DNA from: Flavobacterium sp. YO12
GTDB taxonomy: Bacteria > Bacteroidota > Bacteroidia > Flavobacteriales > Flavobacteriaceae
DNA length: 64,000 nt
Reading direction: 5' to 3'
Assembly (NCBI RefSeq): GCF_004119495.1
Contig: NZ_NRQU01000002.1
Location: 62,001-126,000 of the forward strand
Shown: positions 1-64,000 of the stretch, one piece after another
Layout: each line of letters begins with the position of its first letter
Numbering within the stretch: position 1 is the first letter of the stretch
The notes under the pieces: model-generated
Database searches by the model: none
The model's input: only the letters and a program-made list of their open reading frames with translations
What the model was told of the DNA's origin: nothing
Position numbers and translations under genes: made by a program

Positions 1-1338
1 TAATTTTTTGCTTTTATAAATTTTTGACAAAGCGTTCATAAAAGCATCAAACTGACCGTCGCCTTGTGCATTTTCTTCGATGATTTCATCGCCAAATTTC
101 AGGCACAAAGTCGTAGACGGACGCATTCCTTTTGAGTGTACTAATATATAGGACTCGATTTTTATTTTTTCTTCGTAAGTATGACTGTCCAAAACATCGG
201 ATATAATGTATGGAAGATCTTCCTTAGTTACAGTTTCTTTTTTATCGCCCAATTCGATAATTCTTTGGGTAACCAATTTCAAATCTTCGTTGTTTAGTTT
301 TAAGCCTAATTCCTGAAGATTTTTTTCGATATTGGCTTTTCCAGAAGTTTTTCCGAGAGCGTATTTTCTTTTTCTTCCGAAGCGCTCCGGAAGCAAATCA
401 TTAAAATATAAATTGTTTTTATTATCACCATCAGCGTGAATTCCAGCTGTTTGTGTGAAAACATTATCACCAACGATTGGTTTGTTGGCTGGGATTCTAT
501 ATCCTGTAAAAGTTTCCACCAATTTACTTACAGAATATAAAGAAGTTTCTTTGATGTTGATGCTTACTTCTGGCAAATAATCGTTTATAACGGCAACAGT
601 ACTTTCGAGAGGTGCATTTCCTGCTCGTTCTCCCATTCCGTTTACCGTTACATGAAGTCCGTTTATGCCGGCTTTTATAGCTTCCATAACATTGGCAACA
701 CTTAAATCGTAATCGTTATGCGCATGAAAATCGAAATGAACATCAGGATATTTTGTTCTGATTTTAGAAATAAATTCAAAAGCCAAGGACGGAATTAAAA
801 CGCCTAAAGTATCAGGAAGTAGAATTCTTTTTACTGGCTGCGTCGACAAGAAATCCAGAAATTGAAAAACATATTCAGGAGAATTTCGCATTCCGTTGCT
901 CCAATCTTCTAAGTAAACGTTCGTTTCAATATCATTTTCTTTCGCTAAAGCGATAATTTGTGCAATTTCAGAAAAATGCTGTTCAGGTGTTTTCTTTAGT
1001 TGATGTGTTAAGTGATTCATTGAGCCTTTGGTCAATAAATTCTGCACTTTGGCACCGGCTTTTTTCATCCATTCAATCGAAACGCCACCATCAACAAACG
1101 ACAGTACTTCAATTCTGTTAATATATCCTCTTTCTTCAGCCCAGGAAGTAATGCTTTTTACAGCTTGAAATTCTCCTTCGCTTACGCGTGCCGAAGCAAT
1201 TTCGATTCTATCAATATTTAATTCCTCCAACAACAATTGTGCAATGGTTAGTTTTTCTGCAGCAGAAAAAGATACTCCCGAGGTTTGTTCGCCATCACGG
1301 AGTGTCGTATCCATTATTTCAATTTTTCTTTTTTCCAT
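1..1338 (-). CDS. leuA: 2-isopropylmalate synthase-like protein (3' end beyond window)
   Basis: The frame is open for 446 codons from an ATG at 1338 to the left edge, so the C-terminus is missing. The N-terminus reads MDTTLRDGEQTSG, the metal- and 2-oxoacid-binding signature of the DRE-TIM (HMGL-like) acyltransferases, and an HAHND motif lies mid-protein. The last visible part belongs to the C-terminal LeuA dimer/regulatory domain. The family condenses acetyl-CoA with a 2-oxoacid; with leuD and leuC just upstream on the same strand, the likely reaction is 2-oxoisovalerate to 2-isopropylmalate, the first step of leucine synthesis. A citramalate synthase of the same family is the main alternative and cannot be excluded from sequence alone. 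The start is fixed by the motif at residues 9-18 and the lack of a good upstream ATG. Confidence 0.85.
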   Translation of the reverse strand, partial: MEKRKIEIMDTTLRDGEQTSGVSFSAAEKLTIAQLLLEELNIDRIEIASARVSEGEFQAVKSITSWAEERGYINRIEVLSFVDGGVSIEWMKKAGAKVQNLLTKGSMNHLTHQLKKTPEQHFSEIAQIIALAKENDIETNVYLEDWSNGMRNSPEYVFQFLDFLSTQPVKRILLPDTLGVLIPSLAFEFISKIRTKYPDVHFDFHAHNDYDLSVANVMEAIKAGINGLHVTVNGMGERAGNAPLESTVAVINDYLPEVSINIKETSLYSVSKLVETFTGYRIPANKPIVGDNVFTQTAGIHADGDNKNNLYFNDLLPERFGRKRKYALGKTSGKANIEKNLQELGLKLNNEDLKLVTQRIIELGDKKETVTKEDLPYIISDVLDSHTYEEKIKIESYILVHSKGMRPSTTLCLKFGDEIIEENAQGDGQFDAFMNALSKIYKSKKL

Positions 1339-1382
1339 TATTATATTGTTAGCTTTTTAATGATAAGCTGATAGTTTGTATT

Positions 1383-1955
1383 TTATTTTTTTGTTATCAG
1401 AATCAAACCTGTTGACCAGCACATTTTTGTAAGTTGAATGTCATTTCTTTTTTCTAAATCTTGAATAAGAATTTCGACATTTTTATCATGATTTTTTGGC
1501 CAGTTTTTTTGCGGTAACATATCATCGATTAAATAAATTCCTCCTGGTTTCAATAGTTGCAAAGTTTCTTCTAGAACAGCATATTTGCCGGGCCAGGCAT
1601 CAGCAAAAATTAAATCAAACTTTTCTCCGTTGTAATTTAAAATCCATTTTTCGGCATCATTGCAAACAAATGAAACATTTGATTTTTGAAAATACTTTTT
1701 GGCAACATTTTGATATTCTGCCAAATTATCAATGGAAATTAAGTTTGAATTTTCATTCATTCCTTCAATCATCCATGCAAGCGATAATCCTGTTCCAGTT
1801 CCTAATTCTAAAAAGTGACCGTCTTTTTTGGATGCAATTAATGTTCTTAGAAAGCTTCCTGTTTGTAAATCTGACGGCATTGAAAACGAAATTTTTTCAG
1901 AATCAATCTTGATTTCTGAATAGAATTTAGGTAAAACAATGTTGTTGTCGTTCAT
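1383..1955 (-). CDS. class I SAM-dependent methyltransferase, O-methyltransferase type
   Basis: A 190-residue protein of one Rossmann-like methyltransferase domain. The SAM-binding glycine motif is LELGTGTGLS (about residue 50), followed by an acidic SAM-ribose position in ISIDN and a downstream DLIFADAWPGKY motif, as in the small O-methyltransferase_24 and caffeoyl-CoA-like families. No signal peptide, so cytosolic. It sits between leuD and the leuA-like gene on the same strand, behind a hairpin that probably ends or attenuates leuDC transcription. The substrate is unknown, and the position in the leucine cluster does not by itself imply a role in leucine synthesis. Confidence 0.75.
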   Translation of the reverse strand: MNDNNIVLPKFYSEIKIDSEKISFSMPSDLQTGSFLRTLIASKKDGHFLELGTGTGLSLAWMIEGMNENSNLISIDNLAEYQNVAKKYFQKSNVSFVCNDAEKWILNYNGEKFDLIFADAWPGKYAVLEETLQLLKPGGIYLIDDMLPQKNWPKNHDKNVEILIQDLEKRNDIQLTKMCWSTGLILITKK

Positions 1956-1987
1956 TCTGAGCTTAGTATCGATTCAAAAAAATAGTT

Positions 1988-2038
1988 AAAAAGCAGTTAC
2001 TAAGGTCAACCTTGGCTGAGCTTGAGTAACTGCTTTTT
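1988..2038 (-). terminator. hairpin with U-tract after leuD
   Basis: Two 14-base perfectly complementary arms (1988-2001 and 2025-2038) enclose a 23-base loop. Read on the minus strand the stem ends in a run of T. It lies between the leuD stop and the methyltransferase start, so it is a terminator or attenuator for the leuCD transcript. Confidence 0.7.
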
Positions 2039-2063
2039 GGGTTGGTTGTTTTTTGGTTGTTGG

Positions 2064-2660
2064 TTAGTAAGGAAGTTTATCAGCAAAAGCCACGATATCT
2101 TCTTTGATATTTTGTAAATAATCAATGTCATCAAAGCCATTAATCATATTATTCTTTTTGTATCCGTTGATCGCAAAAGATTCTTGTTGTCCTGTAGACA
2201 ATAAAGTAATTGTCTGTTCTGGAAGATTGATTTCTAATTCTGTTTTTGGATCAGCTTCAATCGCTTTGAAAATGGTATCAGCGAATTCAGGACTAACCTG
2301 AACTGGTAAAACACCAATGTTTAAACAGTTTCCTTTGAAGATATCAGCAAAGAAACTTGAAACTACAGCTCTAAATCCGTAATCGTAAACTGCCCATGCA
2401 GCATGTTCTCTTGAAGATCCTGAACCAAAGTTTTTTCCTCCAACAAGGATTTTTCCAGAGTAAGTTGAATCGTTCAAAACGAAATCAGTTTTTGGAGTAT
2501 CGTCTCCATTATATCTCCAGTCTCTAAAAAGGTTGTCTCCGAAACCTTCACGTTTTGTAGCTTTTAAGAAACGAGCTGGGATGATTTGATCTGTATCTAC
2601 GTTCTCAATTGGCAGCGGCACTGCACTGCTGGTAAGTATGTTAAATTTATCGTATGCCAT
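2064..2660 (-). CDS. leuD: 3-isopropylmalate dehydratase small subunit
   Basis: The 198-residue protein is full length for LeuD. It carries the swivel-domain signatures NVDTDQIIPARFLK (about residues 20-33), GGKNFGSGSSREHAAWAV and the later FKGNCLNIGVLPV. LeuD pairs with LeuC, the Fe-S subunit, and the heterodimer isomerises 2-isopropylmalate to 3-isopropylmalate via isopropylmaleate in the cytosol. leuC lies immediately upstream on the same strand, separated by 178 bases of inverted-repeat DNA, which is unusual because these two genes are often tightly coupled. Start ATG at 2660. Confidence 0.97.
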   Translation of the reverse strand: MAYDKFNILTSSAVPLPIENVDTDQIIPARFLKATKREGFGDNLFRDWRYNGDDTPKTDFVLNDSTYSGKILVGGKNFGSGSSREHAAWAVYDYGFRAVVSSFFADIFKGNCLNIGVLPVQVSPEFADTIFKAIEADPKTELEINLPEQTITLLSTGQQESFAINGYKKNNMINGFDDIDYLQNIKEDIVAFADKLPY

Positions 2661-2679
2661 TTTGTTTTTGCTTTAGGCT

Positions 2680-2835
2680 GTTTTTTTGCTTTAGGCTATA
2701 AGCTATAGGCTATAGGCTTTAAGCTTTTTGTACAGCGTTTATTTTTTATTTGCTTTAGGCTTTAAGCAATAAGCTGTAAGCCTTTTTTAAGATTCTGTTA
2801 AAAGCTTACAGCTTATTGCTTACAGCTTACAGCAG
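2680..2835. repeat. GCTTTAGGC/TATAAGC repeat cluster with long hairpin
   Basis: The leuC-leuD spacer is built from variants of a short unit (GCTTTAGGCTATAAGC-like). Its right part forms a perfect inverted repeat with 18-base arms (2764-2781 and 2804-2821) and a 22-base loop. The intergenic RNA would fold strongly, so it may stabilise the leuC message or uncouple the two genes. Confidence 0.75.
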
Positions 2836-2838
2836 GAA

Positions 2839-4233
2839 TTAGAATAATTCCCTCGGATCTGTTAGTTTTCCTGTAACAGCAGCTGCAGCAGCCATAATTG
2901 GACTTGCTAAAAGCGTTCTTGATCCAGGACCTTGACGACCTTCAAAGTTTCTGTTTGAAGTACTTACTGCATATTTTCCAGCAGGAACTTTATCATCGTT
3001 CATTGCTAAACAAGCAGAACAACCCGGTTGACGTAATACGAAACCAGCTTCGGTTAAAATATCCAAGATACCTTCTTCTTTAATTTGAGCTTCAACAACG
3101 TGAGAACCTGGAACTAACCAAGCGGTAACATTGTCTGCTTTTTTTCTTCCTTTTACAATTTCGGCGAAAGCTCTAAAATCTTCAATACGTCCATTTGTAC
3201 AGCTTCCTAAGAAAACATAATCAATAGGTTTTCCAATCATCACATCATCTTCATGGAAACCCATATAAGCTAAAGATTTTTTGTAAGTTTCCTCACCGCC
3301 TTCAACTTCTTTTGCACTTGGGATATGTTTTGAAATACCAATTCCCATTCCAGGATTGGTACCATAAGTAATCATTGGTTCAATGTCTGAAGCCTTGATG
3401 TTTAACTCAGCATCAAATACAGCATCAGCATCAGTTTTTAAAGTTTTCCAGTATTCAACAGCTTTTGTCCAAGCTTCACCTTTTGGAGCGTATAATCTTC
3501 CTTCAAGGAAATCGAAAGTAGTTTGATCAGGAGCGATCATTCCGCCTCGCGCACCCATTTCGATACTTAAGTTACAAACTGTCATACGACCTTCCATAGT
3601 CATGTTTTCAAAAACATCACCAGCGTATTCAACAAAATAACCTGTACCTCCAGAAGTAGTTAATTGAGCAATAATATAAAGTGCAACGTCTTTTGGACCA
3701 ACACCTTTGCTTAATTGACCATTTACGTTAATGCGCATTTTCTTTGGTTTAGGCTGCATAATGCATTGTGTAGAAAGCACCATCTCAACCTCAGAAGTTC
3801 CGATACCAAAAGCAATAGCTCCAAAGGCACCGTGAGTAGATGTATGCGAATCACCGCAAACAATAGTAGCACCTGGCAAAGTAATTCCGTTTTCAGGACC
3901 AACTACGTGTACAATTCCATTTTTTTGGTGACCTAATCCCCAGTGTGAAATTCCGTATTCGTTTGCATTGTCTTCAAGAGCTTGAAGCTGATTAGCAGAT
4001 AAAGGATCCTGAACTGGTAAATGTTGGTTTATGGTTGGTGTATTGTGATCTGCGGTTGCAAAAGTACGTTGTGGGTATAAAACGTTAACGCCTCTTGATT
4101 TTAATCCTAAAAAAGCAACAGGACTCGTAACTTCATGAATGAAATGGCGGTCAATAAAAAACACATCTGGTCCATCTTCAATTTTACGCACTACATGTGA
4201 ATCCCATACTTTGTCAAATAATGTCTTACTCAT
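2839..4233 (-). CDS. leuC: 3-isopropylmalate dehydratase large subunit
   Basis: Aconitase-family enzyme subunit of 464 residues, counted from the ATG at 4233 ([15 protein letters not shown]), the conserved N-terminus. A longer in-frame reading to 4368 adds 45 hydrophobic residues with no family counterpart and was rejected. The three 4Fe-4S cysteines are visible as the C of GSCTNGR and the two of [35 protein letters not shown] is the substrate-binding region (split here by position, about residues 130-153). It forms the LeuCD dehydratase with leuD downstream. A weak -7-like TAAATTTG lies about 250 bases upstream at 4484-4491 (minus strand) without a clear -33 partner. Confidence 0.97.
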
Positions 4234-4830
4234 TTTTATTTTTTTAAATGTAATTTCTATAACTACAGCATTTTCCTGTTCATTATAATAGCAAAACAAA
4301 AGTAAAAAAAGATACAAAGGCGTCAATTTCAATATTTCATTATATACGATACCCAAACTAAAATACAAATTGCGAAATGGCTTTTTTTGTCTTCAATTTT
4401 TGTCTAAAAATGTATAAGGAATTGATTTTGTTTTTCTTTTTTTGCTTAAATCCTGCTTAATTGTTTTTTGTTTTGATAGTTTGCAAATTTATTTTAAAAT
4501 AGCTATAAAAAAGAGTATTTTGTTTGAAAATATGTAACAAATTGAGTGAAAATAGTAATAATTACCAGTTTTGGTTTCTTTTTTTGTTTTTGAAATCAGG
4601 CGTTTAAACACTTTTACAAGCATTTAGAATTAGATTTTAGAAACGTTTTTAATGTCTTTTTTAGATAAAATAATACGACATCCAAGAAGTGTATTTTTTG
4701 TTTTTAGAATGAAATTAAATGAAAACAAAAATATCATAATTGGTAAATTGATTGATTATGACAACTAGCTGACAATTACTTTCAAAAAGAACTTCTAATA
4801 TTGAAACCTCTAATTTTAAATAAATATGCC
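4234..4830. other. divergent intergenic region, leuC / DUF417 gene
   Basis: About 600 bases of very AT-rich DNA between divergent genes. It must hold the leuC promoter and probably the promoter of the rightward gene. No convincing coding frame, tRNA, riboswitch or strong hairpin was seen. Confidence 0.5.
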
Positions 4831-5250
4831 ATGAATTTAAATCAATTCGCTTACACATTAGGAGTTTTAGGAACAGTAATTATTTTAATCTGGGTAGGTC
4901 TTTTCAAATTTACTGTCGTCGAAGCCGAAGCAATAAAAGGTTTAGTCGAGAATCATTTTGCAATGAGCTGGATGTATAAAGTTATGTCAGTGCAGCAGGT
5001 TTCGAATTTTATCGGAATTTTTGAAGTTCTTACTGGGTTGGGATTGCTTGCTTCTTTATTTGTTAAGAGAATCGGCCTTTATGCCGGCTGTGCTTCTGCT
5101 ATTATATTTATTACAACATTGAGTTTTTTAATTACAACTCCTGGTATTTTTAAAAGTCTAGAAGGTTTTCCTATAACTGATTTTTTTATTTTAAAAGATA
5201 TTCCATATTTGGCGATTTCGTTAATGGTTTGTGTAAAAGGGAAGGAATAA
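4831..5250 (+). CDS. DUF417/YkgB (RclC)-like inner-membrane protein
   Basis: A 139-residue membrane protein with four hydrophobic segments (about residues 5-25, 50-70, 72-92 and 110-130). The pattern IWVGLFKFTVVEAEAIKGLV near the N-terminus and FIGIFEVLTGLGLL in the middle resembles the DUF417 family (E. coli YkgB/RclC), relatives of DoxX proteins. In E. coli, RclC belongs to the reactive-chlorine response; that role is not shown here. The ATG at 4831 is preferred over the in-frame TTG at 4801. It stands alone between leuC (divergent) and dnaE (same strand). Confidence 0.7.
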   Translation: MNLNQFAYTLGVLGTVIILIWVGLFKFTVVEAEAIKGLVENHFAMSWMYKVMSVQQVSNFIGIFEVLTGLGLLASLFVKRIGLYAGCASAIIFITTLSFLITTPGIFKSLEGFPITDFFILKDIPYLAISLMVCVKGKE

Positions 5251-5415
5251 AATAAGTGCTTTTCTTAACAAATTCACTAGCTGAATTGTTTAAAAAAAGA
5301 CTAAATTTGAATTTCCTCTATTCTATATTTTACTATTTTGTATAGCGCATATAATCAATGTTTTATGTGGTGTAAAATTTGGATTTTGGGACTTTAATTT
5401 TGCCTTTTTAAGCTT

Positions 5416-8400
5416 ATGTATTTAATATTCGATACCGAAACTACTGGATTACCAAAACGCTGGGATGCTCCAATAACTGATTCTGATAACTGGCCTCGCT
5501 GTATTCAGATCGCATGGCAGCTTCATGACGAAATGGGACAGCTTATTGAACATCAGGATTATTTGGTAAAACCAGATGGATTTAATATTCCGTATGATGC
5601 CGAGCGTATTCACGGAATCTCAACTGAATTGGCGGAAGCTGATGGAATCACGCTGGCAGAAGTTTTAGAGAAATTCAATATCGCTTTAAGTAAAACTAAA
5701 TTTATTGTCGGTCAGAATTTAGGTTTCGATGTTAATATTATGGGAGCTGAATTCCATAGAATGGGTGTAGATTCGCCAATGAGCACAATGCCGGTTCTAG
5801 ATACTTGTACAGAAGTTACGGCTTCATTATTGCAGCTTCCCGGAGGTCGTGGAGGAAGATTTAAATTGCCAACATTAACAGAGTTACACAGTTATTTATT
5901 TGATAAACCTTTTGCAGAAGCGCACAACGCAACTGCCGACGTTGAGGCAACTACTCGCTGTTTCTTGGAGTTAATTAGAAGAGAGGTTTTTACTAAAGAA
6001 GAACTTGATGTTCCAAAGGAATATTTCAAAGAATTTCAAGCTAGAAATCCGCAAGAGTTTCCATTAATTGGTTTAAAACACATCAATTTAAAAGCGGCTT
6101 CTGATAAAATCAGAGAGCAATTAAAAGCTTTAGAATCTGTTGGTAAAGAACCTGCAGTTTCGCATTCTGACAGAGAAGATTTTAAAGCAGCAAAATATTC
6201 GCATTTACACAATCATACACAGTTTTCGGTTCTTCAATCAACGATCGGAATTGGGAATATTGTTGCAGCTACTGCTAAAAACGGAATGCCGGCTGTTGCC
6301 ATGACGGATACCGGAAACATGATGGGCGCATTTCACTTTGTGAGCGCCGTTATGAACCACAACAAAGCAGCATCAGGAAAAAATAAAGCTTTAGTTGAAG
6401 CTGGAGAAGAGCCGACTGAAACGGAGATTAAACCAATTGTGGGCTGTGAATTTAACGTTTGTGAAAACCATTTAGATAAAAGTAAAAAAGACAACGGAAA
6501 CCAGATTGTATTATTAGCCAAAAACAAAAATGGATATCACAATTTGGCTAAAATGTCTTCTATCGCTTTTACCAACGGATTTTACTATGTTCCTAGAATT
6601 GATCGCGCGATTATCGAAAAATACAAGGAAGATATTATGGTTTTGTCTGGAAATTTATATGGAGAAATTCCGAGTAAAATTCTGAACATTGGTGAAAACC
6701 AAGCCGAAGAAGCTTTAATTTGGTGGAAGGAACAATTTGGTGATGATTTTTATCTGGAATTGATGCGCCATAATCAGGAAGATGAAAATCGCGTAAACAA
6801 AACTCTGATTGAATTTTCGCAAAAGCATAATGTAAAGCTAATTGCAACCAATAATACTTATTATTTAAATAAAGAAGATGCCAATGCACACGATATTTTA
6901 CTTTGTGTAAAAGACGGTGAAAAACAGGCAACGCCAATTGGTCGTGGTCGTGGTTATCGCTACGGACTTCCAAATCAGGAATACTATTACAAGTCCGAAG
7001 AAGAGATGAAAAAACTCTTTGCCGATTTGCCTGAAGCCATTATTAACATTCAGGAAATTGTCGATAAAGTAGAAGGATATTCACTTTATCGTGATGTATT
7101 GCTTCCTAAATTTGATATTCCACAAGAATTTGTTGTTGAAGAAGATGAGGCTGATGGAGGTGTTCGTGGTGAAAATAAATACCTGCGACACCTTACAATG
7201 GAAGGAGCCAAAAGAAGATATGGAGAAATTACAGAATCAATTCAAGAACGTCTCGATTTTGAGTTATTAACGATTTCGAATTCAGGTTATCCGGGTTATT
7301 TCTTAATTGTACAGGATTTCATTGCCGAAGCTAGAAATATGGACGTTTCTGTAGGGCCCGGTCGTGGATCTGCAGCGGGTTCTGCCGTTGCTTACTGCCT
7401 CGGAATTACGAATATTGACCCAATTAAATACGATTTGCTTTTTGAGCGTTTCCTAAATCCTGACCGTGTATCGATGCCCGATATTGATATCGACTTTGAT
7501 GATGAGGGTCGTGGACGTGTTATGGAATACGTAATCAACAAATACGGTCAAAAACAGGTAGCGCAGATTATCACTTATGGTAAAATGGCAACCAAATCGG
7601 CGATTCGTGATACGGCGCGTGTATTGGATTTACCGTTGTTTGAAGCCGATAGAATTGCAAAATTGATTCCGGGAATGATGCCGTCAAAATGGAATTTGGC
7701 GCGTTTTATTTCAGAGAGTGAGGAGGAAGTTAAAAAAGCACTTCGTTCAGACGAATTTGACAATGTAAAAGAATTAATCGCCATTGCCAATGAAGATGAT
7801 TTGGCGGGAGAAACCATTCAGCAGGCAAAAATCCTTGAAGGATCGATGCGTAATACTGGAATTCACGCCTGCGGGGTAATTATTACGCCATCGGATATTA
7901 CGAATTACGTTCCAGTTACTACTGCAAAAGATTCTGATTTATATGTAACACAGTTTGATAACTCGGTTGCAGAAAGTGCGGGATTGCTGAAAATGGACTT
8001 CTTGGGTCTGAAGACTCTTACGCTGATAAAAGATACTGTAAAACTGGTAAAATACAGAACAGGAATTGAATTGGATCCAGATACATTTCCAATCGATGAT
8101 GAAGAAACATATGCGCTTTTCCAGAGAGGTGAAACTGTTGGAATCTTTCAATACGAGTCACCCGGAATGCAGAAATACATGAAAGATCTAAAGCCGACGG
8201 TTTTTGGAGATTTAATTGCCATGAATGCACTTTATCGTCCGGGACCTTTGGAGTATATTCCATCTTTCGTTCGAAGAAAAAATGGTGACGAAGAAATAAA
8301 ATACGATTTAGATGCCTGTGCAGAATATTTGTCGGAAACCTACGGAATTACAGTTTACCAAGAGCAGGTAATGCTTTTGTCTCAGTCTTTGGCGGGATTT

Positions 8401-9945
8401 ACAAAGGGTGAGGCCGACGTTTTGCGTAAAGCGATGGGTAAGAAACAAAAGGATGTACTAGATAAAATGAAGCCGAAGTTTGTGGAACAAGCGGCGCAAA
8501 AAGGTCACGATGCCAAAGTTTTGGAGAAAATCTGGAAAGACTGGGAAGCTTTTGCGAGTTACGCCTTCAACAAATCGCACTCGACTTGTTATGCGTGGAT
8601 TGCTTACCAAACGGCTTATTTGAAAGCACACTATCCAGCTGAATATATGGCGGCGGTACTTTCGAATAACATGAACGATATCAAACAAGTTTCCTTTTTC
8701 ATGGAAGAATGCAAACGTATGGGATTACAAGTTTTGGGACCAGACGTAAATGAATCGTATTATAAATTTACCGTAAACGATGATTATGCAGTTCGTTTTG
8801 GAATGGGAGCGATTAAAGGTGTTGGTTCTGGAGCGGTTGAAACGATTGTAGAAAACAGAAAAGACGGAAGATATAAATCGATTTTTGATTTGGCGCAGCG
8901 AATTGATTTGCGTGCTGCCAATAAAAAAGCGATTGAAAACTTAGTACTTGCTGGTGGTTTCGACTCTTTTGAAGGAACAACCAGAGCACAATATTTTCAT
9001 GATGATGGCGACGGAATTACATTTTATGAAAAAGCAATTCGATATGGATCAAAGTTTCAGGAAAATGAAAATTCATCACAAGTAAGTTTGTTTGGAGAAG
9101 CAAGCGAAGTGCAGATTGCAGAGCCAATTATTCCCGCATGTGAAGATTGGAGTACAATGGAAAAACTGGCAAAAGAAAAAGAAGTTGTCGGGATTTATAT
9201 TTCCGGACATCCGCTTGATGATTTTAGATTTGAAATGAAGTATTTCTGTAATTCTCGACTAGAATCATTGAAAAGTATGAATGAATTTGTGGGTAAAAAT
9301 TTAAACTTTGCTGGAATTATCAATAACGTTCAGCACCGTGTGGCAAAAAACGGAAAAGGCTGGGCAGTGTTTAACTTAGAAGGTTATGATGAAAGTTATG
9401 AGTTTAAGATTTTTGGAGAAGAATATCTTAAATTTCGACATTTCCTGATACAGAATAATTTTGCCTTTCTAAAAATACTAATAAAAGATGGTTGGGTAAA
9501 CCATGATACGGGTAAAAAATCAGATCCAAGAATGCAGTTTGTCGAAATCAGACAATTGCAGGATATTATGGAGGCTTTTGCTAAAAAACTGATTGTTTTA
9601 CTAAACATTCAAGATCTTCAAACCGAATTTATTCATAGATTAAGTCATTTATTTAATGAAAATAAAGGCGAAAATTCGGTGACTTTTGAGATTATGGAAT
9701 TGGAAAAAATTAAACGACTTGTTGAGGTAGAAACTCCCGCTGATTTTGAAGAAAGCGATGATGCTGTTTTTGAAGATGAAAATGAAGATGCAGCGCAAGA
9801 AACCAAGATTCAGGAAGTAAATGAAATTGAAGAAATAAAAGTTGTTACCAAATTAACAATGCCAAGCCGAAGATTAAAGATTAGGATTTCTGCTGAGCTG
9901 CTTCAGGAATTAGAGAAATTACAGGTAAATTTTAAGCTGAACTAA
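5416..9945 (+). CDS. dnaE: DNA polymerase III alpha subunit with fused DnaQ-type exonuclease
   Basis: A 1509-residue replicative polymerase. Residues 1-190 form a DEDDh 3'-5' exonuclease: FDTETTG with D6 and E8, a middle GQNLGFD and a late HNATADVEAT. A PHP domain follows from about residue 258 (HLHNHTQFSVL). The polymerase core contains GPGRGSAAGS and the catalytic aspartates in PDIDIDFD (688-695), then NALYRPGPLEYIPSF. Helix-hairpin-helix and OB-fold segments follow, and the C-terminal 150 residues are acidic and low in complexity. Proofreading and synthesis are therefore carried on one chain, as known for Bacteroidetes DnaE, instead of by a separate epsilon subunit. ATG at 5416 gives the exonuclease motif at the very N-terminus. 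It stands alone, with a perfect palindrome over its stop codon. Confidence 0.96.
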   Translation: MYLIFDTETTGLPKRWDAPITDSDNWPRCIQIAWQLHDEMGQLIEHQDYLVKPDGFNIPYDAERIHGISTELAEADGITLAEVLEKFNIALSKTKFIVGQNLGFDVNIMGAEFHRMGVDSPMSTMPVLDTCTEVTASLLQLPGGRGGRFKLPTLTELHSYLFDKPFAEAHNATADVEATTRCFLELIRREVFTKEELDVPKEYFKEFQARNPQEFPLIGLKHINLKAASDKIREQLKALESVGKEPAVSHSDREDFKAAKYSHLHNHTQFSVLQSTIGIGNIVAATAKNGMPAVAMTDTGNMMGAFHFVSAVMNHNKAASGKNKALVEAGEEPTETEIKPIVGCEFNVCENHLDKSKKDNGNQIVLLAKNKNGYHNLAKMSSIAFTNGFYYVPRIDRAIIEKYKEDIMVLSGNLYGEIPSKILNIGENQAEEALIWWKEQFGDDFYLELMRHNQEDENRVNKTLIEFSQKHNVKLIATNNTYYLNKEDANAHDILLCVKDGEKQATPIGRGRGYRYGLPNQEYYYKSEEEMKKLFADLPEAIINIQEIVDKVEGYSLYRDVLLPKFDIPQEFVVEEDEADGGVRGENKYLRHLTMEGAKRRYGEITESIQERLDFELLTISNSGYPGYFLIVQDFIAEARNMDVSVGPGRGSAAGSAVAYCLGITNIDPIKYDLLFERFLNPDRVSMPDIDIDFDDEGRGRVMEYVINKYGQKQVAQIITYGKMATKSAIRDTARVLDLPLFEADRIAKLIPGMMPSKWNLARFISESEEEVKKALRSDEFDNVKELIAIANEDDLAGETIQQAKILEGSMRNTGIHACGVIITPSDITNYVPVTTAKDSDLYVTQFDNSVAESAGLLKMDFLGLKTLTLIKDTVKLVKYRTGIELDPDTFPIDDEETYALFQRGETVGIFQYESPGMQKYMKDLKPTVFGDLIAMNALYRPGPLEYIPSFVRRKNGDEEIKYDLDACAEYLSETYGITVYQEQVMLLSQSLAGFTKGEADVLRKAMGKKQKDVLDKMKPKFVEQAAQKGHDAKVLEKIWKDWEAFASYAFNKSHSTCYAWIAYQTAYLKAHYPAEYMAAVLSNNMNDIKQVSFFMEECKRMGLQVLGPDVNESYYKFTVNDDYAVRFGMGAIKGVGSGAVETIVENRKDGRYKSIFDLAQRIDLRAANKKAIENLVLAGGFDSFEGTTRAQYFHDDGDGITFYEKAIRYGSKFQENENSSQVSLFGEASEVQIAEPIIPACEDWSTMEKLAKEKEVVGIYISGHPLDDFRFEMKYFCNSRLESLKSMNEFVGKNLNFAGIINNVQHRVAKNGKGWAVFNLEGYDESYEFKIFGEEYLKFRHFLIQNNFAFLKILIKDGWVNHDTGKKSDPRMQFVEIRQLQDIMEAFAKKLIVLLNIQDLQTEFIHRLSHLFNENKGENSVTFEIMELEKIKRLVEVETPADFEESDDAVFEDENEDAAQETKIQEVNEIEEIKVVTKLTMPSRRLKIRISAELLQELEKLQVNFKLN

Positions 9946-9966
9946 ATTTTAACAGTTAAAATTTAG
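9942..9966. repeat. perfect palindrome over the dnaE stop codon
   Basis: Two perfect 12-base arms around one central base, overlapping the TAA of dnaE. There is no T-run after it, so it is not a classic terminator, but it can protect or mark the 3' end of the message. Confidence 0.6.
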
Positions 9967-10122
9967 AATAATGCATTTTTTTAGTGTTAAAATTATGCGT
10001 GCATAATAGTTTTTTAGTAATATTGCTCCAAATTACAACGATTTCGTTCCAAGTCTAACAATGCAAATTATAAGAATATGTTAAAAAATTCTATGTTTGT
10101 ATAAATTAATTAAATCAGAATT

Positions 10123-11052
10123 ATGAAAAAGAACCTATTTTTATTAGGATTATTAGTTTGTTCTATGGCCACAATTGCGCAAACTGAAAAAGCAGACAAA
10201 CCAGAAAGCTGGTATTTCAAATTGGGTGGATCATATTTCAACCAAACTGCTTCAACTGAGTTTCCAACAGTTGGAGGACATGATGCAATGAATAGAACTT
10301 ATGTAGGAGGAAAATTAGTTTCTGAAAAAAGTATTACAGGTTCTTTTGGTCAAGGATTTAGAACTGGTATTACTGCTGGATATAGATTTAATACTCGTTT
10401 AGGAGTTGAGTTAGGAGCAAATTATTACACTAGTAATGATAAAACAATGGCGCAAACTACATCAGATATGCCAATTACGCCAAGCGGTGTATATAACTTT
10501 AAATCAGTAGGTCAAATTACTGCATTTGATATTGCTCCAGCTTTAGTGTTGTTTTTAGGAGAGCACAAAGGATTTGAGCCGTATACTAAAGTAGGTGTTT
10601 TAGTTCCAGTTCATGGAGATTTAGAAATTACTACAGATGCACGTGCTCCAATCGCTTTTAATCCAACTACAGGAGCACCAGTTGCTTTTGGAGATGTTCA
10701 TAGTGTTGATAAAGTAAAACCAAATCCAACTATTGGATTTACAGCAGCTTTAGGAACTTCATACAAATTAGGAAAACATATTTCTGCTTTTGCTGAATTA
10801 GAGTATAGAAACTTTACTGTACACGGTAAAACAAAAGAAACAACTGAATTTACAGTGAATGGTAATGATGCTTTAGCTACTAGATCGACAGCTCAAATTC
10901 ATACAAATTATAGAGATGGTTTAGATGTTAATTCTAACAACGCTGCAACAAATCCAAACGGAGTTAATAAAGATAAACCAATGGATGAGTTAAGCTCTTA
11001 TGTTGGAATCTCAGGCTTAGGTTTGACTTTAGGTCTTAAATACAGCCTATAA
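10123..11052 (+). CDS. outer-membrane beta-barrel protein
   Basis: The 309-residue protein starts with a Sec signal peptide (MKKNLFLLGLLVCSMATIAQ) followed by alternating amphipathic strands rich in Gly, Tyr and Phe, such as WYFKLGGSYFNQTAS and GYRFNTRLGVELGANYYTS, ending in GLTLGLKYSL. The terminal aromatic-hydrophobic strand is typical of BamA-inserted barrels of the OmpW/OMP_b-brl type. Function unknown. A -7-like TATGTTTG lies at 10092-10099, 23 bases before the start. A strong terminator follows. Composition is close to its neighbours. Confidence 0.75.
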   Translation: MKKNLFLLGLLVCSMATIAQTEKADKPESWYFKLGGSYFNQTASTEFPTVGGHDAMNRTYVGGKLVSEKSITGSFGQGFRTGITAGYRFNTRLGVELGANYYTSNDKTMAQTTSDMPITPSGVYNFKSVGQITAFDIAPALVLFLGEHKGFEPYTKVGVLVPVHGDLEITTDARAPIAFNPTTGAPVAFGDVHSVDKVKPNPTIGFTAALGTSYKLGKHISAFAELEYRNFTVHGKTKETTEFTVNGNDALATRSTAQIHTNYRDGLDVNSNNAATNPNGVNKDKPMDELSSYVGISGLGLTLGLKYSL

Positions 11053-11077
11053 TTTATAGAAGTTTTTTAGTTTTTAG

Positions 11078-11113
11078 AAAAGAGGATATTCTTAATGAAT
11101 ATCCTCTTTTTTT
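11078..11113 (+). terminator. rho-independent terminator after barrel protein
   Basis: Arms AAAAGAGGATATTC (11078-11091) and the complementary 11097-11110 with a 5-base loop, followed by a run of T. Confidence 0.85.
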
Positions 11114-11120
11114 GTTTTTT

Positions 11121-11224
11121 TGTCATTTTGACTGAAAGGAGAAATCACACTAGAAACTATACAAAGATTGGCGACTCTCTCTGTAGATTCCCGCGTGTGA
11201 TTTCTCCTTTCAGTCGAAATGACA
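11121..11224. repeat. ~100-bp TGTCATT inverted repeat, copy 1 (complete)
   Basis: Begins TGTCATTTTGACTGAAAGG and ends with the complement (CAGTCGAAATGACA). Arms are about 30 bases with an inner segment of about 45. Arm core here is GACTGAAAGGAG. It belongs to the dispersed family also seen at 36569, 53832, 60284, 61607 and 62810. Confidence 0.9.
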
Positions 11225-11273
11225 AGATTGTGTAAATAGTACTAGCTTTTCGACTTCGCTCTCAGCGATAATT

Positions 11274-12269
11274 TTAAGATTTCGAGTTTCTAAACTCCTT
11301 CAAAACTTCATCAATAACCCAAGTCGTTCTTGATGCTGAAGTTCCTTTCGATGGAGAAGATCCTTCTTTGCCTAAAAGTTCAGTAATTACCGTTTCTATA
11401 AGTGGCTGTTGAATATGAAGCGGATTTTCGATTGCAATACTTTCTTTTTCTCCATTCGCATATTGAATATGAATTGGGTCATTTCCAAAAGTCGAAAATG
11501 AGATTTTTCCTTTATCACCAACAATTTCGGTATTATCGTAACGTTCAAAACTAGTAAAATTCCACAAACCCGTTCCGTGAATACCATTTTCAAATAAAAA
11601 TGACATCGAAACAGAGTCTTCGGCTGGATATGCTTTTAATTGCGAAGTAGCATGTCCGCGAACTGATTTTATAGGGCCTAAAACATAATCTAGAAAATCT
11701 AAAGTATGACAAGCTAAATCAACAAAAATTCCGCCGCCGGAAATATGAGGTAAAACCGTCCACGGAAGATTGATTTCATCATCATAACGTGCTTCAAAAG
11801 GATGATATAAAACACAGTTTACATGTCTTATAGTTCCTATTTTTCCTTTGTCAATTAATTCTTTTATTTTTAAAAACCGAGGTAAACTTCTTCTGTAATA
11901 AGCAACAAACAAAGGCACATTATGTTCTTTGCAAACGCTGATCATTTCATTACACTCTTCAAAAGTCAAAGCCATAGGTTTTTCAACATAAACAGGTTTT
12001 CCAGCTTTGGCGCATAAAATGGTGTATTCTTTATGAGATGATGGAGGAGTAGCAATATAAACCGCATCAACTTCGGGATCATTTATTAAATCAACGGCAT
12101 TCGAATACCATTTCGGAACATTATGACGTTTGGCATAATCTTCGGCAAGTGCAGCATCTCTTCGCATTACGGCAACTAAAGCTGAATTTGGAGCTTTCTG
12201 AAAAGCAGGTCCGCTTTTTACTTCGGTTACATTACCGCAGCCTATAATTCCCCATTTTATAATTTTCAT
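11274..12269 (-). CDS. Gfo/Idh/MocA family NAD(P)-dependent oxidoreductase
   Basis: A 331-residue enzyme. The N-terminal Rossmann fold has WGIIGCGNVTEVKSGPA (residues 6-22), and the family motif VEKPMALT with the conserved EKP lysine lies near residue 97. The C-terminal part is the alpha/beta Gfo_Idh_MocA substrate domain, with the conserved GGGIFVDLACHTLDFLDYVLG helix carrying the likely catalytic His. No signal peptide, so cytosolic. Members oxidise or reduce sugars and related polyols; the substrate cannot be read from the sequence. It is followed on the minus strand by no close partner. Start ATG at 12269. Confidence 0.88.
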   Translation of the reverse strand: MKIIKWGIIGCGNVTEVKSGPAFQKAPNSALVAVMRRDAALAEDYAKRHNVPKWYSNAVDLINDPEVDAVYIATPPSSHKEYTILCAKAGKPVYVEKPMALTFEECNEMISVCKEHNVPLFVAYYRRSLPRFLKIKELIDKGKIGTIRHVNCVLYHPFEARYDDEINLPWTVLPHISGGGIFVDLACHTLDFLDYVLGPIKSVRGHATSQLKAYPAEDSVSMSFLFENGIHGTGLWNFTSFERYDNTEIVGDKGKISFSTFGNDPIHIQYANGEKESIAIENPLHIQQPLIETVITELLGKEGSSPSKGTSASRTTWVIDEVLKEFRNSKS

Positions 12270-12306
12270 CTTTGGATATTTTGGTTTTTCAAATTTAAAA
12301 AAGGTT

Positions 12307-12659
12307 TGCCACGAATTGCACTAATTTTCACTAATTTATTTTTCCTGCTGATTCATAGTGAAAAAAAAATCTGCCTATCTGCTAAATCTGCGTGAGAAAA
12401 ATATCGAACAAAAAAGTTAGCCGCGAATTCACGAATTAATTTCACGCAGATTTTGCAGATTTAAGCAGATATGCGCAGATTTTTTAATCTAATTATATCT
12501 GCAAAATCTGCGGGAAACAAATTAATAAAGCCAAAGATTAAAAAGATTTCCACAGATTTTAAATCCCGCAAATTCTTTTAATCAGTGGCAAAAAAATAAG
12601 CCACGATTTACACATCCGCCACAATTAAAATTCGTGGAAATTAGTGTAATTCGTGGCTA
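12307..12659. repeat. nested CCACGAATT and CAGATTT inverted repeats
   Basis: The gap between the oxidoreductase and prolyl oligopeptidase is filled by an outer pair of arms related to GCCACGAATTGCACTAATTTT and its complement near 12633-12658, enclosing several (GC)AGATTT units in both orientations around 12370-12560. The same units recur at 19253, 37050, 38587, 49182, 54838 and 59232. No coding frame is supported. Confidence 0.8.
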
Positions 12660-12680
12660 AAAAATTAAGTTTTTAAAGTC

Positions 12681-14789
12681 TTACTTTTTCGGCAAAGCTT
12701 TAAAGCCCATATTGTAAAGTGTGAAAGCCTGAATGTCTACATTCTCCTGGATTGTAGCCGCAACAGATTTTCCTGCTCCGTGTCCTGCTTTTACATCAAT
12801 TCTAATTAAAACTGGATTGTTTCCTGTTTGTTTATCTTGCAGTTCAGCAGCAAATTTAAAACTGTGAGCAGGAACCACACGATCATCATGATCACCAGTA
12901 GTTACCATAGTTGCAGGATATTGAACTCCTTTTTTAACGCTTTGAACTGGAGAATATCCTTTAAGGTATTCAAACATTTCTTTACTGTCTTGAGCCGTTC
13001 CATAATCATATGCCCAACCAGCTCCAGCAGTAAAAGTATGGTAACGTAACATATCCATTACACCAACTGCAGGTAAAGCTACTTTCATTAAATCAGGACG
13101 CTGAGTCATAGTTGCTCCAACTAATAATCCTCCGTTAGAACCTCCGCGAATAGCTAAATAATCTGATGAAGTATATTTTTGAGCAATTAGATATTCAGCA
13201 GCAGCGATAAAATCATCAAATACATTTTGTTTTTGAAGTTTCGTTCCTGCATCGTGCCATTTTTTACCATATTCGCCTCCTCCTCTTAAGTTGGCAACTG
13301 CGTAAACACCTCCATTTTCCATCCAAACCGCATTTGCAATACTGAAACTTGGAGTTAAACTAATATTGAATCCACCATAACCATAAAGAATCGTTGGGTT
13401 TTTACCGTCTAATTTTGTTCCTTTTTTATAAGTAATAATCATCGGGATTTTTGTGCCGTCTTTTGAAGTATAAAATACTTGTTTAGACTCGTAATCTTCG
13501 CTTTTGAAATCAACTTTTGGTTTTTGATAAATTTCTGATTTACCAGATTTTGGTTCAAAAGAAAAAATACTTCCTGGAGTTGTATAATTTGTAAAGCTGT
13601 AGTATAAAATTTTCTCTTCCTTTTTTGCTCTAAATCCTCCGGCAGTTCCAACCGCAGGAAGTTTGATTTCGCGAATTAATTTACCGTTGTAATCGTATTG
13701 TAAAACTAACGAAACTGCATCTTTTGTATAATTAGCAAAAAAGTATCCGCCTCCTGTAGATGGCGATAAAACATTTTCTGTTTCTTTGATAAAATCTTTC
13801 CAGTTTTCAGGTTTTGGATTACTAAAATCTACAGTAACCACACGTCCGTTTGGAGCTTTATAATCAGTGTGAATAAATAATTTACTTCCTTCATTTTCGA
13901 TAATATTATTATCAGTGTTGAAGTTGTCTACAATGGTTACAATTGGACTGTTTGGCGTTTTTAAATCTTTAATATAAAGTTCGTTTCCATAAGTAGAATT
14001 TGCTGCTGTAATTACTAAAAAACGATTGTCTTCAGTAACGTAACCTCCAACATATCTTCTTTTTTGATCTGCACCAAAAATTACTTTATCCTCTTTTTGA
14101 GAAGTTCCTAATTTGTGAAAGTACAATTTGTGCTGATCTGTTTTTGCAGATAATTCACTTCCTTTTGGTTTGTCATAACTTGAATAATAGAAACCTTCGT
14201 TTCCAAGCCATGAAATACCGCTGAATTTTACGTCAACCAAAGTATCTTCAAGAACTTTTTTAGATACGGCATCAATAATAATAACTTTTCTCCAGTCGCT
14301 TCCGCCTTCAGAAATTGAATAAGCAGTTTTGCTTCCATCTTTAGAGAAATCTAATCCGCCAAGCGAAGTCGTACCGTCTTTAGAAAATGTATTTGGATCT
14401 AAGAAAACTTCCTCTTTACCATTCTGATCTTTTCTATAAACCACAGATTGATTTTGAAGACCATTATTTTTTGAATAATAAGTAAACTTTCCTTCTTTGT
14501 ATGGAGCGCCGATTTTTTCGTAATTCCAAAGTTTTTCCATTCGTTTTTTAAGTTCGTCACGAAACGGAATTTTATCTAGATATGCATAAGTAACTTCGTT
14601 TTGAGCTTTAACCCAAGCGCCCGTTTCAGCAGATTTGTCATCTTCAAGCCAACGATACGGATCGCTTACTTTTGTGTCAAAATAGACATCAACAGTTTCT
14701 CCTTTTTTGGTTTCTGGATATTGAATTTTATTTTGAGCAAATGAAATTCCTGCAGTTGTGATTGCCATCAATAAAAATGTTTTTTTCAT
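12681..14789 (-). CDS. prolyl oligopeptidase family serine peptidase (S9A)
   Basis: The 702-residue protein has a signal peptide ([19 protein letters not shown]) and so acts in the periplasm. An N-terminal seven-bladed propeller region (residues about 25-430) opens with [27 protein letters not shown], close to the animal POP start. The C-terminal alpha/beta hydrolase has the nucleophile S551 in RGGSNGGLL, the acid in DHDDRVVP and H670 in AGHGAGKS, a complete catalytic triad. The family cleaves after proline in short peptides. Length matches known Bacteroidetes secreted POPs. It stands downstream of the TonB receptor on the same strand but behind a long hairpin, so cotranscription is doubtful. 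Confidence 0.95.
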
Positions 14790-14852
14790 AGTTAGTTTTT
14801 ATCTGTTGTAACAAAAATAGCACTTTTTGTTGTGAAAAATGAATGCAAAAAG

Positions 14853-14930
14853 TTAAACCATATTAGTCATATAAGCTCATTTTAATTAAGTGCTTAGCTT
14901 ATATTTACTTATATGACTGATATGGTTTAA
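14853..14930. repeat. AACCATAT-TAGTCATATAAG inverted repeat
   Basis: Arms of 23 bases (14853-14875 and 14908-14930) match except at one position, which can still form a G-U pair. It lies between the TonB receptor stop and the peptidase start. Single-arm relatives (AACCATATAAGTnATATAAG) occur near 36469 and 60189. Confidence 0.8.
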
Positions 14931-14935
14931 AAATG

Positions 14936-17143
14936 TTACAGATTAAAGTTAATGCCTAGAACAATGTTTCTTCCAATGTTTGGAATGCCGTCTGTTTTTA
15001 GTCTTGAAAGATGTGCAATATATTTTTTGTCAAATAAATTGTTTCCGTTTAAGTTTACATCAAAGGCAGTTTTTCCAAGTTTAACAGTTCCTCCAAAACC
15101 CAGATTTACCAGAGTATACCCTTTTGAAGCTGTTTCAAAACCGCTTACATTATCTTGATTAAAAGTCGAAGAAACATTCAAAGAAGCAAAACCTTCACTC
15201 AGCCAATCTTTAATTTTAAACTCAGTTCTAAGCGTATTGTTCCAGTTGTTGGCAGGAATTAAAGGTAGATAATCATTGTTGTCTTTTTTACCCATTACAG
15301 TTTCAAAACTCGTTTCAAAATGTAACCAGTCTAATGGATGCGGGTGAAAATGCAGTCCAGCCTCACCACCATATAATTTTGCATTATCCTGAACGTAAGC
15401 AAAAACATCATTCTCATCGCGAATTTCTCCTGTTGGAGATGTATAAATATAATTGTTTACGTGATTGTAAAAACCATTTACAAAAAACTCAAAATGTGTG
15501 TTTTTGTATTCCAGATTCAAATCAGTTTGAATATTTTGTTCCGTTTTCAAATCAGCATTTCCAATTTCATAACGATTCGTTCCTTCGTGAACACCATTTG
15601 AAGTTAATTCCGCTAAGTTTGGCGCTCTAAATCCGCTGGCAACATTTAATCTCAAAGTTAATGGTTCAGCTAATTTTGTTTTATATCCCAACGAAGCATT
15701 AAAGCTGTCAAAAGAGCGATCTAAAGCTTTAAAATAACCTTCTTCACCTTCTTCACCGTGTGCAATAGAAGTAATATTTCTATTGTCAAAACGCAGACCA
15801 GCTTGTAAAACGCTGTTTTTCCATTCGTAATTTGCAGTTCCAAAAACTCCAAAATCATTCGTCGTTGCATCAGGAATTAAATATTCCTCACCAGAATTTT
15901 TATTCGTTTGGTGCATTCCCTGAACACCCAAAATAGTTTCGATTTTTCCGAATTTAGGAAAATGATATTTAGCGTTGTAATTAAAAGTATTCAATTTCAT
16001 ATGAAGAGAAGCGTCGTTGCTGTCTTCAAATTCACTTCGGTCATTGGCAATATAGCCCAAATCAACATCTAACTTTGAGTTTTCAAAAAAGATAACATTG
16101 TTCAAACTCAATAAATGATTAAAAATTCCTTGTCTAGGAAATTGTGTGTCTTTACTTGAAGATTGTTCTGCGATTCCATCTTCTGGAATTCCAATGTCAA
16201 GTTTGTTGTAATTGTATCTCAAAACACTTGAGAAAGTCGAATTGCTGTAACCGATTCCAGTTTTAAAATCAGTTTCATTATAACGAGAATTCGTCACGCG
16301 ATCACCGCCAGAAATTTTATAATCAGAATGGGTGTTGTAACTTCCGCGTGCTAGAAATTTCCAATTGTCAGTAGATGTTTTTAATCCAATAGAAGAATTG
16401 CTTCCTTGTGTATTGGTGAAATATTTTTGACTGAAATTAGCTTTAAAATCTCCAGCATCAGCAAATTTTTCAGGATTAAAATATAAAACACCTCCCAAAG
16501 CATCAGAACCATAAAGCAAAGAAGCAGGTCCTTTGATAACTTCGACACTTTCGATTCCGGCATCATTCAAGCCTAAACCATGTTCGTCGCCAAACTGCTG
16601 ATTTTCGATACGAACGCCTTGCGAATAAACTAAAACACGATTACCGCTTAATCCTCGAATTACTGGTTTTCCAATAGAAGTTCCCGTCGAAATTTGAGAA
16701 ACTCCCGGAATTGTTGCTAAGCCTTCTATTAAAGTTGAGGTTCCTTTTTGCTGTAAAGTTTTGATGCTTTCATGCTCAATTTTCATTACGTTTTGCGATT
16801 GCAGTTTGTTGAAAGGAGTAGAAACTACAACTTCATCCATTTCTAAGATAGATTCTGCAAGACTCACATCTAATGTATTTTGTTTTACCAATTTGGCAAT
16901 TGTTTTATTTTGGGTAGCAAATCCAACAAACGAAAAAGCAAGGCGTAAACCTCCGTTTGGCAGATTGTTTAATTCGTATTTTCCGTTTGCATCAGTAGTT
17001 GTTCCTTTATGTAATTCTGGTGCGTAAACAGAAACGCCCGGCATAGGCTGATTTTGAGTATCAGTTACAATACCTGAAACTGAATTTTGGGCAGACAGCA
17101 AGCCCGAAAACCCTAAAATAAGGGCAATTATTATTTTTTTCAT
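14936..17143 (-). CDS. TonB-dependent outer-membrane receptor
   Basis: A 735-residue receptor with a signal peptide (MKKIIIALILGFSGLLSAQ). A CarboxypepD_reg-like beta domain follows (residues 20-105: SVSGIVTDTQNQPMPGVSVYAP). The plug domain comes next (about 110-225), with IPGVSQISTGTSIGKPVIRG and VEVIKGPASLLYGSDALGGV. The rest is a 22-strand barrel with a terminal NLNGNNLFDKKYIAH and final NIVLGINFNL. The plug contains IENQQFGDEHGLGLNDAGIE, and the barrel loops are acidic and His-containing. Together with the Cys/His-rich neighbour upstream, this suggests a metal such as zinc or copper rather than a glycan; there is no SusD partner. The substrate remains inference. Confidence 0.9.
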   Translation of the reverse strand: MKKIIIALILGFSGLLSAQNSVSGIVTDTQNQPMPGVSVYAPELHKGTTTDANGKYELNNLPNGGLRLAFSFVGFATQNKTIAKLVKQNTLDVSLAESILEMDEVVVSTPFNKLQSQNVMKIEHESIKTLQQKGTSTLIEGLATIPGVSQISTGTSIGKPVIRGLSGNRVLVYSQGVRIENQQFGDEHGLGLNDAGIESVEVIKGPASLLYGSDALGGVLYFNPEKFADAGDFKANFSQKYFTNTQGSNSSIGLKTSTDNWKFLARGSYNTHSDYKISGGDRVTNSRYNETDFKTGIGYSNSTFSSVLRYNYNKLDIGIPEDGIAEQSSSKDTQFPRQGIFNHLLSLNNVIFFENSKLDVDLGYIANDRSEFEDSNDASLHMKLNTFNYNAKYHFPKFGKIETILGVQGMHQTNKNSGEEYLIPDATTNDFGVFGTANYEWKNSVLQAGLRFDNRNITSIAHGEEGEEGYFKALDRSFDSFNASLGYKTKLAEPLTLRLNVASGFRAPNLAELTSNGVHEGTNRYEIGNADLKTEQNIQTDLNLEYKNTHFEFFVNGFYNHVNNYIYTSPTGEIRDENDVFAYVQDNAKLYGGEAGLHFHPHPLDWLHFETSFETVMGKKDNNDYLPLIPANNWNNTLRTEFKIKDWLSEGFASLNVSSTFNQDNVSGFETASKGYTLVNLGFGGTVKLGKTAFDVNLNGNNLFDKKYIAHLSRLKTDGIPNIGRNIVLGINFNL

Positions 17144-17212
17144 TTGAAATTATGCTATAGTTAATTGTTTTTTCTTTTAAATAAAAACTAAAACTACAAT
17201 GCAGCATTCTGA

Positions 17213-17238
17213 TCCTAATTAATAAAATAGGATTAGGA
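17213..17238. promoter_or_regulatory. inverted repeat between TonB receptor and Cys/His-rich gene
   Basis: TCCTAAT, 12 bases, ATTAGGA in the 158-base gap upstream of the TonB receptor. The size and place fit a dimeric regulator site controlling the receptor, perhaps a metal regulator, but nothing else supports it. Confidence 0.3.
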
Positions 17239-17301
17239 AACTCAATGTTATTTTGAATCTTGATTAAAAAAAATGTAAAGATTATTTCGAGTATTCGAAA
17301 T

Positions 17302-17655
17302 TTAAGAAACTATAAAAGCAGGAGGTCCTCGTAATAAATACGAAGGTTTTGAAATTGAAAAAATCTTTTCAGTAAGAGGAAAGAAATACGGTGTTTCAGT
17401 TCCAAAAGTGTGAAACTGAAAAGAAATACTTTCGGGAACGATATAGCCTCCAAACGCAAAATTACAAACAAAACAAAGATCATAATTATGATGCTGGTGC
17501 GTTATTTCTCCGTTTGGATCATTGTAATCGTGGTGGCATTGTTTTTCTGAAAGCTGTTTTACGATATGCTCATAACTGTGCACAGACTGAAACAATATCG
17601 AAAACAATATTGTGACAGCAAACGAGAAACTTAATATGAGCTGCTTTCTTTTCAT
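17302..17655 (-). CDS. small secreted or membrane-anchored Cys/His-rich protein
   Basis: The 117-residue protein starts at the ATG at 17655 (three in-frame codons upstream are less likely). An N-terminal hydrophobic segment (about residues 5-25) is a signal peptide or anchor. The mature part contains a cluster of possible metal ligands: CHHDY, then HQHHNYDLCFVC about 15 residues on, so four His and three Cys within about 30 residues. The C-terminus ends SYLLRGPPAFI. I do not recognise a named family with certainty; similar small proteins precede TonB receptors in Bacteroidetes. It is the gene directly upstream of the receptor on the same strand, separated by 158 bases. A periplasmic metal-binding helper for the receptor is plausible but inferred. 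Confidence 0.6.
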   Translation of the reverse strand: MKRKQLILSFSFAVTILFSILFQSVHSYEHIVKQLSEKQCHHDYNDPNGEITHQHHNYDLCFVCNFAFGGYIVPESISFQFHTFGTETPYFFPLTEKIFSISKPSYLLRGPPAFIVS

Positions 17656-17876
17656 GCAAGACAAAGGTATAAAAGACCAGTGAAAAAATGGTTTATTTTT
17701 TTGATTCTGCTCTTGATTTGTTGAAAATACTGCAAAGAATGGGTTTATTCGTCGTGAAAAAGAGAATTATTACTTTCAAATCACATCATGAAGTGGCATT
17801 GTGTTATATTTGTAAGTGAAATAAATGCAGCTTTTTGAACGTTTATTTAAGAACCCTTTTAAAACCACAATACAAT

Positions 17877-18581
17877 ATGCGATTACTTTTTAGCTGTTTG
17901 TTTTTAACTTCATTTTTCAGTGTTTTTGCTCAAAATGAAGTGAAGCCAGAAGTAAAACCCGAAGTTAAAATTGATTCATTGTATCGTGAAGATCAGTTTT
18001 ATTTTTCGGTAACGTATAATATGTTTACAGATATACCTCAAAGATTCAAGCAAAATAAATTTTCTTTAGGACTTTCTGGAGGTTTTTTGCGTGATATGCC
18101 CATTAATAAATCGAGAACATTTGCAATTGCAGCTGGTTTAGGATTCAGTTATCAAAACTATTATCAAAATTTAGGTATTTCTAGAGACGGATCTGGAGCT
18201 ATAGTTTATAACGTTACTGATTATGGCGAAATAGTGTCAAATCGATATAAGCAATATTCTGTAGATCTTCCTATAGAATTTAGATGGCGTAATTCTACTT
18301 TTGAAAGCACTAAGTTTTGGCGGGTTTATACAGGGATAAAATTAAGTTATGTGTTTTCAACTACTTCAAATTTGAATGCTGGAGAGGAAACGTATAAAAT
18401 AAAAAATAACGCTTCAATTAATACATTTCAATACGGACCATATATTTCGGCAGGTTATAATACCTGGAACCTTTATGTGTACTATGGATTAAGCCCTTTG
18501 TTTAATTCAGCGACAACACTTACAGGAGAGAAAGTTAATTTAAAAACCCTGAATGCCGGACTGATTTTTTACATTTTATAA
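17877..18581 (+). CDS. outer-membrane beta-barrel protein (PorT/OMP_b-brl_2-like)
   Basis: Counting from the ATG at 17877 gives 234 residues with a clean signal peptide (MRLLFSCLFLTSFFSVFAQ). The in-frame ATG at 17835 would put 14 extra residues in front of it and was rejected. A short Lys/Glu/Pro repeat (VKPEVKPEVK) links the signal peptide to alternating barrel strands such as FSLGLSGGFLRDMP, AIAAGLGFSYQNYYQN and LPIEFRWR. The pattern resembles the PorT family of Bacteroidetes barrel proteins, where the namesake takes part in type IX secretion. This copy cannot be assigned that role from sequence alone. Its last six bases overlap the convergent PAP2-like gene. Confidence 0.6.
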   Translation: MRLLFSCLFLTSFFSVFAQNEVKPEVKPEVKIDSLYREDQFYFSVTYNMFTDIPQRFKQNKFSLGLSGGFLRDMPINKSRTFAIAAGLGFSYQNYYQNLGISRDGSGAIVYNVTDYGEIVSNRYKQYSVDLPIEFRWRNSTFESTKFWRVYTGIKLSYVFSTTSNLNAGEETYKIKNNASINTFQYGPYISAGYNTWNLYVYYGLSPLFNSATTLTGEKVNLKTLNAGLIFYIL

Positions 18582-19181
18582 CCACAGAAATAAAAACAGT
18601 ACTTGCGGTAAAACGCCTATAAGTAATCCTGCAAGAAGTTCCTTTGGAGTATGAGCATTCATTTCTAATCGTGAAGAAGCAACAATCCCCGTCATTAAAA
18701 TTAAAAAAGCACTCCAATACGGATTTTGCGTCTGCAGATGAATGTTTAATCCCATAGCAAAAATCGTGAAACCGCTTATTGCCGCAACGTGAAGACTTGG
18801 TTTAAATTTGAAAAGCGAACAAACGAGCGCTAAAATGGTTGTAAATAAGGCACCCAGAAAAAAGAAATGAAGTTCAGGATAACGAGTAATAACAATACTT
18901 CTTTTGACCAATAAAATATACAAAAAAGATTGTAAAACTAAGGGAACAAGCCTTTGAGAAGTCTCTGGAAGCATTAAAGATTTTACATGTCCTGTTGAGC
19001 GCAGCAACAAGAAAAATAAAACAGGAACAATAATCGTAATCACCAAAATTTGAAATAATACAAAGTACTTTTCTTGAGTTGTAAAAACATCATCTTTGCA
19101 AAAAAGATATAACAATGTAGTGTACATTGGAATAAATATAGGATGAAGTATGTAAGAGAATAGTGGAAGTACTTTTTTCAA
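18576..19181 (-). CDS. PAP2-like membrane protein
   Basis: The 201-residue protein has about six hydrophobic segments. Two motifs recall the PAP2 lipid-phosphatase superfamily: KPSLHVAA (in place of PSGH) near residue 132 and SSRLEMNAHTPKE, which fits the third motif SRx5Hx3D with Glu in place of Asp. The first motif (Kx6RP) is not clear. The protein is therefore a divergent PAP2-type integral membrane protein, possibly acting on a lipid phosphate or pyrophosphate such as undecaprenyl pyrophosphate; activity is uncertain because of the substitutions. It overlaps the 3' end of the convergent barrel gene by six bases. Confidence 0.6.
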   Translation of the reverse strand: MKKVLPLFSYILHPIFIPMYTTLLYLFCKDDVFTTQEKYFVLFQILVITIIVPVLFFLLLRSTGHVKSLMLPETSQRLVPLVLQSFLYILLVKRSIVITRYPELHFFFLGALFTTILALVCSLFKFKPSLHVAAISGFTIFAMGLNIHLQTQNPYWSAFLILMTGIVASSRLEMNAHTPKELLAGLLIGVLPQVLFLFLWL

Positions 19182-19252
19182 AACGCTTTATTTTGTGGTG
19201 TTGAACAAATATAATGAAATAATGTTTTTTGCAACGAATATTTAGTTTCTCT

Positions 19253-19393
19253 AGCCACGAATTATTTATATTCTAAATGTTTAAATAATAGCCACAGATT
19301 AAAAGGTTCTCACAGATTAGATCATTTAAATCTGTTTAATCTGTGACAAAAAAACAAACAATAATTCGCGGAAATTTGTGTAATTCGTGGCAA
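19253..19393. repeat. CCACGAATT inverted repeat with inner CACAGATT arms
   Basis: Outer arms GCCACGAATT and its complement near 19384-19393, enclosing an inner pair built on GCCACAGATTAAA and TTTAATCTGTG. Same family as at 12307 and 49182. It lies upstream of murF-alr. Confidence 0.75.
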
Positions 19394-19429
19394 ACCTTTT
19401 TTTAAATTTGACAAAAAGAAATTTTCTAA

Positions 19430-21901
19430 ATGAGCATAAATTTAAAAAGCCTTATTTCGGTTTTTAACGCCGATTGGACAGGTTCAGATACTGATATTTT
19501 TGTTGATCATATTTCGATCGACAGCCGTTCTCTGCAAAATGGTGCAAAAACATTGTTTTTTGCTCTTTCTGGAGTCAATAATGATGCTCATCTTTATATT
19601 TCTGAACTTATTGAAAAAGGAGTTCAGAATTTTGTTGTGCAGCATATTCCAGAAAATGTAAAAGGAAAAGCCAATTTTTTAGTAGTTAGAAATACCCTCA
19701 AAGCATTTCATGAATTTGCCGCTTATTATAGAAATTTATTCGATTTTCCCGTAATCGGATTAACGGGCAGCAATGGTAAAACGATTGTCAAGGAATGGCT
19801 TAATTTTTTGCTTAGTCCTGATTTTAATATTATTCGAAGCCCTAAAAGTTACAATTCTCAAGTAGGAGTTCCATTGTCTGTTATTGCAATAAACGAAAAG
19901 CATAATTTAGGCATTTTTGAAGCCGGAATTTCTACTGTAAAAGAAATGGCCAATTTAGAACAAATCATTAAGCCTAATATTGGAGTTTTAACCAATATAG
20001 GATCTGCTCATGATGAAGGTTTTCAAAATACAGAGCAAAAAATCAATGAGAAATTAGTACTGTTTAAAAATACACCAGTAATTGTTTATCAAAAAAATCA
20101 ATTGGTAGACAAATGTCTAACTGCATTTTCTGCCGAAAATCCTTTAAAAGATCGAAAGCTGTTCTCGTGGAGTTTTACAGATCAAAGTGCTGCTGTTTTT
20201 ATTCTAAAAAAAGAAACAAAAAACGATACGACAACCATTCAATATCAATACAATAATGAGAGTTTCAATCTCGAAATTCCATTTAGTGATTCCGCTTCTG
20301 TCGAAAATGCAATTTCTTGTTTACTAGTAATGCTTTACTTTAAATATGATTTTGCCGTTATTCAAAATCGTGTGCAAATGTTGTATCCGGTTCAAATGCG
20401 TTTAGAAGTAAAAAACGGAATTAATAATTGCAGTATTATTGATGATAGTTACAGCTCAGACTTTCAGTCGCTTAAAATTGCTTTAGATTTTTTAGAAAGT
20501 CAGAAAAAAAAGAACGCCTCTAAAACCGTTATTTTGTCGGATATTTTTCAAAGCGGATTTTCAAATGAAGAATTATACTCAAAAGTAGCGCAGCTTATTG
20601 CTGATAATAAAATAAACCGTGTTATAGGTATTGGACCTACGATTTCTTCTTTTGCAGCTAAGTTTCCAAACAGCAGAATGTTTTTAAATACAGCATCATT
20701 TATCGAGGCTGTAGATGATTTAAATTTTAGTAACGAAACCATTTTAATAAAAGGAGCAAGATCATTTCAATTTGAAGAAATTGTTTCCCTTCTAGAAGAA
20801 AAGACACACGAAACGGTTCTCGAAATCAACTTAGATTCGATAAGTCATAACTTAAATTACTATAAATCTAAATTGGCCAATGATGTAAAAATCATGGTCA
20901 TGGTAAAAGCATTTGGTTATGGAAACGGAGGTTTAGAAATTGCAAAACTGCTAGAACATCATAACACAGATTATTTAGGAGTGGCTTTTGCCGATGAAGG
21001 AATTTCACTGAAAAATGGCGGGATAAAATTGCCAATTATGGTTTTAAATCCAGAATCGACTAGTTTTCCTTCGATAATTCAATACCAATTAGAACCTGAA
21101 ATTTATAGTATAAAAGGACTAAATGCCTTTTTGAAAATAGCTAGAGAAAAGAATCTAAAAGATTATCCTATTCATATAAAATTGGATACAGGAATGCATC
21201 GTTTAGGTTTTGAGGATAATACAATCGAAGAACTGATTTCAACTTTACAAGGAAATTCAACAGTGCGCGTTCAAAGTATTCTATCGCATTTAGCAACAAG
21301 TGATGATCCAAGCCACTTTGAATTTGTGGAAGAACAAATAAGTTTGTTCGAAAAATTATCTTCAAGATTAATGTCTGAATTAAATATAAGTCCAATTCGC
21401 CATATTTTGAATACATCTGGAATTAGTAATTTTCCAAATGCACAATATAATATGGTGCGTTTAGGAATTGGATTATATGGTGTTTCCAATGATCCGGCAG
21501 AACAGAAATATTTAGAAAATGTTGGAACATTAAAATCGATTATATCTCAGGTTCGCACCATTCCAAGCGGAGACAGCGTAGGTTACGGCCGTAGATTTAT
21601 GGCAAAAAAAGAAACGAAAATTGCTACAATACCAATAGGTTACGCTGACGGAATTTCTAGATTATGGGGAAATCAAGTTGGTTTTGTAACCATTAAAAAT
21701 CAAAAAGCGTATATAGTAGGAAGCGTTTGCATGGATATGTTAATGGTAGATGTAAGTCATATTGAATGTAAAGAAGGAGATTCAGTTATTATTTTCGGCG
21801 AAAGCCCTACCGTTGTTGAAATGGCAGAAGCATTAAAAACGATTCCTTATGAAATTATGACGAGCATCTCGCAGCGCGTAAAAAGAGTATTTTTCAGGTA
21901 G
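19430..21901 (+). CDS. murF-alr: bifunctional MurF ligase / alanine racemase
   Basis: A fused enzyme of 823 residues. Residues 1-440 are a Mur ligase: the ATP loop GLTGSNGKT is at about 110-118, and Mur central and C-terminal domains follow. MurF adds D-Ala-D-Ala to UDP-MurNAc-tripeptide. Residues about 455-823 are a PLP alanine racemase: K493 in [11 protein letters not shown] is the Schiff-base lysine, with [21 protein letters not shown] and a final ISQRVKRVF. The racemase makes the D-alanine used by the ligase pathway, so consecutive supply functions share a chain. The fusion is known in Bacteroidetes and typically of this length. Cytosolic. mscL follows at 57 bases. Confidence 0.95.
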
Positions 21902-21957
21902 AATATTTGTTAAAATTATTATATTTGATATTGAGTTTAATTTTAAAAATAGATACT

Positions 21958-22371
21958 ATGGGATTTTTCGCAGATTTTAAGGCTTCTTTATTGAAAGGTG
22001 ATGTGCTTAGTTTAGCTACTGCGGTAGTTATTGGGGGAGCATTTGGTAAAATTGTCGGCTCTGCTGTAGACGATATTATTATGCCTATAGTTGGTCTACT
22101 GACTGGAGGAATCGATTTCACTCAAAAATTTATTACACTTGATGGTAATAGTTATACAAATTTAGCTGCGGCAAAAGCGGCTGGTGCTGCTGTAATTACC
22201 TATGGTAATTTAGTTCAGGCAATCATTAATTTTGTAATTATTTCATTCTTTGTATTTGTTGTTTTAAGAGCTGCTGATAAAGTTAAGAAAAAAGAAGAAG
22301 TTGCGGCTGCACCAGCAGGACCAACTCAAGAAGAGTTACTTACTCAAATTAGAGATTTGCTTAAAAAATAA
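21958..22371 (+). CDS. mscL: large-conductance mechanosensitive channel
   Basis: A 137-residue MscL of normal length. The start is the ATG at 21958 ([33 protein letters not shown]), which gives the family N-terminal amphipathic helix and first transmembrane helix. A 17-codon upstream extension was rejected. The second transmembrane helix is about residues 75-100 ([18 protein letters not shown]), and a charged C-terminal coil ends [13 protein letters not shown]. It forms a pentameric inner-membrane pore that opens on osmotic downshock. A terminator lies right after it, so it is probably the last gene of a murF-alr-mscL transcript. Confidence 0.96.
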
Positions 22372-22393
22372 TTCCGCTGCACTATGTCTAACT

Positions 22394-22422
22394 AAACCGT
22401 TCCTTAATTGGGCGGTTTTTTT
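22394..22422 (+). terminator. terminator after mscL
   Basis: AAACCG and CGGTTT arms with a 13-base loop, then a T-run. Confidence 0.65.
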
Positions 22423-22468
22423 ATGAAATGTTTGTTTTGTAACATTTTGTTATTTTTTGTGAAGCATA

Positions 22469-22498
22469 TTGTTTTCGTTTTTATTATAACTATTTTTG
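22469..22498 (+). promoter_or_regulatory. Bacteroidetes-type promoter for asd
   Basis: TTG (22469-22471), 19 bases, TATTTTTG (22491-22498), matching the -33/-7 pattern of the phylum, 38 bases before the asd start. Confidence 0.65.
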
Positions 22499-22536
22499 CA
22501 GAGTAAATTTGATTAATTGATATTAAAAATATAAAA

Positions 22537-23526
22537 ATGAGAATAGCGGTTGTAGGTGCTACCGGAATGGTTGGCGAAGTAATGCTTAAAGTTTTAGCAG
22601 AAAGAAATTTTCCTGTTACAGAATTAATTCCTGTTGCTTCTGAAAGATCAGTAGGAAAAGAAATTGATTATAAAGGAACAAAATATAAAGTTGTAGGAAT
22701 GCAGACTGCCGTAGATATGAAAGCAGATATTGCTGTTTTTTCTGCTGGTGGAGATACATCATTAGAGTGGGCTCCAAAATTTGCTGCTGCTGGAACTACG
22801 GTAATCGACAACTCATCGGCATGGAGAATGGATCCTACTAAAAAATTAGTAGTTCCAGAAATCAATGCTTCTACATTAACTAAAGAAGATAAAATTATTG
22901 CAAATCCAAACTGTTCGACTATTCAAATGGTATTAGCATTGGCGCCTTTGCATAAAAAATACAATATTAAAAGAGTTATCGTTTCTACTTACCAATCAAT
23001 CACTGGAACTGGTGTCAAAGCAGTAAAACAATTAGAAAACGAATACGCAGGAATTCAAGGTGATATGGCTTACAAATATCCAATTCACAGAAATGCAATC
23101 CCACATTGCGATAGTTTTGAAGAAAACGGATACACTAAAGAAGAAATGAAATTAGTTCGCGAAACTCAAAAAATTCTTGGTGACAATACTATTAGAGTTA
23201 CAGCTACTGCAGTTCGTGTGCCAGTTGTAGGCGGACATAGTGAAGCAGTAAATGTTGAGTTTACAAATGATTTCGACGTAAACGAAGTTCGTGAAATTTT
23301 ACATAATACAGACGGAGTAACAGTACAAGATAATTTAGATACATTTACTTATCCAATGCCTTTATACGCAGAAGGTAAAAATGATGTATTTGTTGGAAGA
23401 ATTCGTCGTGACGAAAGCCAGCCAAACACGTTAAATATGTGGATCGTTGCTGATAACTTAAGAAAAGGTGCTGCAACAAACACGATTCAAATTGCTGAAT
23501 ATTTAATTCAAGCAGGTTTGGTTTAA
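22537..23526 (+). CDS. asd: aspartate-semialdehyde dehydrogenase
   Basis: A 329-residue enzyme. The NADP-binding start is AVVGATGMVGEVMLKVL, and the catalytic C126 lies in NPNCSTIQM. QSITGTGVKAVKQL and the later HRNAIPHCD and VVGGHSEAVNVEF complete the active site region. It reduces aspartyl phosphate to aspartate semialdehyde in the cytosol, the branch point to lysine/diaminopimelate, threonine and methionine. It is monocistronic here, with its own promoter and a strong terminator. Confidence 0.97.
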   Translation: MRIAVVGATGMVGEVMLKVLAERNFPVTELIPVASERSVGKEIDYKGTKYKVVGMQTAVDMKADIAVFSAGGDTSLEWAPKFAAAGTTVIDNSSAWRMDPTKKLVVPEINASTLTKEDKIIANPNCSTIQMVLALAPLHKKYNIKRVIVSTYQSITGTGVKAVKQLENEYAGIQGDMAYKYPIHRNAIPHCDSFEENGYTKEEMKLVRETQKILGDNTIRVTATAVRVPVVGGHSEAVNVEFTNDFDVNEVREILHNTDGVTVQDNLDTFTYPMPLYAEGKNDVFVGRIRRDESQPNTLNMWIVADNLRKGAATNTIQIAEYLIQAGLV

Positions 23527-23560
23527 TTAGAGATTAAATAAAATTGTTATAAAGAGAAAG

Positions 23561-23592
23561 CCGTAATTGCAGTAATGTAATTACGGTTTTTT
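23561..23592 (+). terminator. terminator after asd
   Basis: CCGTAATT and AATTACGG arms around a 10-base loop, then six T. Confidence 0.85.
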
Positions 23593-23658
23593 GTATCAAT
23601 AAATTCAGTTTCGAAGCAAAAAAGATATACTTTTAAACTTTTAATAAATGCAATACAA

Positions 23659-24165
23659 ATGAATTTCGATAACTATAAGATTATTCCAAATTATAAGACC
23701 AATAAAACAGATTTGTTTCTAGCTTCTGAAGAAGAAATTTTGGCCTGTGAAAAAACATTAAACATTGCTTTTGATGAAGATTATAAAGAGTATGTATTAG
23801 TTTACGGAAGCGGAATTCTCGGCGGAACATACGTGCGAATATTTCTTCCAGAAACGATAATATTAACTTTAGAAGAATGGAGAAACCGTATAACAGAATA
23901 TTGGTTTTGGGATGAAGGCAAAGAAGTGCTGACAAAAGATCAGGTGCTGAGTTCTGTTAGAATAGGAGATACTTTTGACGGAGACGAAATAATTCTTTAT
24001 AAAGGCGAATATTTTGTTTTACCACGCTACAGCGAAATGATCTATAAAGCCGGAAATACACTCGAAGAAACAATTACTTGGTTGTGTTCGTCAGGAATTT
24101 TGACAGAAGCATTTTCTGAAAGAGAGTTTGAACCCTTTGATCCAAGTGATTTAGAAAACAATTAA
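23659..24165 (+). CDS. SMI1/KNR4 (SUKH) family protein
   Basis: The 168-residue acidic protein has the SUKH pattern: an N-terminal helix with ASEEEILACEKTLNIAFDEDYKEYVLVYGSGIL (a run typical of SMI1/KNR4 domains, about residues 22-54), central strands with GDTFDGDEIILYKGEYFVLPR and a C-terminal helix. SUKH proteins often act as immunity proteins for polymorphic toxins, and some have cellular roles. No toxin or Rhs/T6SS gene is adjacent here, so a toxin partner is not supported. Cytosolic, monocistronic. Confidence 0.8.
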   Translation: MNFDNYKIIPNYKTNKTDLFLASEEEILACEKTLNIAFDEDYKEYVLVYGSGILGGTYVRIFLPETIILTLEEWRNRITEYWFWDEGKEVLTKDQVLSSVRIGDTFDGDEIILYKGEYFVLPRYSEMIYKAGNTLEETITWLCSSGILTEAFSEREFEPFDPSDLENN

Positions 24166-24167
24166 AA

Positions 24168-24214
24168 AAAAATCCAAATTCACAAAGGGCTAACCTTTTG
24201 GAATTTGGATTTTT
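24168..24214. terminator. bidirectional terminator
   Basis: Perfect 14-base arms (24168-24181 and 24201-24214) starting in A-run and ending in T-run, between the convergent SUKH and ferredoxin genes. Confidence 0.85.
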
Positions 24215-24235
24215 AAAATATTTGGATTTTATTTT

Positions 24236-24553
24236 TTAGTATTCTGGAGCTAATTCTAACTCTAAACCTTCTAATTCTGTAGTAATTGGAATCTGACAAC
24301 CTAAACGGCTGTTAGATTTAACATAAAATGCTTCCGAAAGCATGGCTTCTTCTTCATCTCCCATTTCTGGTAATGCAACATCATTTAGAACATAACATTG
24401 GCAGGAAGCACACATTGCCATTCCTCCGCAAGTTCCTTCAACAGGAAGTTCATATGCTTTGCATAACTCCATTATGTTCATCGCCATATCAGTTGGAGCT
24501 TGTAATTCGTGTATAACTCCTTCTCGATCTTTAATCTTTATTAATACATCCAT
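24236..24553 (-). CDS. 2Fe-2S ferredoxin
   Basis: A 105-residue plant/adrenodoxin-type ferredoxin. Cluster ligands are C42, C48 and C51 (CGGMAMCASC) and C86 (SRLGCQI), the standard C-x5-C-x2-C plus distal Cys. Net charge is strongly acidic, with ELEGLELELAPEY at the end. It is an electron carrier in the cytosol; the partner is not evident. The adrenodoxin-like spacing suggests a role in Fe-S assembly or with an oxygenase. Fe-S maturation genes (nifU-like, mrp) follow upstream on the same strand within 2.2 kb. Confidence 0.93.
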   Translation of the reverse strand: MDVLIKIKDREGVIHELQAPTDMAMNIMELCKAYELPVEGTCGGMAMCASCQCYVLNDVALPEMGDEEEAMLSEAFYVKSNSRLGCQIPITTELEGLELELAPEY

Positions 24554-24612
24554 TTTAATTGTTTGGAATTTTATGTTAGGATTTTATAACGTGAAAAAAT
24601 CCTCTGTTTAAA

Positions 24613-25092
24613 TTAACTTGTTGGTTTTGTACTAAAAGCATACTCTTTTCGAGAACCTTCCTTAAGGCGCATTTTTACACCTAGAATGTTATCGTTTTTT
24701 TCAAGAATGCTAACAATTGCAATCACAGAATAATAATCTTTATCAGATTGAAAGATTAATGTTCCTTCATAAGTTGAGTTTAAAACACCTTGTTTATCGG
24801 TTACAGCCGAGATTTTTCTTGGATGTGAAAATGATGCTGAACTGTAAGTTGTTTTACTCGAAAATTTGCCTTTACCATCTACAAAATCATACAAAAAATC
24901 AAAATTACCAACTCGTAAACTTCCAGGTTCCTCATTTGGATTGATAGAGAATACAATTTGTCCGGCGTAGTTGAAATCCGACCACTCTTCTGCTTCATTT
25001 ACCCAAGCTTTGTCTGCAACAACAGTTTTGTTTTGAGCATAATTTGCAGAAACAAAAAACAACAACGCTAATAGAATGTAAAATTTTCTCAT
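24613..25092 (-). CDS. secreted protein of unknown function
   Basis: A 159-residue protein with a signal peptide (MRKFYILLALLFFVSANYAQ). The mature part looks all-beta (GQIVFSINPNEEPGSLRVGNFDFLYD, TYEGTLIFQSDKDYYSVIAIVSI) without Cys or catalytic motif. I do not recognise a named family. It sits between the ferredoxin and nifU-like genes, with 59 bases to the ferredoxin. Periplasmic or outer-surface location is likely. Confidence 0.75.
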   Translation of the reverse strand: MRKFYILLALLFFVSANYAQNKTVVADKAWVNEAEEWSDFNYAGQIVFSINPNEEPGSLRVGNFDFLYDFVDGKGKFSSKTTYSSASFSHPRKISAVTDKQGVLNSTYEGTLIFQSDKDYYSVIAIVSILEKNDNILGVKMRLKEGSRKEYAFSTKPTS

Positions 25093-25306
25093 AAGTTTAA
25101 GATTTAGGGTTATGTCACAAATTTAAGTTAAAAATGTAACAATTACTTAACTAAAACTCTTAAAACTTTACATTGTTTTTTGTTAAATCATTAAAAAACG
25201 TGTGTGTTTTTGCTGTTTTGTTGGTGTTTTGCTATTTTAATGGCTTACAATGTTATTATTCTTGTTAATTTTAATTGTTCAAAAAGCACGATTGTTAACA
25301 CTATGG

Positions 25307-25546
25307 TTACATTATATTTACTACAGTTTCAATCTGCGGTGCATATTTTTTGATCGTAGTTTCTACACCCGCTTTTAGGGTCATTTGATTTACACTGCAG
25401 CTTATGCAGGCACCTTCAAGACGAACTTTAACATGTTTATCATCATCAATAGAGATAAGCGAAATATCTCCGCCATCAGATTTTAAAAATGGCCTGATTT
25501 CGTCTAAAGCCAATAAAACATTATTTGTTAATTCTTCTGTTGTCAT
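25307..25546 (-). CDS. NifU-like (NfuA C-terminal domain) Fe-S scaffold
   Basis: A 79-residue protein that consists only of the NifU C-terminal domain. The CxxC cluster motif is GACISCSVNQMTLK, and the domain begins with ALDEIRPFLKSDGGDISL. The ATG at 25546 is chosen because the nine-residue extension to 25573 has no family support. It carries a 4Fe-4S or 2Fe-2S cluster for transfer to target proteins. It lies 98 bases downstream of mrp on the same strand, and both serve Fe-S maturation. Confidence 0.93.
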   Translation of the reverse strand: MTTEELTNNVLLALDEIRPFLKSDGGDISLISIDDDKHVKVRLEGACISCSVNQMTLKAGVETTIKKYAPQIETVVNIM

Positions 25547-25644
25547 AATTTTATCAATTAGAAAATGTGTCAATTAGAAAATTAGATAATTTGCAGATCG
25601 CATAATGATTATCTAATTATCCAACTATCTCAATTATCTTATTA

Positions 25645-26775
25645 TTAATTTTTCTTTACTGCAGAACAACCTGCCATTGTTGTAATTTTAATTGCTTCAG
25701 TAGCAGGAAGACTTTCGTTTCTGTTTACTACCTCTTGTACAACATTTCTAGTTATTTCTTCAAAAATAGTTTCAATTGGCGATGCAGTTTGTAATGCCGC
25801 TGGGCGTCCAAAATCTCCTGCTTCACGAATAGATTGTACAATTGGAACTTCGCCTAAGAATGGAACATTTAAATCTTCAGCAAGGTTTTTTGCTCCTTCC
25901 TGACCAAAAATATAGTATTTGTTATTAGGTAATTCTTCAGGTGTAAAATAAGCCATGTTTTCAATAATTCCTAAAACAGGTACATTTATGTTATCCTGCA
26001 TGAACATCGAAACTCCTTTTTTAGCATCTGCAAGAGCAACAGCTTGCGGAGTACTTACTACAACAGCTCCAGTAATTGGTAAAGACTGCATGATTGAAAG
26101 GTGAATATCTCCAGTTCCCGGAGGTAAATCTAGAAGCATAAAATCTAATTCTCCCCAATCAGCATCAAAAATCATTTGATTTAAAGCTTTTGCTGCCATT
26201 GGGCCTCTCCAAATTACAGCTTGACTTGGTGCAGTAAAAAATCCAATAGAAAGCATTTTGATTTCATAGCTTTCAATTGGTTTCATTTTTGATTTTCCGT
26301 CAACTGTTATCGAAATAGGTTTTTCGTTTTCAACATCAAACATAATTGGCATCGAAGGACCGTAAACATCAGCATCTAAAACACCAACTTTAAAACCCAT
26401 TTTTGCAAGAGTAACAGCAAGATTTGCAGTTACAGTCGATTTTCCAACGCCTCCTTTTCCAGAAGCAACGGCAATAATATTTTTAATTCCTGGAATAGCA
26501 CGACCTTTAATTTCGACTTTCTCAGGAGTTTCTACTTTAATATTTACTTTAATTTTTGCATCAGCAGATATCAATTCGTGAATTGTTTTTTTAATATCGT
26601 CTTCAGCTCTTTTCTTGATATGCATTGCAGGCGTGTGCAATACTAAATCTACAACAACTTCATCGCCAAAAGTTAGTACGTTTGAAACGGCACCGCTTTC
26701 AACCATATTTTTTCCTTCTCCAGCTATAGTGATTGTTTCTAAAGCTTTAAGAATTTCTTTTCTATCTAATTTCAT
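25645..26775 (-). CDS. mrp: Mrp/NBP35 family Fe-S carrier ATPase
   Basis: A 376-residue protein. Residues 1-90 are the DUF59/FeS-assembly (MIP18-like) domain. The deviant Walker A GKGGVGKST is at about 106-114, and a P-loop ATPase of the ParA/MinD class follows, with LLDLPPGTGD and VVSTPQAVALAD. A conserved pair of cysteines is expected for cluster binding; one Cys lies near the C-terminus in MAGCSAVKK. It carries Fe-S clusters to apoproteins. It heads an operon with the NifU-like gene, from a clear promoter. Confidence 0.95.
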   Translation of the reverse strand: MKLDRKEILKALETITIAGEGKNMVESGAVSNVLTFGDEVVVDLVLHTPAMHIKKRAEDDIKKTIHELISADAKIKVNIKVETPEKVEIKGRAIPGIKNIIAVASGKGGVGKSTVTANLAVTLAKMGFKVGVLDADVYGPSMPIMFDVENEKPISITVDGKSKMKPIESYEIKMLSIGFFTAPSQAVIWRGPMAAKALNQMIFDADWGELDFMLLDLPPGTGDIHLSIMQSLPITGAVVVSTPQAVALADAKKGVSMFMQDNINVPVLGIIENMAYFTPEELPNNKYYIFGQEGAKNLAEDLNVPFLGEVPIVQSIREAGDFGRPAALQTASPIETIFEEITRNVVQEVVNRNESLPATEAIKITTMAGCSAVKKN

Positions 26776-26847
26776 TTTAATGTGCTATTTTGTATGGAAA
26801 GAAATCGATTTCAAATTTCTATATTTATGTAAACTGATTTCAGACTG

Positions 26848-26876
26848 CAAAGATAACAGATTATGTTCGGATTCAA
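26848..26876 (-). promoter_or_regulatory. Bacteroidetes-type promoter for mrp-nifU
   Basis: On the minus strand TTG (26876-26874), 18 bases, TATCTTTG (26855-26848), 73 bases before the mrp start. The rest of the 405-base divergent gap shows nothing else recognisable. Confidence 0.65.
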
Positions 26877-27180
26877 ACCCTTTTAAATTGTATTTATTGA
26901 TATTGAGATTGGTCAAAATGATCAAAAATATATTTTCTAAGGCATTAAAATTCTAGAATGCTATTTATAAACTCTATTTTTTAAAGATAATGACGTCTGT
27001 AAATTCGTATAAAAATTCCTGTGTTTAATCGCCGAATTGTCAATAATCTTAATTAAATTTGGGTACCCAAAATCGCAGGCTTCCAAATTTAACAAAAATG
27101 CAGGAAAATTTACTTTCGAGTATTTCTGAGTTTTTGATGTTTTTTAAAATAGATTTTATAAAAATTTAAAATTTAAACAG

Positions 27181-28800
27181 ATGCGAAACTTTACCCTCTT
27201 TTCCGCAATTATAACTATTAGTTTTTTTGTGTTTTCCATAGATTCTGTAAATGCTAAGACGAATGTGGGAAATGAAAAATCACCATTTGAAAATGTTTTT
27301 AAAATTAGTAAAGACAATAATTCAGGAACAATAAACGCTGAATCTATAAGTGGTTTTTTTAAGAAATATCCTAAACTGAAAAAGTATCAAAAAGATGTTG
27401 AAGATCTCTATAAAAAAAGAGACTACAAGATGATCTGGCATGATGATAAAAGCGTGAGCGAATTTGGAGCTTTATTATACAATAAAGTAAAGCTTTTAAG
27501 TGAACAAGGTGTAAAAGCGACTATGCCGTATATGCCATTAATCGATGACGTTTTTAATGAAAATGTTACCGAAGATCTTTCGCCTACAGATACAGAACTT
27601 TTATTATCTAATATGTATGTTTTTTATGCCAGTAATGTGTACTCTGGCGTTGATCCGCAGACTTTAAAAAAAATAGGCTGGTATCTGCCTGCAAAATCCA
27701 TTTCTTACAATAGAATCTTAGATTCTTTAATGGGAGATCCAGATAGATTAAATAAAGATGAAAATCTTTTGTTTAGTCAGTATTACAAACTTCAAAGCGT
27801 TTTGAAAAGATATCGCAACATTGAAAAAAATGATCTTTGGAAAAAAATTGATATTGATGCGGCGACTTACAAAGATTTAAAACCATTTGACAGCGGTACA
27901 GTTGTTAAACAAATTAGAGAACGTTTGTTTGTAGTTGGCGATTTAGCCCGAGATTCAAAAAGCAGTTTGTATGATGAAGAAATGATGGCGGGTGTTTTAA
28001 AGTATAAAAAGAGATACGGTCTAAAATTGAATTATGCTTTTACAAAAGACCATATCGATCAAATGAATGAACCAATTGCGAACCGAATCAGAACGATTAT
28101 GCTGAACATGGAAAGATGCAGATGGATTCCAACTGATTTAGCAAAAGCAAGTGAATATGTAATGGTAAATATTCCGTCGTTTAGATTGATTTATGTAAAA
28201 AACGGAAAATATGATTTAGTTTCAGATGTTTTTGTGGGAACGCGAATGACCGAAACGGTAATTTTTAGCGGTAATATTGATAGAATCGTCTTTAGTCCTT
28301 ATTGGTATGTGCCAGCAAGCATCATAAAAAATGAGCTGAAACTAAAAATGGCGGAAGATAAAAATTATCTCGCTGATCATAATATGGAATGGAATGGCGG
28401 TAATGTGAGACAAAAACCGGGTCCTAAAAACTCGCTGGGCTTGGTTAAGTTCATGTTTCCAAATCCAAATGATATTTACCTTCATGATACACCGGCAAAA
28501 AGCTTGTTTGAGTTTGAAAAACGTATTTTCAGCCACGGATGTATAAATGTAAAAGAAGCTAAAGAACTTGCTCTACATATGTTAAAAGATGATCCTGACT
28601 GGCCTGTTGATAAAATTAATAGTGCAATGAGCGGCGAAAAAGAAACACCTTGTATGCTGAAAAAGAAAATTCCAATTTATATAGGTTATTTTACCGCGTG
28701 GGTAACGGATGATGGCGAAATTGGTTTTTATCCAGATGTGTACGATAGAGATAAGAGTTTGGATAAGTTATTATATTCTAACGATGCCGTTTTACAGTAA
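27181..28800 (+). CDS. L,D-transpeptidase (YkuD, YcbB-like)
   Basis: The 539-residue protein has an N-terminal signal/anchor (residues about 1-26). It continues with a large helical region and a peptidoglycan-binding-like part in the family order of YcbB/LdtD. The YkuD catalytic motif is SHGCINV with H452 and C454, after the upstream HDTPAKSLF. It makes 3-3 (mDap-mDap) crosslinks in the periplasm, or attaches proteins to the wall. Length fits the large Bacteroidetes members. It is monocistronic and ends at a long palindromic terminator. Confidence 0.93.
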   Translation: MRNFTLFSAIITISFFVFSIDSVNAKTNVGNEKSPFENVFKISKDNNSGTINAESISGFFKKYPKLKKYQKDVEDLYKKRDYKMIWHDDKSVSEFGALLYNKVKLLSEQGVKATMPYMPLIDDVFNENVTEDLSPTDTELLLSNMYVFYASNVYSGVDPQTLKKIGWYLPAKSISYNRILDSLMGDPDRLNKDENLLFSQYYKLQSVLKRYRNIEKNDLWKKIDIDAATYKDLKPFDSGTVVKQIRERLFVVGDLARDSKSSLYDEEMMAGVLKYKKRYGLKLNYAFTKDHIDQMNEPIANRIRTIMLNMERCRWIPTDLAKASEYVMVNIPSFRLIYVKNGKYDLVSDVFVGTRMTETVIFSGNIDRIVFSPYWYVPASIIKNELKLKMAEDKNYLADHNMEWNGGNVRQKPGPKNSLGLVKFMFPNPNDIYLHDTPAKSLFEFEKRIFSHGCINVKEAKELALHMLKDDPDWPVDKINSAMSGEKETPCMLKKKIPIYIGYFTAWVTDDGEIGFYPDVYDRDKSLDKLLYSNDAVLQ

Positions 28801-28823
28801 AAAAATGTATTCCCAAATACTAT

Positions 28824-28866
28824 AAAAAAAACACCCTTCAGATCTAGATCTGAAGGGTGTTTTTAA
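28824..28866. terminator. perfect palindromic bidirectional terminator
   Basis: A 30-base perfect palindrome (28831-28860) flanked by an A-run on the left and a T-run on the right, between convergent genes. It can end transcription in both directions. Confidence 0.9.
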
Positions 28867-28884
28867 AAAAAATGGTCTACAAGA

Positions 28885-31309
28885 TTATTCGTATTTTAAA
28901 TATTTCAAAACATCTATTTTGGTTACCTGATAGGCTTTTGCCAAAACAATTGTTAATGTCAGCGTAAGCAATGAAACAAGTGCAATGCTAAACGGAATTG
29001 GAGAGATATTGATTCTAAAAGCAAAATCTTCAAGCCATTTTTGCAGTAAAATGTAAGCTGGAATAATCCCGATTACAAATCCCATTAAACAATAAATAAA
29101 ATATTGTTTTGACAGCTCTTTCAATAAAACATCAGTTTCCGCACCAAGCGTTTTTCTAATCGCAATTTCTTTCAATCTTCTCTCCATCGAAAATGATGCC
29201 AAAGCAAACAATCCGAAGATGGCAATTATAATTACAACAAGATTTAGGATAAAAAATAGATCTTTTTGTTTTACTTGTTCTTCATACGTTTTAGCAAATC
29301 CTTTGTTTACAAATTCATAATCAAACGGATAGTCAGGATTTATATTTGCCTCCCAATAAGTTTTTAATTTATCCAATGTTTCGCTTAAATTAGTTGGAGA
29401 AACTTTTACATAGACATTTTGAAAGTTATTCCACTTTAAAGTTTTTGTGTTTATAAAAATCATTGGAGGTACCTTGTTTTGTAATCCTGTAATATGAAAA
29501 TCTTTTACAACACCAACGATCTTGAACTTTAGAGTTCCTTGTCCATTCGACCAGCCTGAGGTGATAACAGTATTTATAGGATTCTTAAGTCCTAAGTCTT
29601 TTACCAAGGTTTCATTAACAAGCCAGTTGCTGATTGTGTCTGAAGCAAATTTTGGAGATAAATTTCGCCCTTGAACAATTTTAATTTTCATCATTTCTAA
29701 AAAACCAAAATCCATTTCAACATTTCGAGGCTGTACAAAAATACCATTGTGCGTAAAACCAGAACTCGAATTAGTACTGTTTCCAAAAGTACCTGCAAAA
29801 GTAGAAACTTCTTGAACTCCTGATATTTTAAGTATTTCTTGCTTTGTAGTGGCATATTTCTGGCCTTTTGTTTCATAATTTTGATAATTGAAAGGAATTC
29901 GAAGTATCTGATCGCCTTTAAAACCAAGGTCTTTATTCATCATAAAATCAACTTGAGAATTTACAATTAAAGCCCCAATAATAAAAAACGTTGCAATGCC
30001 AAATTGAAAAATAAGCATCGAATTTCGAATCCAGATTCCATTTTTACTTCTTGAAAAATTACCTTTCAGCACTTTTAAAGTTTCAAAATTTGAGATATAA
30101 ACAGCAGGAAAAATACCAGCAAGAATGAGTACTAATCCAAAAATAAAAAGAAGCTGCAAGTAAAATTCACCGCCATTCATAGTCAAATTTTTTCTTAAAA
30201 AAGAGTTGTAATACGGAAGAGATAGTTCTACAATTGCCAAGGCAAATAAAATAGAAAGCGTTACAATTATTGCTGTTTCAAATATAAACTGTGCAATAAT
30301 CTGTTTTTTTGAAGCTCCCACAATTTTGCGAACACCAACTTCTTTAGCACGTTTTATGGCAGATGCTGTTGCTAGATTTATATAATTTACCAATGATAAA
30401 ACCAATATTAAAATCGACAAACCAGCCATAATATAAATAAGCTGTAAGTTTCCTTTTCCTTCAGGAGAAGCAGATCCTGACGTTTTGGTACCATGTAAGC
30501 GCAAAGTTTTCAGCTGATCAAGAATATTCTTTATCTCGCCATTTTCTTTAACAAATTGCTCAGGAGTTTGACCTACTTTTTTTGCCTCTTTTAAAATTAT
30601 ATTTACATAATTTACATTACGCATTTTCTTTAAAACGACATTAATATCAACGTTCTTTTTGGTCTTAATCATTAAACCATAGCTGAAATTTCCCCAGCTG
30701 TTAAGGTCATATTCACGAACAATACCGCTAAAAACATAGTTTGGTTCAATAGAAGATGGAGTTACAATGCGATAAACAGATTTTACGATATAGGCTTGGT
30801 CATTGTATGTAATAGGTTTTCCGATAGGATCTTCGTCTTTAAAAAGAAGTTTAGCTTGTCCTTCAGAAATAGCAACACTATTTTTTCCTTAGAATATTTT
30901 TTTTAGCACCTTTTACAATTGGAAAAGGGAAAAAATCGAAAAAATTATTATCAGATACCGTTATTTTTTTATCAATTATTTTTTTATTCTGATATTTTAA
31001 AACAGCCTCATCATACCAGTCGTTTAAGAAACAAATTTGTTCAATTTCAGGAATTGTAGCCTTACAGGTTTGCCCAAAAGGAATTGTATTTGTTCCCCAG
31101 ATATCACCAGTTGATCCTATTTTATTTAGAACTTTATATACATTTTCTTTTTCAGGATTCCATTGATCGTATGCGTGCTCATTATTCCAATATAAAATGG
31201 CAAAAATTACGCTGGCAATTCCGATGCTCAATCCTAAAACATTTAAAAACGAAAACAGTTTGTTTTGTTTTAAATGATAAATAAATATTTTAAACCAATT
31301 AAAAATCAT
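28885..31309 (-). pseudogene. FtsX/MacB-type ABC permease, split by a frameshift
   Basis: The N-terminal frame (31309 to 30878) opens with MIFNWFKIFIYHLKQNKLFSFLNVLGLSIGIASV, the MacB_PCD first helix. It stops after NILRKK. In the +1 frame the protein continues at once as NSVAISEGQAKLLFKDEDPIGK, then through 28885 with the rest of a two-repeat MacB/FtsX architecture (about 800 residues in all). Removing one A from the A6 run (T6 on plus, 30881-30886) restores the frame. No other defect was seen, so it is either a sequencing error or a very recent mutation. It is the membrane component for the ATPase and fusion protein just upstream. Confidence 0.85.
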
Positions 31310-31346
31310 GGTATCTATTTTATAGTTATGTTAGTTATTTTTTGGT

Positions 31347-31370
31347 AAAAGGCAGAATCAGCCTTTTAAA
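31347..31370 (-). terminator. hairpin between ATPase and permease genes
   Basis: AAAAGGC, 10-base loop TGATTCTGCC region, GCCTTTT pairing on the minus strand. It lies in the operon gap and could be an attenuator rather than an end point. Confidence 0.4.
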
Positions 31371-31437
31371 GAAGTGTAAAAATTTTGCATACAAATCCCA
31401 CCAGGACTACGATTGCAGTTATAACAAAGTTTATCAT
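31366..31437 (-). CDS. possible 23-residue hydrophobic small protein
   Basis: ATG at 31437 starts MINFVITAIVVLVGFVCKIF and ends after 23 codons in the 135-base gap between the ATPase and permease genes. It would be a single transmembrane helix with a basic residue near the C-terminus. There is no clear ribosome-binding site and no homology that I recognise. Chance is possible, but the pattern matches tiny membrane partners found with transporters. Confidence 0.3.
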   Translation of the reverse strand: MINFVITAIVVLVGFVCKIFTLL

Positions 31438-31444
31438 CTTGAAT

Positions 31445-32152
31445 TTATTTAGCGTCCATAAAAACATCAACATTTCTCTGATTTAACTTTTCAGAGAATA
31501 TAACACCATCTTTCATATGAATTGTTCTTTGCGAAAAAGAAGCATCATAATCAGAGTGGGTAACCATCAAAATTGTAGCACCTTTAGCATGCAAATCAGT
31601 TAAAAGTTCCATAACCTCATTACCATTTTTACTGTCCAAATTTCCTGTAGGCTCATCCGCCAAAATAATTTTCGGATCATTTACTAAAGCTCTTGCAACT
31701 GCAACCCTTTGCTGCTGTCCGCCCGAAAGCTGCTGCGGAAAATGTTTTAAACGATGTGAGATATTAAGTTTTTCTGCAATTGCTTCAATTTTTTGTTTTC
31801 TATCAGCTGCTTTTACGTTGTTGTAAAGCAACGGCAGTTCAATATTATCATAAACAGAAAGTTCATCGATTAAGTTGAAATTTTGAAAAATGAATCCAAT
31901 ATTTTCCTTACGAACTTGTGCTCTTCCTTTTTCTTTTAAACCAATCATTTCCTGATCTAACAACTTATAACTGCCGCCGTCAGCACTGTCTAGAAGTCCG
32001 ATAATATTTAACAAAGTCGATTTTCCACAGCCCGAAGGTCCCATAATGGTTAAAAAATCTCCTTTTTTAATTACTACATTTATACCGCTTAAAGCAGCAG
32101 TTTCAACGTCTTCGGTTCTAAATACTTTGGTTAAATTTTGTATTGTTATCAT
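31445..32152 (-). CDS. ABC transporter ATP-binding protein (MacB/LolD type)
   Basis: A 235-residue ATPase with Walker A GPSGCGKS (38-45), signature LSGGQQQRVAVARAL, Walker B IILADEPTGNLD and H-loop VTHS. The GNLDSKNG and the overall length are typical of the LolD/MacB group, whose permeases have one FtsX domain or two in a single chain. It energises the permease downstream, which is frameshifted in this sequence. The upstream gene encodes the membrane-fusion protein, giving a MacA-MacB-like exporter. Confidence 0.93.
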   Translation of the reverse strand: MITIQNLTKVFRTEDVETAALSGINVVIKKGDFLTIMGPSGCGKSTLLNIIGLLDSADGGSYKLLDQEMIGLKEKGRAQVRKENIGFIFQNFNLIDELSVYDNIELPLLYNNVKAADRKQKIEAIAEKLNISHRLKHFPQQLSGGQQQRVAVARALVNDPKIILADEPTGNLDSKNGNEVMELLTDLHAKGATILMVTHSDYDASFSQRTIHMKDGVIFSEKLNQRNVDVFMDAK

Positions 32153-32260
32153 ATCCTTTTGGTGTTAAATGTTTTTAAAAATGTTTTTTTGATTGATGAT
32201 TGAAACTTCTATAATTATTTTAATTGTAAGTGATTAATAGCAAAAATGACAAGATTGAAT

Positions 32261-33505
32261 TTACTTTGATTGAATCGACAATTCCTCAATATCCTTGTAA
32301 TCTGTATACGATGAGGTAATCACAGATTCTCCTTCGTTTAGTCCGCTCAAGACTTCATAATAAGAAGGATTTTCTCTGCCTAGTTTTATATTTCTTCTTT
32401 CCGCTTTATTTCCTTTTACGACAAAGATCCATTTGCCAGCAGTCTCTTGATTAAAAGCTCCTTTAGGAATTACCATTGTTTTGTTTTTTTCAGACAAAAT
32501 TAGTTTTACACCAAAGCTTAAACCATCTTGCAAGGCAATATTTTCTTTAGATGTAAAAGCCAATTCAGCACTAAAATGTCCGCTTTTTACTTCTGGAATT
32601 ACTTTAGTTACCAGAACTTCAAGAGTTTTTCCTTTAAATTCGACCTGACCTTTTAAGCCTTCTCTAATTTTTTCAAGATAAAACTCGTCAATTTCAGCCG
32701 TCAGTTTATACCCTTTTTTCGAGTCAATTTTTCCAATGCTTGCTCCAGCCTGAAATGTTTTTCCTAAAACAGGTTCAAACGAAGTCAATCGACCAGTTTC
32801 TGGAGCAGTAATCAAGAAATTCTTTTTGTTGTTTCTTAAAATATCCAAACTTTTTTCCATCGTTTGAATCGAGCGGTTAATTTGAGAAATCTGCAATTGA
32901 TTAGATTGCTTTTCTTTTTGAATACTCTGCTGAATTGTTTTTTTTCTTTCTTGTTGAAAACGTAAACTTTCTTTAAAAGTATTCCAGTCATTCTTAGAAA
33001 TTACTTCCTTTTCAAACAACTTAGAATTCATGTCATACAGTCTTTTTGCATCATTGTAATCATGTTCGATCAAAACTAAATCTTTAGTCAAATTCAATTC
33101 CTGATTTCTAATGTTCAATTTTCCCGTATTCAAATTATTAATCTGCTCAATAATTGCAGTTTCCTGCGTTAAGTAATTAAGTTCAGTATTTGGGTTGTAT
33201 AAACGAGCCAGCGATTGTCCTTTTGTAACCATTGCGCCATTCTCGACAAAAATCTCTTTTACAGATCCTCCTTCAGTAACATTTACAAGCATTACATTTA
33301 AAGGTTCAACCTTTGCCTGAAAAACAACAAAATCTTCAAAAAAAGCTTTTTCCACTTTTTGAATCGAAAGTTCTTCTGCTTTTACATTTAAACTTCTTTT
33401 TGAATTGAAAGAAAAAAAGACAATTGTGCCCAAAGCTAAAAAAACTGCAATTGCTATTGTCAGATGTCTAAATTTTCTATTTTTACGAGGAATTACCGTG
33501 TCCAT
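32261..33505 (-). CDS. membrane-fusion protein (HlyD/MacA-like)
   Basis: The 414-residue protein has a membrane anchor (about residues 14-31), a first half-lipoyl segment, and a long coiled-coil hairpin (about 115-220: repeated Gln/Glu/Lys/Ile). The second lipoyl half and a beta-barrel region follow. The sequence AETGRLTSFEPVLGKTFQAGASIGKIDSKK is the usual lipoyl return. It is the periplasmic adaptor between the ABC pump and an outer-membrane channel; no TolC gene is in this operon. A sigma-54 promoter and two operator-like repeats lie directly upstream. Confidence 0.9.
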   Translation of the reverse strand: MDTVIPRKNRKFRHLTIAIAVFLALGTIVFFSFNSKRSLNVKAEELSIQKVEKAFFEDFVVFQAKVEPLNVMLVNVTEGGSVKEIFVENGAMVTKGQSLARLYNPNTELNYLTQETAIIEQINNLNTGKLNIRNQELNLTKDLVLIEHDYNDAKRLYDMNSKLFEKEVISKNDWNTFKESLRFQQERKKTIQQSIQKEKQSNQLQISQINRSIQTMEKSLDILRNNKKNFLITAPETGRLTSFEPVLGKTFQAGASIGKIDSKKGYKLTAEIDEFYLEKIREGLKGQVEFKGKTLEVLVTKVIPEVKSGHFSAELAFTSKENIALQDGLSFGVKLILSEKNKTMVIPKGAFNQETAGKWIFVVKGNKAERRNIKLGRENPSYYEVLSGLNEGESVITSSYTDYKDIEELSIQSK

Positions 33506-33533
33506 TTTTTAAATAATTTACTGATAATCAATA

Positions 33534-33549
33534 GGTAAATACTGTGCCA
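33534..33549 (-). promoter_or_regulatory. sigma-54 (-24/-12) promoter for the exporter operon
   Basis: On the minus strand TGGCACAGTATTTACC: TGGCAC at the -24 element, correct 11-base distance from the GG to the -12 element, which reads TTAC instead of TTGC. The start codon of the fusion-protein gene follows 29 bases on. The divergent gene encodes a sigma-54 activator. Confidence 0.75.
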
Positions 33550-33613
33550 TAAAATTTATTATTTGTAAAGCATTGATTTTAAAGAAGCTTAAAAAAGTCA
33601 TCCCAAAAGCGAG

Positions 33614-33651
33614 TGTTCGATAATGAACAGTTGACCGTTCAAAATCGGACA
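33614..33651. promoter_or_regulatory. tandem activator binding sites
   Basis: Two copies of an inverted repeat: TGTTC, 6 bases, GAACA (33614-33629, perfect) and CGTTC, 6 bases, GGACA (33636-33651). They are 22 bases apart, two DNA turns, and lie 65-102 bases upstream of the -24 element, the usual enhancer range. Probably bound by the response regulator encoded at 33664. Confidence 0.7.
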
Positions 33652-33663
33652 AAAAAATACAGC

Positions 33664-35007
33664 ATGAGAAAAAAGCAAGCCCAAATATTAATTGTTGACG
33701 ATCAGGAGGAAATTCTTTTTTCGGCCAAAATGATTCTGAAAAAACATTTTGAAACGATTTTTACAACAAATAGTCCAAAGAAAATCTTTTCGATTTTAAG
33801 CGAAAATGAAATTAATGTTGTTTTGCTCGACATGAATTATAGAATTGGTTTTGAAGACGGCCGTGAAGGAATTCATTGGCTTAAAGAAATCAAAACATTT
33901 TCGCCGCAAACAGTTGTAATTTTAATGACTGCTTTTGGTAAAATTGATACAGCAGTTGAAGGCATTAAAATTGGTGCTTTTGATTATGTTTTAAAACCCT
34001 GGCATAACGAAAAACTGCTTGAAATTATTGATAAAGCGGTTTCGGAGAGCAGAAAAAACAGCAAAAAAACAATCGTAGAAAAAACCGAAAAACGTTATTT
34101 TATTGGGACTTCTCAAAAAATAAAACAAGCGTATTCTATTGCCGAAAAAGTAGCCAGAACAGATGTTAATGTCTTGATTTTGGGCGAAAACGGAACAGGA
34201 AAATATGTTTTTGCCGAGTATATTCATCAAAATTCAGAACGTAAAAAAGAAGCCTTTGTTCATGTTGATTTAGGTTCTTTGAGTGATAATTTGTTCGAAA
34301 GTGAACTTTTCGGATACGCAAAAGGAGCTTTTACAGATGCAAAAACAGACACTGCCGGCAGATTTGAAATGGCACAAAATGGTACTATTTTTTTAGACGA
34401 AATAGGAAATATTCCGCTTCATCTGCAATCAAAATTATTACATGTGCTTCAGACCAAAACCGTTACTCGTTTAGGCGAAAGTAAAGCAAGACCTTTAAAT
34501 GTAAGAATTATTTCGGCTACAAATAATGATATTAAAGCAGAAGTAAAAAATAAAACCTTTAGAGAAGATTTACTGTATCGCATTAATACTATGGAAATAA
34601 ATCTGCCCTCTCTTCGCGAACGCAAAGAAGATATTGTTCCGATGGCACATTTCGTTTTAGATCAGATTGCGGCAAAATACAATCAAGAAAACTGGCATTT
34701 TGAAGAAAATGCTGCTCTGTATTTAGAGAAATATCCGTGGAAAGGAAATGTTCGTGAAATGGAAAATAAAATTGAGCGCGCTTTAATTTTAGCTGATAAC
34801 AATACCATTTCTGTACATGATCTGGATATTTTAGATTTTGAAGAAACTCCAGAAAATGATGAAAATCCATTGTCTGAAATGGAGAAAACGGCTATCGAAA
34901 AAGCCCTTTTTAAACATCACGGAAATATCAGTAAAACAGCCGAAGAACTTGGATTATCAAGAGCGGCATTGTATAGAAGAATTGAAAAATATGATTTAAA
35001 GAATTAA
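33664..35007 (+). CDS. sigma-54-dependent response regulator (NtrC family)
   Basis: A 447-residue regulator. The receiver domain has D11/D12 and phospho-acceptor D56 (VVLLDMNYR). The AAA+ domain has Walker A GENGTGK and the sigma-54 contact loop GAFTDA (221-226), in place of the canonical GAFTGA. A Fis-type helix-turn-helix (LSRAALYRRIEKYDL) closes the protein. The ATG at 33664 is preferred over the GTG at 33613 because the longer start would lie on the operator repeats. It activates the divergent exporter operon and probably itself. The kinase follows 126 bases downstream. Confidence 0.93.
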   Translation: MRKKQAQILIVDDQEEILFSAKMILKKHFETIFTTNSPKKIFSILSENEINVVLLDMNYRIGFEDGREGIHWLKEIKTFSPQTVVILMTAFGKIDTAVEGIKIGAFDYVLKPWHNEKLLEIIDKAVSESRKNSKKTIVEKTEKRYFIGTSQKIKQAYSIAEKVARTDVNVLILGENGTGKYVFAEYIHQNSERKKEAFVHVDLGSLSDNLFESELFGYAKGAFTDAKTDTAGRFEMAQNGTIFLDEIGNIPLHLQSKLLHVLQTKTVTRLGESKARPLNVRIISATNNDIKAEVKNKTFREDLLYRINTMEINLPSLRERKEDIVPMAHFVLDQIAAKYNQENWHFEENAALYLEKYPWKGNVREMENKIERALILADNNTISVHDLDILDFEETPENDENPLSEMEKTAIEKALFKHHGNISKTAEELGLSRAALYRRIEKYDLKN

Positions 35008-35133
35008 GAATTAAGAGTAAAGAGTGAAGAGCGAAAATTGAGATTTTTTATTTTGTAAATCTGTGTGAAACTAAAATTTAAAGCTAAAATCATTTTAATC
35101 CTTTAATCTGTGGCAGGAAAAAACAATAAATCA

Positions 35134-36459
35134 ATGAAGAACTGGAAATTTCATAATGCTTTTTTTATACGAGTTTTGTTCGTAATGATACTCTTTTTCT
35201 TTTGTTTTTTTCTAATCTATAAAATGTTTTATTTCAATGCGATTTTAGTAGGTTCTTTCGCTTTGACAATGCTTGCCGAAATGTATTTTTATGTAAAAAG
35301 TAAATTGCAGTTTTATGACAGAACACTGCTTTCGATTTTGCAGGATGATTTTTCTACGAACTTTCCTGAAGAGAATAAAAAAGACAATTTTAAAAGTTTG
35401 TATGCTTTGTATGAAGCTCTAAAATCAAGGCATCAGGAACAAACTTCAAAAGAACTTATTTATCAGTCCTTATTAAATAACATTGATACTGCGGCTGTAA
35501 TTCTCGAAAAAGAAGATGAAGATTGGAAGATTTTTTTAATGAACGACTGTTTTTCTCGTTTATTTAAAGTTCCAAAAGTCAGTCATTGGAAATATCTTAA
35601 AAATTATCTGCCATCGCTTTGTTATGAAATTGAGAAAAAGGAATTCAGCGAATTAAAATCGGCAGTTTCTATTAAAATTGAAGATCAAGATTTACAGACT
35701 TTTATACTGCAGACTTCGAGAACTCAAACCTATAAAAAAGAATATTTTATTATTTTATTAGATAGCATTCAGCGTGTTATAGAGAAAAAAGAAAAAGAAG
35801 CGTGGATTAATTTAATGAAAATTATTTCGCATGAATTAATGAATTCTTTGACACCTATTCGTGCACTTTCGCAAAATTTACTTCAAATTGTAGATCAGGA
35901 AAAACTGGAAGAAGATGATTTTGAAGATATAAAAAGCAGCATTTCGACCATTATAAACAGAAGTGATCATTTGCAGGATTTTGTCGAAAGTTACCGCAAG
36001 CTAGCCATGCTGCCAACTCCGGTGAAAGAAATGACGCAGATTAATGCTCTTTTCGACGATTGTCTGCGGGTAATGAATCCTATTTTGAAAAGCGAAAACA
36101 TTAAGCTGATAAATGAAATTAATAGTTCGCGTTCTATTTTGATTGATAAAAATCAGATGGAACAGGTAATCATAAATTTGATAACGAATAGTATTTATGC
36201 CCTGAAAGGAAAAAGAGAAAAGCAATTGTTTTTGTCGAGTTACACTGAAAATAATCGCTTTTTTATCATAATTTCAGATAACGGTAAGGGAATTGATCCA
36301 GAAATTCAAGACAAAATATTTCTTCCTTTTTTCACTACCAGAAAAGACGGTGCAGGAATTGGGTTAACACTTTCAAAAAATATTATTGAAGCTCACGGAG
36401 GATATTTAAGCTATCAGACAGACGAAGATAAAACAAGCTTTGTGATTTGTTTGATTTGA
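35134..36459 (+). CDS. sensor histidine kinase
   Basis: A 441-residue kinase with two N-terminal transmembrane helices (about 9-25 and 31-53) and very little periplasmic loop, so the signal is probably sensed in the membrane or cytoplasm. A cytoplasmic PAS-like region comes next. The H-box ISHELMNSLTP holds the phosphorylated H233, and the HATPase domain shows NLITNSIYALKG, DNGKGID and GAGIGLTLSK. It pairs with the response regulator encoded upstream. The GTG at 35110 lies in a repeat and the ATG at 35134 is better placed. Confidence 0.93.
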   Translation: MKNWKFHNAFFIRVLFVMILFFFCFFLIYKMFYFNAILVGSFALTMLAEMYFYVKSKLQFYDRTLLSILQDDFSTNFPEENKKDNFKSLYALYEALKSRHQEQTSKELIYQSLLNNIDTAAVILEKEDEDWKIFLMNDCFSRLFKVPKVSHWKYLKNYLPSLCYEIEKKEFSELKSAVSIKIEDQDLQTFILQTSRTQTYKKEYFIILLDSIQRVIEKKEKEAWINLMKIISHELMNSLTPIRALSQNLLQIVDQEKLEEDDFEDIKSSISTIINRSDHLQDFVESYRKLAMLPTPVKEMTQINALFDDCLRVMNPILKSENIKLINEINSSRSILIDKNQMEQVIINLITNSIYALKGKREKQLFLSSYTENNRFFIIISDNGKGIDPEIQDKIFLPFFTTRKDGAGIGLTLSKNIIEAHGGYLSYQTDEDKTSFVICLI

Positions 36460-36568
36460 GAAGAATGAACCATATAAGTGATATAAGTTCATATTAAGCA
36501 TCGCGTATAAATCTCTCGCAAAGTCGCTAAGCTGCGGAGGTTTAGAAGCAAAGTTATATGCGCATTTT

Positions 36569-36670
36569 TGTCATCCCGAGGAACGAGGGATCTTCGTTAG
36601 CGGCTCGACAAAGATTGAAAACCTTGCTTGCGGAGTTTCTTGCAGAGATCCCTCGTTCCTCGGGATGACA
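36569..36670. repeat. ~100-bp TGTCATT inverted repeat, copy 2 (complete)
   Basis: Begins TGTCATCCCGAGGAACGAGG and ends with its complement (CCTCGTTCCTCGGGATGACA). The arms are longer and more GC-rich than in copy 1, but both sides changed together. It is preceded near 36469 by a half copy of the AACCATATAAGT repeat. Confidence 0.9.
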
Positions 36671-36703
36671 AGATTGTGGTTATAGTTGGTATGAAATGAG
36701 AAA

Positions 36704-37030
36704 TTAAAATTCCATTTCAGGAGTCCAAAAATGTTTTTCGAAATCTACAATTTGATTGTTTACTACTTTTATTCCTTCGTTTTCTAAAAGCTGCTGCATT
36801 AAATTTGTTCCGTCAAAATGATGTTTTCCTGTCAAAAGTCCCTTTTGGTTAACGACTCTGTGTGCAGGAACATCATCCATATTATGGCAGGCGTTCATGG
36901 CCCAGCCAACCATTCGAGCAGAGCGAGCAGTTCCTAAAGCTTTTGCAATTGCACCATAAGAAGTTACTTTTCCAAACGGAATTTGTCTGGCGATTACATA
37001 AACTCTTTCGAAAAAATTTTCCTCAGCCAT
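36704..37030 (-). CDS. alkyltransferase-like (ATL) DNA-binding protein
   Basis: A 108-residue protein of the MGMT fold. It is the DNA-binding domain only, with VPAHRVVNQKG where true O6-alkylguanine transferases have PCHRV: the catalytic Cys is replaced by A56. ATL proteins bind O6-alkylguanine, flip the base and hand the site to nucleotide excision repair instead of accepting the alkyl group. GKVTSYGAIAKALG and SARMVGWAMN are the conserved helix-turn-helix and arginine finger regions. Cytosolic. Confidence 0.9.
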   Translation of the reverse strand: MAEENFFERVYVIARQIPFGKVTSYGAIAKALGTARSARMVGWAMNACHNMDDVPAHRVVNQKGLLTGKHHFDGTNLMQQLLENEGIKVVNNQIVDFEKHFWTPEMEF

Positions 37031-37155
37031 AAATTAAGTTTTTTTTGCTACTGATTAAAAGGAGTAAATAGATTTATCTGTCTGATCTGCAAAATCTGCG
37101 AGAAAAATATTTAACCACAAGGTAAAAAAAATCCTTTTAATCTGTGGCTGTAAAA

Positions 37156-37794
37156 TTATCCGAAATAATAGTTCAAAATATTAAAAAGTGTTGCAATGGC
37201 AACTAAACCCGTAATGCTTCCAATAATCGTGTTCATGTTTCGCATTAAGTAATCTGTTTTCTTTTCAATTCTTCCAAAGAATGCAATATAGCTGTACAAA
37301 ACAGCAAACGAACCTAAAACAGAACCTAAAACAAAAGTAAAAATAGTATTGTTTTCGAAGGCAAAAAGATGGTAAGAAGCCAGCGTTACGCTCACTAAAA
37401 CATAATAAGGAATAGGGAAGAAGTTTAAGCCAGAAAGAAGCATTCCTAGAAAGAAACGGCTTTTTTTACTGCTTTTTTTAATCTTCGATTTCTTTTTGCT
37501 TTGAGGTTCTTTGGCAATAAATAGAAAATAAATGGTTAAGATTGAAAAAATAACAAAACCAACTTCACGCAGCAAGGTTACAACATCTGGGCGATTGTCG
37601 ATAACACGCGCAAATAAAACAGCAACGTAAACCTGAAAAAAAATAACTAAAACAGCACCAGTTACAAACCATAAGGCGTTCTTTTTCCCTTCTTTCAAGT
37701 TTATTTTAGCTGCCGTCATATTGATTAAACCCGGCGGAATAATCCCAATTGCAGCGGCAATAAAACCTGAAAGTAATGGAGTGAATAATGCCAT
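37156..37794 (-). CDS. LysE family membrane transporter
   Basis: A 212-residue protein with about six hydrophobic segments, starting MALFTPLLSGFIAAAIGIIPPGLINMTAAKI, close to the LysE/RhtB N-terminus with its conserved GxxPPG motif. A short Lys-rich loop (QSKKKSKIKKSSKKS) separates helices 3 and 4. The family exports amino acids; the substrate is unknown. It is 42 bases downstream of trmB on the same strand. Confidence 0.8.
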   Translation of the reverse strand: MALFTPLLSGFIAAAIGIIPPGLINMTAAKINLKEGKKNALWFVTGAVLVIFFQVYVAVLFARVIDNRPDVVTLLREVGFVIFSILTIYFLFIAKEPQSKKKSKIKKSSKKSRFFLGMLLSGLNFFPIPYYVLVSVTLASYHLFAFENNTIFTFVLGSVLGSFAVLYSYIAFFGRIEKKTDYLMRNMNTIIGSITGLVAIATLFNILNYYFG

Positions 37795-37836
37795 TCAGTT
37801 GTTTTAGTAGGTTAAAAAAGAGGTTTTAAAATTAAA

Positions 37837-38514
37837 TTAGTCTTTAATTTTGAAACGAATATACGTAATTGCCTTGTTAATTTCTAAATATTGTTTTTCA
37901 TAAAAAGTCTGAAAAGCAGTAACTTCTTCAGGGCTTCCCTCATTTTTGTACACATTGTGATTTGCATACAAAACTTCGTGTCCTTCACCATGAAGTAATC
38001 CAAGTGTATAACCGTGCATAAATTCACTGTCGGTTTTAAGATTCACGACACCGTCTTTTTTAAGGATTTTTTTGTAAAGTTTCAAGAACTCAGAATTCGT
38101 CATTCTGTGTTTTGTTCTTTTGTATTTGATTTGCGGATCTGGAAAAGTAATCCAGATTTCATCAACTTCGTTTTCTGCAAAAATATGATTGATTAATTCG
38201 ATTTGAGTTCGAATAAATGCTACATTATGAAGACCAGTTTCGACAGCAGTTTTTGCACCACGCCAAAAACGAGCACCTTTAATGTCGATACCAATAAAAT
38301 TTTTGTTAGGATATTTTTCAGCTAATCCAACAGAGTATTCACCTTTCCCGCATCCCAATTCTAAAACTAAAGGATTATCATTTTTAAAGAAATCAGAATT
38401 CCATTTTCCTCTTAAAGGCATTAAGTTGCCTACAACTTCTTCTCTAGTTGGTTGAAAAACGTTTTGAAATGTTTCGTTTTCTCTGAATCTTTTTAGTTTA
38501 TTTTTACTTCCCAC
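37837..38514 (-). CDS. trmB: tRNA (guanine-46-N7)-methyltransferase
   Basis: A 225-residue SAM enzyme. LELGCGKGEYSVGLA is the SAM-binding start, IGIDIKGAR the acidic loop, and WITFPDPQIKYKRTKHR the TrmB signature with the catalytic Asp. It methylates G46 in the variable loop of tRNAs. The ATG at 38514 gives the family N-terminus (KNKLKRFRENETF). A -7-like TAATTTTG lies at 38532-38539 (minus strand). It heads the leftward pair trmB-lysE. Confidence 0.95.
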   Translation of the reverse strand: MGSKNKLKRFRENETFQNVFQPTREEVVGNLMPLRGKWNSDFFKNDNPLVLELGCGKGEYSVGLAEKYPNKNFIGIDIKGARFWRGAKTAVETGLHNVAFIRTQIELINHIFAENEVDEIWITFPDPQIKYKRTKHRMTNSEFLKLYKKILKKDGVVNLKTDSEFMHGYTLGLLHGEGHEVLYANHNVYKNEGSPEEVTAFQTFYEKQYLEINKAITYIRFKIKD

Positions 38515-38586
38515 TTTACAAAAATTTTCCGCAAAATTAAGGAATATAAACGAATGAAAATAGCGGAATTAGGTTTAAAAGTTTTC

Positions 38587-38637
38587 CGCCACGAATTCAC
38601 GAATTATTTTAAAAAGAAAATTCGTGAATTCGTGGCG
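38587..38637. repeat. CGCCACGAATTCACGAATT perfect hairpin
   Basis: Near-perfect long arms (CGCCACGAATTCACGAATT and complement) around a short AT spacer, with an A-run beyond. It lies between amt and trmB and may act as the amt terminator on the minus strand. Confidence 0.75.
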
Positions 38638-38652
38638 AAAAAAAAAATATTT

Positions 38653-40035
38653 TTACCCGTAATGAGGTTCAGTAATTGAATGTGCTTTCGGATCAAGAGA
38701 TTCATCATGCTGCGATAAATCCAATCCCATATGTTCTGATTCCTCGGAAACTCTTAATGGAATAATAAAATTGGTTACTTTAAACAAGAAATAAGCTCCA
38801 AAGAAAGTAAATATAGAAACCAAAACAAGTGCCATCATGTGGTGTGCAAATACATTCCAGCCTCCGTGCAGCAAACTTGCATCCTTACCGTGCGCAAAAA
38901 TTGCAGTTAGAATCATTCCCATAATTCCGCCGACACCGTGACAGGCAAAAACGTCAAGCGTATCATCGAATTTTTTCGAAAAACGGCAATTTACAGCAGA
39001 GTTTGAAACTAAAGCAGTCACAAAACCAAAAAACATACTTTCAGGAACCGATACAAATCCTGCGGCAGGCGTTATCGCAACAAGACCTACAACTGCACCA
39101 ATACAGGCGCCAAGTGCTGAAACTTTTCTTCCGTTCATTCGGTCAAAGAAAATCCAAGTTAACATCGCTGCGGCAGATGAAGTTGTTGTAGTTGCAAAAG
39201 CCATAGCAGCAGTTCCGTTTGCAGCAAGTGCAGAACCAGCGTTGAAGCCAAACCATCCAAACCATAACATTCCAGTTCCTAGTAATACAAACGGAATATT
39301 AGTTGGTATATGCTGACTGTTTTTTCTTTTTCCTAAAACAATAACACCAGCAAGTGCCGCAAAACCAGAACTCATATGTACAACAGTTCCGCCGGCAAAA
39401 TCTTTTACGCCAAAATAACTTCCTAAAATACCTGTTGGATACCAAACAGAGTGGCATAAAGGCGCGTAAATGAAAATAGTAAATAAGCTGATGAAAAGTA
39501 AATACGAGATAAAACGAACACGCTCTGCAAATGAACCCGTAATAATAGCCGGAGCAATAATGGCAAATTTCATTTGAAACAAGGCAAAAAGCATAAACGG
39601 AATTGTGTTGGCTAATTGTTTATGAGGCAAAACGCCCACATAATCCATAAAAGCAAAAGTAGTTGGGTTACCAAAGAAACTGTAAAAATGATCTCCAGAA
39701 CTAAAACCAACAGGATCTCCAAAAGCTAAACTAAAAGCAACAACAACCCATAAAAGTGTTACAACTCCTAAACAGATAAAACTTTGAAGCATGGTCGAAA
39801 TGACATTTTTCTTGCCCACCATTCCGCCATAAAAAAAAGACAATCCTGGTGTCATGATTAAAACCAAACAACAAGAGGTAAGCATCCAGGCAACATCGGC
39901 AGGTACAATATGTTCTGTTGTGCCAAATTCAGATAAAACATAACTGTTTTCAGTAACAGTTGGCCAAAATGCACCCGTAATGCAAATAATACTTATAATA
40001 ATAAAGGAAATGATCCAGCGTTTCTCTATTTTCAT
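38653..40035 (-). CDS. amt: ammonium transporter
   Basis: A 460-residue membrane protein with the usual 11-12 transmembrane helices. PGLSFFYGGMVGKKNVISTMLQS and GAYFGVKDFAGGTVVHMSSGFAAL are Amt family signatures, the second carrying one of the two pore histidines. A long C-terminal tail (RVSEESEHMGLDLSQHDE) follows the last helix, the part that contacts GlnK in other Amt proteins. No glnK gene is next to it. It imports ammonium or ammonia. Start ATG at 40035. Confidence 0.95.
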   Translation of the reverse strand: MKIEKRWIISFIIISIICITGAFWPTVTENSYVLSEFGTTEHIVPADVAWMLTSCCLVLIMTPGLSFFYGGMVGKKNVISTMLQSFICLGVVTLLWVVVAFSLAFGDPVGFSSGDHFYSFFGNPTTFAFMDYVGVLPHKQLANTIPFMLFALFQMKFAIIAPAIITGSFAERVRFISYLLFISLFTIFIYAPLCHSVWYPTGILGSYFGVKDFAGGTVVHMSSGFAALAGVIVLGKRKNSQHIPTNIPFVLLGTGMLWFGWFGFNAGSALAANGTAAMAFATTTTSSAAAMLTWIFFDRMNGRKVSALGACIGAVVGLVAITPAAGFVSVPESMFFGFVTALVSNSAVNCRFSKKFDDTLDVFACHGVGGIMGMILTAIFAHGKDASLLHGGWNVFAHHMMALVLVSIFTFFGAYFLFKVTNFIIPLRVSEESEHMGLDLSQHDESLDPKAHSITEPHYG

Positions 40036-40271
40036 TTTTCAAATACTTTATTGAACCCTATTTTTTTTGGGGTCAAAGTTAAAAAAAATAAATATTTAGA
40101 TTTTGAGGGCTGTTAAAATAGTGGTTGTGTTTTAATTTTAGTTGATTTTGTAAAATTTGAGTTCTTTTTTTAAGACTACTTTATTTTGACGTTCTAAATT
40201 ATGCCCTAAATTGTCAATTGTATTATAATTAATTTGATTTATGAAGCTGTAAAGCGCTATAAAAGTTATGT

Positions 40272-40787
40272 TTATAAGAATAAAGTCAAAAAATGTTTAT
40301 TTTTTTGAAGCTTTGCGATCAAAGCATCTTCAATTGGCGCTTTTATTTTAATTACAGCATTAACATCATCGTTTGGAATTGTCATTGACAAAACATAATG
40401 TTGAATTTTCCATTCTTTTCCCACTTTAACCAAAACACCAGAACCGCGGCAGATTTTCATTTGCGTATTAAGCAATTCGTCAAACCAAGCTGTTTTTCCA
40501 GTTTTATCAAAAAAGATATGGCGTTCTAAAGCTGTAAAATTCCAAGTTTTTCCTTTGTCAAAATAAGGTTTTGCCCAAACTTTAAAATCCTTTTTAGTCC
40601 AGTTTTCAGTCGCATCAGTTCCAATAAAAATAGCATCGTCTGCCATTAAGTTAAAATAGTCTTCAAATTTTACATCGCCGGCAGCTTTGTGCCAAGCATC
40701 AATTGTTTGATTGATTTTATCTTTGTCTGAGGTTTGAGCATTTGCAAAAGCAGCAACGAATAAAAGTAATAAGAATGTTTTTTTCAT
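40272..40787 (-). CDS. secreted NTF2/SnoaL-like protein (DUF4440)
   Basis: A 171-residue protein with a signal peptide (MKKTFLLLLFVAAFANAQ). The mature part has the NTF2-like arrangement: helix DKDKINQTIDAWHKAAGDVKFEDYFNLMADDAIFIGTDA, then strands, then a long extension GSGVLVKVGKEWKIQHYVLSMTIPND. The family contains enzymes and ligand binders; the function here is unknown. Periplasmic. Confidence 0.8.
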   Translation of the reverse strand: MKKTFLLLLFVAAFANAQTSDKDKINQTIDAWHKAAGDVKFEDYFNLMADDAIFIGTDATENWTKKDFKVWAKPYFDKGKTWNFTALERHIFFDKTGKTAWFDELLNTQMKICRGSGVLVKVGKEWKIQHYVLSMTIPNDDVNAVIKIKAPIEDALIAKLQKNKHFLTLFL

Positions 40788-40972
40788 GTGAGATACTATT
40801 TTAGTTTAAAGGTATTAATTTTTTAAACTATAAATAAGCAATATAAAAAACTTTGCGCTTTGGCGAGATTAATCTTCAAATAAGCTTCAAGTAAAACTTA
40901 AATTATCTTAGATTCCTTTAAGGTTTAGTTTTAAAAAAACGAGTATATTTGAGTGCTTTAAACACATTAGAT

Positions 40973-41647
40973 ATGAATCCGAAAATCTTTATAAGTTCAT
41001 TTGTTATTACTTCTTTACTTCTGGTTTCTTGTAAAAAAGAATTAGAACCTCAGGAGAGCACACCAACTTCTGAATTAGTAAAATTAGGTTTGGCAAAAGA
41101 CACCTCAAAAACGAAGTCAGTGGTAGAACAGCAACAGCAAATGCCTGCTGCAAACCCAAATACTGTTTTGAGCGAGACAAAAGGATTGAATCCTGCTCAC
41201 GGAAAGCCAGGACATCGTTGTGATATTGCAGTTGGAGCTCCGTTAAATTCTGCTCCTGCGCAACAGGCACAAACAATGCAGACGGCTCAAACGGTACAAG
41301 TAAATCCGAATCAAAAAAATGTAGTTACAACTACAGTTGCTGCACCTGCAAAAGTGGCCAAAGGAATGAATCCTCCTCACGGACAACCAGGGCATAGATG
41401 CGACATTGCAGTTGGAGCACCTTTAAATTCGCCAGTTGCAAAAACTACTACTGCTGCGGCTTCAACTCCGCAAAGCGGAACAGCGACACAAAATTTTACG
41501 GTAACGCCGCCGCCGGCAGCAAATCCAGTTCCAGCTTTGTTAAGTACAGAAACTACTCAAAAGGTAGCCGAAGGAATGAATCCGGCACACGGACAACCAG
41601 GACATCGCTGTGATATTGCAGTGGGAGCACCTTTACCAAAATCATAA
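40973..41647 (+). CDS. lipoprotein with three NPxHGxPGHRCDIAVGAPL repeats
   Basis: The start ATG at 40973 gives a lipoprotein signal (residues 1-18, LLLVSCKKE, with the lipidated C after LVS). The 224-residue chain has three copies of a near-identical block with core NPxHGxPGHRCDIAVGAPL at about residues 71-93, 131-153 and 201-221, joined by Ala/Gln/Thr/Pro-rich linkers. Each block holds one Cys and two His that could bind metal or form a disulfide. I do not recognise a named domain. The strong conservation of the three blocks against freely varying linkers points to a real functional unit. It ends at a bidirectional palindromic terminator. Confidence 0.8.
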   Translation: MNPKIFISSFVITSLLLVSCKKELEPQESTPTSELVKLGLAKDTSKTKSVVEQQQQMPAANPNTVLSETKGLNPAHGKPGHRCDIAVGAPLNSAPAQQAQTMQTAQTVQVNPNQKNVVTTTVAAPAKVAKGMNPPHGQPGHRCDIAVGAPLNSPVAKTTTAAASTPQSGTATQNFTVTPPPAANPVPALLSTETTQKVAEGMNPAHGQPGHRCDIAVGAPLPKS

Positions 41648-41679
41648 AAAAAGCGGAATACAATTGTATTCCGCTTTTT
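41646..41679. terminator. perfect palindromic bidirectional terminator
   Basis: GCGGAATACAA and its complement, flanked by A- and T-runs, between convergent genes. Confidence 0.9.
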
Positions 41680-41696
41680 GTTTTAAATCATATGTA

Positions 41697-42857
41697 CTAT
41701 TCAATTTCAAAAATCGCCTGAATTTCTACAACCGAATTTATAGGCAGTGAAACTGCACCAATTGTAGCTCTGGCATGTTTTCCTTTTTCTCCAAAAACCA
41801 AAGCGGTTAAATTTGAAGCCGAATTCATAATTCCAGCATGTTGTGTATATTCAGGAGTAGTATTAAAAAATCCTGTTAACTGCACACATTGTTTTACTTT
41901 ATTCAAATCGCCTCCGCAAGCTTCTTTTAAAACCGCAATTACATTCAGCATGGTTTGATATGTTGCTTCTTTCGCTTGCTCATCAGTAACATTTGCACCA
42001 ACTTTACCCGGATTTAAAATTTTTCCCTCTTTTAAGGCAACTTGATTAATGTATACTTTATGATTCGAAATCGTATACGGAACATAATTTCCAACTGGTT
42101 TAGGAGCTTCAGGAAGCACAATGTTGTTGTCTTTTAATGTTTTGTTGATATCAGTTTTAATTTCTGCCGAAGTTGTTTTTACAGTTTTGATATTTTCTGT
42201 GTTTTTCAATCCAGATGCGGCTCTTGCTAAAGCTTTTCCTTGTTCTTTAGCTAAATTTAATTCGCTTAAAGAAGGTCTTGTTCCAGTTGATCCCGTTAAT
42301 GCGGTGGCTCCAAAAGGCGTATTTCCTTGTGGTACTGATTTGTCTAAACCAGCTGTTCCCATAATTCCAGTAGGAACAATTATCATTCCGTGAGAAGCCA
42401 GAATATTCCAGAAAGATAATATTGCAGCTTCTTTTCCTGCGCCAGATCCTGCAGACATAAATACAGTTGATGGTTTTCCTTCTAAAGCTCTTGAAGTCCA
42501 AAGAGGAATACTTTGGCTGAAAAAGTAATTCATATCGGCACTGATATTGGCAAAATGAACAGGGCTTCCAAATGCGATTCCGTCATAATTAGCCAATTCA
42601 TCAATAACAGCAACTGGCAGTTTTTCTACGTCAGAATTTAGTTTTTCTTTTGGATTTATGGACGGAACTCTTTTTATAATTGCTCTTGTATTTGGATATT
42701 CCTGAATTCCTTCGGCAATTGCTTTAGCCATTTTATATGTGCCTCCGTTTTGCGAATAAATTAAAACCAGAATATTTGTTTCGGGGGTTTTTACTTGTGC
42801 ATTGGCGCCAAAGCCTATAAAAACTGCGATTAATAATGCGAGTAATTGCTTTTTCAT
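41697..42857 (-). CDS. secreted flavodoxin (WrbA-like) / RidA fusion
   Basis: The start ATG at 42857 gives a 386-residue protein with a signal peptide (MKKQLLALLIAVFIGFGANAQ). Residues about 25-235 are an NAD(P)H:quinone oxidoreductase or flavodoxin domain: ILVLIYSQNGGTYKMAKAIAEG at the FMN phosphate loop, FGSPVHFANISADM and MGTAGLDKSVPQG. Residues about 265-386 are a RidA/YjgF domain with QCVQLTGFFNTTPEY and RATIGAVSLPINSVVEIQ, which includes the catalytic-site Arg. A fusion of these two folds with an export signal is unusual; both halves are normally cytosolic. A typical Rossmann flavodoxin would need to bind FMN before or after export, so a Tat or post-export route is an open point. Confidence 0.85.
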   Translation of the reverse strand: MKKQLLALLIAVFIGFGANAQVKTPETNILVLIYSQNGGTYKMAKAIAEGIQEYPNTRAIIKRVPSINPKEKLNSDVEKLPVAVIDELANYDGIAFGSPVHFANISADMNYFFSQSIPLWTSRALEGKPSTVFMSAGSGAGKEAAILSFWNILASHGMIIVPTGIMGTAGLDKSVPQGNTPFGATALTGSTGTRPSLSELNLAKEQGKALARAASGLKNTENIKTVKTTSAEIKTDINKTLKDNNIVLPEAPKPVGNYVPYTISNHKVYINQVALKEGKILNPGKVGANVTDEQAKEATYQTMLNVIAVLKEACGGDLNKVKQCVQLTGFFNTTPEYTQHAGIMNSASNLTALVFGEKGKHARATIGAVSLPINSVVEIQAIFEIE

Positions 42858-42987
42858 GAATGTGTTTTTAATAATTATGGTATAAAATCCCAACTATGCA
42901 CTTGTTTTCAAGTTTTATTTTTGGGACTGCAAATTTACTTCTTACAATATCGAAAAACGTTATTATTATCTTAATTGTCTTATCTAA

Positions 42988-43185
42988 GGAGGACTAATCT
43001 TAAGTCCCTGAGGGACGAAATAGTTATAGAAAATAAAAGGACACCAAAAAAAGAACCCCAGCGGGGTGATATATTGAGTATTGTCAGTAAAAATAATATG
43101 TCGTTCCGCTGGAGCTGGATTTTTATAACGGATATCAAATTAGCTATAAATATATTGCTCCTCTGGAGCTTTAAATTTAGCAGTT
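42988..43185. repeat. GTCCCTGAGGGAC / CCCCAGCGGGG repeat cluster
   Basis: Contains GTCCCTGAGGGAC (43004-43016) and CCCCAGCGGGG (43056-43066), then CCGCTGGAGCTGG and GCTCCTCTGGAGC relatives on the right. Each piece is a small palindrome, and together they form two bracketing hairpins with spacers. No coding frame is supported; the 70-codon frame here is repeat sequence. Confidence 0.75.
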
Positions 43186-43342
43186 GATTTTATTGATTTC
43201 TTTTATTCTCATAGCTTTTGAGATTGGTAGAGGAAATAATCTTTTCAAATGCATTCTTTTGCATGCTGTGTGTGTTTAAATGCTTCAATTCAAAAAAATA
43301 GCTGATAATTTTCTAACTTCGGGAAAACAAATTTTCTATTTT

Positions 43343-44002
43343 ATGAAAAAAGCAATTGTATATGGCGCGAGCGGACTAGTTGGATCGTACATTCTAGAAA
43401 ACTTATTGAAGGATGATGCTTATGAACAAGTTGTAATAGTTGTTCGAAAAGATTTAAATATCCAGCATCCCAAATTAAAAACGCTTATAGGTGATTTTAA
43501 TTCGTTAGCCAATGTAGTGCAAGGCATTGAAATAGATGAAGTTTTTATTTCGCTTGGCACAACGCAAAAGAAAACACCAGATAAAAAAGTGTACTATCAA
43601 ATAGATCATGATTATCCAGTTTTGGCAGCAAAACTCGCTAAAGAAAATGGTGCAAAATCAGTATTCTTGGTTTCTGCAATTGGTGCAAATGTAAATTCAT
43701 CTGTTTTTTATGTGAAAACAAAAGGTGAGGCAGAACAAAATATTATTAATTTAAATTTTGAGCATACTTATATTTTTCGTCCTTCGATGATTTTAGGAGA
43801 TCGAAAAGAAAATCGACCACTGGAAAAAATCTTTAAAGCAGTTTTTAAAGTCATTAATCCGTTATTTATTGGAAAACTAAGCGCTTATAAAGGAATTGAA
43901 GCCAGAGATATTGCAAAAGCAATGGTTAAGAGCGCAACGAAGTTTAACGAACCAGTTAATATACTGCATTGGAAAGAAATGAACGCTTTATTAAACATAT
44001 AG
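43343..44002 (+). CDS. atypical SDR / NAD(P)H-binding protein
   Basis: A 219-residue protein, from the ATG at 43343 (MKKAIVYGASGLVGSYILENLL), which gives the NADP-binding GASGLVG at residues 8-14. VFLVSAIGANVNSSVFYVKTKGEAEQ corresponds to the region around the YxxxK motif (YVKTKGE), and RPSMILGDRKENRPLE is typical of the NAD(P)-binding_10/ HTATIP2-like group. The upstream extension from 43280 has no family support. Cytosolic, function unknown. Confidence 0.75.
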   Translation: MKKAIVYGASGLVGSYILENLLKDDAYEQVVIVVRKDLNIQHPKLKTLIGDFNSLANVVQGIEIDEVFISLGTTQKKTPDKKVYYQIDHDYPVLAAKLAKENGAKSVFLVSAIGANVNSSVFYVKTKGEAEQNIINLNFEHTYIFRPSMILGDRKENRPLEKIFKAVFKVINPLFIGKLSAYKGIEARDIAKAMVKSATKFNEPVNILHWKEMNALLNI

Positions 44003-44123
44003 AAACATAGTTTTTATAGTCAAAATTAGGTGTTTCACTTATTTTAAATACACACAAACAACTATGTGAAAGAAACATGTTTCTTTTTGTCTCCTTTTCG
44101 AATCATAAAATCTATGTTTCTAT
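44000..44123. repeat. ATAGAAACATAG inverted repeat
   Basis: ATAGAAACATAG at 44000-44011 and its complement at 44112-44123, with a spacer that contains AAGAAACATGTTTCTT, itself a palindrome. It starts at the end of the SDR gene. Confidence 0.6.
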
Positions 44124-44177
44124 GTGTTTAATGTTTTTTACGATCCTAGTGGAGCGAACCAGCAGGTTTATTGAAAT

Positions 44178-44217
44178 AAAAAATGGCATTATCTTGATTT
44201 GAGATAATGCCATTTTT
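44178..44217 (-). terminator. terminator after hpf
   Basis: AAATGGCATTATCT and its complement around a short loop, with T-run on the minus strand, just past the hpf stop. Confidence 0.8.
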
Positions 44218-44233
44218 GTATGTGATGTTTATA

Positions 44234-44548
44234 TTAATGTGCCTTCAGTTTTTCGAAAGTAGTAGTCAATGATTTCTTTGCTTTAGTTAAAGCGCCGCTA
44301 AAAGCTTTTTCGAGTGTATCGGCATGTTCTGTTACGGTAATAGGCTGTAATTTTACAGGACGAACTTCGATTACACATTTTTTATCGTTTACACTAAATT
44401 TTTCTCCATTTTCATCTCCAAAATGTACTTCAATGCGGGTAATTTTATCTTCAAAACGAGCTAAACCTTTTTCTAATTCTTCAGAAAAATAAGCTGCTAA
44501 TCTTTCGTGTCCTTCGATGTTCTTGTCGGTATTGATTTGAATTTTCAT
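44234..44548 (-). CDS. hpf: HPF/RaiA-type ribosome-associated protein
   Basis: A 104-residue protein of the short HPF/YfiA fold. MKIQINTDKNIEGHERLAAYFSEELEKGLARFEDKITRIEVHF shows the family strand-helix pattern, and EVRPVKLQPITVTEHADTLEKAFSGALTKAKKSL is the basic second half that contacts 16S rRNA. It places ribosomes in hibernation under stress. The family hallmark of long HPF (extra C-terminal dimerisation domain) is absent, so it is the short form. Confidence 0.88.
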   Translation of the reverse strand: MKIQINTDKNIEGHERLAAYFSEELEKGLARFEDKITRIEVHFGDENGEKFSVNDKKCVIEVRPVKLQPITVTEHADTLEKAFSGALTKAKKSLTTTFEKLKAH

Positions 44549-44655
44549 ATCGGTTTATATTTAATGATTGTTTCTCAAAGCTATCTTTTTTAGCGCAAAA
44601 AGCCAAAGAGATTAGTAAAATATTATGAAAAAAATATACGATTTATCGTCTTGTT

Positions 44656-44714
44656 TGTCATTCCGATCCCGAGGCTTCGGGAGAGGAATCTTCGCAAGTA
44701 ACTTTACAAGAGTA
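44656..44714. repeat. TGTCATT repeat, half copy
   Basis: Left half only: TGTCATTCCGATCCCGAGGC then AATCTTCGCAAGTAACTTTACAAG. It resembles the left half and inner part of the complete copies. Confidence 0.7.
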
Positions 44715-44776
44715 AACAAACTAAATTGTAAGAAAATCACATAATCTGCTCAGGTTTTTTAATATATTTGCAGTCC

Positions 44777-44914
44777 TAAACATCGAGAATATGAACACAA
44801 CAAAACTTTTTGCCCGTATGGTACGCTGGCGGTATTGGAAACAACCACAACGCGTTCTCGAAGGCGTAGGACAGCTAACCCATACGGGTTTTATATTTCC
44901 TAAATTTCGAGATT
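44777..44914 (+). other. structured leader upstream of the small paralogous gene
   Basis: A promoter-like TATATTTG lies at 44763-44770, so the transcript probably starts near 44777. It contains a perfect 9-base stem, CCCGTATGG (44813-44821) with CCATACGGG (44880-44888), an inner stem TACGC (44822-44826) with GCGTA (44864-44868), and a small GAAA-loop hairpin (TTG GAAA CAA). ACGC at 44850-44853 can pair with the same GCGT, so two folds compete. The upstream ATG at 44791 opens a 63-codon frame across the whole structure; the context CGAGA-ATG is repeated at the next gene's start (CGAGATTATG), so it may be a leader peptide or a structured non-coding leader. Not a tRNA or known riboswitch as far as I can see. 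Confidence 0.4.
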
Positions 44915-45151
44915 ATGAGTACAAACACGCTTTCAAAAGAAACCGAATTGCGGTTAGCCAATTTTTTCAACCAAACAGTTGATCCCAAAAGTCTGGCAAA
45001 AGCAATCCGACAAATCAATTATTTAATTGCTTTAAGTATAATTCGGGATTGTGAAACATTCGAAACCGAGAAAATAAACCTCGAAAAAGGTTATTATTGG
45101 CTCAATGAATTAGCCGAGATTTTAAATCCTTATTTTGAGGTTGAGAATTAA
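44915..45151 (+). CDS. small protein, paralogue of 61337-61570
   Basis: A 78-residue helical protein (MSTNTLSKETELRLANFFNQTVDPKSLAKAIRQIN), ending YYWLNELAEILNPYFEVEN. It aligns without gaps, about half identical, with the 77-residue product at 61337. Conserved blocks are LSKE, RL..FF, DPK.(L/M)AK, RQ.NY, R.CET.E and YWLN.LAE.L.PY. I recognise no named domain. No signal or membrane segment, so a cytosolic helical bundle, perhaps regulatory. The gene sits behind a structured leader and ahead of a strong terminator, monocistronic. Confidence 0.7.
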   Translation: MSTNTLSKETELRLANFFNQTVDPKSLAKAIRQINYLIALSIIRDCETFETEKINLEKGYYWLNELAEILNPYFEVEN

Positions 45152-45158
45152 GAAAATG

Positions 45159-45188
45159 AAAAAGCCACTGATGAAGTGGCTTTTTTTT
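45159..45188 (+). terminator. terminator after small paralogous gene
   Basis: AAGCCACT, GATGA loop, AGTGGCTT, then a T8-run. Confidence 0.88.
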
Positions 45189-45212
45189 GTTTTTCCAATA
45201 TCTAGGTTTTAA

Positions 45213-46007
45213 TTATAATGCTGTTTGTTTATTAAAAATCGTATCCAAATGATATTCTAGAAACTCTTTTCGCGGCGCAATATGAGGAGATTTTATTTTT
45301 TGATTTTCAATTAAACTAAAATATTTATCGAAAAATTCTGTTCCTTTTTTCTTCTTAAGTGTTTCCGAAAATATTATTTCATGATTTGTACTTATTCCGA
45401 TCAAACCTTTGTCAAATGCTTTATCATAAAGAGCAGAGAAACAAATTCCATTTTGGATATTTAATCTTTCTTTTTCATTTTTTGACCAAGGAACAATATG
45501 ACTAGCAAATAGTAATTCAGGAATGTCAATTCCTGTTATTGCACATTTGGATGAATAGTTTGTTAAGACCATTTTTCGAAACACACATTGATTTACTCTT
45601 GATTTGATTTCACGAATAACTGTTTCTCCTTGTAAATCTTTTAGATCTAAAAGAATATTTTCGTATTTATTTTTAATAGATGTATTCTCTTTTTGGGCAA
45701 TAATTTCCTCACTCATAAATAATAATTCTTCTCTATTATTGAAGAATTCATCCCAAATAGACTGAATTTTTTTTCCGCCATTTTGCAAGCCTCCCGCACC
45801 TCTTTGTTGATGATATGGATCAACGCTGGCAAAGTTGGCTAATCTAATAGATATTGAACTCGGGGTTCGGTTTATTAAATTGCCTAATTTAATTACATCT
45901 GGATTTTGATGATTGATTTTTTTGTATTCAATTGTAAGATATAAATTTAGAGCAACGATAAATTCCTCTCGTGTCCAAAGTCTGGTTTTGGTTTTTGGTT
46001 GTGGCAT
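45213..46007 (-). CDS. HNH endonuclease
   Basis: A 264-residue protein. The C-terminal half is an HNH domain of the HNH_2 type (about residues 145-210): CAITGIDIPELLFASHIVPWSK, with the first His in SHIVPW, then a metal-site region ending LYDKAFDKGLIGIS. The N-terminal half carries basic helices (WTREEFIVALNLYLTIEYKK) likely to bind DNA. Such stand-alone nucleases are often restriction-type, but no methylase lies nearby, so its role is open. It starts at 46007, 77 bases downstream of the AsmA-like gene end on the same strand. Confidence 0.85.
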   Translation of the reverse strand: MPQPKTKTRLWTREEFIVALNLYLTIEYKKINHQNPDVIKLGNLINRTPSSISIRLANFASVDPYHQQRGAGGLQNGGKKIQSIWDEFFNNREELLFMSEEIIAQKENTSIKNKYENILLDLKDLQGETVIREIKSRVNQCVFRKMVLTNYSSKCAITGIDIPELLFASHIVPWSKNEKERLNIQNGICFSALYDKAFDKGLIGISTNHEIIFSETLKKKKGTEFFDKYFSLIENQKIKSPHIAPRKEFLEYHLDTIFNKQTAL

Positions 46008-46084
46008 TTATAATTTGTTTACAGTAAATGTAAAAAATATGTATTATAGAATCATTTTTTAAATGATAAAAACGGCAGTGATTT

Positions 46085-48551
46085 TTACTTTTCTTTATCC
46101 TTCTTCCCCCACTTAATTTTCATTTTTCCATTATCATCAAGAGCGATTAAATGCAGGACAATTCCGCGTTCGCGAACAGCATCGCGCTCGGCTTTGCTGG
46201 CGAGTTTGGCGTCGTTTTTAGAGTTTCGAAGCGGGATTGTTAAGGCGAGATTGGTTCCTCGTCCAAAAGAGTAAATTCCATCAACATCAATGTTCAGTAC
46301 GCTGGAACTTATCGTTAAATTGTTTACGTCTACTTGCTCGCCGCGCATGTTAAGATGACCGGACAAATCGCTGAAAGTGATATTCTCGACATCACGAAAA
46401 GGAAAAGCAAATTTACCAACTTTTACAATTGGCTGAAAATTTACCAAAGCACCTTGATTAACATTAAAATCGAGTTTTCCGTGCATCGAATTGGTGATTA
46501 ATTCTCCGTGACTATTAATAAAACCATTTACATTGGCAGTGCTTGTAAGGCGTCCTTTAATGTTGTTTGGACTGAAAGATTTGATTCCGAAATTGTTAAA
46601 CGATTTTAGGAAACTTGCAATGTCAACTCGATTAACCTGTGCGTTTGAGCTAAAAGCGTAGTTGTTTCCGCTTGGTTTTATTTCGCTGTTAAAAGTTATA
46701 CTGCCGCCCGAAGTTTGCAGTGAGCCATTTTTTATAAGCAGTCTCGAATCGATCATTTGGATGCGTGCCGTTGTATTTGTGGCGGTTAGTTTATTGTAAT
46801 TTATTTTGTCCGCTTTAATGTCAATAACAACGGCGCATTTCTCGATTACAGTTCGCAAATGGTTTGAGATCGTTGGTTTTTTATTTTTAACAGCGGTTTT
46901 GCTTTTTTTGAGAAGCAGTTAAAACGCCCAGAAATTGTTTAAGATCAATATTTGGGCAATAAATGTTCCAGTTTACAACCATTTTTTCGGGAGCATCATA
47001 GTATAGATTTAAGAAATTATCAATTTTACCATCAATAATAATAGAGTTTTTATTGTGTTTGTAAGTGATTTTTTTAATTAGTAAAGCCTGTTCAGTAAAG
47101 TCAAGCTGCACGTTTACTTTTTCGGCATGAATTTTTTTCGGAATAAAATCAAACGAAGTGTTTTCGACATTTATACTCCCAATAAATTTAGGTTTGTTGA
47201 TGTATAAATCGACAATGTCAAACTGAAAGTTCAAATTGGCTTTTGCATGACCTTCAGAAAAATGAATCCATTTGTCATTGCTTACTTCATTTAGTTTTTC
47301 GACATCAAAATCAGAATTTACAGTTCCAGTTGCAATAGGTTTTTCAAGATTATTGATAGATAATTGCGGAATTGAAAGCGGAATATTTTGATATTCTCCA
47401 GAAAATCGAGTTAAAATTACAGCTGAATTCGGATCATTAAAACCTTCCTTCGGCTTGAAATTATTGGTAAAAATTCCTTTAAAATTGCATTTCTTAATTT
47501 GTCCGTCAGGAATCGTGAGCTCATTGTTTTTGCACATTGCCTGCACCACTATTTTAGGATCGTCATGCACGTTTAAATCTCCTTTTAGATCACAGTTTAC
47601 AGCAATGGGCTCTTTTAAATCAAATCGGTTAAGTTTAGAACTGATATTTGCCGATAATAAATTTGATGCATTGCTCCATAAAATATGAGTGTCTATGTTG
47701 ATTCCAAAAAGCGAATTGGTTTTTCCGATATTAAAATATGCCACAATATCAAACGAATCTGTGCCTATTTTTAAACCTTTGGTTACAATGTCAATTTTCT
47801 GTTTGTTTGCAGAATACGATACATTCAAAGTTCCTTTTAGTTCCTTTTGCTTAGCAAAACTTCCGTGAACGGTATTAAAAGCAAGACTGTTTATTTGAGT
47901 GTCTAAAAACAAGTCAGTACTCCAATCGTCTCCATCGTAATTTACTTTAGAGTTTAAATTGTGAACATCAAAATCAAACAATTTATTTCCGAGTTGGTTA
48001 TTTATGGTAACCCGAACATTGCTGAGGTCGATTTGATCAATTGTAGTTTCAGTTTCAGATTTCTTTTGCGGATCTTTTTTCTTTTTTGGTTTAAAAATAT
48101 CCGAATTTGTATAACCGTCTTTCGTTTTATAGATGTAAATATCAGCGTCGTTAATGAGGATTTTATGAATATTAACTTCATGATGCAATAAACTCCAGAT
48201 ATTTAGTCGGGCTTCAATTTCTTTGGCTTTTAATAAAGTATGATGATGAGTATTCCATTTTTTGTCTTTGAGCTCGATATCATTTAAGGCTAAAGTGAAA
48301 TTAGGAAAACCAGTTAAAAATTTATAGTGAAAGTCGCCAATATGAAAGTCGCCATTTATATTTTCGTTGATTTTGGCGTTTACTTTGGCAATAATTTCGG
48401 TTTTATTTCTGTTGAAATAGATCGATAATCCTCCGCAGGCAATTAAAAGCAATGCTATAAGTCCCAAAATAAAATAACCAAAGCGCTTAGCATATTTTTT
48501 AAAACCAACCGATTGAAAAAAGTTTTTTATTTGTTGCAAAGTTTCTCTCAT
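46085..48551 (-). pseudogene. AsmA-like outer-membrane biogenesis protein, split by frameshift
   Basis: The N-terminal frame (48551 to 46887) has a membrane anchor (about residues 22-44), then NRNKTEIIAKVNAKINENINGDFHIGDFHYKFLTGFP, typical of AsmA/TamB-like bridge proteins, and long beta-rich repeats. It stops at SQKKQNRC. In the next frame the sequence continues as SKTAVKNKKPTISNHLRTVIEKCAVV and runs on through 46085. Removing one A from the A7 run (T7 at 46903-46909 on plus) restores one reading frame of about 820 residues, with an AsmA_2-like C-terminal region (LKSFNNFGIKSFSPNNIKGRL). The break is most likely artificial. The intact protein would be an inner-membrane-anchored periplasmic protein. 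Confidence 0.85.
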
Positions 48552-48797
48552 CTGGATAAATTTTTCTGGATCATTAAAGATAAGCTAAAAAAGAATGTTA
48601 TTCTTAAAAAGATTACAGTAAGCTAATTGTAAGTTTAAATTGATAAAATTGGATTTTAATTACTGATATAATTAAAGACAATACATTTATAATGAAAACT
48701 AATTTACGAATGATGTTTCATTTGTTTTAAATTTTTAAATTTGTACTCTAGTTTGAAACATAACAATTCAGACGATAATTTTAAAAGATAAGAAATT

Positions 48798-49115
48798 ATG
48801 GCATTAGCAATAACAGATGCTACTTTTGATGAAGTAGTTTTAAAATCAGATAAACCAGTAATGGTAGATTTTTGGGCAGCATGGTGTGGTCCTTGTAGAA
48901 TGGTTGGTCCAATCATTGACCAATTAAGCGATGAGTACGCAGGAAAAGTAGTTGTTGGTAAAGTAGATGTAGATGCAAACCAAGAATTCGCTGCAAAATA
49001 TGGTGTGCGTAACATACCAACCGTTTTGGTGTTTCATAACGGTGAAGTAGTAGGAAAACAAGTAGGAGTAGCTCCGAAACAAACCTACGCAGATAGTTTA
49101 GACGCTTTGTTGTAA
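48798..49115 (+). CDS. trxA: thioredoxin
   Basis: A 105-residue protein. The active site is WCGPC with C30 and C33, in the canonical context VMVDFWAAWCGPCRMVGPI. PTVLVFHNGEVVGKQVG holds the conserved cis-proline region. It is a cytosolic disulfide reductase. A strong terminator follows. Confidence 0.97.
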   Translation: MALAITDATFDEVVLKSDKPVMVDFWAAWCGPCRMVGPIIDQLSDEYAGKVVVGKVDVDANQEFAAKYGVRNIPTVLVFHNGEVVGKQVGVAPKQTYADSLDALL

Positions 49116-49141
49116 TCGTAAGATTATGATTTATATAAAAG

Positions 49142-49168
49142 AGGTTTGGCGAAAGTCAAACCTTTTTT
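49142..49168 (+). terminator. terminator after trxA
   Basis: AGGTTTG and CAAACCT arms with an 8-base loop, then a T-run. Confidence 0.85.
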
Positions 49169-49181
49169 ATTTGAGTTTTTT

Positions 49182-49306
49182 TGCCGCGAATTTCACTAAT
49201 TTCCACAAATTAAATTTTTTGCTTGAGTTTTCATTACTCCCGATAACTATCGCGAGTGGCAAACATTTTAAATTAATTCGTGGAAATTAGTGAAATTCGT
49301 GGCAAA
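49182..49306. repeat. TTGCCGCGAATTTCACTAATTTCC inverted repeat
   Basis: Outer arms of about 25 bases that match except at a few positions. Between them lies TACTCCCGATAACTATCGCGAG, which recalls the TCCCGATAGCTATCGGGA palindrome at 62944. Confidence 0.8.
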
Positions 49307-49344
49307 CATTTTTTATTTTTAACGAATCTTATATTCCTTAAAAA

Positions 49345-51918
49345 ATGAAAAATCTATACACCTTTCTTTGCTTTGTTATGTTGATTCCAAGTTGTTTTTC
49401 GCAATCAAAAGAAAAAGAAAGTGCAATTTTAGAAAGTGGTGTTTCAGAGCAATTGGCACAATTTCGAAAAAAACAAATTTCAGATGTTCAATATAATTTG
49501 TCTTTTGAGATTCCCAATCAAAAAGAAGAAAATATAAATGCTCATTTGATTGTAAATTTAAATTTGACTGATCTAAGTCAGCCCTTGCTTTTAGATTTTA
49601 AAGAAAAAACGTTAAACATAAAATCAGTTGCCGTAAACGGAAAAAGCATGGCAATTGTTCACGAAAAAGGACATATTGTAATTTCTCCCTTAGCTTTAAT
49701 TATGGGAAAAAATACAATCTTGATATCCTTCATTGCAGGTAATTTATCGTTGAATAGAAATGATGATTTTCTCTATACTCTATTAGTTCCAGATCGTGCA
49801 AGTACTTTGTTTCCGTGTTTTGATCAGCCAGACATAAAAGCGACTTATAAATTGAGTCTTACTGTACCAAAAGATTGGTCGGTTTTGGCTGGAGCCGATG
49901 TAAAAGAGAAATTAGAAAAAGGCGATTTTACTTTGTACACTTTTGGAGAATCAGATAAAATGAGTACCTATTTGTTTTCTTTTGTTGCCGGAAAATTCAA
50001 AAGTACCACGCAAAAACCAGGTTTAGAAATGACAATGCTGTATCGTGAAAACAGTCAGGAAAAATTTCGCGTAAGCGCCGATACTATTTTTAATTTGCAT
50101 CAACAATCTTTAAACTTTTTAGAAAAATACACCAATTATAAATTCCCTTTTCAAAAGTTAGACTTTGCTTCAATTCCTGTTTTTCAGTATGGCGGAATGG
50201 AGCATGTTGGCGCAATTCAATACCGAGAATCAACTTTATTTCTGGACAACAGCGCAACCGACAGCGAGAAATTAAACCGAGCGAAACTCATTGCACACGA
50301 AACCTCGCATATGTGGTTTGGTGATTTGGTAACCATGAAATGGTTTGACGATGTTTGGATGAAAGAGGTTTTTGCCAACTTCATGGCAGATAAAATCATG
50401 AATCCTATTTTTCCGAAAGTCAATCATAATTTACAGTTTTTCACAGCCCATTATGCCACCGCTTACGCAGAAGATCGATCTTTGGGAACACATCCGATAA
50501 AGCAGCATTTGGCGAATTTAAAAAATGCAGGTTCGCTTTACGGTGCTATTATTTACAACAAAGCACCAATTATGATGCGCCAGTTAGAAGCTTCGATGGG
50601 AAAGGAAGCTTTTCAGAAAGGAATCCAAAAATACATTCAAAAATACGCCAATGATAATGCCGACTGGAATAATCTTGTAGAAATTCTGGATGCCGAGACG
50701 CCTCTTGATATGAAAAAATGGAGCGAAGTTTGGGTAAACAAATCCGGAAGAGCCATTTTTACAGATAAGATTGAATACGACTCTAAAAACAGAATCAAGA
50801 AATTTGAAATTCAACAACAAGCAGAAGATAAATCCGATAATGTTTGGCCGCAAATTTTTCAGATTGGTTTTGTTTATGCAGATAATGTAAAAGTTTTAAC
50901 AGCGAATATTAAAGAGCAAAATCTGATTTTAAAAGAAGCAGTTGGACTTGAAAAACCACTTTCTATTGTTTACAATTATAATGGTTTTGGATACGGTGTT
51001 TTTCCGCTTGACGAGAATAATTTAAAGTATATCGCAACGCTGAAAGATGAGGTTGCAAGAGCATCGAGTTATAGTAATCTTTATGAAAACACATTGATTG
51101 GAAATATCTCGCCAGATAAGGCTTATGATTGCTTTTTAAAAGGGATTCAGACAGAAGAAAACGAATTGGTTTTGAGAATTGCCTCAAATAATTTGAATAC
51201 TATTTATTGGAGATTATTTACCGAAAAACAACAAAATAAAGTTCAGAAACAACTTGAAACAGTTTTGAATGAACGTTTGCAGGCGAATTTATCGGCAAAT
51301 ATTAAAAAGACTTTATTCGGATTGTTCAGTTCGATTGCCTATTCAGATTCGGCGAAAGCTAAATTATATCAGATTTGGAATAAGGAAATTGTAATTCCTG
51401 GTTTAAAATTAAATGAAGATGATTTTACCAATATGGCAATGAACTTGGCGATTTTTAAACATGAAAAAGCCGACGAAATTCTGGAAAAAACAAGAACAAC
51501 AATCTCAAATCCTGATAAACAAAAGCGTTTTGCGTTTCTGCTTCCATCATTGTCAAAAGACGAATCAGTTCGAAATGCCTTTATGGAATCTTTAAAAGAC
51601 GATTCAAACCGCGAAAAAGAATCGTGGGTTTCGGCTGGTTTGAGTAATATTCACCATCCGCTTCGTCAGGAAAGTGCGCAAAAGTATATTAGATTTTCAT
51701 TAGATTTAGTCGATGAAATTCAGCGCACGGGCGATATTTTCTTCCCGAAAGATTGGCTTGATAATACCGTTGGGAGATATTCGTCTAAATTTGCTTTTGA
51801 TGAAGTGCAGCGATTCTTAAAAGAAAATCCTAATTTTAGTCCGATCTTGAAGCGTAAATTATTTATGGCGACAGATTTGCTTTATAAAGCTCAAAACATT
51901 AAAAAAGAAACCGAATGA
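49345..51918 (+). CDS. M1 family aminopeptidase
   Basis: The 857-residue protein has a signal peptide (MKNLYTFLCFVMLIPSCFSQ). Zinc site: HETSH (318-322) with E341, 18 residues on (WMKEVFANF). The substrate-binding GxMEN is here GGMEHVGAIQY, with His in the last position, an uncommon variant. The order of the N-terminal beta domain, thermolysin-like catalytic domain and a helical C-terminal domain matches the family. It trims N-terminal residues of peptides in the periplasm. Its stop codon overlaps the ATG of the DUF58 gene, so the two are translationally coupled. Confidence 0.93.
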   Translation: MKNLYTFLCFVMLIPSCFSQSKEKESAILESGVSEQLAQFRKKQISDVQYNLSFEIPNQKEENINAHLIVNLNLTDLSQPLLLDFKEKTLNIKSVAVNGKSMAIVHEKGHIVISPLALIMGKNTILISFIAGNLSLNRNDDFLYTLLVPDRASTLFPCFDQPDIKATYKLSLTVPKDWSVLAGADVKEKLEKGDFTLYTFGESDKMSTYLFSFVAGKFKSTTQKPGLEMTMLYRENSQEKFRVSADTIFNLHQQSLNFLEKYTNYKFPFQKLDFASIPVFQYGGMEHVGAIQYRESTLFLDNSATDSEKLNRAKLIAHETSHMWFGDLVTMKWFDDVWMKEVFANFMADKIMNPIFPKVNHNLQFFTAHYATAYAEDRSLGTHPIKQHLANLKNAGSLYGAIIYNKAPIMMRQLEASMGKEAFQKGIQKYIQKYANDNADWNNLVEILDAETPLDMKKWSEVWVNKSGRAIFTDKIEYDSKNRIKKFEIQQQAEDKSDNVWPQIFQIGFVYADNVKVLTANIKEQNLILKEAVGLEKPLSIVYNYNGFGYGVFPLDENNLKYIATLKDEVARASSYSNLYENTLIGNISPDKAYDCFLKGIQTEENELVLRIASNNLNTIYWRLFTEKQQNKVQKQLETVLNERLQANLSANIKKTLFGLFSSIAYSDSAKAKLYQIWNKEIVIPGLKLNEDDFTNMAMNLAIFKHEKADEILEKTRTTISNPDKQKRFAFLLPSLSKDESVRNAFMESLKDDSNREKESWVSAGLSNIHHPLRQESAQKYIRFSLDLVDEIQRTGDIFFPKDWLDNTVGRYSSKFAFDEVQRFLKENPNFSPILKRKLFMATDLLYKAQNIKKETE

Positions 51919-52841
51919 AAATCGAATCGGAAATAGAGAAAGTCTCCAGTTTTCAACATCTTGAAATGCTGGCGAATCAGGTTGTGGAAGGTTTTATATC
52001 CGGAATGCACAAGAGTCCGTTTCATGGATTTTCGGCTGAATTTGCTGAACATAAAGTGTATAATGCAGGCGAAAGCACTAAACATATCGATTGGAAATTG
52101 TTTGCTAAAACAGATCGTTTATACACAAAACGTTTTGAGGAAGAAACTAATTTACGCTGTCATTTAATTGTCGATAATTCGTCGTCGATGCATTATCCAG
52201 AATTAAAATCAGATCAGCCATTTTATGAAAAAAAGATTGGTTTTGCAGTTTTGGCGTCGGCGGTTTTAATGAATATTTTAAAGAAACAGCGCGATGCTGT
52301 TGGTTTAAGCGTTTTCTCTGATAAATACGAATATTATGCTCCAGAAAAAGGAAGCGATCGTCATCATAGAATGCTTTTAAACAAACTGGAAGAATTATTG
52401 GTTCAGCCAAAAGTCAAAAAAACGACCAATACAATTACCTATTTGCATCAAATAGCAGAGAAAATGCATCGCCGTTCGATGATCATTTTGTTTACAGATA
52501 TGTTTCAGACCGAAGATGACGAAAAGCTTTTTAACGCTTTGCAGCATCTAAAGCATAATAAACATAAAGTAGTTTTGTTTCATGTCGTTGATAATGAAAC
52601 GGAGTTAAAATTTGATTTTGACAACGCGCCAAGAAAGTTTATCGACTTAGAATCAGGAGAAGAGGTTTCTATTTTTGCTGATAATGTTAAAATTGAATAT
52701 GAAAAAAGGGTAGAGGCCTATTTTAAAAACTTGGCTTTAACCTGTGCAAAGAACCAAATTAAGTACGTTCCGGTGAATGTTGGCGATAATTTTGAAAAAA
52801 TATTGACAACATATTTGGTTGAAAAACAAAACTTTGGATAA
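51915..52841 (+). CDS. DUF58 family protein
   Basis: A 308-residue protein. The central part is a von Willebrand A-like domain with a MIDAS-type stretch HLIVDNSSSMHYP (about residue 75-87) and later IILFTDMFQTEDD. The N-terminus contains GFISGMHKSPFHGFSAEFAEHKVYNAGEST, the DUF58 signature. In other bacteria DUF58 genes adjoin MoxR ATPases and VWA proteins; none is next to it here. The start overlaps the aminopeptidase stop by four bases (ATGA). Confidence 0.9.
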   Translation: MKIESEIEKVSSFQHLEMLANQVVEGFISGMHKSPFHGFSAEFAEHKVYNAGESTKHIDWKLFAKTDRLYTKRFEEETNLRCHLIVDNSSSMHYPELKSDQPFYEKKIGFAVLASAVLMNILKKQRDAVGLSVFSDKYEYYAPEKGSDRHHRMLLNKLEELLVQPKVKKTTNTITYLHQIAEKMHRRSMIILFTDMFQTEDDEKLFNALQHLKHNKHKVVLFHVVDNETELKFDFDNAPRKFIDLESGEEVSIFADNVKIEYEKRVEAYFKNLALTCAKNQIKYVPVNVGDNFEKILTTYLVEKQNFG

Positions 52842-52879
52842 ATATTTAAAAATTTATTTCATTTTTTTTACAAAAACAC

Positions 52880-52909
52880 TTGCAGAAATGAAATTCTGTA
52901 CTATCTTTG
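52880..52909 (+). promoter_or_regulatory. promoter of tRNA-Asp 1
   Basis: TTG (52880-52882), 19 bases, TATCTTTG (52902-52909), 18 bases before the tRNA 5' end. Confidence 0.7.
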
Positions 52910-52927
52910 CAACCGCAATAACGCAGA

Positions 52928-53001
52928 GGTTTGGTAGTTCAGTTGGTTAGAATACATGCCTGTCACGCATGGGGTCGCGGGTTCGAGTCCCGTCCAGACC
53001 G
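52928..53001 (+). tRNA. tRNA-Asp (GTC), copy 1
   Basis: A 74-base tRNA. The acceptor GGTTTGG pairs with CCAGACC (one G-U), the discriminator is G, the anticodon arm reads CCTGTCACG with anticodon GTC, and the T-loop is GTTCGAGTC. No CCA is encoded. The sequence is identical to copy 2. Confidence 0.97.
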
Positions 53002-53011
53002 CAATATTGGG

Positions 53012-53041
53012 AAAAGCCTTTCTTAACGGAAAGGCTTTTTT
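53012..53041 (+). terminator. terminator of tRNA-Asp 1
   Basis: AAAAGCCTTTC and GAAAGGCTTTT arms with a 6-base loop, then a T-run. Confidence 0.85.
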
Positions 53042-53283
53042 GCCCAAATACGGTATCTAAGATTAGTTGTGTTGTTTTGCTACGACTTTGTAACTCGTAG
53101 CTGGTTTAGTAGTTAGACCAATGAAAAGCTTTCCACTTTTGTGGATGGCTTTTTTGATTTAAGACACTTTTGGTTTTTGTTTTTTAACCGCAAAGAACGC
53201 TAAGATTTACGCAAAGTCCGCAAAGTTTTTTTAAGCTTTGCGGATTTTGTATTTTATTGTAATTCTAATTTTATCATACAGTT

Positions 53284-53330
53284 TGTCATTTCGACGAAGG
53301 AGAAATCTCCGCAAGTAACTCTACAAAGGT
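53284..53330. repeat. TGTCATT repeat, half copy
   Basis: Left half of the ~100-bp family: TGTCATTTCGACGAAGGAG then AATCTCCGCAAGTAACTCTACAAAG. The right half is absent. In the gap between the two tRNA-Asp genes. Confidence 0.7.
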
Positions 53331-53352
53331 TTTTCATTCATTATATTAAAAT

Positions 53353-53424
53353 ATAGCCCGTGGTTTCAACCACGGGAACACAATGTGTATAAATACGTCT
53401 CCCGTGGTTAAAACCACGAGCTAT
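53353..53424. repeat. ATAGC(CCGTGGTTT) inverted repeat
   Basis: ATAGCCCGTGGTTTCAACC and the related, slightly diverged right arm ending CCACGAGCTAT. Each arm is itself a small hairpin (CCCGTGGTTTCAACCACGGG), so the element is a bracket of two hairpins. Confidence 0.8.
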
Positions 53425-53461
53425 GTTTAAAAACGAGATAAATAATACTACATGAAAAGCT

Positions 53462-53488
53462 TTTGTCAAAGTTTCAAACTTTGACAAA
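53462..53488. repeat. perfect palindrome
   Basis: TTTGTCAAAGTTT, one base, and the complementary arm, 13 bases each. Confidence 0.8.
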
Positions 53489-53625
53489 GGTCGAAAGATT
53501 AAAGAACTTTGCGCTCTTCCCGGTTAAAAAGAAAGAAAGTTCTTCTTTTTTGTTTTAAAAGTGAGATTTTAAAATATTGGAATTAAGCTAATTAAAAATT
53601 TCTCGATTTTTATTCCTAAAAACCC

Positions 53626-53655
53626 TTGCAGAAACGAAATTCTGTTGTATTTTTG
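53626..53655 (+). promoter_or_regulatory. promoter of tRNA-Asp 2
   Basis: TTG (53626-53628), 19 bases, TATTTTTG (53648-53655), 17 bases before the tRNA 5' end. The spacing and the sequence between differ only slightly from copy 1. Confidence 0.7.
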
Positions 53656-53672
53656 CACTCGCAATAACGCAG

Positions 53673-53746
53673 GGTTTGGTAGTTCAGTTGGTTAGAATAC
53701 ATGCCTGTCACGCATGGGGTCGCGGGTTCGAGTCCCGTCCAGACCG
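53673..53746 (+). tRNA. tRNA-Asp (GTC), copy 2
   Basis: Identical in all 74 bases to the copy at 52928. The promoter and terminator are duplicated too; the 670 bases between the copies are filled with short repeats. Confidence 0.97.
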
Positions 53747-53757
53747 CCTAAGTTGTT

Positions 53758-53787
53758 AAAAGCCTTTCTTAACAGAAAGGCTTTTTT
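53758..53787 (+). terminator. terminator of tRNA-Asp 2
   Basis: AAAAGCCTTTC and GAAAGGCTTTT arms with a T-run, nearly the same as after copy 1. Confidence 0.85.
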
Positions 53788-53831
53788 GTTTTTAGGTTTA
53801 ACCGCAAAGTTTTGTATTGATCAGTTTGATT

Positions 53832-53936
53832 TGTCATTTCGACCGAAGGGAGAAATCGCACGAGAAATTCCGTAAAGTGTATCTTCCAATTTTTGGCGAC
53901 CAACTAGTGTGATTTCTCCCTTCGGTCGAAATGACA
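53832..53936. repeat. ~100-bp TGTCATT inverted repeat, copy 4 (complete)
   Basis: Begins TGTCATTTCGACCGAAGGGA and ends with the complement (CCTTCGGTCGAAATGACA). Arm core GACCGAAGGGAG on the left is matched by CTCCCTTCGGTC on the right. Confidence 0.9.
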
Positions 53937-54005
53937 AACGTTGTGGTTATCACAATTTATTTCTTCTTATCTTTAATATCACAAAATTCTCCGTATTAAG
54001 TTTCA

Positions 54006-54827
54006 ATGGAACATTCTGGTCAGAAATTAGATAAATATTACATCAAGAAAGTAGATGCCGATAAAAAAAGCATTTATTGCCACCACGATTTGATGGGCGA
54101 ATTGTTTGTGCCGCCGCATCGACACATTAAAGCACAATTGCTGTATGCTGAAGGCGATGTCGTTTTTGTAACGACTGAGACCAAAACCTATTTTTTACCC
54201 GCAAGACATTTTATCTGGATTCCGAGTGGAGTGGAGCACAGCATCGAGCCAAAATCTGAAAGTGTTACGATGCGAAATTTGTATTTTCCAGTAGAAAAAG
54301 ACGAAGACGACTTTTATAAAGTAGAAGGAATTTATCCAGTTAATAATTTACTGCTGCAAATGATGCTTTTTACCAATCGATGGAATGGTGATCTTAAAAA
54401 GGGAACTCCGAATTTTGCTATTGCCAAAGCCATAAAAGCGATTCTCCCGCAAATATGTACTAATAATTTACCTTTAGAACTGCCGCAGCCAAAAGATAAA
54501 CGACTTAGTAAAATTCTGCGTTATATCGAGAATAATCTTGGCGAAACAATTCTCTTTGCTGATGTTGCCCATGAATTTGGTTACAGCGAACGCTCTTTGT
54601 ATCGCTTGTTTCAAAAAGATCTTAATATGTCTTTTATTCAATATTATACCATTCGCCGAATTTTAAAAGCAATCGAACTTTTGTTAGAAAGAAAACTTTC
54701 GGTAAAAGAGGTAGCCGAAGAAGTTGGTTATAATAGTGTTCCAACGTTCAGTAATACATTCTTCAAGATTTTAGGTCAAAGACCTTCCGATTATCTAAAT
54801 GGCGAGGAGATTTTGGAGAGAAAATGA
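54006..54827 (+). CDS. AraC family transcriptional regulator
   Basis: A 273-residue regulator. The N-terminal half is a cupin-type sensing domain (VPPHRHIKAQLLYAEGDVVFVTTETKTYFLPARHFIWIPSGVEHSIEP). The C-terminal half (about 180-270) is the AraC double helix-turn-helix: DVAHEFGYSERSLYRLFQKDL and then VKEVAEEVGYNSVPTFSNTFFKILGQRPSDYL. The tripartite efflux operon follows 273 bases downstream on the same strand, so it may control it, in the manner of local efflux regulators. This link is inferred from position only. Confidence 0.93.
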   Translation: MEHSGQKLDKYYIKKVDADKKSIYCHHDLMGELFVPPHRHIKAQLLYAEGDVVFVTTETKTYFLPARHFIWIPSGVEHSIEPKSESVTMRNLYFPVEKDEDDFYKVEGIYPVNNLLLQMMLFTNRWNGDLKKGTPNFAIAKAIKAILPQICTNNLPLELPQPKDKRLSKILRYIENNLGETILFADVAHEFGYSERSLYRLFQKDLNMSFIQYYTIRRILKAIELLLERKLSVKEVAEEVGYNSVPTFSNTFFKILGQRPSDYLNGEEILERK

Positions 54828-54837
54828 TTTATTTTTT

Positions 54838-54918
54838 TCTCTCGCAGATTTGGCAGATTGCGCAGATTTTCACTTCAACATATTAATTATCTGTATAATC
54901 TGCCAAATCTGCGAGAGA
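54838..54918. repeat. perfect 22-bp inverted repeat (GCAGATTT type)
   Basis: Left arm 54838-54859 and right arm 54897-54918 are perfectly complementary over 22 bases, built from GCAGATTTGGCAGATT units, between the AraC gene and the efflux operon. Confidence 0.85.
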
Positions 54919-55100
54919 ATTTGAAAAATAATCACAATTCAAATTTATTTTGTAATAAATTGTTTTCCAGTGTTTTAATATAACGTTTTCGGAAAATTCG
55001 ATTTTAACATTTGTCCGAAATGAATATGTTCTTGGCTTTTTAGAATTATCAGTCAACGGAAAAATGAAGGAACTTTGCAGCATAAAATATTTATTTATTC

Positions 55101-56456
55101 ATGTTCCTTAAAACAACAAATTCTACAGACGACTGTTTTCCCAGAATCCTGCTGTTATTCTTAATTGTATTAACATTCAATGGCTTACAAGCGCAGGAAG
55201 TTCATTCGGTTTCATTACAAGAAGCTTTGAAACTGGCTAGAGAAAACAACAAAAAAATCCTTAGATCTCAATTGGAGGTCACGCTCTCAGAGCAAAACAT
55301 CAAAGAAAGAAAAGAACTTCGACTGCCCGATGTACAGCTAAACGGCATGTATTCGAGAATTACGAATATTACTGAATTCAAAGGAAGCGGCTTCTTGAAT
55401 GGTAAAGAAGTAACAAAGGCAATCCCTGAAATTTATGAGGTCAATTCGACTTTTAAAATGCCAATTTATGCTGGAAATAAGATTAATAATGCCATTAAAA
55501 TTGCAAATCAGGAAAACGAAATTGCGAAAATAAAAACCGAAAAGGTTGAAAATGACATCGAACTGGAAGTTGTAGCCAACTATCTGGCGATTTATAAAAT
55601 GATGGAACTTCAAAAGATTTTTGAAGAAAACATCAAAGAAGAAAAAAGCCGACTGAAAGAAGTACAATCGCTTCAAAAACATGGAACGGTTACGAAAAAC
55701 GAAGTTATTCGTGCCGAATTACAGCTTTCAGATCGCGAATTGAATGCGTTAACTAACTCCAAAAACATTAAAATCGCACTTCACGATCTGAAAACTTTAA
55801 TTCAGATTCCTGAAAACGAGGAAATAGCAATTGACACAACATCAAGTTTAGACGAAATGAGCGGTTTAGATCCGTACGATTATTATATGACTAAAGCGTT
55901 GCAAAACGAAGAAATGCGTATTGCGAGCCAGGAATTAAGTATCAGTAAAACAGAACTGAAACTGGTTAAAGGAAATTATCTGCCAAGCGTTCATTTCTTT
56001 GGGAATTATGGTTTTTATTATCCTAACTATAAATTCTTTCCGCCAAATCCGTATTTGTATACTTTGGGACAAGTAGGAATCGAAGCGACTTTTGATCTTT
56101 CGTCTTTGTATAAAAACAAAACGAAAATGGAACAGGCGAATACCAAAATCAGATGGCAGGAAATGCAGTCAGAAATTGTGAAAGAAGAAATTCAGGACAA
56201 GCTGTATAAAGAACATACACAATATCAAGAAATCCTTGAAAAATTTGTGGTGGTCGACAAAGCGTTGGATTTAGCCAATGAAAATTACCGAATCGTAAAA
56301 GTGAAATACTTAAACCAATTAGTTTTAATAACCGAAATGGTCGATGCTGATAATGCGTTACTTCAGGCGAAATACAACAAAATTTCTACTCATTTAGATG
56401 CGGTTTTAAAACATTATGAATTGCTTCATACGGCTGGGATTATGCCTCAGAGTTAG
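55101..56456 (+). CDS. TolC family outer-membrane efflux channel
   Basis: A 451-residue protein. A signal peptide is present after a short N-terminal extension (about residues 15-32, LLLFLIVLTFNGLQAQ). Two TolC-type repeats of long helices follow (for example SLQEALKLARENNKKILRSQLEVTLSEQNIKERKELRLPDVQL). It forms the trimeric outer-membrane tunnel of the efflux system encoded by this operon, and is followed by the fusion protein gene at 132 bases and by the MFS pump. Confidence 0.9.
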   Translation: MFLKTTNSTDDCFPRILLLFLIVLTFNGLQAQEVHSVSLQEALKLARENNKKILRSQLEVTLSEQNIKERKELRLPDVQLNGMYSRITNITEFKGSGFLNGKEVTKAIPEIYEVNSTFKMPIYAGNKINNAIKIANQENEIAKIKTEKVENDIELEVVANYLAIYKMMELQKIFEENIKEEKSRLKEVQSLQKHGTVTKNEVIRAELQLSDRELNALTNSKNIKIALHDLKTLIQIPENEEIAIDTTSSLDEMSGLDPYDYYMTKALQNEEMRIASQELSISKTELKLVKGNYLPSVHFFGNYGFYYPNYKFFPPNPYLYTLGQVGIEATFDLSSLYKNKTKMEQANTKIRWQEMQSEIVKEEIQDKLYKEHTQYQEILEKFVVVDKALDLANENYRIVKVKYLNQLVLITEMVDADNALLQAKYNKISTHLDAVLKHYELLHTAGIMPQS

Positions 56457-56588
56457 ATAGTTTTAGACTTGATAGAAGAAAGAAGCATGAGAATAGAGTA
56501 AAGATATAGATTTTCAGTTCCGGAAGAACGATTCATATTGTAGCGCCGGATTTTAATCTGGGGGAGAATAATTAAAGATATAAAGTTT

Positions 56589-57638
56589 ATGGTTAAGATA
56601 AAAAATGAAACTAGAAGAAACAGAACGTTTCATATATTAATAACAATTATTGCGTGTACGCTTGTGGTAAGCGGGGTTATTTTAGGAATTTGGTTTTATG
56701 TATTCAATAGAAATCATGAAGAAACCAATGATGCGCAGGTCGAACAATACGTAACGCCAATTATGTCGCGTATTACAGGTTATGTGCAGGAAGTTCGTTT
56801 TAACGAAAATCAGTTTGTGCATAAGGGTGATACTTTGGTTGTGATTGACAATCGCGAATACAAATCAAAATTGAATGTGGCTCTTGCCGATGTTCAAAAC
56901 GCGCAGCAAAACAGTGTTGTGGCGCAGAAAAATGCAGTTACAACAGCAAGTGCAACGGCTATTAACGAATCGCAATTAGAAGGCGCAAAATCGAATCTTT
57001 GGAAAACAAAACTGGAATACGAAAGATATAAAGCTTTGGTAAAAGATGAAGCTGCAACTTCTCAGCAATTAGAAAAAGTAAAAGCAGATTACGAATCGGC
57101 GCAGGCGCATTTTCAGGAAATGAAAAACAGAATTCATTCTGCGACTTTAAGTACTTCTGTTGCTGAAGCAAATGTTCCAACAACGCAAACCAATATTGCT
57201 TCCAAACAAGCTGTGGCTGATAATGCTGCGTTATTTCTTTCGTACACTGTAATTACGGCACCTTACGACGGCTGGGTTGGAAAACGAACTTTACAGTCTG
57301 GACAATTGGTAAAAGAAGGTCAGTCTTTATTATCAATTGTAAGCAAAGAAAAATGGATTACAGCCAATTTTAAAGAAACACAATTGCAATATTTAACTGT
57401 TGGGCAGGATGTTGAAATAAAAGCCGATGCCGTAAGCGACAAAACATTTATTGGTACAATTGCTTCTTTATCTCCAGCGAGTGGGGCAAGATTTTCATTG
57501 CTTCCTCCAGATAATGCAACAGGAAACTTCGTAAAAATCGAGCAAAGAATTCCGGTTAGAATTCAGTTAAAAAACACTGACAAACAGGCTGATTTTTTAA
57601 GAGCGGGAATGAATATTACTGTGATCGCAGCGCACTAA
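56589..57638 (+). CDS. EmrA/HlyD-type membrane-fusion protein
   Basis: A 349-residue adaptor with an N-terminal anchor (about residues 12-34, FHILITIIACTLVVSGVILGIWFYVF). A barrel segment with DAQVEQYVTPIMSRITGYVQEVRFNENQFVHKGDTLVVID is the first lipoyl half, and a coiled-coil hairpin (about 90-215) and the return half (APYDGWVGKRTLQSGQLVKEGQSLLSIV) follow. This is the EmrA layout. It ends one base before the start of the MFS gene, so the two are coupled. Confidence 0.92.
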   Translation: MVKIKNETRRNRTFHILITIIACTLVVSGVILGIWFYVFNRNHEETNDAQVEQYVTPIMSRITGYVQEVRFNENQFVHKGDTLVVIDNREYKSKLNVALADVQNAQQNSVVAQKNAVTTASATAINESQLEGAKSNLWKTKLEYERYKALVKDEAATSQQLEKVKADYESAQAHFQEMKNRIHSATLSTSVAEANVPTTQTNIASKQAVADNAALFLSYTVITAPYDGWVGKRTLQSGQLVKEGQSLLSIVSKEKWITANFKETQLQYLTVGQDVEIKADAVSDKTFIGTIASLSPASGARFSLLPPDNATGNFVKIEQRIPVRIQLKNTDKQADFLRAGMNITVIAAH

Positions 57639-57639
57639 A

Positions 57640-59223
57640 ATGGAAGATAAAAGTATTTTTAAATCCTGGGTTCCAAAATGGGCAATCATTATTATTTTGT
57701 TTGTCTGCCTTTTGCATTCTATGATTTTATTGGGAGTTTACACTTCAAACGTAACGTACGCGGCAAGTTTTCTGGACATTGAGCCCGAAGATTTGCAGTT
57801 TGCGATGTGCGTTACGTACGGAACTTTGCTCGCGACGATTTTGATAGAAAGTAGGTTTTCGAGTTTTTTCCCTGCAAAAAACTACCTGATGGCGGTTTAT
57901 TCCTTAATCGGGATTACGATTGTTTCATCAGCATATATTACCAATTTTTATCTTTTTTTAATGCTGAGAATCGCCGAGGGAATCCTGATGGCGCTTCCGG
58001 TAATTACAATAAGACAATTGTTGATTGAGCAGTTTAATTCTAAAAATGCCATTATTATTGGGTTTTCGTTTTATTACGGTTCGCTGTTATTGTCAACGCC
58101 TTTTATTATGAATATTGCAGTTTGGTTTCTGGATCATTACGATTGGAAATACATGCTCTATGTTTCGGGCGGATTACAGGTTTTGAATGTCTTTTTAATC
58201 TTAGTTACTTTTCGTGGGCACCGAATCACAAAGAAAATTCCGTTGTATCAAATCGATTGGATGAGTTATTTTTTGGTTTTAACTGCCATTCTTTGCGGTG
58301 CTTACTTTTTTGTTTATGCCGAGAAAAAATATTGGTTTGATTCCTCTCAAATGGTTCTAACCTTAATGATTGCTTTAATCACGGGAGGTTTGTTCATCTT
58401 TAAAGAACTTTTGGTAAAAAGACCAACCTTTGATTTTGAAGTTTTTAAATACGCCAATCTCCGAATCGGATTTTTATTGTTTTTCCTTTTTTATATCAGC
58501 AGAGCAACGCTGAGTCTTTGTCATTCGGCAATGTTTTCGATTTGGAATTGGGATCCGTCGCGTGTTGCGGGTGTGCAATACATAAACGGACTAGGAAATG
58601 TGATTGGGCTTATTTTAGCGGCATTTTTCCTGATGAAATCGGTTTCTACCAAAATCATTTTTATGATTGGGTTTACGTTAATTGCCATTTTTCATTTTTG
58701 GTTTACGTTTCTTTTTGTACCAGATGTAGCTTTGTCTGATATTATTATTCCGTATGTTTTACAAGGAATTGGAGTTGGGTTTTTATTCGTTCCTTTAATC
58801 TTGTTTACAACATCTTCGGTTCCGGCAAAAATGGCGGTTTCTTCTGGAATTGTTGGGGTTTCAGGTCGTTTTTGGGGAAGCACGATTGGTTTTTGCGTGA
58901 TGCAGAATGCGGTTGTGTTTTTAAATAAAAAACACTTTTTAAAACTAAGTCAGTTTGTAACGGGTGAAAATCCCGAAGCACAGCAAACTATTGCTTCAAC
59001 AGCGCAGAGCTTTATGGCAAAAGGATATTCAGTAGATAATGCCAATACTTTGGCGCTGAAAAAAGTCTTCGGAACAGTTGCCAAGCAAGCCACTTTATTG
59101 GCCGATATGGAGATTTATACCATTGTAGGTTATGGTTTGGTGGTTTTGATTATTCTAATTGCGTGTAATCAGCATTTGAGACAGACTATGACTTTGGTTA
59201 AAAGTAAAATTTGGATTGGTTAG
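57640..59223 (+). CDS. MFS drug exporter (DHA2/EmrB type)
   Basis: A 527-residue MFS protein with 14 hydrophobic segments. It begins at the base after the fusion-protein stop. The cytoplasmic loop between helices 2 and 3 and the motif LMLRIAEGILMALPVITIRQLLIEQF match the DHA2 family. With the EmrA-like adaptor and TolC-like channel upstream it forms a complete proton-driven tripartite exporter across both membranes. Substrates cannot be read from the sequence. Its composition matches the neighbouring genes, with no sign of recent import. Confidence 0.92.
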   Translation: MEDKSIFKSWVPKWAIIIILFVCLLHSMILLGVYTSNVTYAASFLDIEPEDLQFAMCVTYGTLLATILIESRFSSFFPAKNYLMAVYSLIGITIVSSAYITNFYLFLMLRIAEGILMALPVITIRQLLIEQFNSKNAIIIGFSFYYGSLLLSTPFIMNIAVWFLDHYDWKYMLYVSGGLQVLNVFLILVTFRGHRITKKIPLYQIDWMSYFLVLTAILCGAYFFVYAEKKYWFDSSQMVLTLMIALITGGLFIFKELLVKRPTFDFEVFKYANLRIGFLLFFLFYISRATLSLCHSAMFSIWNWDPSRVAGVQYINGLGNVIGLILAAFFLMKSVSTKIIFMIGFTLIAIFHFWFTFLFVPDVALSDIIIPYVLQGIGVGFLFVPLILFTTSSVPAKMAVSSGIVGVSGRFWGSTIGFCVMQNAVVFLNKKHFLKLSQFVTGENPEAQQTIASTAQSFMAKGYSVDNANTLALKKVFGTVAKQATLLADMEIYTIVGYGLVVLIILIACNQHLRQTMTLVKSKIWIG

Positions 59224-59231
59224 AGAATTAA

Positions 59232-59426
59232 TCTCGCAAAGTCGCAGAGGCGCAAAGATTTTTATTTTTAAAGCCACAGATTAAGAGGATTTAAAAGGAT
59301 TTTTTTTCACGCAGATTCCGCAGATTTTAGCAGATTTAATTTTATAATTATCTGCGTTTATCTGCTTAAATCTTTTTAAAAATCTGCGTGAAACAAAAAA
59401 TTTTGCGCCTCTGCGACTTCGCGAGA
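59232..59426. repeat. nested inverted repeats (GCAAAGTCGCAGAGGCGC and CAGATTT)
   Basis: Outer arms TCTCGCAAAGTCGCAGAGG and the near-complement ending CTCTGCGACTTCGCGAGA enclose several CAGATTT/AAATCTG arms. Between the MFS gene and the HAD gene, no coding frame. Confidence 0.85.
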
Positions 59427-59520
59427 TTCAAAAAAAAACCTTAGCGAATCTCTGCGGAAAATCTCTGCGCAACTCTGCGGAAATAATTATCTTGCAGCCG
59501 TTAAAAAAACAAAATATAAA

Positions 59521-60180
59521 ATGAAACAGCAATGTGTAATTTTTGATATGGATGGCGTGATTTCGCACACCAATCCGTATCATGTGAAGGCTTTTGAGGC
59601 GTTTTTCGATAAATATAATGTTCCTTATACCAACGAAGAATTTGAAGAACATATGTACGGAAAACACAATAGTTATATCATGTCGCATTTCTTCAAGCGC
59701 CCAATTACGGGAGAAGAACTGATAAAACTAGAAGACGAAAAAGAAGGAATGTTTCGTGAAATTTATAAAGACAAAGTCGATACGATTCCACATTATTTGG
59801 ATTTTTTAAGCGAATTAAAAGCTCGCGGATTTAAAACAGCTGTTGCAACATCGGCGCCGCGTGCGAATTTGGATTTGATTGCAAACGCTTTGAAAATCGC
59901 AGACAAAATGGATTCGATGATGTCGAGTGAAGATGTTACACATCATAAACCAAATCCCGAAGTATATTTAGAATCCGCAAAACGTGTTGGCGTTTCTCCG
60001 TCTGATTGTGTGGTTTTCGAAGATTCTTTTTCGGGCATTACAGCAGGACTAAATGCAGGAATGAAAGTCGTTGGCGTTTTAAGTACGCATACAAAAGAAC
60101 AACTTCCACCATGTAGTTTTTATATTAATGATTACAGCGAAGTTAATGTCGATAAAGTTTTGGAATTATTAAATAGCTAA
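59521..60180 (+). CDS. HAD-superfamily phosphatase (beta-phosphoglucomutase-like)
   Basis: A 219-residue HAD-IA protein. Motif I is FDMDGVISHT (DxD nucleophile at the N-terminus), motif II ATSAPRANLD, motif III K and motif IV VVFEDSFSGITAGLNAGM. The cap between motifs I and II is helical. Closest in style to beta-phosphoglucomutase, but the catalytic roles of the cap cannot be assigned. Cytosolic. Confidence 0.9.
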   Translation: MKQQCVIFDMDGVISHTNPYHVKAFEAFFDKYNVPYTNEEFEEHMYGKHNSYIMSHFFKRPITGEELIKLEDEKEGMFREIYKDKVDTIPHYLDFLSELKARGFKTAVATSAPRANLDLIANALKIADKMDSMMSSEDVTHHKPNPEVYLESAKRVGVSPSDCVVFEDSFSGITAGLNAGMKVVGVLSTHTKEQLPPCSFYINDYSEVNVDKVLELLNS

Positions 60181-60226
60181 AATTTTTAAACCATATAAGT
60201 AATATAAGTTCATTTTAATAGAACAG

Positions 60227-60264
60227 ACCTTTATCAAAGTTTAAAACTTTGATAAAGGTTTTTT
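60227..60264 (+). terminator. terminator after HAD gene
   Basis: ACCTTTATCAAAGTTT and its complement, 16-base stem, then T6. A half copy of the AACCATATAAGT repeat lies just before it. Confidence 0.8.
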
Positions 60265-60283
60265 GCATAATTAACCGCAATCT

Positions 60284-60383
60284 TGTCATTTCGACGAAGG
60301 AGAAATCTTCGCGAGAAGCTCTACAAAGATTTGCTTTTTGTTGCGGAGTTACTTTCGAAGATTTCTCCTTCGTCAAAATGACA
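60284..60383. repeat. ~100-bp TGTCATT inverted repeat, copy 5 (complete)
   Basis: Begins TGTCATTTCGACGAAGGAGA and ends with the complement, CTCCTTCGTCAAAATGACA. Shortest arms of the set. Confidence 0.9.
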
Positions 60384-60499
60384 AACTAGACTTAAAAACA
60401 AATAAACGATATGAATTGCCTTCAGTTTTTAACTGGAGTTTTTTTTATGTTTGAAAGGAAAGGCTTTAGTTGAAATTTTCTCCGATTGTAAAGATTGAT

Positions 60500-61001
60500 C
60501 TAAAAAACAAGATCATACATTCGGGGAAAATCTTTATTGTATACTAATTTGATTGTATCTCCTATTCTGTATTTGTTTTCTTCGTCAGTATGATAATATG
60601 TTATGAATTCTGTATTATTTGCAAAGTATTTGCAATTTATTAGCCAATCTTTTTTTGTTTTTTTTCTATCAATGACTATACACTTTGTTGTTTTTCCATT
60701 TGTTTTTAATTCTTTTTCTTGTCTATATTTTTGAAAAAGCCCATATGTTGGCCCAACGATTAATATTGATAAAGCACAAATTCCTAAAGTTTTATTCAGA
60801 CCTGTTTTTTTGATTTATTGATTTTACAGTCTTGAATAATAAATAGGGTAAGAGTAAAAATATTAATGGAAGTACTGACCAACCTACAACTTTATATTTT
60901 GGATAAGCTATTTCTTTAGGGATAAAATACAGAAAGAACAGAAAGAAAAATAAGGATATAAATCTATAAAAGACTATTCTTTTGTGTTTTGATGTCAACA
61001 T
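60500..61001 (-). pseudogene. small membrane protein, split by a frameshift
   Basis: The annotated 69-residue frame (61001 to 60792) has two helices (MLTSKHKRIVFYRFISLFFF... and GWSVLPLIFLLLPYLLFK). The next frame has no start but runs on without stop as KTGLNKTLGICALSILIVGP, then TYGLFQKYRQEKELKTNG and later INCKYFANNTEFITYYHTDEENKYRIGDTIKLVYNK to a stop at 60500. Removing one A from the A7 run before the stop fuses both into one protein of about 166 residues with three helices and a soluble C-terminal domain. The soluble part resembles small Bacteroidetes membrane proteins of unknown function. The break is most likely artificial. Confidence 0.65.
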
Positions 61002-61022
61002 TTATTAGTGAATTTCATATTC

Positions 61023-61253
61023 TTATTTCAAAGGAAAATCAAGTAATTCTTTAAGATCAATATCTAAAGCATTTGCGATTCGTATAAGGGTTCTTATACC
61101 TGTATTTATTTCAGCTCTTTCAATTCTGCCGATCTGATTTTTTGGAATATCACAATCATCAGCTAAAGCTTGCTGTGATAAGCCTTTTTTTTCACGAAGT
61201 TGCCTAATGTGAATGCCAAGATTTGCAATAAAAGTTTCTTCTGAAATATTCAT
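61023..61253 (-). CDS. XRE-type helix-turn-helix regulator
   Basis: A 76-residue Cro/CI-type protein: LGIHIRQLREKKGLSQQALADDCDIPKNQIGRIERAEINTGIRTLIRIANALDIDLKELL. The whole is one HTH_3 domain with no extra ligand domain. It is divergent from the small gene at 61337, with a palindrome between them. Its start is 22 bases upstream of the split membrane gene on the same strand, so they are probably cotranscribed. Confidence 0.85.
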   Translation of the reverse strand: MNISEETFIANLGIHIRQLREKKGLSQQALADDCDIPKNQIGRIERAEINTGIRTLIRIANALDIDLKELLDFPLK

Positions 61254-61287
61254 ATTTCAAAAGTCATAACAATTATTTTTTAATAAG

Positions 61288-61301
61288 ACACAAATTTGTG
61301 T
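61288..61301. promoter_or_regulatory. perfect palindrome, likely XRE operator
   Basis: ACACAAATTTGTGT, 14 bases, in the 84-base gap between the divergent XRE gene and the small gene at 61337. The size and dyad symmetry fit a dimeric Cro/CI-like operator. Confidence 0.6.
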
Positions 61302-61336
61302 TCAAAATCATTACATTTGACTTAAAAAATAAGATA

Positions 61337-61570
61337 ATGATTACAGAAACACTTTCGAAAGAAGTTGAAAATAGATTAAAAGATTTTTTTACTGATATTA
61401 TCGATCCAAAAGATATGGCAAAATCGATGCGACAAGTAAATTATGCGCTTTCGTTATGTTCCATGCGAGGATGCGAAACCTTAGAATCTGAGTTGTCTAA
61501 TATCGATGATAATTTTTATTGGCTTAATAAATTAGCTGAAGTTTTAGATCCTTATTTGGATGTGGAGTAA
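61337..61570 (+). CDS. small protein, paralogue of 44915-45151
   Basis: A 77-residue protein from the ATG at 61337 (MITETLSKEVENRLKDFFTDIIDPKDMAK); the 13-residue extension upstream runs into the palindrome and was rejected. It aligns without gaps with the product at 44915 (about half identical), with the same FF, DPK, RQ.NY, CET and YWLN blocks. No recognised domain. It is divergent from the XRE gene. Confidence 0.7.
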   Translation: MITETLSKEVENRLKDFFTDIIDPKDMAKSMRQVNYALSLCSMRGCETLESELSNIDDNFYWLNKLAEVLDPYLDVE

Positions 61571-61606
61571 ACAAATGATTTAAAACAGAAAGTTATCACA
61601 AAGTAT

Positions 61607-61706
61607 TGTCATTTCGAGGAACGAGAAATCGCACTCGGATATGTACAAAGATTAGGGGTTTTCTTTGCGGAGTTTCTAGTGCGATTTCTCGTTCCTCGAA
61701 ATGACA
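61607..61706. repeat. ~100-bp TGTCATT inverted repeat, copy 6 (complete)
   Basis: Begins TGTCATTTCGAGGAACGAGA and ends with its complement TCTCGTTCCTCGAAATGACA. The arms differ from the other copies, but both sides match each other. Confidence 0.9.
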
Positions 61707-61745
61707 AAACTATACGGATTTTTAGGATTATTTATAAGTTCAAAA

Positions 61746-62591
61746 TCATTTCTCAGCGGCAATTACTAGTGCGTTACCGTCGATGATTACATCTCCGTCA
61801 GGGAATTTTTCATTTACTAAATTAAAAACTTCTTGTTTTATTTTTTCTCTCATTTCATCATCGGCATTGCTGAGCGCAGCGACAAAAGGCGCGGCAATTT
61901 CTGTGATCAGATTCCAGTAGACCTCTGCAGTACCGCAGTTTAATTTGCCAGTAAGCTCTGTTTCGGAAGTGTTTTTAAATCCTGCTTGTTTAAAAATATC
62001 TGTCAGTAAACCACTTTTCGAACAGCGAAACATTCCTGGAGCTTCGGGCGGAGGAGGAGTGAGCTGCATGTTTCTGTTAATCGTTCCACCAACAGCAGTA
62101 ACCCAGAAATTTTTCTCAGGTCCGCTCCAGACTGCGGTTGCGATTTTGCCTCCGGGTTTCAGAACTCGATACATTTCTTTTGCTGCTAAAAGCATATCAG
62201 GAAAAAACATAAAACCCATTCGGCAGCTTATAGCGTCGAAAGTATTGTCGTAAAAAGGAAGTTCGGTGACATCGCAAGCTTTAAATTCGACATTTGTAAT
62301 TCCTTTTTTAAAAGCATTTTCACGGGCAATGGTGAGCATATCGTCAGCGAGATCGGTAATAATGACTTTTCCGTCAGAAAGCATCGCAGCAATGCTCAAA
62401 CCCGGTTCGCCAGTTCCAGCCGCGACATCTAAAATTACGTCTGATCCTTTTGGGTTTATCGAACGAATAATTTCATCGGCAAAAGGCCTCATAAAATCCA
62501 GAATTTCATGATCCCATTTTTTCCAGCCTGGAGAAAATTTGTTCCAAGATGCTTTTTGTTGTTCCCGTATTTCTTGAAGTTGTGGTTCCAT
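61746..62591 (-). CDS. class I SAM-dependent methyltransferase (UbiE-like)
   Basis: A 281-residue methyltransferase. Motif I is VILDVAAGTGEPGLSIA (about residue 55), a D for the ribose follows, motif II is NVEFKACDVTELPFYDNTFDAISCRMG and motif III YRVLKPGGKIATAVW. This is the UbiE/COQ5 pattern, but the C-terminal part differs and no ubiquinone or menaquinone genes lie nearby. The substrate is unknown. Cytosolic. Confidence 0.85.
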   Translation of the reverse strand: MEPQLQEIREQQKASWNKFSPGWKKWDHEILDFMRPFADEIIRSINPKGSDVILDVAAGTGEPGLSIAAMLSDGKVIITDLADDMLTIARENAFKKGITNVEFKACDVTELPFYDNTFDAISCRMGFMFFPDMLLAAKEMYRVLKPGGKIATAVWSGPEKNFWVTAVGGTINRNMQLTPPPPEAPGMFRCSKSGLLTDIFKQAGFKNTSETELTGKLNCGTAEVYWNLITEIAAPFVAALSNADDEMREKIKQEVFNLVNEKFPDGDVIIDGNALVIAAEK

Positions 62592-62809
62592 TTTGTTTAT
62601 TGTTAGGTTGTTGAAAACGAATTTTATAACCGAAACAAAATTTGGGGAATTTGTTCTGCAATAGGCAAAGAGAAGAGTTTATTGGCAGATTTTTTTGGAT
62701 TGGCAAAGATACGGAAGAAATCTTTTTGTTGGATTGGATTTGATGTTAATTTATTGGTTGTTAGTGTTTTGATTGTTTTTTATTCGTCAGAATGAATTTT
62801 TACAAAGTT

Positions 62810-62912
62810 TGTCATTTCGACGTAAGGAGAAATCGCACTAGAAACTCCGTAAAGAAAATCGCCAATCTTTGTAGGTATACAAGTGTGATTTCTCCTTACG
62901 TCGAAATGACAA
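62810..62912. repeat. ~100-bp TGTCATT inverted repeat, copy 7 (complete)
   Basis: Begins TGTCATTTCGACGTAAGGAG and ends with its complement CTCCTTACGTCGAAATGACA. It lies in the 600-base gap upstream of the gene at 63193, which has no other gene. Confidence 0.9.
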
Positions 62913-62943
62913 GATTGCGGTTACTTTATCTTCAACGGATTAA

Positions 62944-62961
62944 TCCCGATAGCTATCGGGA
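62944..62961. repeat. perfect 18-base palindrome TCCCGATAGCTATCGGGA
   Basis: Self-complementary over all 18 bases. A similar core occurs at about 49229. Confidence 0.8.
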
Positions 62962-63192
62962 CGGCGCTGCAAAATGAATCATTCTGCTAGAATTTTTAAG
63001 TGTTCCATAGGAACAAAATGTATTGTAGGGATGGATTTTAATCCATCTTTGCGGTTAGAATTGCCACAACTTTAATCAAAGCAAAATCTATTTAAACAAT
63101 TAATGAATAAATTTTTCATTTTACGATTTTCCGTAAAACTGTAAATACATGTCAAACTACATTTGATCATTAATTAATTTAAATAGAAAAAA

Positions 63193-63648
63193 ATGAAAAA
63201 TTTATTATTAGCAATTGTTTTGGTTTTAGGCTTTAATCTTAATGCACAAATAATTAAGCTTTCAGAGGTTGCAAAACCAGATGAAGTGATTTCTGTAAAT
63301 ATGGGAACTACGAAAATAAATAAGTATGGTGAAATTTATTTTTTAGATATGCCAGACCTAACTTCTGTAAGTGATAAAAGATGGAGCTATGAATTAAAGA
63401 AAAGAGAAATGATAGAGATTTATAATGAAGTTTTTAAGACAATGAATAGTGCTGAATATAAAAAAGGGGAACGTTTTGTTTATAGAAATTGGAAAGGAGA
63501 TTTAGTGGGGATTCTTTATGATAAAACGATGGGGACTAAAAGTATTCAGTTTGTGATAATGCAAAACAAATCAGTGGAGCATATTGGTGGACCGCTTACC
63601 TTGAAAAATTTACAAAAATTATTTGGGATAGACGATGTGCAGAAATAG
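63193..63648 (+). CDS. secreted protein of unknown function
   Basis: The 151-residue protein has a signal peptide (MKNLLLAIVLVLGFNLNAQ). The mature part is mixed, with alternating strands and Lys/Glu-rich helices (RWSYELKKREMIEIYNEVFKTMNSAEYKKGERFVYRNWKGDLVGILYDK). No catalytic motif, no Cys in the mature part. I do not recognise the family. It shares a terminator with the convergent tRNA-Leu. Confidence 0.75.
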   Translation: MKNLLLAIVLVLGFNLNAQIIKLSEVAKPDEVISVNMGTTKINKYGEIYFLDMPDLTSVSDKRWSYELKKREMIEIYNEVFKTMNSAEYKKGERFVYRNWKGDLVGILYDKTMGTKSIQFVIMQNKSVEHIGGPLTLKNLQKLFGIDDVQK

Positions 63649-63660
63649 AGCTAAAAACAA

Positions 63661-63693
63661 AAAAGCTTCTGAAATATCTTCAGAAGCTTTTTT
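63661..63693. terminator. bidirectional terminator
   Basis: AAAAGCTTCTGAA, ATATC, and the complementary arm with a T-run, between the secreted-protein gene and the tRNA-Leu on the opposite strand. Confidence 0.85.
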
Positions 63694-63695
63694 AG

Positions 63696-63777
63696 TGCGG
63701 ATAATAGGACTCGAACCTACACGCCTTGCGGCACCAGATCCTAAGTCTGGCATGTCTACCAATTTCACCATATCCGC
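63696..63777 (-). tRNA. tRNA-Leu (TAG)
   Basis: On the minus strand, an 82-base tRNA with a long class II variable arm. The acceptor is GCGGATA with TATCCGC, the discriminator A. The anticodon arm is CCAGA, CTTAGGA, TCTGG, giving anticodon TAG for CUA. The D-loop (TGGTGAAATTGGTAGACA) is typical of tRNA-Leu. No CCA is encoded. Confidence 0.97.
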
Positions 63778-63790
63778 GTAATTGTGGGTG

Positions 63791-63819
63791 CAAAGATAAG
63801 CATACTTTCGAATATTCAA
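63791..63819 (-). promoter_or_regulatory. promoter of tRNA-Leu
   Basis: On the minus strand TTG (63819-63817), 18 bases, TATCTTTG (63798-63791), 13 bases before the tRNA 5' end. Confidence 0.65.
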
Positions 63820-63886
63820 AGAAAAATTTCAAAAAAATTATTAATTCTCTTTTTTGTACTTTTGGATTTCTATAAAAATAATTTAA

Positions 63887-64000
63887 ATGGAAAATATTAA
63901 GTCCTACGTTCAACAACATAAAGATCGGTTTATCAATGAATTGATCGAATTATTAAAGATTCCGTCGGTTAGTGCTGACACCGCATACTCACAAGATGTT
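63887..64000 (+). CDS. M20 family dipeptidase, N-terminus only (cut by the window edge)
   Basis: The first 38 codons read MENIKSYVQQHKDRFINELIELLKIPSVSADTAYSQDV, the N-terminal helix and IPSVS turn of M20 metallopeptidases of the dipeptidase/CNDP type. The ATG at 63887 follows a TACTTTTG -7-like box (63857-63864). The zinc ligands lie beyond the window. Confidence 0.75.
   Translation, partial: MENIKSYVQQHKDRFINELIELLKIPSVSADTAYSQDV

Follow-up and report, generated by a model that had tools for sequence, protein, structure and literature searches.

The stretch of DNA between a response regulator gene and a divergent exporter operon in Flavobacterium sp. YO12 is very probably a compact NtrC-type enhancer, by which the adjacent regulator turns on the exporter operon via sigma-54. 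It lies in the window, the whole stretch of 64,000 nucleotides that was analysed (positions 62,001 to 126,000 of contig NZ_NRQU01000002.1), and all coordinates below are counted from the first letter of that window. In the mechanism that we propose, the kinase would phosphorylate the adjacent NtrC-type response regulator, which would bind as two dimers to TGTYC-N6-GRACA sites 22 bp apart. A protein of the HU/IHF family at an IHF-type site would bend the DNA, and the bend would bring the regulator to RNA polymerase–sigma-54 held at a -24/-12 element. The AAA+ domain of the regulator would then open the promoter, and the adaptor–ATPase–permease operon would be made. The case is built on sequence comparison, which demonstrates the operator pair, its conservation, its helical phase relative to the promoter, an enrichment of bend sites, and a joint change of operator half-site and recognition helix.

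Elements and genes in the window

Facing the exporter, on the minus strand, is a predicted sigma-54 -24/-12 element, TGGCACAGTATTTACC (33534..33549). Operator 1, the promoter-proximal candidate upstream activating site, is TGTTC-N6-GAACA with perfect half-sites (TGTTCGATAATGAACA, 33614..33629), and operator 2, the distal site, is CGTTC-N6-GGACA (CGTTCAAAATCGGACA, 33636..33651). The distance from one operator to the other is 22 bp, with the hexamer GTTGAC between them (33630..33635), and a putative IHF-type bend site, AATCAATGCTTTA (33566..33578, minus strand), lies between the operators and the promoter. If the second G of TGGCAC is set as -24, simple arithmetic predicts an exporter start at ~33523, operator centres at approximately -98 and -120 relative to it, and an exporter ATG (33505) ~18 nt downstream. 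On the other side, the operators stand 13-50 nt before the first ATG of the regulator (33664), with 12 nt between operator 2 and this codon. A GTG start at 33613, which would put the operators inside the regulator gene, was considered and rejected, since the distance between the operators and the ATG varies by single bases among relatives (operator start at -49, -50, or -51).

On the window sequence alone, these motifs could still be chance occurrences. The -24/-12 pattern has one match in the window where 0.33 would be expected, and a match also turns up in 25 of 100 shuffles; palindromes with no more than two mismatches number 36 versus 40.8 expected, and only one of them is perfect. These two tests used shuffles, while all other null distributions reported here are first-order Markov resamplings. 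We regard the motifs as real rather than chance because they are conserved among relatives, as described below.

The first gene of the exporter operon encodes a MacA/HlyD-type periplasmic adaptor (32261..33505, minus strand; HlyD_3 and HlyD_D23, with RND_mfp above cut-off). The next genes encode an ABC exporter ATPase of the MacB/LolD/DarD-like kind (31445..32152, minus strand; ABC_tran) and an FtsX/MacB-type permease (28885..31309, minus strand). By profile searches, the exporter class is a MacA-like adaptor, a MacB/LolD-type ATPase, and an FtsX/MacB permease, the last being MacB/ADOP-like, with ADOP as its top NCBIfam model and DarB second. The profiles show the class alone, and the role in envelope stress or antimicrobial export that the sequence-only reading had called probable is a possible one. 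The permease frame is split in the window (31309-30878 and 30672-28885), and in all 80 named relatives (the best 80 of 247, described below) a single open frame of 807-831 aa encodes the permease; the split reflects either a real loss or an assembly error.

In the divergent direction, the NtrC-type response regulator (33664..35007, plus strand) has a receiver, a sigma-54 AAA+ activator, and a Fis-type HTH domain (PF00072, PF00158, and PF02954), all over their cut-offs. It is followed by a histidine kinase (35134..36459, plus strand), in which HATPase_c is over the cut-off and HisKA under it. By hydropathy, the N-terminus of this kinase holds one merged hydrophobic stretch (5-40), which we interpret as a pair of membrane helices joined by hardly any loop. 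Adjacent or merged N-terminal stretches, again judged by hydropathy only, are found in the window kinase and in 16 of 21 relatives; of the others, one has a single stretch and four are partial frames. The loop by which such regulators contact sigma-54 has the textbook form GAFTGA. Here it is GAFTDA in 80/80 named regulators (best 80 of 247), and among 89 wider regulators, it is GAFTDA in 74, GSFTDA in 11, GAFTGA in 2, and GAFTNA in 1, with none seen in 1. The genome also contains an RpoN gene and two HU/IHF-family genes. The sequence-only reading had described the promoter element, both inverted repeats, the 22-base operator distance, and the 65-102 base offsets from the -24 element, all of which are exact to the base, and its assignment of the adjacent gene to an NtrC-type activator followed by its kinase is supported by the domain searches.

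Conservation of the operators and the promoter

A scan of named genomes found 247 relatives, of which the best 80 were retained. By title, the 80 loci are from 76 Flavobacterium, three Flavobacteriaceae bacterium, and one [Flexibacter], and the nearest named relative among them is F. oncorhynchi (99%). The scan also placed the ortholog in Flavobacterium johnsoniae strain CI04 (L154). Within this best 80 of 247, the operator pair is found in every locus, 22 bp apart every time, and operator 1 always has the form TGTYC-N6-GAACA. TGGCA(C/T), i.e., RTGCCA, is found 63-64 bp from operator 1 in 79/80; the exception (L190) has GTGCCG at the -24 position. The gene order permease–ATPase–adaptor–regulator–kinase is likewise seen in 79/80, and no kinase was seen in L188, a locus of 7329 bases. 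The sequence-only reading had held that a sigma-54 promoter faces the exporter, and the element is present in the same or nearly the same form in 79 of these 80 relatives. It had also proposed that loss of the repeats in close relatives with the same gene order would count against it; when this comparison was run, the repeats were kept in 80 of the best 80.

In an alignment of 81 sequences, mean column conservation is 0.986 for the -24/-12 element, 0.975 for operator 1, and 0.988 for the hexamer, while the spacer next to operator 1 is at 0.784. Operator 2, with a variable N6 core, has a mean of 0.887 and as a whole is below the coding flanks (0.95 and 0.93). The columns of the bend site (0.918) have no extra conservation over their surroundings within Flavobacterium in this alignment, the adjacent spacer being at 0.917 and the adaptor leader at 0.927. 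The hexamer between the operators is nearly invariant in the genus, with GTTGAC in 74 and GTTGAT in 6 of the 80 named relatives (best 80 of 247). It is as conserved in Flavobacterium as operator 1.

To look beyond close relatives, loci were collected by searches with the regulator, which had matches in 54/150 genomes of the genus, 25/199 of the family, 29/148 of the order, and 23/198 of the class. These sets overlap, and up to 30 loci were taken from each search, giving 106 study loci, many of them closely related to each other; six matches to other regulators in the own genome (L003-L008) were left out. A strict operator pair is present upstream of the regulator in 80 of the 106 loci, versus a mean of 0.1 and a maximum of 1 in 20 rounds of Markov-resampled upstream DNA, and in none of the 106 over the 2.8 kb that follow the start of the regulator. 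A looser scan recovered variant pairs in a further 15/106, and a recognisable pair was missing in 11/106. The paired upstream sites of NtrC type that had been proposed from the window are kept in the 80 named relatives (best 80 of 247), as well as in these 80 genus-to-class loci. A phylum-wide regulator search found matches in 77/296 genomes. It added 14 new loci, 8 with a strict pair (4 of these from the same genus) and 6 without, and RTGCCA is found at 52-63 bp in 7 of the 8.

The sites are separated from the regulator in L084 and L086-L089, five loci that belong to one family, with the pair 824-1332 bp away from it. In these loci, RTGCCA is found at 63 bp from the pair in three, and RTGCCG at the same place in two. 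The adaptor gene adjoins the promoter in L086, L088, and L210 (a larger stretch around L084), and none adjoins it in the flanking stretches examined of L087 and L089. In L210, a DUF4143/AAA_14 ATPase gene lies between the pair and the regulator. Since the pair keeps its -24 distance though the regulator is 0.8-1.3 kb off, the sites go with the sigma-54 promoter.

These loci also bear on whether the inverted repeats could act as RNA rather than DNA. Palindromic repeats located 13-50 nt before the regulator ATG, as in the window, could form hairpins in the regulator leader and serve as a thermometer, attenuator, or stability element. However, operator 1 is TGTCC-N6-GAACA in 23/80 relatives (best 80 of 247), placing C opposite A with no compensating change. 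In the five loci above, the pair keeps its usual distance from the -24 element although the regulator is 0.8-1.3 kb away, with another gene intervening in the one locus viewed in full (L210), and in other genera, operator 2 would be upstream of the predicted start of regulator transcription. We consider the hairpin explanation extremely unlikely and favor DNA sites that serve the exporter promoter.

Spacing, bending, and recognition

Spacing was analysed in 44 representatives at <80% identity, which were drawn from loci with a pair and are therefore not a gauge of pair frequency. One locus (L121), with the pair 1.45 kb off and no -24 box, was counted in the 80/106 and excluded from the spacing analysis. 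RTGCCA is found 45-80 bp from operator 1 in 39/44 representatives, versus 2.1 in the null (maximum 6 in 200 rounds). Taking the nearer box where two were in range, the 39 distances are 52-53 bp (10), 57 bp (1), 61-65 bp (27), and 75 bp (1). Consequently, 37/39 fall at 52-53 or 61-65 bp, two groups one helical turn apart. A regulator tree was made from an earlier choice of representatives, to which a few rows had been added. To explain the short (53) class on it, no fewer than 4 changes are required, and well-supported branches force 3 of these. The spacing classes therefore do not come from shared descent alone, though independent steps are few. In the group of loci with TGTAAA operators (L071, L073-L076), another RTGCCA is found at 23 bp from the first, like tandem -24 boxes.

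The spacer between operators and promoter is also where DNA bending would be expected in our model. In the window, it matches WATCAANNNNTTR, which we take to be the E. coli IHF consensus, exactly at spacer offset 16. The likeness was first spotted by eye in the same spacers and scored afterwards, and with this E. coli consensus, 30/39 spacers have a match with no more than one mismatch, versus 7.5 in the null (maximum 16 in 1000 rounds). Exact matches to the same consensus are found in 11/39 spacers versus 0.4, and coding DNA of equal length used as a control has a match in 2/39. Of the 30 matches, 26 fall in two registers 10 bp apart.

Whether the regulator may control itself through the same sites, as the sequence-only reading had suggested, may depend on the genus. 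In the related F. psychrophilum, PMC9723704 gives the sigma-A -7 box as TAnnTTTG. A box of this kind is found 5-8 nt after operator 2 in 15/37 representatives versus 4.1 in the null (maximum 11 in 1000 rounds), the 37 being the members of the 44 in which 12-149 nt separate operator 2 from the ATG. In these other genera, the regulator would compete with RNA polymerase at operator 2, as in self-repression, and self-control through the same sites is plausible there. For the window, the suggestion may still hold, although a sigma-A promoter or -7 box for the regulator was looked for and not found, and the sites are distant from the regulator in the five loci described above. The same boxes could be taken further, to mean that the sites chiefly repress the regulator's own gene and that activation of the exporter is secondary. 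Yet the sigma-54 distance is more widely kept (37/39) than the -7 box, it is kept also where the regulator is far off, and no -7 box follows operator 2 in the window, so that we view repression as the chief role as quite unlikely and retain activation of the exporter. In two other loci (L107, L108), the regulator itself is faced by TGGCA(C/T)-N5-TCCC elements, some 60 bp ahead of its match, which suggests that it may be under sigma-54 control there.

Recognition of the operators was compared with the recognition helix of the regulator in 51 rows. Regulators with an LYNK helix face TGTAAA/TGTTAA half-sites in 8/8 cases, all of them variant pairs from the looser scan. Such sites are found with 0/40 LYRR and 0/2 LYRK regulators and not in the one truncated row, the second operator class here being defined as "not TGTAAA/TGTTAA" and including some odd sites (e.g., L097). 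Operator class changes once on the regulator tree. Binding of the sites by the adjacent regulator is thus supported, not proven, by this covariation.

The sites could instead bind a regulator other than the neighbour. The genome has perfect single sites at 15 positions versus 10 for a control pattern. However, a partner site lies nearby only at this locus and at that of a paralogue (one of the 15, L048, ends at a contig end), half-site and recognition helix change together, and the two NtrC-type genes that come next in similarity are without such a site in the 400 bp upstream of the match. We judge binding by another regulator to be very unlikely, and the neighbouring regulator remains the favored partner of the sites. 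The paralogue of the regulator in the same genome is 66% identical and carries a tandem pair too, there at a distance of 21 bp. Its locus (L208, own contig C74, 14700-17841) also holds a kinase and a divergent ATPase and permease with no adaptor adjoining, and because of this, the make-up of the exporter can be said to vary. With one mismatch allowed, single sites number 328 versus 273 for the control pattern, and beyond the matches listed there may be further pairs made up of two imperfect sites. A wider regulon was considered from the single sites and is not claimed, because perfect sites are barely above the control and only two have partners. Among the one-mismatch matches listed, four palindromes of the TGTTYCACGTG type, presumably parS-like, occur within ~300 bp of the same genome (G000, contig C3, 134844-135146).

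Relation to known systems and significance

Promoters of the NifA/NtrC type combine paired dimer sites ~100-120 bp upstream with a -24/-12 element and a bend site for IHF, and helical phase matters for their function. The locus described here shares the paired sites, the -24/-12 element, the IHF-type site between them, and the phase. It differs in its operator (TGTYC-N6-GRACA), its very short loop, its phylum, and the response regulator coded divergently beside the promoter. Searches of open-licence papers brought to light none that describes sigma-54 activator sites in Bacteroidota. The type of switch is known, and this example of it appears to be undescribed.

Two published studies come close. 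PMC12316311 reports predicted sigma-54 promoters enriched before FtsX-like ABC permeases (COG0577) in Bacteroidia, gamma-Proteobacteria, and Opitutia, which it presents as the first evidence for a link between sigma-54 and FtsX-like permeases; it counts Flavobacteriia as a class apart from Bacteroidia. The phylum and the COG0577-type permeases are the same as here, whereas neither activator sites nor a regulator or bend site are named in the sections of that paper bearing on this link. In the same genus as ours, PMC9723704 mapped sigma-54 promoters in F. psychrophilum (motif SM4). Its Table 2A lists selected promoters of chaperones, gliding motility, and exported proteins, not of this exporter, and activator sites, as described here, are not given in that part of the work.

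As for the genes, the three exporter components resemble the darobactin exporter DarBCD and MacAB. Among NCBIfam models, DarC fits the adaptor best and DarD the ATPase, with scores below the equivalog cut-offs (DarC 168 of 450, DarD 279 of 375), and the intact permease of a relative also scores below the NCBIfam cut-off for DarB (112 of 700).

The Bce-type detoxification modules of Firmicutes have a kinase with almost no outside loop beside an FtsX-type ABC transporter. A kinase without an extracytoplasmic sensor loop, as judged by hydropathy, near an FtsX-type transporter is shared by the present locus. Bce modules differ in that they have an OmpR-type regulator and a BceB-type permease where an NtrC-type regulator and a MacB/ADOP-like permease are found here, and the sigma-54 promoter and the MacA-like adaptor are unlike those modules. 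A broader idea, which we hold to be doubtful though conceivable, is that such loci are, across Bacteroidota, a convergent equivalent of the Bce module. A loopless kinase would read the state of the exporter or the membrane and drive export by way of sigma-54 and an enhancer that is short and bent, the length of which would have evolved in whole turns, with operator and helix changing together.

In one family of regulators, operator, bend site, promoter, and phase can be read as a code across many genera. The whole-turn steps in spacing amount to an experiment of nature in DNA looping, and the group with LYNK helices and TGTAAA operators is a natural change of DNA specificity. Exporter control in an understudied phylum thereby becomes directly testable.
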